From: a virus
Length of the DNA: 21,643 nucleotides
Reading direction: 5' to 3' (one strand)
IMG/VR virus record: IMGVR_UViG_3300031788_000123
Coordinates: 1-21,643 of that record
The notes under the pieces were generated by a model that worked only from the letters and a program-made list of their open reading frames with translations, was not told the DNA's origin and did not search any database. Positions 1 through 21,643 of the stretch are shown here, piece after piece. The translations under genes and the position numbers were made by a program. The number at the start of each line of letters is the position of its first letter. The first letter of the stretch is position 1.

Positions 1-3000
1 GCACCGCAATGCCAGTTTGCTGTTTCAAAGAGTCCAGGATTTCAGCCAGCAATCGCACTGTTGGTGAATTTGAACTCAAGTCGGCATCAAGTTGTTTCTG
101 CTGAACTTCACGAAGATTTTTGTTATGAAGTTTCGCCAATTCGATAAAGTTACCTTTATTGCTGCTTTGGTCCGCCAATTGCTCATTAATACCGCGTTCT
201 TCCGGAACGAATTTATTGGCGTGATCTTTATCGAATGCCGCCTGCTGCTCTTCCTGTTTTTTGTAATCTACCGGAATGGCTGGTTCCGGAGCAGGTTCTG
301 GTGTTGCTTCGGTAGGTTTATCTTCTTTTTTGTCACCGCCTTGTCCAAAACCAAGTGCGTCATAGCCCATCATTAGAAATTGCATACCATCGGCTAGACC
401 TTCCAGGATCGGTGCCGCTGGTGCACCAATGACAGACGCCGCCAAGGCTATTGCCGCAGCATCCATTGCCGCTGATGCTGTGTCTATTGATGCACCGACT
501 TTATCACCACTGGAATATCTTTCCTTTGCGGATACAGCCAACATGGCTATATTGACGCCAGGAATGAACTTTGCTGTGGTTTTTGCGGCTGCTTTTGCAG
601 CGGCTTCTGCGGTGCCGCGTGCAACACTTTTCAGGATTCCTTTTTGTGTCACGTCCTTGATAACGTCTTCGGCAAGCGGCGCCGCTTTCAATGTAGCAGC
701 CTCCGGCACTTTTATGACTTTACTGGCATCGGTCGCGTTACCCGCTATTTCCGCTGTTTTGCCGGTGGCATCCGTTGCGGTTTTCAGTGTTGCATCGGCA
801 GCGCCAGCTACCCTTGCACTTGTGGCGTCAGCCATCTCAGCCGCCTTACCGGTGGCGTCCGTTGTAGTCTTTGCTGTTGCTTTGGCTATATCGGAAGCGC
901 TGCCAACAGCTTCCGTTGTGGTTTTCGTTGTTGCATCGGCAGCGCCAGCTACTCTTGCACTTGTGGCGTCAGCCATCTCAGCCGCCTTACCAGTGGCGTC
1001 TGCTGTAGTCTTTGCTGTTGCTTTGGCTATATCGGAAGCGCTGCCAACAGCTTCCGTTGTGGTTTTCGCTGTTGCATCGGCAGCGCCAGCTACCCTTGCA
1101 CTCGTGGCATCAACCATTTCAGCCGTTTTATCAGCGGCATTCGCTGTTTTGGCGGCGGCGTCATTGGCAGCCGTGCCCATTCCGGAGACTTTTTTAACTG
1201 TTCCAACGATGGCGGTTGTGGCAGCCTTGGCTAATGGAAATACGGAAGCCCCTGCCATAACGAGACCACCAAGATCCTCGACCTTGTCCAAAACGTCTCC
1301 GACGCCAGCCGGACGTGCCGGCTCGCCCTCATCGGCATTGCCGCCGTTGTCATCATCGTCCCGGTCATTATCATCTTTTTCGTCATCCGGTCGTTTTTCT
1401 TTATCTGCCAGTCCCTGTTTTTTTACCCAGCCCTCTCTGGATATGCCATTCATTTGGCTAGCCATCTCAAGGGTCAGCTTGGCGTCAGCGTCTCCTTGGG
1501 ACGCAAGAATTTTTAACGTATCTGCGTGTTCATTAACGTCTTTCTTTATGCGGTCGTAGTACTCGCCTTCGTCTCGAACTTCCGCTGCATGAGCGGAGGA
1601 ACTGGAAGCCACCAAAGCAGCAATTCCGCCAACGCCCAGAAGTGCAGCGCCGTACTTTCCTTTGTTTCGCCCAATATGATCACCAACTCTTTGGCGACCT
1701 GTTCTTCTTGGTCCTTTTTCTTCACGTTGACCGCCGGTTCGACGGCGTTCTTCTTCCTGTTTTTTCTTACGCTCTTTTTCCTCAGGAGTTTCCCGTCTGT
1801 TATCGTCTTCACCACCACCACCACCACTGCCTCCGCTACCCCCATTGACATTTACGACTTGCGCTTTGATATTGACCTTGCGCGCCGACATCCCTAGCAA
1901 ATTGCCAAGAAACGACTTTCCGGCACCGAGCAGGGAACCGATCAGGGACTTCACGAGAAGCCCTCCAGCTATGACCGTCAATCCGGTCAGAAAATCCGCT
2001 TTATGGTTGGGTTTGTCCTTACCGTCCTCACCCTTTTCCGGTGTTATAACACCACTCCAGAAACCATGAATAAAATCAACGATTTTTGCTATAACATCGG
2101 CGGTGACACCGATCCAATGACCCAAGGTCTTGAGATTATCCACAATGCTCGGTAGGTCATCTGTGGCAAAGTCGATAAAGCCTTGAAGAAAGTTTTTAAC
2201 AGCCGTAGCGGCATCAGGCAATTTATCTATAAACTTATCAATAAAATCGCCAGCAGCTTTTATATTTTTAGGTGAGAACGCAGATGCCACGAGGCTTCCA
2301 AATGCGGCCCCCAACCTTGTTGCCACCAGTTTCAGTTTCTCAACGACAGGGGCGATGTTACCAACGCTGCCTTCAACCCCTTGCAATGCTCCGTAGAAGG
2401 CTTCCCTAAACGCGCCGGTTACCGTACTTAGTGCCTCTTCCAATGAGGACATCAGCGCGGTAAACCCTTTCATTGATTCCTGTTTTTTTACCCAGTCCTC
2501 TCTGGATATGCTATTCATTTGCTGAGCCATCTCAAGGACCAGCTTGGCGCCGGCATTTCCTTGCGACGCAAGAATTTTTAACGTATCAGTGTTTTCATTC
2601 GCGGCTTTCTTTATGCGGTCGTAGTATTCGCCTTCGTCTTTGGCATCGAATTTGCCGGTTTTGATTTTGTCAGCCGCATCCTGCATGGCACTCATAATGC
2701 CGGTTGCCCCAACCGATGCAAGTTCCTTGCCCACATCGGTCATCCAAACCAGTCCCAACCCAACAGTCTGTGCCAACCCCTTGGCAAGCATGGCACCGGT
2801 TTCGCCGGGAATGGATGCCATGAACGCAGTCGCCGTGGTCAATGCTTTGGTCTGTGCGTCCGTGAGGTGGGAGTTGACGAGGGATACATCCTGCAATGCT
2901 GCATTCGTTGCCTTCGCTATGTCATCACGGCTTTTGCCTGTCACCGCTGAAAAATCAGAGATGTCTTTGGCAAATTGTGCCACGCTCTTGGATGTCGCGT

Positions 3001-3685
3001 CTTTATTGCGGAATGTTGACGAATTCTGGAGGCGTAATGTTTCAGCGTAATCTCCGGTCAAATCAGCGAGTTGTCCGATTGACATCCCATAGAAACCCAT
3101 GGGGCGCAAACTGTCGCGAACTGATTTTTGCAATGAACCCAATGACCTGCCGGTTTGGGTGTTGCTGTCAGCAAGTACCGCCGCTACGGTGCTGTTTCTT
3201 TTCAGCATTGCGGCAAATTCGTCCAGCGGCAATCCCGCTTCGCCGGCAGAGCGCGCCATTTCCAGCATCGAGCCGCCAAATGTCTGACCGATATCGGTCA
3301 TCTTTTGGTAGCTCTTGGCAAGGTGCATGCTGCCTTCGATCAGGCTGACGAACATGGCTCCGCCAGCAAGACCGGCAACAAACCCCTTCAGACCATGGAT
3401 AACCTCATCAACACCGCCACTGAGGCGTTTAATTGAGTTGGTATAATGATTAATTTGGGCATCAAACTTCGCTATACTGGCGCCGACACGCGTTTTGTGT
3501 TTTTTCGATTCCTTGTCACCAGATCTATAGAGGTCGGCGATTATTTTATCGGCTGCGTACTTATTGCCAGCAGGGTGTTTGGCGTCATTTTTCGAGGCAC
3601 CCATGATCTTCCCAAAGCCGACAAACAACTCCTTGTTGTTTCTGGAGATTGCCGCAACAAGTGAGTCTATTTCGTGTTGTTCCAT
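1..3685 (-). CDS. Tail tape measure protein (partial, C-terminus beyond left edge)
   Basis: The minus frame is open from an ATG at 3685 to the window edge, at least 1228 codons; I checked it codon by codon and found no stop. The protein would fill the tail tube and set its length. It has a polar N-terminus, a hydrophobic stretch near residues 103-122, a long helical region, a hydrophobic Gly/Leu-rich segment near 562-598, and a Gly/Ser linker near 613-626. A Lys/Glu/Arg-rich stretch follows, then a signal-peptide-like Ala-rich segment near 679-703, Ala/Thr-rich tandem repeats near 855-965, and another hydrophobic region near 1030-1110. A 53-residue block at 350-402 recurs at 705-757. Length, repeats, membrane segments and baseplate neighbours are typical of tape measure proteins. 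T4 gp29 is about half this size, and I see no direct gp29 similarity. A candidate late promoter lies 33 nt upstream. Ala-rich open frames on the opposite strand are shadows of this gene. Confidence 0.8.
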   Translation of the reverse strand, partial: MEQHEIDSLVAAISRNNKELFVGFGKIMGASKNDAKHPAGNKYAADKIIADLYRSGDKESKKHKTRVGASIAKFDAQINHYTNSIKRLSGGVDEVIHGLKGFVAGLAGGAMFVSLIEGSMHLAKSYQKMTDIGQTFGGSMLEMARSAGEAGLPLDEFAAMLKRNSTVAAVLADSNTQTGRSLGSLQKSVRDSLRPMGFYGMSIGQLADLTGDYAETLRLQNSSTFRNKDATSKSVAQFAKDISDFSAVTGKSRDDIAKATNAALQDVSLVNSHLTDAQTKALTTATAFMASIPGETGAMLAKGLAQTVGLGLVWMTDVGKELASVGATGIMSAMQDAADKIKTGKFDAKDEGEYYDRIKKAANENTDTLKILASQGNAGAKLVLEMAQQMNSISREDWVKKQESMKGFTALMSSLEEALSTVTGAFREAFYGALQGVEGSVGNIAPVVEKLKLVATRLGAAFGSLVASAFSPKNIKAAGDFIDKFIDKLPDAATAVKNFLQGFIDFATDDLPSIVDNLKTLGHWIGVTADVIAKIVDFIHGFWSGVITPEKGEDGKDKPNHKADFLTGLTVIAGGLLVKSLIGSLLGAGKSFLGNLLGMSARKVNIKAQVVNVNGGSGGSGGGGGEDDNRRETPEEKERKKKQEEERRRTGGQREEKGPRRTGRQRVGDHIGRNKGKYGAALLGVGGIAALVASSSSAHAAEVRDEGEYYDRIKKDVNEHADTLKILASQGDADAKLTLEMASQMNGISREGWVKKQGLADKEKRPDDEKDDNDRDDDDNGGNADEGEPARPAGVGDVLDKVEDLGGLVMAGASVFPLAKAATTAIVGTVKKVSGMGTAANDAAAKTANAADKTAEMVDATSARVAGAADATAKTTTEAVGSASDIAKATAKTTADATGKAAEMADATSARVAGAADATTKTTTEAVGSASDIAKATAKTTTDATGKAAEMADATSARVAGAADATLKTATDATGKTAEIAGNATDASKVIKVPEAATLKAAPLAEDVIKDVTQKGILKSVARGTAEAAAKAAAKTTAKFIPGVNIAMLAVSAKERYSSGDKVGASIDTASAAMDAAAIALAASVIGAPAAPILEGLADGMQFLMMGYDALGFGQGGDKKEDKPTEATPEPAPEPAIPVDYKKQEEQQAAFDKDHANKFVPEERGINEQLADQSSNKGNFIELAKLHNKNLREVQQKQLDADLSSNSPTVRLLAEILDSLKQQTGIAV
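791..1125 (-). repeat. 141-bp tandem repeat in tape measure gene
   Basis: Copies start at 791, 932 and 1073, a period of exactly 141 bp (47 codons). The first two copies are nearly identical and the third is partial and more diverged. The encoded unit is rich in Ala, Thr, Lys and Asp (for example KAAEMADATSARVAGAAD), as expected for a helical or coiled-coil repeat. The period is a multiple of 3, so copy-number change keeps the reading frame and would lengthen or shorten the protein. Confidence 0.9.
1416..1574 (-). repeat. Dispersed in-frame duplication, copy A (partner 2481-2639)
   Basis: This 159-bp block matches 2481-2639 without gaps; I count about 19 differences by hand, roughly 88 percent identity. 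The offset is exactly 1065 bp, or 355 codons. It encodes tape measure residues 705-757, starting DEGEYYDRIKK and ending near SREGWVKKQ. It lies directly after the signal-peptide-like Ala-rich segment. Confidence 0.92.
2481..2639 (-). repeat. Dispersed in-frame duplication, copy B (partner 1416-1574)
   Basis: Encodes tape measure residues 350-402, starting DEGEYYDRIKK and ending SREDWVKKQ. It matches copy A at 1416-1574 without gaps, 355 codons away. Both termini of the unit are well conserved; the central linker positions differ most. Confidence 0.92.
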
Positions 3686-3718
3686 TTGGGAAAATTTACC
3701 ACGCGAAGGTTATAGCAA

Positions 3719-3726
3719 TATTTAGC
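3719..3726 (-). promoter_or_regulatory. Candidate T4-type late promoter box for tape measure gene
   Basis: The minus strand reads GCTAAATA, one mismatch from the last seven bases of TATAAATA. It lies 33 nt upstream of the ATG at 3685, about the same spacing as the plus-strand boxes in this window. The C in place of A at the second position makes it weaker than the others. Confidence 0.4.
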
Positions 3727-3754
3727 CGAAAATAATAGTCCGATATAACTCGCA

Positions 3755-3762
3755 GATAAATA
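3755..3762 (+). promoter_or_regulatory. Candidate T4-type late promoter box for gp26-like gene
   Basis: GATAAATA matches seven of eight bases of the T4 late box TATAAATA, 31 nt upstream of the ATG at 3794. It would be read by RNA polymerase carrying the gp55-type sigma encoded at 10232-11782. An AAAGG ribosome-binding sequence sits between the box and the start codon. Confidence 0.6.
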
Positions 3763-3793
3763 CTACCATTATCCCCCGAAAGGTATTTCTTAG

Positions 3794-4735
3794 ATGTCCA
3801 AACCGTTGAACGATGACTTTGACGAAGACGCTTTGTTTGCCGCAACTGCGGCATCCCGCAAGGCGGTCGGAGCATTGGCGCCCACAGGCAATCCGTTGTT
3901 GAATTTCTACCGGTCTCCTGGCTTGCATGTCTGTTTGCCAACCCGTGGCGCATTCATGCCGCCGGGAACGTTGGAGCAGACTATGGCGAAGGATATTCCG
4001 GTGTTGCCGATGCGGGCGATGGACGAAATCATGCTCAAGAGTCCTGATGCATTGATGTCAGGTTATGCCATTGAAAAACTGCTTGAGTCGTGTGTTCCTG
4101 CCCTGAAGGCACCAAAATTGGTCAGTCTGCCTGATTTGGATGTTTTCCTGTTGGCGATTCGGGCAGCGACCAATGGCGAAAACATGCTGTTGACCGCGTC
4201 TTGTCCGAAATGTGGAACGGACAATGAATTTACCTGTCATCTTCCGGCATTGCTTGCCACGATGACCATGGTGGACCCGGAAAACCCGGTAAGGCTATCG
4301 GATGAGGTGGTGATATATTTGCGTCCTTATAACCTATACAACGCGACAAGTGTTGCCTTGGCATCCTATGAGGAAGCTAGGCGGCTTCAGACGTTTGAGA
4401 ACGAAAACGGCACCGAAGACCCAAGGCGCAAGACCGAAATCAATCGGACCATTGAGCGGCTTGCCAAGCTCAATCTTGAGATGCTTGCTGACTGCATTAT
4501 CAAAGTTGTGGTTCCTGGTGCTGAAGTTACGGACGCTGCACAAATTGGCGGCTTTCTGTTCAACACAAAGAAGTCATGGATTAACAAAATTGAGAAAAAA
4601 CTAAACCAGATTAACGACAAGGGGATTGACAAGACGATTCATGCGAAATGTCAGAACGTTGAATGCAACCATGAATGGAAGACACAGGTGGAGTTCGACC
4701 CCGCAAGTTTTTTCGACGACAACTCCTCGGAGTAA
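3794..4735 (+). CDS. 26: T4 gp26-like baseplate hub protein
   Basis: 313 aa. The central region has the pattern I associate with the gp26 family of T4-like phages: a LPDLDVFLLAIRAAT segment followed by a Cys pair, CPKC at 137-140. A second Cys pair (C286 and C291) with a following His lies near the C-terminus; together they look like a zinc-binding site. The N-terminal third carries the proline-rich LPTRG and LPMRAMDE segments typical of these proteins. It is expected to take part in baseplate hub assembly. The start at 3794 has an upstream AAAGG and a late promoter box. It is first in a plus-strand group and is followed within 20 nt by a small gene, as expected for baseplate genes. Family assignment is from motifs only. 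Confidence 0.75.
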   Translation: MSKPLNDDFDEDALFAATAASRKAVGALAPTGNPLLNFYRSPGLHVCLPTRGAFMPPGTLEQTMAKDIPVLPMRAMDEIMLKSPDALMSGYAIEKLLESCVPALKAPKLVSLPDLDVFLLAIRAATNGENMLLTASCPKCGTDNEFTCHLPALLATMTMVDPENPVRLSDEVVIYLRPYNLYNATSVALASYEEARRLQTFENENGTEDPRRKTEINRTIERLAKLNLEMLADCIIKVVVPGAEVTDAAQIGGFLFNTKKSWINKIEKKLNQINDKGIDKTIHAKCQNVECNHEWKTQVEFDPASFFDDNSSE

Positions 4736-4752
4736 GGACGCATGAAGGGTTC

Positions 4753-4947
4753 GTGAAAATTATCGCTGAATACGGACATGAACGCAAGTCGATACAGAAG
4801 GTCATAACGAGCATTATGTGGCATATGCGTGGTTCGATATCCCGTGATGAGGCATGGTCGCTATGTCATGAGGAACGCGAAATTATTAGCAAGTTTATCG
4901 AAGAACGGATTAAAGTTGTGGAGAAAACCGGTCTGCCGATGATCTGA
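4753..4947 (+). CDS. Small conserved baseplate-cluster protein (64 aa, GTG start)
   Basis: Translation from GTG at 4753 gives 64 aa starting VKIIAEYG. The ATG at 4742 is in another frame and stops after four codons, and the nearest in-frame ATG (4675) lies inside gp26, so GTG is the likely start. An AAGGA overlaps the gp26 stop. The core MWHMRGSISRDEAWSL and a C-terminus rich in Glu/Lys ending TGLPMI resemble short proteins encoded beside gp26 in T4-like phages. In T4, gene 51 (hub assembly factor) neighbours gene 26, but this protein is much shorter than T4 gp51, so equivalence is only suggested by position. Likely a helical assembly factor translated with gp26. Confidence 0.6.
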   Translation: MKIIAEYGHERKSIQKVITSIMWHMRGSISRDEAWSLCHEEREIISKFIEERIKVVEKTGLPMI

Positions 4948-4954
4948 AAAAGGC

Positions 4955-4983
4955 TTGACACGTGCGTTTTGGCTGGTTATGAA
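4955..4983 (+). promoter_or_regulatory. Host-type sigma70 promoter candidate
   Basis: A perfect TTGACA (4955-4960) is followed after 17 bp by TATGAA (4978-4983), 4 of 6 to the -10 consensus. The predicted transcription start falls at or next to the ATG at 4990, so the transcript would have no or almost no leader. Confidence 0.5.
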
Positions 4984-4989
4984 GTCCGA

Positions 4990-5199
4990 ATGAGCGATAA
5001 TCTTGTTCTTGAGCACCTGCGTGCCATTCGTGGGGACCTTGCCGGGCTGAAGGTTGACATGTCCGAGGTCAAAGAACGGCTGGGCTTATTGGAGGCGCAG
5101 TACTCCAGCATATCACGCCGCACTGATCGCATTTCCGGCGACATCGAACACATCAAGCGTCGGCTGGACATTGTGTCGGTGGATGATCTTTCGTCGTGA
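4990..5199 (+). CDS. Small coiled-coil protein, possible host-acquired cargo gene
   Basis: 69 aa from ATG 4990 (MSDNLVLEHLRAIRGDLAGLK). An upstream in-frame TTG at 4969 would add seven residues, but it lies within the promoter spacer. The whole protein is amphipathic helix with heptad-like hydrophobic spacing (L..I...L..L....SEVKERL..LE), probably a coiled coil. Short proteins starting with this kind of sequence are, from memory, common in alphaproteobacterial genomes; their function is unknown to me. It has its own host-type promoter, no clear Shine-Dalgarno sequence, and sits between late structural genes, which fits a gene acquired from the host and expressed independently. Confidence 0.6.
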   Translation: MSDNLVLEHLRAIRGDLAGLKVDMSEVKERLGLLEAQYSSISRRTDRISGDIEHIKRRLDIVSVDDLSS

Positions 5200-5225
5200 C
5201 AGATTAAGCCTAGTTAACAATAATA

Positions 5226-5233
5226 TATAAATA
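5226..5233 (+). promoter_or_regulatory. Exact T4-type late promoter box TATAAATA
   Basis: All eight bases match the T4 late promoter consensus. It lies 29 nt upstream of the nuclease ATG at 5263, in an AT-rich gap between genes. It predicts late, gp55-dependent expression of the nuclease. Confidence 0.75.
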
Positions 5234-5262
5234 GTCGGACATTTAAATATGGACGGTTATGT

Positions 5263-5793
5263 ATGGCAGGCAGTAAATCATCCCGCAAAGGCGGAGTTGG
5301 TGAACGCGAATTATGCAAAATTCTCGGCGATATATTTGAAGGCAAATTCCTGAGGTCTCCGCAATCAGGCGCCTTCATCGGAGGGCAGAACGCTCGGCGG
5401 AAAACAGTAATGTCAGTGGGGCAAATTCAAAGCCGCAAGGGAGATATTGTTCCGCCTGACCATATGCTACGCCTCGTGATTGAAATGAAAAATTTCTCAA
5501 AATTCTTATTTCATCAACTTATATCGCCGGGGTCATGTCCGCAGCTTGATGAATGGATTAAACAGACCCTTGACGTGGTTGATCCCGGTGATTGCTGGCT
5601 GGTATGTTTTAAAGTCACACGTGTCGGACTTTTTGTAGCCATCCCAAAATCACATGGCATGGTTATTGCTTATAGCAATCATTGCGTGTATCGTGGATTA
5701 TACGGTGATTTTATCATTACGGACCTGAAAACATTCTTTCAGGACAACCGTGCCGCAATTCTTGCGGCGACGATGACGGCAAGAACGCCCTAG
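5263..5793 (+). CDS. PD-(D/E)XK nuclease, probable Holliday-junction resolvase
   Basis: 176 aa. Candidate active-site residues come in the order expected for the PD-(D/E)XK fold: E14 in GVGERE, D61 in RKGDIVPPD, and E74-x-K76 in VIEMKN. An RSPQSGAF segment at residues 31-38 resembles the R-x-x-x-SG element of Hjc-type resolvases. The N-terminal basic stretch could contact DNA. Resolving branched DNA before packaging is the likely role; T4 does this with the unrelated endonuclease VII, which is also made late, matching the exact TATAAATA box upstream. It converges with the ERF gene, the two stops being one base apart. An alternative is a restriction-type or repair endonuclease of the same fold. 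Confidence 0.6.
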   Translation: MAGSKSSRKGGVGERELCKILGDIFEGKFLRSPQSGAFIGGQNARRKTVMSVGQIQSRKGDIVPPDHMLRLVIEMKNFSKFLFHQLISPGSCPQLDEWIKQTLDVVDPGDCWLVCFKVTRVGLFVAIPKSHGMVIAYSNHCVYRGLYGDFIITDLKTFFQDNRAAILAATMTARTP

Positions 5794-5794
5794 C

Positions 5795-6772
5795 TTATTG
5801 CCAGGGCGCCGGCTGTGGACCGCCATGTCCATTGTTGCCGTTGGGCTCCTTGATGACCGCCGCATCCTTTGCCTTCGCCCGATTCAGCAGAATGTTTTTG
5901 TGCGCAGCGAAAGCGGCAACGATACGGTCGTACCGTTCCTTGTCCGCTGTCTTGATATGTCCCAACGCGCGCTGGTTCGTTGCCCAGATTTCTTCGAGCT
6001 TGCCGACCGTCACCGATGCGCGCATACGCTTGCAGATGTTCATCTCGAAGTTGTTGAACTTGACTTTCTGCGCCTGTGCACCCTCAGCCACCATCCGGTT
6101 AGCCCGGTCCACGTCAGGCTCAAACCCATGCTCTTGGTCTGATGGCGGCGCCAAATTCTCGCAATAGTCAGACGGAAGCGCTGGACGTGTGGCGTTTGCA
6201 TACCGTGTTGCGTTTGCCGGCGCCTTCAGGTACTTGCCACGTGTTTGCTGAAACCGACTGTTGTCAAGGGCATCCTGATCCGCCTCTTCAGTCGGAATTT
6301 TGAACGCGGAGCGCATGAACGCCTTGTCAGCATAAGAGATGACCGACAGGCTCGTCTGTGCACCGATAATTTGGTGAATCAGCGTGAACGTCATGTAGCC
6401 ACGGATAACCGTTCCATCGCGATAGCGAAGGTCAACCGAAACGTCCGTGAGCAGCATCGCCTTGTCGCCGTCCGCGTTCTTCCCCCCAGTGATTTCAATC
6501 GGGCGCGGATTGCAGTTATGGGCAATCCACTGGATGCCATGTTTCGCGGCAATCGGCACAACCTTTTGATAGAATTGGTCGATGCTGGCGAAATTGAAGT
6601 TGCCGAAACTATTTCGCTGGTCACGGGCAAGCGTGCCAACTTCCTCACGGATTGCCTCCACAGCGGCAAACACCTCAGCATTGACCGACTTTGCCACAGG
6701 CTCTTCCGCCGCTACATCCACCAGTTCAGCTTCGACTGGCGGTTCGGAGGCTGACTTATTGTTTTGGCTCAT
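5795..6772 (-). CDS. ERF-family single-strand annealing protein
   Basis: 325 aa from the ATG at 6772 (MSQNNKSASEPP), chosen because GAGGG and AGGAG lie just upstream; an in-frame ATG at 6811 would add 13 residues. After an acidic, Ala/Glu-rich N-terminus the ERF-type domain spans roughly residues 28-185, with FGNFNFASIDQFYQKVVPIA, a predicted beta region around TDVSVDLRYRDG, and IGAQTSLSVISYADKAFMRS. ERF proteins bind single-stranded DNA and promote annealing during phage recombination. The C-terminal half is charged and of unclear fold. It lies 68 nt downstream of gp46, in the same direction, so it probably belongs to the same operon. T4 itself relies on the RecA-like UvsX; whether this phage also has UvsX cannot be seen here. 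Confidence 0.72.
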   Translation of the reverse strand: MSQNNKSASEPPVEAELVDVAAEEPVAKSVNAEVFAAVEAIREEVGTLARDQRNSFGNFNFASIDQFYQKVVPIAAKHGIQWIAHNCNPRPIEITGGKNADGDKAMLLTDVSVDLRYRDGTVIRGYMTFTLIHQIIGAQTSLSVISYADKAFMRSAFKIPTEEADQDALDNSRFQQTRGKYLKAPANATRYANATRPALPSDYCENLAPPSDQEHGFEPDVDRANRMVAEGAQAQKVKFNNFEMNICKRMRASVTVGKLEEIWATNQRALGHIKTADKERYDRIVAAFAAHKNILLNRAKAKDAAVIKEPNGNNGHGGPQPAPWQ

Positions 6773-6840
6773 GATTTTACCCTCTCTCCTGCTACCTACG
6801 GAGAAGAACACAAAACAGAGGCTTTGGCAAGAGATTTCCG

Positions 6841-9141
6841 CTAACTCTTCGCGTTAGCCTCAAACCTGCTGAATTGATTTTCCATATGAACTTTCAGTAA
6901 GTTATCGGCAATACCAATGAGGCATTCCTTATGGGAAATCAAAAAAACATTTTTCGATCGCTCACGCCCCATCCGGTTCAAAACGCCAAACGTCAATTCG
7001 GCGCCATTGTCATCCATGCCAGCGTCAGCCAGTTCGTCAATGAACATCAGATTGACCGTCGTATTCAGTTTTTCCCAGACATCACGGAATGCCCATGATG
7101 TGGCAAGGGTCACCCGGTTCATTTCGCCACGGGATAACTGATTAAAATCAAGCCCGCGTCCAAGCCGTGTGATTTCCACCGACAAATCCGGCATGAACGT
7201 GACCTCGTGCGGGAGCATCAACGCTTCAAGATAATGATTGAGCCGCCGGTTAAGGTCCAGCAAATTGGTGTCAATAATCTTCTTCCGAATGAAGCTTTCC
7301 TTGCCGGACAGCAACTTGTGGATAAAATCCATGTGCTTAAGCTGGTCCTGAAGTTCGGTTAGAACGGTATAATCAATTTCAACGATGGCGCTCCGCAATG
7401 ACGCAATGTTGGCGTTCTGAGGATTTTCTTTCGCCATCTCATGCTCAAGGTCACGCATTGCCGTTTCCATGCTCTGACGCAAACGCCATACCTCTTCACG
7501 GACATTAAACCGGACAGTCGGCTTGGGACCGAGATTCTGAATGGATTTGATGATATCCCGTTCAACGGCTTCCCGCTCACTGATGGCAACGCCGAGCATG
7601 GCACGGTCATCGTCCAACTGGGCAATCGTCTGCTCCACTTCCGCCTGCCGCTTTGCCAGATGTTTCCGTGCCCTGGCAATCTCGCCCTCAATGGCGGCAG
7701 CCTTGGACCGCCATTCTTCCTGTCGAACGGCATACTGTGCCACCACCTGCCCGATTTCGGCACGTATCTGCACAGCTTTGTTGCGCCAGCCTTCCTGAGC
7801 GGTCTTGTGTTCAGCAGCCAGCCTGCCCGTCTCCGTCTCAATTTCCCCGGCTTCGGCCTGCAGTTTTTCGGCGATGGCAACGTCATGAACACTTGCCGCC
7901 TCAAGGTCAGCAACTTTCTCCGCCAGCTTTGCCACAACCTTGGCAAGGTGATCAGTGCCATTAAGTCCCTGTCCGCATGTCGAGCAGGTATGATCGGTTT
8001 TGGTCATCTCCGTTTGCAGGAATGCCATCTCGGCAGCTTTGGTTTTGGTGGAAGCCATTCTCTGTTCAGCTTCCTGACTTTTGCGTTTGGCGTCAGACAG
8101 CATCCGAGCCAGTTGGTTGTCAATGCTGGACACCGCCTGTTCATCAAACCGCCTTGCCTCAGCCTCCAGACGGGCTGCCTGATGGTCGGTGGCAGGGCTG
8201 CTGGCGTCCTTCAGATAGCGGGCTGCCTCGCCCTCCAGACGCCGTATTTGGTCATCTGACGAGCCAGCATCCATTTTAAGACGGGTTTGCTCTGACACAA
8301 TCTTGGCAAGCTCACGACGCAAAAGGTCGGTTTCCTTTCCCTCCCCTTCCGCCGCGCCAAGCAACTGTCTTTCCTGTTCGATCCAGGCATCAAGCGTGTC
8401 AAAGGCGGCAATTTCAGCAGCAAAATCAATACCGGACCATTCCGTTACCTGTGCTGTTATCCGACTGACAGCGATGTTATGGGCTATGAGCCACGCGTCA
8501 CGCTCCGCTGAAGCACGCTGGATGGCAACTTCGATGCGCCCGTTGGCTTCGGTGGTCGCCTTGAGGGAAGCGTCCTCGGCACGCGTTTGTTCCTTGATAT
8601 CTGAAATCATTTTCTTCAGCGCTTCGTCGCGCTGCGACAGCGTCATGATACCAAGCAATTCCTCAATCACTTCACGTTGCTGTGCCGGCTTCATTTTAAG
8701 GAACGGGTCAGTATAGGTACTGAGCGCGACGATATGCTGGAATAGCGTATGGCTCATACCGATGATGGCGTTAATCTCGGTTTGGGTATGGCGGTTTTCG
8801 CCCAGGGCGGCATCTGTGGGGACGCCGTTGGCATCAAAGACCAACATATGCAGCACGTTCGGCTTACGTCCACGTTCGATGCGGTAGCGCATGCCGTCGC
8901 GTTCCAGATCAACACCAACGAGCATGTTTTTCAGGTTGATATTGTTAATCAGGTTGTCGAGGTTGATATTGGTTAACGGCTCTCCATAAATCCCGTAGGA
9001 CAGCGCCTGTAGCATGGCGGTTTTGCCGTGTCCGTTGTTGCCAAGCACCAGCGTCAGAAAGTCGGCGTCCAGACGGATAGCCTGTGTGGCGTTGCCGACC
9101 GACCAAAAATTACGCATGTCGAGACCGAGAATTTTGGTCAT
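6841..9141 (-). CDS. 46: gp46-like recombination nuclease subunit (Rad50/SbcC ATPase)
   Basis: 766 aa. The N-terminus has a Walker A loop at 34-41 (GNNGHGKT), followed by a long coiled coil with a zinc-hook CSTC near residues 385-388. The C-terminal half carries the ABC signature (LSRGEMNRV, near 665) and Walker B (LMFIDELADAG, near 697). This is the layout of Rad50/SbcC/gp46 ATPases, which work with Mre11/gp47 to resect DNA ends. T4 gp46 is about 560 aa, so the coiled coil here is longer. The start codon overlaps the gp47 stop as ATGA, so translation is probably coupled, as expected for subunits of one complex. Several long open frames on the plus strand here are shadows. Confidence 0.92.
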   Translation of the reverse strand: MTKILGLDMRNFWSVGNATQAIRLDADFLTLVLGNNGHGKTAMLQALSYGIYGEPLTNINLDNLINNINLKNMLVGVDLERDGMRYRIERGRKPNVLHMLVFDANGVPTDAALGENRHTQTEINAIIGMSHTLFQHIVALSTYTDPFLKMKPAQQREVIEELLGIMTLSQRDEALKKMISDIKEQTRAEDASLKATTEANGRIEVAIQRASAERDAWLIAHNIAVSRITAQVTEWSGIDFAAEIAAFDTLDAWIEQERQLLGAAEGEGKETDLLRRELAKIVSEQTRLKMDAGSSDDQIRRLEGEAARYLKDASSPATDHQAARLEAEARRFDEQAVSSIDNQLARMLSDAKRKSQEAEQRMASTKTKAAEMAFLQTEMTKTDHTCSTCGQGLNGTDHLAKVVAKLAEKVADLEAASVHDVAIAEKLQAEAGEIETETGRLAAEHKTAQEGWRNKAVQIRAEIGQVVAQYAVRQEEWRSKAAAIEGEIARARKHLAKRQAEVEQTIAQLDDDRAMLGVAISEREAVERDIIKSIQNLGPKPTVRFNVREEVWRLRQSMETAMRDLEHEMAKENPQNANIASLRSAIVEIDYTVLTELQDQLKHMDFIHKLLSGKESFIRKKIIDTNLLDLNRRLNHYLEALMLPHEVTFMPDLSVEITRLGRGLDFNQLSRGEMNRVTLATSWAFRDVWEKLNTTVNLMFIDELADAGMDDNGAELTFGVLNRMGRERSKNVFLISHKECLIGIADNLLKVHMENQFSRFEANAKS

Positions 9142-10166
9142 ATCTCGGTCAACTGACGGTAAATAGCAACAAGTTTATCTGTCGAGAGCCCTGTGCCATC
9201 GATGGACATCAGCCCATCGATTACCATCTGGTCAACCGTATGGAAGACCACTGTTTCGTCATTGAATTCCTGGAGTTCCGCGCTGTCTTTTGGTTGTTTC
9301 ATCAGTTCCATCTTCCGCAGTCCGTATGTCTCAACCAGAGAATCACGGATTTCCTGAGCTTCCTCATAGATCAGGGGAAGGTCAATGGTGGTGCGGATGG
9401 TCATTTTCGGATGCATGATTCCTGGCGTGTCGATCAATTCAGAGAGTTTGGCTTCCTTGAACAGGGGCTGGTCCGGCCACGCCTCAAAAATCGGTTCTTT
9501 TCCCCAATCCAGGAGCATGATGCCGCGATCTTCATCATTCGAATCCGAAAAATTCATGGGCATAATTGCACCCATATAAATCACTTTGCCCTGTTTCTGG
9601 CGCTTGTGGTAATGCCCCGAAAATACGTATTCTGTATTGAGAAATTGATCGGGTTTCACCAGGGTTGGGCTATCGGGCATGATAATGCGGGCGTTCATCA
9701 GGAATCCCGGCATTTCCAGATGTCCAAACACATAACGGCTGTTGATGTTCTTGATACTTTTGTATTCATCGCCAACAAGCCATGGCAACAGGGTTACATT
9801 TCCTGTGGTAAGCGGGTCACGGATGAATTCGATATTGCTGAGATTGCGGCCAAATTCAATGCTGGCACCATCCCGCTTTTCTCTAAAGGGCAGGTCGTGA
9901 TTTCCGGAAAGCCAATAGGTTTTCTTGAAGGACGAATTCAGCAGTTCCATTCCGGCTAGGGAATGTGGAAGAACGGTCGTCCTTATATTATGCCGGCTAT
10001 CGTGCCAATCTCCCAGGAAAATGCAATTTTCCGCACCCCATGACAAAGCGCGGTCAACTGCCCATTGTAGGAAATCAGTGTTGTCCTGCAATGCGATGGG
10101 GCTTGCGCCATTTCGTCCAAAATGCGCGTCGGTAAATGCGACCGTTTTCCTGAACAAATTCTCCAT
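9138..10166 (-). CDS. 47: gp47-like recombination nuclease subunit (Mre11/SbcD)
   Basis: 342 aa, close to the T4 gp47 length of about 339. The metal-binding motifs of calcineurin-type phosphoesterases are present in order: D13-x-H15 (FTDAHFGRNG), GDWHDSRH with D53, GNHD at 88-91, GHLEMPG, and GHYHKR. It is the nuclease partner of gp46 in end resection and recombination-dependent replication. The gene overlaps gp46 by four bases and lies 65 nt downstream of the sigma factor gene on the same strand. Confidence 0.92.
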   Translation of the reverse strand: MENLFRKTVAFTDAHFGRNGASPIALQDNTDFLQWAVDRALSWGAENCIFLGDWHDSRHNIRTTVLPHSLAGMELLNSSFKKTYWLSGNHDLPFREKRDGASIEFGRNLSNIEFIRDPLTTGNVTLLPWLVGDEYKSIKNINSRYVFGHLEMPGFLMNARIIMPDSPTLVKPDQFLNTEYVFSGHYHKRQKQGKVIYMGAIMPMNFSDSNDEDRGIMLLDWGKEPIFEAWPDQPLFKEAKLSELIDTPGIMHPKMTIRTTIDLPLIYEEAQEIRDSLVETYGLRKMELMKQPKDSAELQEFNDETVVFHTVDQMVIDGLMSIDGTGLSTDKLVAIYRQLTEI

Positions 10167-10198
10167 TGACGCGCAGACTTTCTTTGATAGAGCGTATA

Positions 10199-10227
10199 AC
10201 GTTAGCGTTTTTCGGTGATGGCGTCAA
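10199..10227 (-). promoter_or_regulatory. Weak candidate sigma70-type promoter for gp47-gp46
   Basis: On the minus strand TTGACG (10227-10222) is followed after 17 bp by TAACGT (10204-10199). The -10 matches only about half of the consensus. The position in the 65-nt gap before gp47 is suitable, but readthrough from the sigma gene would explain expression equally well. Confidence 0.25.
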
Positions 10228-10231
10228 GTTC

Positions 10232-11782
10232 TTAGACCTTTGGTTTACGTCCCCGCTTTTTTGGCAACAAGACCGGCTCTACCTTCGGAAGCCCGTCATC
10301 GTCACCGCCGTCGAGTATCCGTTGCTCAAACATCTGTTCGAGTTCATGGTCGATCTGACGGGTAAAGGACGGCGCGGCGCCCGCCATAATAAGCAAATCA
10401 TCACGGATATCGCGGTTCCGGTGTTCAATGTTCAGCACTCTCCGAAAGCAATTTTTGATGATCTGAGTGTAAAACGCAAAAGGATTGTCTGACTTTGATT
10501 CATCAAACTGTAATCCGACTTTTGACAGTTGCAACAACGAAAAACTGCGCATTTCGTCCACATAGGTGTTGCCTGTCAGATAGATAGTTCCATTGCGCAT
10601 TGCCATGAACGACCCATATTCCGTTTTGGGACACCACACCTTGGCGTGATAATCAGTGGTTGGTTCATTTGGATGGTCAAAATCACCGTTCCGCTTGCCA
10701 CCGGCGAAATCAATTTTTTCAACCTTAATAGACTTTTCTTGTGCTGATAACCTGTTGATTTCAAAATAAGTATCGGTTTTTTTGATTGAAACCCGATAAC
10801 CGGCTATGGTGCAGAGCATCAGAACAGCATCAATATGTTCTTTATTTGAGTGTTTATATCGGTTAGTAAAAGTGAATATTGCCCCTATCAAAAGTTGCCT
10901 TTGATGTTGGGTTAAAGAAAGCACAACGGGAAAATCAATAAGTTCTGGAATCACCTTAATCTTATCATCAACGAAACCAGGACCGTTTTCCAGCGGTGCC
11001 CCGGTCAAAATTATTCTGTCTGTCGCCAACAGGTAATCAACTTCCTTGAGACCGCCGTCTGTGACGAACTTATGCCGTGGTGTAACCAGCGCATCCATTC
11101 CGGTGACACTGAGCTTGAACATCTTGCCTTTATAGTCATCGTCTCTGAAAATAGATTCAATCTTCGACCATTTTAGCTGCCCGTTATCGTATGACAGGAT
11201 AATATCTCTTTCTGTGATATCGTCAGTACCCAGCCAACCGCGTTGTGTAAGTGCTTTGGTTTCCCCATCCACGCAATAGGACCGCCAGTTACTGCGCCTG
11301 CTAAAGCGGTCAACCAACAGCATAAACATGCTTGCCAAACGGTTATTAATTGTGCCATGTTCGTCACAGAAGCGACCAGCTTCGAGTGTACCTATCCAAT
11401 GGGAGCGACCGACTTCAACGGCAATGCCATCGCGGATGACATAATGCTCAAATGGTGGAAATGACGTCCGAATGGTCGGAAAACCGCGTTTCAGGCGCTT
11501 GGCACAAGTTTCCAATGGAACATGCCGGTCGGTCATGAGTCTGAATATAAGGTCAGCGGGAGCAAACGTGTCTGGCAATTCCGTGGTATTGCCTCTTTTG
11601 GTCAGGGAGGACGTTTGCCTTTCAAAGGTTTGTTCGATAAATTCAGGCGTCAATTCGTCCAAAGACCGGATAATGGCGTCAAAACGGTGATAACTCTTGT
11701 CCGTGAATGAACTGTAGGTTATTTTGGAACGGTGTATTTCCTGAAGCAGGTCTTTATTCGAAATATATTTTATTCTATCCAT
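10232..11782 (-). CDS. 55: gp55-like late sigma factor interrupted by an intein
   Basis: 516 codons; removing the intein (residues 170-405) leaves a 280-aa sigma factor. The N-terminus (IKYISNKDLLQEIHRSK) resembles the T4 gp55 start. Around the splice junction, LASMFMLLVDRFSRRSNWRSY joins TYVDEMRSFSLLQLSKVGLQ, then FDESKSDNPFAFYTQIIKNC, which follows sigma region 2 as in T4 gp55 (185 aa from memory). It would direct RNA polymerase to TATAAATA-type late promoters. About 100 extra residues (roughly 25-140) lie between the conserved N-terminal motif and region 2. The C-terminus ends in a basic KKRGRKPKV tail instead of an obvious clamp-binding motif. AAGGAG lies 11 nt upstream of the ATG. The gene starts a minus-strand block leading into gp47, gp46 and ERF. 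Confidence 0.82.
   Translation of the reverse strand: MDRIKYISNKDLLQEIHRSKITYSSFTDKSYHRFDAIIRSLDELTPEFIEQTFERQTSSLTKRGNTTELPDTFAPADLIFRLMTDRHVPLETCAKRLKRGFPTIRTSFPPFEHYVIRDGIAVEVGRSHWIGTLEAGRFCDEHGTINNRLASMFMLLVDRFSRRSNWRSYCVDGETKALTQRGWLGTDDITERDIILSYDNGQLKWSKIESIFRDDDYKGKMFKLSVTGMDALVTPRHKFVTDGGLKEVDYLLATDRIILTGAPLENGPGFVDDKIKVIPELIDFPVVLSLTQHQRQLLIGAIFTFTNRYKHSNKEHIDAVLMLCTIAGYRVSIKKTDTYFEINRLSAQEKSIKVEKIDFAGGKRNGDFDHPNEPTTDYHAKVWCPKTEYGSFMAMRNGTIYLTGNTYVDEMRSFSLLQLSKVGLQFDESKSDNPFAFYTQIIKNCFRRVLNIEHRNRDIRDDLLIMAGAAPSFTRQIDHELEQMFEQRILDGGDDDGLPKVEPVLLPKKRGRKPKV
10568..11275 (-). other. Intein within gp55 (236 codons, C170 to N405)
   Basis: The first residue is C170 in the context RSY|CVDGETKALTQRGWLGTDDI, a typical N-terminal splicing block. 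TPRHKF near 234-239 matches block B with its conserved Thr and His. The C-terminal end has a block F-like VWCPKTEYGSFMAMRNGTIY, then LTGN|T with terminal Asn 405 and extein Thr 406. The penultimate residue is Gly, where many inteins have His; the NG-x-I-x-x-TGN form is one I associate with other phage inteins. Residues about 288-345 (SLTQHQRQLLIGAIF through IAGYRVSIKK) look like a shortened or decayed LAGLIDADG region. Splicing would rejoin the flanks as RSY-TYVDEM. Confidence 0.9.
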
Positions 11783-11808
11783 TTATTATTGGTCTCCTTA
11801 TTATCACA

Positions 11809-11814
11809 ATTATA
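11809..11814 (-). promoter_or_regulatory. Candidate -10 box for gp55 gene
   Basis: A perfect TATAAT on the minus strand, 26 nt upstream of the gp55 start codon and its AAGGAG. There is no good TTGACA at 16-18 bp, so it may need an activator, as T4 middle promoters do. This fits pre-late expression of a late sigma factor. Confidence 0.4.
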
Positions 11815-11827
11815 ACCAGTTTCTGCG

Positions 11828-11849
11828 GCAAAAGCGATCTCTCTTTTGC
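11828..11849. repeat. Inverted repeat between divergent promoters
   Basis: GCAAAAG at 11828-11834 and CTTTTGC at 11843-11849 form a perfect 7-bp inverted repeat with an 8-bp spacer. It lies just upstream of the candidate gp55 -10 box and about 35 bp from the plus-strand late box. It could be an operator half-site pair or part of a promoter activator site. There is no T-tract, so a terminator is unlikely. Confidence 0.4.
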
Positions 11850-11883
11850 TAATGTTGCAAATTAAAGCGGCAGATAATGCAGC

Positions 11884-11891
11884 CATAAATA
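11884..11891 (+). promoter_or_regulatory. Candidate T4-type late promoter box for the hub operon
   Basis: CATAAATA, seven of eight bases of TATAAATA, 52 nt upstream of the ATG at 11944. It heads the operon of four baseplate genes running to 19013. Confidence 0.6.
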
Positions 11892-11943
11892 CGGCAGTGG
11901 AGCAGGTTTGTTCCGTTTCAGAATAAACGACAGGGAAAACATC

Positions 11944-12873
11944 ATGGGGGTAATGGACTCAATTGATAACGCCACCTTTAATTATTCGGTTTCTCAGGGA
12001 GATTTGGCTGGCGCACAGGGGGCTTTGAACCAATCGAATTTAAGGAACGGGGCTGGTGCCGGTTTTCCTGCCAATAGCGCCGCCACGCCGGGACTGCAAC
12101 AACAAGCGGTAAACCAGCAAGTCTCTGCGCTGACCGGTGGTGTGGACAATGGCACCTGGGACCAAGGGGGTTCGGGAAGCGGCGGCGGTTCTTCTGGCGG
12201 TGGAGGTGGTTCGTCGTCAGGATCATCCGGAGGAACAACGGCTGGGTCTCCGGCGGCGGCGACAGCGACACCGGCAGACGTCAGTGATGCCCGTGTCCGG
12301 CTGGGCGCTCTCAGTCCAGGCTATTATACCGGCATTCTGGCACCATTACAAGCAACCGGGGGCGTATTGTTTCCTTATACGCCACAGATTTCGTTCCAGC
12401 AGGACGTTGATTACACTCAGGTTGGCATGGTTCATACGGACATGGATTATTATGCCTATCAGCGCACCCCCTCTGTCTCAATCACGGTACAGGGAAAATT
12501 CACTGTGCAGAATGCCATGCAGGGGGTTTATGCTCTGGCGGCGATTCATTTTTTCCGCGCAGCCTCAAAAATGTATTTCGGCGCGTCAGTGCCGAAGATG
12601 GCTGGTTTGCCACCCCCGGTCCTGGTTTTTAACGGTTATGGAACCTATATGTTCAACAAACTTACCTGCATTCTAAAGTCGCATTCCTTCAGTTTCTCCG
12701 AAACAATGGACACCGTTGCCGTTGCGGTCAATGGCAAAACGACCCGTCTTCCGGCGATGTTTGATATAACCTGCACATTAACGGTTCAGCAGACATTTGC
12801 TGCCATGCGCGACAAGTTCAATTTGGACACTTTCCGCAGTGGCGCCCTCATGGCAGGCGGAGGATGGATCTGA
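11944..12873 (+). CDS. Baseplate tail-tube initiator or cap protein (gp54/gp48-like)
   Basis: 309 aa from ATG 11944, which has AGGGA about 9 nt upstream; an in-frame TTG at 11908 is less likely. A Gly/Ser-rich linker (around residues 72-98) follows a polar N-terminus. The C-terminal two thirds carry the pattern GGVLFPYTPQISFQQ, then HTDMDYYAYQRTPSVSI, FTVQNAMQGVYALAAIHFFR and PPPVLVFNGYGTYMF. I associate these with the baseplate proteins of T4-like phages that cap the hub and nucleate the tail tube. Which T4 equivalent, gp54 or gp48, cannot be settled by eye. It is followed after 3 nt by gp53, so translation is probably coupled. Confidence 0.65.
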   Translation: MGVMDSIDNATFNYSVSQGDLAGAQGALNQSNLRNGAGAGFPANSAATPGLQQQAVNQQVSALTGGVDNGTWDQGGSGSGGGSSGGGGGSSSGSSGGTTAGSPAAATATPADVSDARVRLGALSPGYYTGILAPLQATGGVLFPYTPQISFQQDVDYTQVGMVHTDMDYYAYQRTPSVSITVQGKFTVQNAMQGVYALAAIHFFRAASKMYFGASVPKMAGLPPPVLVFNGYGTYMFNKLTCILKSHSFSFSETMDTVAVAVNGKTTRLPAMFDITCTLTVQQTFAAMRDKFNLDTFRSGALMAGGGWI

Positions 12874-12876
12874 ACC

Positions 12877-13182
12877 ATGCCAGTCATTGATTATCCAGGG
12901 ACATCCCCTTATTCGGCAACACCACAGACCAGTTGGTATCTTGAGCGGTTTGTTGTCAAGCCAGTTTCGCCTGATTCAGGTGACCAGCTTTTTGTTTTGT
13001 TGCCACGGCATAATTTCCGTCCTGATACGTTGAGCTACGACCTGTATTCGACCATGGCATACTGGTGGGTGTTTGCCATGCGCAATCCGCGTTTGCGCAA
13101 AGATCCAATTTGGTCATTCAAGGCTGGTTTGACAATTATTGTTCCTAGCGCGTCATACGTTCGCCAAGTGGCGGGTTCCTGA
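12877..13182 (+). CDS. 53: gp53-like baseplate wedge protein
   Basis: 101 aa. The segment HNFRPDTLSYDLYSTMAYWWVFAMRNPRLRKDP, here described by its key elements RPD, YDLY, WWVFA and RNP, is the hallmark of the gp53/LysM-like family. It ends in GLTIIVPSASYV, the hydrophobic strand typical of the LysM-like fold. The N-terminus (YPGTSPYSATPQTSWYL) also fits. T4 gp53 is about twice as long, so this is a compact version. In T4, gp53 joins wedge to hub and neighbouring wedges. The stop codon overlaps the hub ATG (TGATG), so translation is coupled. Confidence 0.75.
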   Translation: MPVIDYPGTSPYSATPQTSWYLERFVVKPVSPDSGDQLFVLLPRHNFRPDTLSYDLYSTMAYWWVFAMRNPRLRKDPIWSFKAGLTIIVPSASYVRQVAGS

Positions 13183-16100
13183 TGGCTACAAGCTGGCAAG
13201 AACAACAAAACGCAAACAATGCCCTAAGGGCGCAACTTGATGCCAAAGCAGCAAATCTCGCTCAAGATGATCCGAAGTGGGCAAACGTACAAAGTGGCTA
13301 TGCGAAATTGGATGCGATGGACGCGGAAATCGCACCACATCTTCCACCACAAAACTACGCCGTATCGCCAAACACGACACCGTCGCCACCAGCACAGGCA
13401 GCACCACAACCGGAATCACAACCAACACCACAACCAACGGCACCTGCGGTAGCGTCCCCGGAGCCCCCTCCCGCGCCGGCAACGCCACCAACACCGGTCA
13501 CACCGCCAGCGCCCGGTTCCGGCATTCCGTTGCCGTCCGACACGCCATCCGTTCCGCAAGTTGCCCTCCCAGGTGGCGGCGGAAACGCACCACAATATAT
13601 CGGCAACCTAATGTCCCCTCCGGGGTCAGCGCCGGCATCATCATCCCCTGACCTGACTGGCGGGTCATCGAACATCCCGACGATGACGGTAACCCCGTCT
13701 TCCGGTGGCAACGCTGCATCATCGCCATCCCCGGCGGCCGGTGCCGCTGCGGCATCGTCAGCAGGCTCAACCCCATCGTCAACGCCAACCACCCCATCTC
13801 CGGCTGCCGGTGCCGCAGCGGCGTCTTCCAACAATTCCGAGGTGCGGAACGGCACGGCGCCGTCCACTGCCGCAGCCACGTCGGCGACACCCCAAAGCGG
13901 TGTGACGGATGCACAAGCCGCACAGGCGGTGAAAGACCTGATCAATGGCAAGGGAACACCGAATCCGTTGAACGACCTTTTTCAGGCAACGTATCACTGG
14001 CGTTTGTATGTGACGCAGGACGTTGACCTGTATGCTGCGGCGGGCAGTCCTGCCAAGCCATCAGCGATCTATGAAAAACTTGCCACCTTGCCGCAGGTGA
14101 CGATAGCGGAAACCGGAATCACCACTTACAACATCAAGAGTGTTGAGATCGATTCGACCGTGGGTCCGAACGGGCACACCCGCGCGATGACAGCCACCGC
14201 CATCAAAATGACGGTTGTTGAGCCGATGGGCATGGGCTTCATGGATTCCATAGCGAATGCCTGCGCATCCCTGAAAATACGCAACTGGGAGAAATGTTTC
14301 TATTATCTGGAGTTGAGTTTCATGGGATATGATGCCAGTGGCGGTTTTGTGGACAACCCGGTCAAGTCTTATAAGATGGACGCCTCCAATAAATGGATTT
14401 GGCAAATGGTCATCACCTACATCGATGTCCATTTTGATGCCGGGGGCGGCACTTATAACATTGCAGCCACTCCTTGGGCAGAGGGTGCCGCTTTGGGGGA
14501 CGAATATCGCTGTCTTCCGGAACAGATAACCGTCCAGGCTGCGACCATCGGTGAATTGTTTGAGGGTATCGGCAAGGCGATGACCGACAGCTATCATGAC
14601 AGGAACGGCAACGACAACGTGAAGTTTGGCGATCCGAACAAAAGCCCGCCCGTCAAGGCATTCAAATGGTATCCGATAACCGACGCGCCAAGCCGGGTCA
14701 ACGGTCTTGACCCGGCCAAATTCGAACTGAAAAACAAACAGCCTGCCCTTAGTTCCCTGCGCGGCATGTCAATGGATTTCACTGGGTCAGCCGGCAATCC
14801 GACAGCAAGATTTCAGCCCGGCGTTTCACTTGACAAAATGATTGAATATGCCTTGATGAACACCGAACAGGCACAATTGCTGGTGATGGACAATGACAAC
14901 AAAACCGGTGCGACTGACGGTGCACCGAGTGCAACAAACGACCGGCGGCTTCGGGAAAGCATTGTTGTCCGCATCGAAGTCGATGTGATTATGGGAGCCT
15001 ACGAAGCCTATTCCCAACAATACCAGAAAACGATTGTCTATCACATACACCCATACTACACCCTGGCGCCGATTACCAGCAAACAGCAGCCGGTTGATGC
15101 GGCAACACCAGCGGTATCGGGTTTGGCGTTGTATCGCCTTTTGAACAAGAATTACATCAAAAAGGTTTACAATTATCTTTACACTGGATTGAACACCGAA
15201 GTCATCGATTTGGATATTGGTTTTAATATCGCATGGAGTTCGACATTGCCGCGCCTTGAGGGTGCCCGTCTGACTTATGATCAAAGTGACCCTGCCGAAC
15301 GGGCCAACAACACGGATGAAGGCGGTAAAGAAGAAGTCGATCAATTAAAGAACAAAGTTTTGCAACTGGAAAACCAACACGCAGGCGTGCAGGCTTCACT
15401 GGGATTGATGAACGCCGCCAAGGATCAGGTGAACACGCTTACTGCGCAACTCAATAACCCAAATACATCCGCTACGCAACAAGCATCACTTAAAAGCCAG
15501 ATATCAGCCCTGTTGTTGAATGGTGATCTTACGAAGTTAATACCGGTTATTAAACAATTGGCGAGTCAGTCGAGTGCTTTGGAAAGTGCGATATCGGCAA
15601 ATCTGAATAAGCTGACCGAGCTTGGCGCCGCGAAAACCGGTCCGCCAAACCAGTATGCCGAACAGATGGTGAATAGCCCAACGGCAGCATCGTCATCCAC
15701 GGGACCAAGATTGCCGCTTCCGGTGGCATTTTCACAGAATTACGGCAAGGACGATACCGGAACAGGCATGGTTGGACAATATCATCGCGACAAATCAATT
15801 TTCGGCGCCGTGCTGAATCAGTTATACGGGTTGGTTCCGGATAAACTGATGGTGATTGACATGGGCATCCGTGGCGATCCGTATTGGCTTGGTGAGACCA
15901 ACCTGGCACGGCAAGTTTATATGCGTCCCGACACGTTTGTCCAGGCGCCGCCTGCGGTCGATCAGCCGAACTTTTTTCGCGGCGATTTCGCATTTTTGCT
16001 GAAGTTCCGCTACCCGGAGGGTCAGGGAGCCAATCTTGAACCTGTTTTCAATCCAGATGATTTGTTTAATGGAATTTATATTGTGGTCAAAGTTTTAAAC

Positions 16101-16721
16101 AATTTCTCGGACGGCGTCTTCAAACAGACCCTGCATGCCAACCGTTTGCCGCTGATCAGCCTCAAAAGCGCGCTTGCGTGGAACGGGTCCATGCCGCCAC
16201 CGGCCACTGACGCGCCTGCCGGAGGGAGCGGCAGTTCCGCTGCCCGTGGTGGCGGCGGCGGTTCTCCCTCCGGTTCTCCCTCCGGTTCCGGCAACGGTTC
16301 CGGTCCGGGTGCGCCATCAACCAATCCCAGCATAAATGCTGCCGTGGCCCATATCGATGCCAATGCCACCCCGTCGTATGCAGGGCAAACAAATTGTGCG
16401 GTCTCAGTAAGGGAAGCCCTTACGGCAGGAGGATATAATATGAACGGACATCCCGTGAATGCCGCTGATTACGGACCAACGCTTATGAGGAACAATTTCA
16501 GCCAAGTCGCGGACGGTTCGAGCATATCCGGGTTTCAGCCGCAAACCGGTGATGTCGCGGTCTTGCAGGCCGGAAGCACTCCAGCCTCGGCACCAGGACA
16601 CATTTGTCTATATGACGGACGACAATGGGTCTCCGGCTATGACCAGAGAGACGTTTGGGGCGGTCCGGACTTCCGCCGTCAGGGGCAGGGGATCGCAATC
16701 TATCGTCCACCTTCAAAATAA
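13182..16721 (+). CDS. Baseplate hub protein (gp27-like) with C-terminal peptidoglycan hydrolase domain
   Basis: 1179 aa. After a short helical N-terminus, residues about 60-250 are a Pro/Ala/Thr/Ser-rich linker including the repeated SPAAGAAAASS. A hub-type beta region follows (about 265-700, starting TYHWRLYVTQDVDLY), then a coiled coil at about 715-820 (KEEVDQLKNKVLQLEN). A second structural part contains MVIDMGIRGDPYWLG and FLLKFRYPEG (about 835-1010). A Gly/Ser linker leads to a C-terminal domain from about 1053 with C1072 (QTNCAVSVREAL), TGDVAVL, H1140 (PGHICLYDG) and QWVSGYDQRDVW. The Cys-then-His order matches NlpC/P60- or CHAP-like peptidoglycan amidases. It would form the hub on which the spike sits. 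The gp27 assignment rests on operon position and is less sure than the hydrolase domain. Confidence 0.7.
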   Translation: MATSWQEQQNANNALRAQLDAKAANLAQDDPKWANVQSGYAKLDAMDAEIAPHLPPQNYAVSPNTTPSPPAQAAPQPESQPTPQPTAPAVASPEPPPAPATPPTPVTPPAPGSGIPLPSDTPSVPQVALPGGGGNAPQYIGNLMSPPGSAPASSSPDLTGGSSNIPTMTVTPSSGGNAASSPSPAAGAAAASSAGSTPSSTPTTPSPAAGAAAASSNNSEVRNGTAPSTAAATSATPQSGVTDAQAAQAVKDLINGKGTPNPLNDLFQATYHWRLYVTQDVDLYAAAGSPAKPSAIYEKLATLPQVTIAETGITTYNIKSVEIDSTVGPNGHTRAMTATAIKMTVVEPMGMGFMDSIANACASLKIRNWEKCFYYLELSFMGYDASGGFVDNPVKSYKMDASNKWIWQMVITYIDVHFDAGGGTYNIAATPWAEGAALGDEYRCLPEQITVQAATIGELFEGIGKAMTDSYHDRNGNDNVKFGDPNKSPPVKAFKWYPITDAPSRVNGLDPAKFELKNKQPALSSLRGMSMDFTGSAGNPTARFQPGVSLDKMIEYALMNTEQAQLLVMDNDNKTGATDGAPSATNDRRLRESIVVRIEVDVIMGAYEAYSQQYQKTIVYHIHPYYTLAPITSKQQPVDAATPAVSGLALYRLLNKNYIKKVYNYLYTGLNTEVIDLDIGFNIAWSSTLPRLEGARLTYDQSDPAERANNTDEGGKEEVDQLKNKVLQLENQHAGVQASLGLMNAAKDQVNTLTAQLNNPNTSATQQASLKSQISALLLNGDLTKLIPVIKQLASQSSALESAISANLNKLTELGAAKTGPPNQYAEQMVNSPTAASSSTGPRLPLPVAFSQNYGKDDTGTGMVGQYHRDKSIFGAVLNQLYGLVPDKLMVIDMGIRGDPYWLGETNLARQVYMRPDTFVQAPPAVDQPNFFRGDFAFLLKFRYPEGQGANLEPVFNPDDLFNGIYIVVKVLNNFSDGVFKQTLHANRLPLISLKSALAWNGSMPPPATDAPAGGSGSSAARGGGGGSPSGSPSGSGNGSGPGAPSTNPSINAAVAHIDANATPSYAGQTNCAVSVREALTAGGYNMNGHPVNAADYGPTLMRNNFSQVADGSSISGFQPQTGDVAVLQAGSTPASAPGHICLYDGRQWVSGYDQRDVWGGPDFRRQGQGIAIYRPPSK

Positions 16722-16745
16722 CTTTTCCAACAAACGAGAGAGCAA

Positions 16746-19013
16746 ATGCCACAGGTAAACCGTCCGCCACGCGGCTTCGACAATACCACCAACTCCACCC
16801 GTGTCTATAACAACACCATTTACATCGGGTTCGTCAAACGTAACGATGACGCGCAGCGCATGGGCAGGCTCTCAGTCTGGATACCGGAAATCTGCGGTGA
16901 TCCCCTTAAGGAAACCTCGTGGATTATTTGTAACTACCTGAGTCCTTTTGGTGGCAGCACCAGCATTGATGACACCAAAAAAGGCAATCAGACCATGTCC
17001 GGCTCACAATCATCCTATGGCATGTGGATGGTTCCTCCTGATCTGGACAATCAGGTTGCGGTGTTTTTTGCCAATGGTGACGGTGCCCGAGCTTATTGGT
17101 TTGGTTGTGCATTACAACAGAACATGAACCATATGCTTCCAGGAGTTGCGGCCAATTTGGCTACGGACCCAAGCTACAAGAAGAATGGCACCGTGCCACC
17201 GGTGGTTGAATATAATAAGGCGGACGCCGGGCAAAACCTCAACAATCCATTGCGTCCGCCATTCACCCCGATGGCTAATGGTTTGGCGACACAGGGACTT
17301 GCCAAAGACTATGAGCGTGGACCGTCGTCATCGTCTGCCCGGCGCGAGGCGCCATCAAAAGTGTTTGGCTTCAACACGCCGCGTTCCAACGCCGTTTATG
17401 TGGATGACAACCCCGATAACGAACATATCCGTTTGCGGACGCGGTCTGGTGCCCAAATCGTCATTAACGAAACAACGGGATATGTCTATATCAACTCGAA
17501 AACTGGCAATTCCTGGGTGGAAATATCTGATGCGGGCATAGACGTATACACCAACAACTGCATCTCCATGCGCGCGATGGCTGATTTCAATGTTCGCGCC
17601 GAGGGGAATATCATTCTCGATTCAGGTTCCAGCATTTATATGCAGGCAGCACAGGACGTTATTGTCCAGGCAGGCAAAACCATTCAATTGGGCTCCGGCA
17701 CTGACCTCATATTTACCGCAGTTGGCGGACAACTGGACGTAAAAACATCAACCGATATTTTAATTGAGGCTGGAGCAGGGTTACAGTTGGAAGCGGATGC
17801 CGGTCCCCTGACGTTAAAGGCGAGTGGTGGTTTGAATATAGAAGCTGGCGGAGCAATGACTGCGAAATCAAGTGGCTCAATGAATCTGCAATCCAGCGGC
17901 GACATTACGGAAAAATCCGGCGGAACAATTCTCCGTTCTGCAAGCAGCATCAAGGACAATTCCGGTGCTGTAGCCGATACCGCCGATACGCCAAGCATTT
18001 CCCCCATGACAGTGAAAGGTCCGGCGCCTACGACCAAAATGGACGTATTGAACGGGAAAAGCGCAACCACTGATTCCATCACGTCCCGCATGCCAAGCCA
18101 TGAGCCTTGGGTCGGTCACCCGAAGTCAAACCTTCCGCCGGCACCGTCCGGACCAGCCACTCTGGCACAGATTGCTGCCAGACAGGGTGGCGGTTCCAGT
18201 CCGGTAACGAGCGAACCAGTTACAGACACGACACAAACTGGTACGGGTCCAATTACCACAACCAACCCAAATGAATCACAGTGCGCCACAGGGGTTGGAA
18301 CGCTGAAAGCGAGCAACAGCCAATGGGCAACCATCAACGCTGCTGCATCTGCCAAGGGTATTCCGCCCGGCAATATGATGGCTATGGCAGATGTGGAATC
18401 CCAGTTCAAAAACGGGGCAACATCCGGAACAGGAGCGCGTGGATTATTTCAAATAGTTGGAGGCACATGGAATGGTTTGGTTAATCAATATGGCGCCGCA
18501 AATAACGTTTCGTTGAGTGACTCGCCATACGACGACAATGCAAATGCCAAAATGGCAGCAGAATATTATAACGAAAATCAGCGCCTGTTGGTATCAAAAG
18601 GCATCACAAATCCGTCCGTTGGGGAGATATATATGACCCATCTGCTGGGTGGCAGCGGTGGCTCCAAATTCATTCAGGCTGCCAACACAAATCCAAACAT
18701 GCCGATCAGCGAAGCCATTTCGAGCGGGGCTCTAAGCAGCAGCGGTGTCAACAACAACCCGGTATGGTTTGGCGGTTGCGCAACCGTTGGAGATGCTTAC
18801 AACAAAATCAATGGGACCGTGAACGCCAAGGCGTCGCAATATGGAGCCCAGGCTGGTCAGCCAGCGCCTTGTGACCGCACCGGGGCATCCGGCACTGGCA
18901 CGGCAACGAGCGCAGCCGGAGCAAGCGCCACCAGCGCGCCATCCCCATCAGCCTCTACGGCATCCGCCCCTGACAACACCACTGATTCCGGAACATTGAC
19001 CGGAGGCGTCTAA
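16746..19013 (+). CDS. 5: gp5-like baseplate spike with C-terminal lytic transglycosylase domain
   Basis: 755 aa. Residues about 20-125 form an OB-type gp5/VgrG N-domain (FVKRNDDAQRMGRLSVWIPE). A region near 215-405 has short repeated strands such as GNIILDSGSSIYMQAAQDVI and LTLKASGGLNIEAGG, typical of the triple-stranded beta-helix needle. A Pro/Thr/Ser linker leads to an SLT-type domain from about 520 with candidate catalytic E551 (MADVESQF), then GTGARGLFQIVGGTW, DDNANAKMAAEYY and IYMTHLLGG. The tail is Ala/Ser-rich. In T4 gp5 the lysozyme lies between the OB domain and the needle; here the enzyme is after the needle and of another family. It lies 24 nt after the hub gene and converges with the fibre gene 21 nt away. 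Confidence 0.85.
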   Translation: MPQVNRPPRGFDNTTNSTRVYNNTIYIGFVKRNDDAQRMGRLSVWIPEICGDPLKETSWIICNYLSPFGGSTSIDDTKKGNQTMSGSQSSYGMWMVPPDLDNQVAVFFANGDGARAYWFGCALQQNMNHMLPGVAANLATDPSYKKNGTVPPVVEYNKADAGQNLNNPLRPPFTPMANGLATQGLAKDYERGPSSSSARREAPSKVFGFNTPRSNAVYVDDNPDNEHIRLRTRSGAQIVINETTGYVYINSKTGNSWVEISDAGIDVYTNNCISMRAMADFNVRAEGNIILDSGSSIYMQAAQDVIVQAGKTIQLGSGTDLIFTAVGGQLDVKTSTDILIEAGAGLQLEADAGPLTLKASGGLNIEAGGAMTAKSSGSMNLQSSGDITEKSGGTILRSASSIKDNSGAVADTADTPSISPMTVKGPAPTTKMDVLNGKSATTDSITSRMPSHEPWVGHPKSNLPPAPSGPATLAQIAARQGGGSSPVTSEPVTDTTQTGTGPITTTNPNESQCATGVGTLKASNSQWATINAAASAKGIPPGNMMAMADVESQFKNGATSGTGARGLFQIVGGTWNGLVNQYGAANNVSLSDSPYDDNANAKMAAEYYNENQRLLVSKGITNPSVGEIYMTHLLGGSGGSKFIQAANTNPNMPISEAISSGALSSSGVNNNPVWFGGCATVGDAYNKINGTVNAKASQYGAQAGQPAPCDRTGASGTGTATSAAGASATSAPSPSASTASAPDNTTDSGTLTGGV

Positions 19014-19034
19014 GTGCATTTTGAGTAAGAAGAT

Positions 19035-20594
19035 TCAGGCGAGCCGTTCAACGACCACCGTGCCAGCCATGACGACCCCAGTCGCATTGCTGGCGCCTGT
19101 GGCGGAATTGACATTGTTGTCGCCGATAGTCCCAAGCGACGTCCAGGACGTGGTGGTGTCATTCCAGGTGGCGAAGGACATTGCCGGACCGCCAAAGATG
19201 CCGCCGGTTGCCTTGACCGTTTTTGCGGCAGTAAAGGTGCTGATAAGGTATTCCAGCGACCATGGACCGGTGCCGTTCATGCCTGAACCAGTGTCGGAGG
19301 TGTTTGGTCCATTGAACGTGTCGTGCCAGAAATAGGGAAGGGTGTCTATGACAGCCCATGTGGTGCCAATGCCGTTGGACGCAAGATAGGGAGGTGCGGT
19401 GATGGGCGTCCACACCCCACCGGAAGTTCCGACACCGGTAAGCGACTGGTCGGTGCACGCCATGCCAAATGAGCTAAACGAATTGATATAGGTCATGTCG
19501 TTCGGCTTCAGCGTAACATCAACATTAACGCTATTGGTTGACGTTATGATAACCGTAACCTTGTATATCCCAGGCTGTGATGCGACGTGCATCGGGATGG
19601 CATTTGCGTTGGTAACGGTAATGATTAATTTGTCCCCTGGTAATATTGGTATTGCCGTGACTGGCGGAGCCGAAGTGCTGAAGGAATATAGTCCTCCTAC
19701 GTTTAGTGATTTTACAAAGGCGGTTGTAGCGACATTGGTGGAATTGTCGGCTACCGGCATGGTTGGGGCGGTGAGGGCGGTTGACACAATCATCGTGGCA
19801 ACCGAGACGAAACCGGATGCCCGGTTGATGGTCAACGGCGTGTCAATCAGTATTCCAGTGTCAGCGAAGCGGATGATGGTAAAATTCGAACCGCTGTTGC
19901 TGCCGGTTTCCGGATAGGAGGTGACACCAATGCCCCACCGTGTCAGACCGGACGTGTCAAACTGCACATCACGCACGCTACCCGCAGGACCATCGACCAC
20001 AAAATTGGTCACAATGTGATTGCCGATTGGCGTAAACCCGAGAGCGGACGTGATGTCACCCTGCGACAGAACCCGTACCGCCGTTACCAAGCCCTTGGCA
20101 TTGACAGTGAGGTTATTATATTTTCCAGCGGTAACGCCATTCGGATTGAGTGTAAGCGTAATGGCTGTGGTTCCGGAGCCGCTGGCGTCGCCAGTCACCT
20201 TAATCATTTGATTGGCGGAGGTATAGCCCTGCCCGGTAACCCACGCCTGTGTGGCATAACCACTGAGTGCGGCGCTGTTGGCGCTCTGTGAGAATTGCAA
20301 CACCCAATCCTGGGTGGCAAGCGAAGTCCAGTTGGCGTTGTCGTAAATCTTCAACAAGCCATTGCCACTGTCATACCAAAGCTGTCCAGTCAGTGGCGGT
20401 GTGGCTATGCCCCATTGCGGTGCAATCGGGCCGCAGGCGTTTTCCAGCAGTCTGACAAAGTTGTTGCCAATGATTGCACCCCAGTCTTTATAGGCACGCC
20501 CCACCAAGGTCAATGACGTGGCGGTCGTATTGACGGTGAGATCATCAATTTGCGCAATTTGCGTGCCTTGCGTATTGGTTATCAAATATGCCAT
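19035..20594 (-). CDS. Tail fibre or baseplate-attached fibre protein
   Basis: 519 aa. The first 80 or so residues (MAYLITNTQGTQIAQIDDLT, then LLENACGPIAP and GQLWYDSGNGLLKIYD) form a virion-attachment type domain also found in the next gene upstream (20618-21067). The middle contains TVNAKGLVTAVRVLSQGDIT and PVADNSTNVATTAFVKS, both typical of trimeric phage fibre shafts. The C-terminal 200 residues are Thr/Ser/Gly-rich beta sequence, probably the host-contacting tip. I see no chaperone domain. It lies 23 nt downstream of its paralogue in the same direction. Its convergence with the spike gene is tight and shows no terminator hairpin. Confidence 0.75.
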   Translation of the reverse strand: MAYLITNTQGTQIAQIDDLTVNTTATSLTLVGRAYKDWGAIIGNNFVRLLENACGPIAPQWGIATPPLTGQLWYDSGNGLLKIYDNANWTSLATQDWVLQFSQSANSAALSGYATQAWVTGQGYTSANQMIKVTGDASGSGTTAITLTLNPNGVTAGKYNNLTVNAKGLVTAVRVLSQGDITSALGFTPIGNHIVTNFVVDGPAGSVRDVQFDTSGLTRWGIGVTSYPETGSNSGSNFTIIRFADTGILIDTPLTINRASGFVSVATMIVSTALTAPTMPVADNSTNVATTAFVKSLNVGGLYSFSTSAPPVTAIPILPGDKLIITVTNANAIPMHVASQPGIYKVTVIITSTNSVNVDVTLKPNDMTYINSFSSFGMACTDQSLTGVGTSGGVWTPITAPPYLASNGIGTTWAVIDTLPYFWHDTFNGPNTSDTGSGMNGTGPWSLEYLISTFTAAKTVKATGGIFGGPAMSFATWNDTTTSWTSLGTIGDNNVNSATGASNATGVVMAGTVVVERLA

Positions 20595-20617
20595 TGAAAG
20601 AAAAGCCCTTTAAGTTC

Positions 20618-21067
20618 TCAGAACATTCGCTGAATATAACATAGTGATGTCGGCAAGTTTGCCGTGCCTTTGGTTCCGTCACACAGATGAAAGCGGTATG
20701 GTATCGTGGCCGGGGTTCCTGACCAGATAATAATTCCACCTAAAGGCACAGCGATTTGATTGGCGGCAACTTGCTGACTAACCCACGGCTGTGTCGCTAG
20801 CGGCGTCCACGGTGGTGAAGTTGTCTGATCATACTGGTTTAATGTCGCTGCTGGTTTGTTATACCAAAGCTGTCCAATGATAGGCGATGTGGGTGCGGCA
20901 ACGCTGCTAAAATTTTCCAACATTCCAACCAAATTGTCGTTTAATATCTCTCCGAATCCCGAGAAATAGTGTCCAATGAGCGTAATTGGAAGTGCAGTGG
21001 CATTGACCGTGTAATCTTCGACGGTGGCAATTAATTGATTGTTTGTGTTTGTGATGACGTAACTCAT
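20618..21067 (-). CDS. Short tail collar/fibre protein, possibly truncated
   Basis: 149 aa. The N-terminal 75 residues (MSYVITNTNNQLIATVEDYT, LLWYNK-type GQLWYNKP) are paralogous to the fibre protein downstream. They are followed by a collar-type segment, PLGGIIIWSGTPATIPYRFH with LCDGTKGTANL. Collar domains usually continue for tens of residues after the CDGT-GT-NL motif; here it ends after 12 more residues (TSLCYIQRMF). It could be a naturally minimal collar or a remnant. No convincing Shine-Dalgarno sequence precedes the ATG at 21067, and an iscB-associated palindrome lies 11 bp upstream, so its original leader may have been replaced. Confidence 0.65.
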   Translation of the reverse strand: MSYVITNTNNQLIATVEDYTVNATALPITLIGHYFSGFGEILNDNLVGMLENFSSVAAPTSPIIGQLWYNKPAATLNQYDQTTSPPWTPLATQPWVSQQVAANQIAVPLGGIIIWSGTPATIPYRFHLCDGTKGTANLPTSLCYIQRMF

Positions 21068-21077
21068 CGTTTTTCTG

Positions 21078-21118
21078 CGCGGCGGAGACCCCTGCCTTCA
21101 GGCAGGGGAGGAGCCGCG
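21078..21118. repeat. Palindrome downstream of iscB, candidate IS200/IS605-type element end
   Basis: The outer arms CGCGGC (21078-21083) and GCCGCG (21113-21118) pair perfectly. The inner arms CCCCTGCC (21089-21096) and GGCAGGGG (21101-21108) form an 8-bp stem with a TTCA loop. The internal bulges are unequal (5 and 4 nt). Subterminal imperfect hairpins of this type mark the ends of IS200/IS605-superfamily elements. It lies 10 bp past the iscB stop. No T-run follows on either strand, which argues against a simple terminator. Confidence 0.6.
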
Positions 21119-21127
21119 TCTTTCTTG

Positions 21128-21643
21128 CTATGCATAACATCTCCATGAATTATATGTCAGGAGTTTGCAGTCAGCCGGCGTGGCTCCTTGCGTCAAACGT
21201 TTTCCCGTCTTGATTCCGTGCAAACTTATTCTGTCTTTTGAATTACCACCTATATAGGCTACACCATACTTCGGGTGCTTCACCAAGCTGCCTCTGGTGA
21301 ACCCAAGGCTCCTTGTGCTGCCATAGGGTCTCCGACAGCCACCCTTTTCCGGTTGCAGGCGATGCAACTGCCGACGATGGAACTGCAAAGGAACCACAAA
21401 TTTCAACTCGGTGTTGTCCGGTTTGGTATGTCCTCCAACCAGCCAATTGGCAAGGACCCAGGAATCAACGCAATGCGCTTCAAATACAGGAGCCATCTTG
21501 CTCTTGGTTTTGGACAAACCGTGCGTATCTCGTAAATCTTTGGTTTGCCATCCTTCCAACAAATGAACAAAACCAATTTGCTCCAACTGGTCGTAAAACC
21601 ACTGCTTGCCAATTTGTAGCGGTGAGAATGACTTGTCCCAACG
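21128..21643 (-). CDS. iscB: IscB RNA-guided nuclease, C-terminal part (5' end beyond right edge)
   Basis: 171 codons are open from the window edge to a TAG at 21128; the in-frame TTG at 21586 is not a likely start because matching sequence continues upstream (SFSPLQIGKQWFYDQ). The pattern fits the IscB/ISC C-terminus: GWQTKDLRDTHGLSKTK, FEAHCVDSWVLANW with the RuvC-III AHxxD motif, PLQFHRRQLHRLQPEKGG, RSLGFTRGSLVKHPKYG and TGKRLTQ near the end. IscB proteins are Cas9 relatives with split RuvC and HNH domains and use an omega-RNA as guide. HNH, RuvC-I/II, the arginine-rich start and any omega-RNA (usually encoded 5' of iscB) lie outside the window, so activity cannot be judged. Confidence 0.88.
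   Translation of the reverse strand, partial: RWDKSFSPLQIGKQWFYDQLEQIGFVHLLEGWQTKDLRDTHGLSKTKSKMAPVFEAHCVDSWVLANWLVGGHTKPDNTELKFVVPLQFHRRQLHRLQPEKGGCRRPYGSTRSLGFTRGSLVKHPKYGVAYIGGNSKDRISLHGIKTGKRLTQGATPADCKLLTYNSWRCYA

Follow-up and report, generated by a model that had tools for sequence, protein, structure and literature searches.

In the IMG/VR virus record studied here, 21,643 bases long and referred to throughout as the window, the gene for a gp55-type late sigma factor is interrupted in frame by a segment with intein-like motifs, which raises the questions of whether this segment is indeed an intein, whether it can still splice and move, and whether its splicing might control late transcription. 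The gene is a minus-strand frame without a stop through 516 codons, and an earlier reading of the letters alone (hereafter, the sequence-only reading) had placed in it a 236-codon in-frame insert that begins with Cys and ends TGN before a Thr; the coordinates given for this insert proved exact. The features needed below, all on the minus strand, are as follows:

10232..11782, minus strand: gp55-type late sigma factor precursor, 516 aa (open frame; PHROG matches)
11276..11782, minus strand: N-extein, gp55 residues 1-169, ending ...RRSNWRSY (alignment with intein-free gp55)
10568..11275, minus strand: intein, 236 aa, Cys1...Thr234-Gly235-Asn236, with Thr at +1 (motifs, alignments, predicted fold)
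11234..11275, minus strand: block A, CVDGETKALTQRGW, with nucleophile Cys1 (Cys1 in 63/63 distinct complete inteins)
11060..11107, minus strand: block B, LVTPRHKF, with Thr65 and His68 of the TPxH motif (Thr 98% and His 100% conserved in the family)
10751..10933, minus strand: remnant of the second LAGLIDADG half (alignments; first half deleted, catalytic acid motif GDG/ADG missing)
10568..10657, minus strand: blocks F and G, YHAKVWCPKTEYGSFMAMRNGTIYLTGN region, with terminal Asn236 (residue conservation)
10232..10567, minus strand: C-extein, gp55 residues 406-516 plus stop, starting TYVDEM (alignment with intein-free gp55)

The claim that the flanks join into a gp55-like region is borne out by a match of these flanks to PHROG 12791 ("sigma factor for late transcription", E 7e-65) and by alignments that run across the junction, while the ends of the precursor frame also match PHROG 234 (E 3e-13). 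The window gp55 is 43-47% identical to intein-free late sigma factors and is related to them over the gp55 sigma R2 region; this region of T4 gp55 (PDB 7d7c/7d7d), a protein that unlike the window's has no intein and a shorter N-terminal part, aligns across the splice junction. The gene order is gp55-gp47-gp46, with an SbcD-like frame (9138-10166) and an SbcC-like frame (6841-9141) following gp55; in Synechococcus phage B23 gp47 and gp46 also follow gp55, as does gp47 in Escherichia phage 121Q. Judging from these matches and this gene order, the host gene is a gp55-type late sigma factor. Beside gp46/gp47, PHROG matches point to an Erf-like single-strand annealing protein (5795-6811, minus strand) and a RusA-like resolvase (5263-5793, plus strand), which with gp46/gp47 would form a recombination cluster adjoining gp55. 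Farther away, a tandem array at 771-1147 (period 141 bases, 2.7 copies, 91% match) lies inside a minus-strand frame (2-3685, 1228 aa, open at the window edge) that resembles a large tail or virion protein, and two plus-strand frames have lysis-type C-terminal regions by PHROG match: a virion protein at 13182-16721, with an endolysin-like match at residues 1020-1158, and a baseplate hub at 16746-19013, with a transglycosylase match at residues 528-703.

The interrupting segment covers codons 170-405, starts with C-V-D-G-E-T, ends with L-T-G-N and is followed by Thr406. Motifs of the A, B, F and G type had been proposed for it, and all four are present, block F being AKVWCPKTEYGSF and block G YLTGN. 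Trp214, Cys215, Thr218 and Asn236 do not vary among 62 other inteins of the family described below, and all 63 distinct complete members have Cys1, a terminal Asn and a Thr (46) or Ser (17) at +1. The Asp and His usually found in block F are replaced by Cys215 and Ser222, and the usual penultimate His by Gly235; Gly is likewise penultimate in 61 of the 63, and this position is Gly or Ser across the whole gp55 intein family. Splicing is known from inteins that lack this His (PMC7664689). A class 3 intein was considered on account of the block F Cys and of the top VIA match, and indeed class 3 inteins such as AceL NrdHF and MchDnaB1 share with the window the Hint fold, the block F Cys (here Cys215) and the block G Thr (here Thr234). 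Because the window segment has Cys1, however, and Phe70 rather than Trp two residues past the block B His (a spacing taken from PMC7664689), it is a class 1 and not a class 3 intein, and the class 1 residues Cys1, Thr65, His68, Asn236 and the Thr at +1 are all in place.

Profile searches gave a divided answer: the gp55 family was matched as anticipated, but the curated Pfam and NCBIfam intein models matched only below cut-off, the TIGR01445 hit (E 0.008) covering segment residues 1-72. Taken alone, the profile evidence that the segment is an intein would be weak, and such scores are what might be expected if it were instead an integral domain of gp55, or an unrelated insertion that merely resembles an intein. 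The predicted structure speaks against this. The AlphaFold2 model of the segment, built from a shallow alignment of nine sequences, has a pLDDT of 82.8 and a pTM of 0.82 (the other four models reached pLDDT 48-62), and in the PDB it matches inteins and hedgehog domains, consistent with the Hint fold that had been suggested for residues 170-405. The best Foldseek match is the PhoVMA intein (7qst, E 1e-6), and VIA gave a Z of 17.0 against the AceL NrdHF intein (6zgq; 137 residues, 2.0 A) and Z near 15-16 against many others. In a model of the precursor, the predicted Hint domain sits between gp55 helices 147-162 and 408-425, and the PDB entries matched by this model were all of the intein or hedgehog type.

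More importantly, homologues without the intein show no trace of the segment. Four such proteins, the gp55 of Pseudomonas phage 30-3, Sinorhizobium phage Phosso, Escherichia phage 121Q and Agrobacterium phage Atu_ph07, align over the junction with zero extra or missing residues on either side, and intein-free relatives read Tyr|(Ser/Thr)-Tyr there. The site was also uninterrupted in 80 of the first 80 intein-free IMG/VR gp55 loci, which were ordered by how closely they resemble a query without an intein and so are uninformative on frequency. Such empty sites contradict an integral domain or an unrelated look-alike insertion, and near-identical copies of the segment, described below, sit in divergent gp55 genes; we consider this explanation extremely unlikely. 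Together with segments at the same residue in other loci, the empty sites also exclude chance as the source of the intein-like segment. Given its predicted Hint fold, its full set of class 1 splicing residues and a precise, optional, in-frame insertion absent from homologues, the segment is an intein, as the sequence-only reading had it.

This intein is part of a family. Scanning viral contigs with one sequence, either the entire protein or just the intein, returned no matches, but a first, two-sequence alignment search of IMG/VR gave 12 loci, ten of them gp55, and a second, with a nine-sequence alignment, detected 158 related stretches and supplied the 80 best. In all 81 inspected IMG/VR gp55 loci the intein follows the same gp55 Tyr, as it does in a contig assigned to a Prevotella MAG (L171) and in the gp55 of phage B23, the only close relative among 50,697 phage records. 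B23 gp289 (MN695335, QGT54902.1) thus has an intein at the identical site, about 44% identical to the window's over aligned columns; unlike the window's, it is 340 aa long and has both LAGLIDADG motifs. The B23 record notes a T4-like gp55, names the product "hypothetical protein" and annotates no intein. After B23, the best matches among those phage records fall below 30% identity and belong to genes for terminase, portal, polymerase and other proteins. Inteins of phage DNA polymerase I (Escherichia phage PaulScherrer, where it is annotated as such, and relatives) and of Gordonia terminase and portal proteins resemble the window's over the full span from Cys1 to Asn at 22-30% identity, but differ from it in host gene and insertion site. 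Two loci of the first scan (L018:2731-4338 and L019:2413-4101) were set aside, as their query-related inteins lie in another phage gene, probably ThyX by sequence. Two chromosomal loci may be mentioned here as well: in Streptomyces sp. TBY4 (L172), a frame around 1972-4032 has two intein-like regions in tandem, which weakly resemble the gp55 intein, show no clear C-terminal Asn junction and are possibly degenerate, and in Thermomonas sp. S9 (L174:1-4092) an intein whose block F is WCPTT and whose end reads TGN|S lies in a long protein, probably of a prophage gene.

The distribution of the intein indicates both inheritance and movement. Intein and extein distances are correlated overall (Spearman 0.75), and therefore much of the inheritance is vertical. 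In the pair L082 and L083, however, the intein DNA is 99.4% identical over 1,008 bases and the gp55 flanks only 73.6%, the 30 bases nearest the intein on each side being only 70-77% identical, a break at both junctions that we read as the mark of a recent horizontal move. Likewise, L047 and L049 share 93.3% of their intein DNA and 68.2% of their flanks, the G+C being about 44% in their inteins but 35% and 48% in the exteins; extein values of 34-35% beside an intein of 44%, seen in L047 and L054, fit recent transfer. Base composition was tried as a general indication of foreign origin and rejected, since across loci the intein G+C is on average only about 1 point lower; in the window the intein has 43% and the gp55 parts have 47-48%. 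In a gp55 tree with 121 rows, built on few columns and uncertain in its details, the presence or absence of the intein takes 12 changes by parsimony, 5 of them forced by strongly supported branches.

Most members of the family are full-length: 59 of the 63 distinct complete inteins are 311-346 aa long, most with recognizable LAGLIDADG motifs, and we infer that the endonuclease is active in such relatives. The remaining four are shortened (window, 236 aa; L021, 255 aa; L009, 167 aa; L017, 138 aa), and on the intein tree they require four independent losses. Of the two LAGLIDADG motifs with acidic residues found in most relatives, the window copy lacks the first entirely and the GDG of the second, even though every intein of the six other carriers in its gp55 clade (L029, L030, L033, L037, L038 and L057; support 96) has both. 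Decay has been uneven: identity of the window to its full-length kin is 0.67-0.77 in the splicing part, against 0.65-0.82 among the kin themselves, and 0.38-0.44 in the endonuclease remnant, against 0.47-0.67. A conserved splicing part beside a decayed endonuclease remnant is the pattern to be expected where selection still acts on splicing but no longer on the endonuclease. Between closely related members of the family, the splicing part is under tighter constraint, with a dN/dS of 0.03-0.13 against 0.12-0.37 in the endonuclease part; these figures come from other members as the window has no close relative. The window copy should thus no longer home and should still splice. The unusual penultimate Gly and the long branch on which the window copy falls in the intein tree could also suggest a dead intein that no longer splices, with the phage using the precursor or having lost gp55 function; with the family-conserved splicing residues kept, the splicing part conserved as in full-length kin and the frame intact over 516 codons, however, we find this very unlikely.

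We are therefore left with a reading in which we have high confidence, based on sequence comparison and a predicted fold: the window segment is a class 1 intein in gp55, probably splicing-competent, and the endonuclease-dead descendant of a widespread homing intein. One intein allele would home, via its LAGLIDADG endonuclease, to a single conserved gp55 site (Tyr|Thr/Ser-Tyr), and the window copy, its first LAGLIDADG half gone and its second lacking the acid, would have given up homing and kept splicing. By analogy with class 1 inteins, the segment would fold as a Hint domain after translation, Cys1 would attack the Tyr169 carbonyl, the chain would be transferred to Thr406, Asn236 would then cyclize, and gp55 would be religated at a predicted length of 280 aa.

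The sequence-only reading had also placed the insertion next to the RNA-polymerase-binding helix, a view that our alignment upholds: it falls after Tyr63 of T4 gp55, 7 residues before Glu70 of helix H3, whose residues E70, D74 and E77 contact the RNA-polymerase clamp helices (PMC7892883). It also separates the promoter pocket residues N13/L54/R57 from F86/H95/Y97/T99 (PMC7892883), and it is a fair inference that the unspliced precursor is inactive. A bold proposal, that splicing is a switch for late transcription, an inactive precursor sigma accumulating and becoming active only after splicing in late infection, we regard as improbable. The more general idea, suggested by the sequence-only reading and not supported by the present data, of a regulatory intein whose slow or conditional splicing (responding to replication, redox or temperature) times active gp55 and hence late transcription, is in our judgment quite unlikely too. 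Such a role would agree with an insertion that parts gp55 regions both contacting promoter DNA or RNA polymerase, with the retention of the splicing part after endonuclease loss, with a window gp55 clade (7 rows, support 96) in which all sampled members carry the intein, and with the conditional splicing reported for a mycobacterial DnaB intein (PMC6195587). However, close relatives do without the intein, such as L106, which is intein-free beside L082 with 83% flank DNA identity; the intein moves between phages, with a patchy distribution that resembles ordinary homing into a conserved site; and any intein lodged in an essential gene would be expected to keep splicing once its endonuclease is gone. 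The insertion site lies, in fact, in one of the most highly conserved parts of gp55. Such a site is a good target for a homing endonuclease, and losing the intein imprecisely from it would be costly, so that the distribution can be explained without a regulatory role.

The sequence-only reading knew of no described gp55 intein, and the open literature, to which our search was confined, yielded no report that connects an intein with gp55, with late sigma factors or with late transcription. The intein allele thus appears to be new, no earlier report of an intein in this host gene or at this insertion site having been found there. Beyond what a single sequence could tell, the comparison shows that this intein is common and mobile, and that the window copy is degenerate and without a working endonuclease. 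It is carried by many environmental phages (158 IMG/VR stretches, 81 loci inspected) and by one sequenced isolate, B23, and the stages of the homing cycle can be seen at one site, from empty genes through full-length endonuclease-bearing inteins and recent jumps to four independent endonuclease losses. For annotation, these data are a warning that gp55 in such phages can be interrupted, and for splicing work they make available many natural inteins with a penultimate Gly. A sigma factor that would need splicing to work is, moreover, a good test case for the control of timing by inteins.

Follow-up and report, generated by a model that had tools for sequence, protein, structure and literature searches.

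The described systems closest to the gene studied here are the RNA-guided nucleases IscB and IsrB. IscB proteins such as OgeuIscB (7xht) and HfmIscB (9k2z) have the same layout as IsrB, with PLMP, bridge helix, RuvC and an omega-RNA, and differ from it in an HNH domain that lies between RuvC-II and RuvC-III. DtIsrB (8DMB), as described in PMC9581776, is a protein of ~350 aa with a RuvC domain split by the bridge helix, a short linker of 19 residues in the HNH position, a TAM-interacting C-terminus, a long upstream omega-RNA and a right-flank motif of the type NTGA, and these traits recur in the element and protein family reported below; the same source describes IsrB as nicking the non-target strand. 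The present element differs from DtIsrB in residing at several sites of what is probably a jumbo phage, and the copy under study is incomplete and of putative activity.

Three further precedents concern the behaviour of such elements. In the laboratory, a host isrB jumped into phage Mic1 at ATGA together with flanks of 207 bp (upstream) and 59 bp (downstream) (gp49; PMC11237433), which resembles the short-flanked, ATGA-associated isrB found here; that event, as presented, was a single fresh insertion breaking a gene, whereas here several sites are occupied, two of them exactly at start codons. IsrB is also described as multicopy in Borg elements (PMC12660748). The plasmid-borne IS200/IS605 gene drive based on TnpB (PMC11870625) resembles our proposal in its insertion-site guide and its selection against empty copies, but TnpB, in that account, makes double-strand breaks, whereas IsrB makes one-strand nicks. 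In the open-access literature, a scope that does not extend to the original HEARO (2009), ISC and OMEGA papers, we found neither a phage-resident multi-site IsrB nor a bridge across a ribosome site of the kind discussed below. Among the relatives placed in the proposed ancestry of Cas9, IsrB is the smallest, and its natural role has been little tested. HEARO elements have already been noted as preceding ATGA or GTGA, and the ATGA part of our results is therefore not claimed as new.

Identity of the nuclease gene

The window, that is, the whole stretch of DNA analysed, is a complete virus record of 21,643 bases, and the feature under study occupies its last 516 bases. Profile searches (Pfam and PHROGs) identified genes for a late sigma factor, a T4-type baseplate, a hub/lysozyme and an Erf-like protein, in agreement with the phage origin assumed in a preliminary description of this DNA; a comparison of the window with the phage collection by megablast returned no match. 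The parts of the window required for the argument are as follows.

21128–21643, minus strand: 3' part of isrB, 171 aa, comprising the end of the RuvC-II/III linker, RuvC-III, the TAM-interacting domain and the stop codon
21068–21127, minus strand: right end of the element, which extends from just past the isrB stop as far as its final base, 21068, and is common to L008, L009/L012 and L010
21078–21118, minus strand: right-end stem-loop, whose outer stem CGCGGC/GCCGCG encloses an inner hairpin
21064–21067, minus strand: ATGA at the right end, fitting the IsrB TAM NTGA and providing the start codon of the fibre-like gene
20618–21067, minus strand: tail-fibre-like gene, whose ATG abuts the element; weak PHROGs matches
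19035–20594, minus strand: second fibre/spike-like gene; tail spike family match (PHROGs, 3e-11)

The contig stops inside isrB at 21643, and the 5' half of the gene is missing; the contig does not reach RuvC-I, the bridge helix, PLMP, the omega-RNA or the left end of this copy, and the stop codon is at 21128(-). The 171-aa fragment contains a RuvC-III motif (AHCVDS) and a TAM-interacting C-terminus homologous to that of DtIsrB. It matched phrog_32617 in PHROGs (3e-18) and, as the single match in a PDB search, IsrB 8dmb (1e-8, residues 3–162); Pfam and NCBIfam searches of the fragment gave no match. By tblastn it was related to eight phage records, namely six Microcystis phage records, a 485-kb uncultured phage (60%) and one cyanophage, as well as to 12 cyanobacterial plasmid records, and several of the relatives are annotated as RRXRR proteins.

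The family assignment was decided by the relatives. A profile built from six of them (A1) matched IsrB 8dmb over its whole length (1e-48), its matches to IscB structures being mostly confined to the N-terminal half. RRXRR was present and HNH absent in all five full-length relatives scanned with Pfam, and the ORFs of the full-length relatives (at most 74% identity) are mostly of 330–360 aa among 149 loci. Where HfmIscB has ~108 residues, the IsrB profile has ~16, and by alignment the window fragment starts ~3 residues into the DtIsrB linker (161–179), its visible remainder being devoid of HNH. An insertion within the first linker residues, beyond the contig end, would escape this comparison. 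Judged by this domain content, the window ORF is an IsrB, of the HNH-less nickase type, and not an IscB. The preliminary description had named it the C-terminal RuvC-III part of an IscB; the RuvC-III motif and the assignment to the guide-RNA nuclease genes stand, and the IscB identity is rejected on the missing HNH and the whole-length match to 8dmb. Its refuting condition, by which an upstream part without HNH would mark a decayed fragment, does not apply, because IsrB naturally lacks this domain.

Two other window genes deserve mention. The frame at 2–3685(-) encodes a tape-measure-like protein with Ala/Thr-rich repeats (TTDATGKAAEMADATSARVAGAADAT...). The late sigma factor gene at 10232–11782(-) (phrog_12791, 7e-65) is interrupted at about 10571–11281 by an insert of ~237 aa that starts with CVDGETKALT and finishes near GTIYLTGN; the insert has an intein-like look, with a weak NCBIfam intein-containing match (0.003), and a Pfam search of it found no intein domain.

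The element end and its copies

Downstream of isrB, the 73-nt stretch around the right-end stem-loop has a predicted folding energy of -30.2 kcal/mol. Two viral contigs, L008 and L009, start in the last isrB codons and match the window at 99% identity across 125 (L008) and 126 (L009) bases; all three diverge at one point, after ...GCAGAAAAACG/ATGA (the slash marks the element end). An exact scan of viral contigs for the right end returned three, which were L008 (as L011), L009 (as L012) and L010, the last having 90 bp in common with the window at 98.9% and diverging right after ...AAAACG/ATGA. The element stops exactly before ATGA in all four right ends (window, L008, L009/L012 and L010), which agrees with the published IsrB TAM, NTGA (PMC9581776). 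This ATGA provides a start codon in two of the four, the window and L010; that of L008 opens a short frame only, and that of L012 seemingly lies, by eye, near the end of an interrupted gene.

The L010 element is 125 bp long (11150–11274), begins with the left end GTCAATTACCCC..., finishes with the same right end and contains no isrB; from this structure it is an internally deleted copy. It directly abuts the stop codon of a DnaB-like helicase gene on one side and, on the other, the ATGA that opens the next frame. A scan of viral contigs for the left end returned L010 and L013, which have the first 40 bases in common, and in L013 the left end leads into the omega-RNA before the contig ends. Elsewhere in L010 there is a cluster of direct and inverted repeats (4983–5404), and a separate 43-bp piece (3884–3926) recurs in L013 at 97.7%.

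Contig G001 (3300029922_000331) is 100% identical to window positions 1–9192 and finishes with an element end of its own, close to which lie a major capsid gene and a homing-endonuclease-family gene. The complete match combined with the different element sites indicates one phage species carrying the element at at least two sites, seen on two separate contigs and, by arithmetic, ~33 kb apart and in opposite directions. The element lies near a DNA polymerase gene in L012 and behind the DnaB-like helicase gene in L010; L013 carries a tail sheath gene. The 4-mer correlation with the window was 0.85–0.91 for L010, L012 and L013 and 0.88 for the G001 piece, compared with 0.10–0.68 for six other loci, and Phosso or Atu_ph07 were the best phage relatives both for one window protein and for proteins of L010, L012 and L013. 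By composition and kinship, these three contigs, which do not overlap the window, probably come from the same phage, which is probably a jumbo phage related to Phosso/Atu_ph07. In L008, the homing-endonuclease-family gene (629–2362(-); phrog_3339, 8e-100) is flanked by the second isrB copy and the major capsid gene, so that two kinds of nuclease-bearing element adjoin in the same phage.

The contigs of the window, G001 and L012 all end inside isrB, as would also be seen if a host isrB had been joined onto the end of a phage contig by misassembly. Against this, four phage contigs have clean and distinct junctions after an identical element end, always at ATGA, and contig breaks inside a multi-copy sequence are expected assembly behaviour; we regard such an artefact as highly improbable.

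The sites also bear on the role suggested in the preliminary description, namely a homing nuclease of the IscB kind, which would either spread fibre alleles linked to it or target competing phages. The gene does sit just before a fibre-like gene, and the logic of a guided nuclease would indeed direct it against empty alleles. The position beside tail-fibre genes, however, stood only in part: the gene at 19035–20594 matches a tail spike family, and the matches of the adjacent gene at 20618–21067(-) are weak (phrog_1800 tail collar fibre, 5e-4; phrog_14394 virion protein, 2e-8). Moreover, the protein is of the IsrB type, the same element end is found near capsid, DNA polymerase and helicase genes, and fibre families were found downstream of none of 20 other viral copies. 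The genes downstream of these 20 copies comprise two for baseplate hubs, one each for head, DNA polymerase, thymidylate kinase, replication, anti-restriction-like, Ren-like and unknown-function families, and 11 without any match. A special link to fibre genes is thus rejected, and the fibre-linked nuclease appears quite unlikely as a whole. Since the same end recurs at capsid, DNA polymerase and helicase sites, the element is instead a mobile element settled at several sites, whose movement we infer from its copies. As a separate observation, the N-termini of the two fibre-like genes, 19035–20594(-) and 20618–21067(-), are alike (xxITNT...D.TVN.TA..), which suggests a repeated adaptor or a duplication.

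The wider family was surveyed with the A1 profile, which gave 64 viral loci and from which the best 80 of 120 genomic relatives were taken; the scan for viral isrB used two peptide patterns. Among the 149 loci with a tblastn match, the right-end structure was located in 66, and removal of seven near-identical ones left 59, a set in which the false structures L031, L004 and L110 are counted as misses and the plasmid loci L003 and L004 as cellular. Of the 28 viral and 31 cellular right ends (the latter from the best 80 of 120), 25 and 27, respectively, have ATGA within the next 22 nt, compared with 1,619 of 17,084 control windows (9.5%). A frame of 50 codons or more starts at this ATGA in 19/25 viral and 20/27 cellular cases, against 32.6% of control ATGAs. 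The left-end pattern GTCAA...CC-hairpin-GGCTTG was located in 69 of 145 loci, and viral copies on the same contig align from exactly GTCAA onward (L063/L064, 89%; L068/L072, 88%). These copies belong to large phage contigs (L063/L064 and L065/L068/L069/L072/L073) that carry two or three isrB copies at different sites with 88–89% identity.

Guide RNA and the proposed mobilisation and retention of the element

The omega-RNA of the phage group is represented by L013, in which positions 6712–6890 match HEARO (RF02033) from model position 1 with 38.6 bits (E 6e-7 when 201 bases were searched). The closest full-length relative, L015, scored 28.5 bits. Both scores are below the Rfam gathering score of 83, HEARO being seen in searches of small stretches, and a search of Rfam at the gathering threshold returned no match. 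An alignment of 20 upstream regions contained 35 pairs in six helices, with changes on both sides in 27 of the 35, and 94.8% of the helix cells were paired, versus 34–41% after the partners had been slid. From this covariation, full-length relatives have a HEARO/omega-RNA upstream of isrB, and the conserved RNA that the preliminary description had sought 5' of the gene is present in them.

The TnpA gene that it had also sought was not found beside isrB in any of 50 virus records. PF01797 exceeded the cut-off in nine of these, the nearest ~6.5 kb from isrB, and in none of the five phage-group contigs G000–G003 and G006; two TnpA loci, L158 and L160, have no isrB-type left end by the same pattern. 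The element has defined ends, subterminal hairpins and several sites, as IS200/IS605 elements do, and contains no TnpA, and for this reason we call it non-autonomous and of the IS200/IS605 type rather than a full member; as no TnpA adjoins isrB either, we propose mobilisation in trans.

The properties of IS200/IS605 elements used in the following are general background, as is the role of the 5' end of the omega-RNA as the guide. We consider it quite probable that the window contains the end of a non-autonomous isrB element of this type, occupying several sites in a jumbo myovirus, moved by TnpA in trans and kept in place by its guide. The complete element would consist of a left end GTCAAYTACC-hairpin-GGCTTG, the omega-RNA, isrB and the right-end hairpin, followed by the target ATGA. 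Supplied in trans, TnpA would carry it from one ATGA site to another in the form of single-stranded DNA. As guide, the omega-RNA would take the sequence to the left of the element, with the ATGA on the right as the motif; since the element itself holds the guide side and the motif side apart, only empty copies would be targeted. Presumably, IsrB would nick empty sister or co-infecting phage genomes, in which the left flank is joined to ATGA, and the nick would favour recombination that copies the element back. From the anatomy of guide and TAM, we infer that what is retained or spread by homing is the element and not fibre alleles. Exact searches at four flanks for empty or alternative alleles returned nothing beyond the known contigs, and 46 guides (14 nt) combined with NTG[AG] gave no match among all loci collected.

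The phage could alternatively have domesticated IsrB as a fixed regulator or as a nickase against competitors, with mobility lost. Several viral copies, such as L020, L041 and L066, have no right end recognisable by eye, and viral IsrBs cluster on a tree of 127 rows (53 viral and 74 cellular, left from the 149 loci after duplicates, broken frames and short pieces had been dropped), in which the viral and cellular labels change 6 times versus 40.9 when shuffled, a clustering on an unrooted tree to which near-copies and the search design contribute. Within this sample, phage copies thus form lineages of their own more than they represent fresh pick-ups from hosts. With an unrooted tree and sampling bounded by the search, we do not argue for phages as an older IsrB reservoir. 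The phage group of the window, however, has intact, nearly identical ends at several sites and an internally deleted derivative, which points to recent movement, and we consider domestication unlikely. With the mobile element as the preferred reading, its multi-copy phage genomes, deleted copy and clear motif offer a system for measuring retention, homing and transposition in trans.

A candidate ribosome-site bridge

The association of the right end with start codons raises the matter of how the gene behind the element is translated. The left flanks of 35 loci contained a match to the anti-Shine–Dalgarno (SD) sequence of -5 kcal/mol or below in 40%, versus 17% of neighbouring windows (p 2e-4), and empty sites would thus often be ribosome sites. 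With the element in place, the 20 bases ahead of AUG reached -5 kcal/mol in 21% of 56 loci, the number left after exclusion of L002, L004, L028, L029, L031, L110 and loci without [AG]TG[AG] within 22 nt; the cluster counts and those at -4.5 kcal/mol given below rest on the same exclusions. When the right-end hairpin was looped out, the same value was reached in 66% of the 56 loci, compared with 20.7% of random joins, the idea of a bridge having been formed on the same sequences on which these motifs were counted. Among viral clusters (80% identity), the motif was present at the hairpin foot in 20/24, against 0/24 when the cut was moved by 12 nt and 2/24 when read directly; cellular clusters gave no clear signal in the same test (looped, 5/11; cut moved by 12 nt, 2/11; direct, 5/11). 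At a cut-off of -4.5 kcal/mol, a match was present in 23 of 27 viral elements; ordinary viral frames had one in 50% of cases and random viral windows in 23%.

The motif can coincide with the end of isrB itself. AGG encodes the arginine of the terminal Trp-Arg pair in 23 of the 36 viral genes and 12 of the 56 cellular genes, compared with 11.4% for other arginines. In L024, L026, L034 and L047, the hairpin-foot motif is distinct from this codon pair, an argument for selection acting at the RNA level. Thus, folding of the hairpin could set TGG AGG, with which isrB ends, or an AAGGAGG close by at the proper distance from the next AUG, and might in this way restore translation of a gene separated from its own ribosome site. 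We tentatively propose, as somewhat more doubtful than probable, that phage isrB elements insert between SD and ATG(A) and have evolved an SD bridge at the hairpin foot that makes them neutral for translation. Alternatively, GGAGG could be a guide sequence for the transposase or the partner of CCTCC inside the right end. An SD motif is missing from both the window element (-0.9) and its sister L015 (+0.4).

If the bridge holds, such translation-neutral elements could accumulate in gene-dense phage genomes, and it would explain how a transposon settles at start codons of compact genomes without silencing their genes. At eight cellular right ends (L003, L080, L096, L100, L105, L114, L127 and L130), the tail from hairpin to ATG is longer, 14–16 nt, and several of these tails contain GGAG-like motifs, a direct SD match being present in four of the eight at -4.5 kcal/mol.
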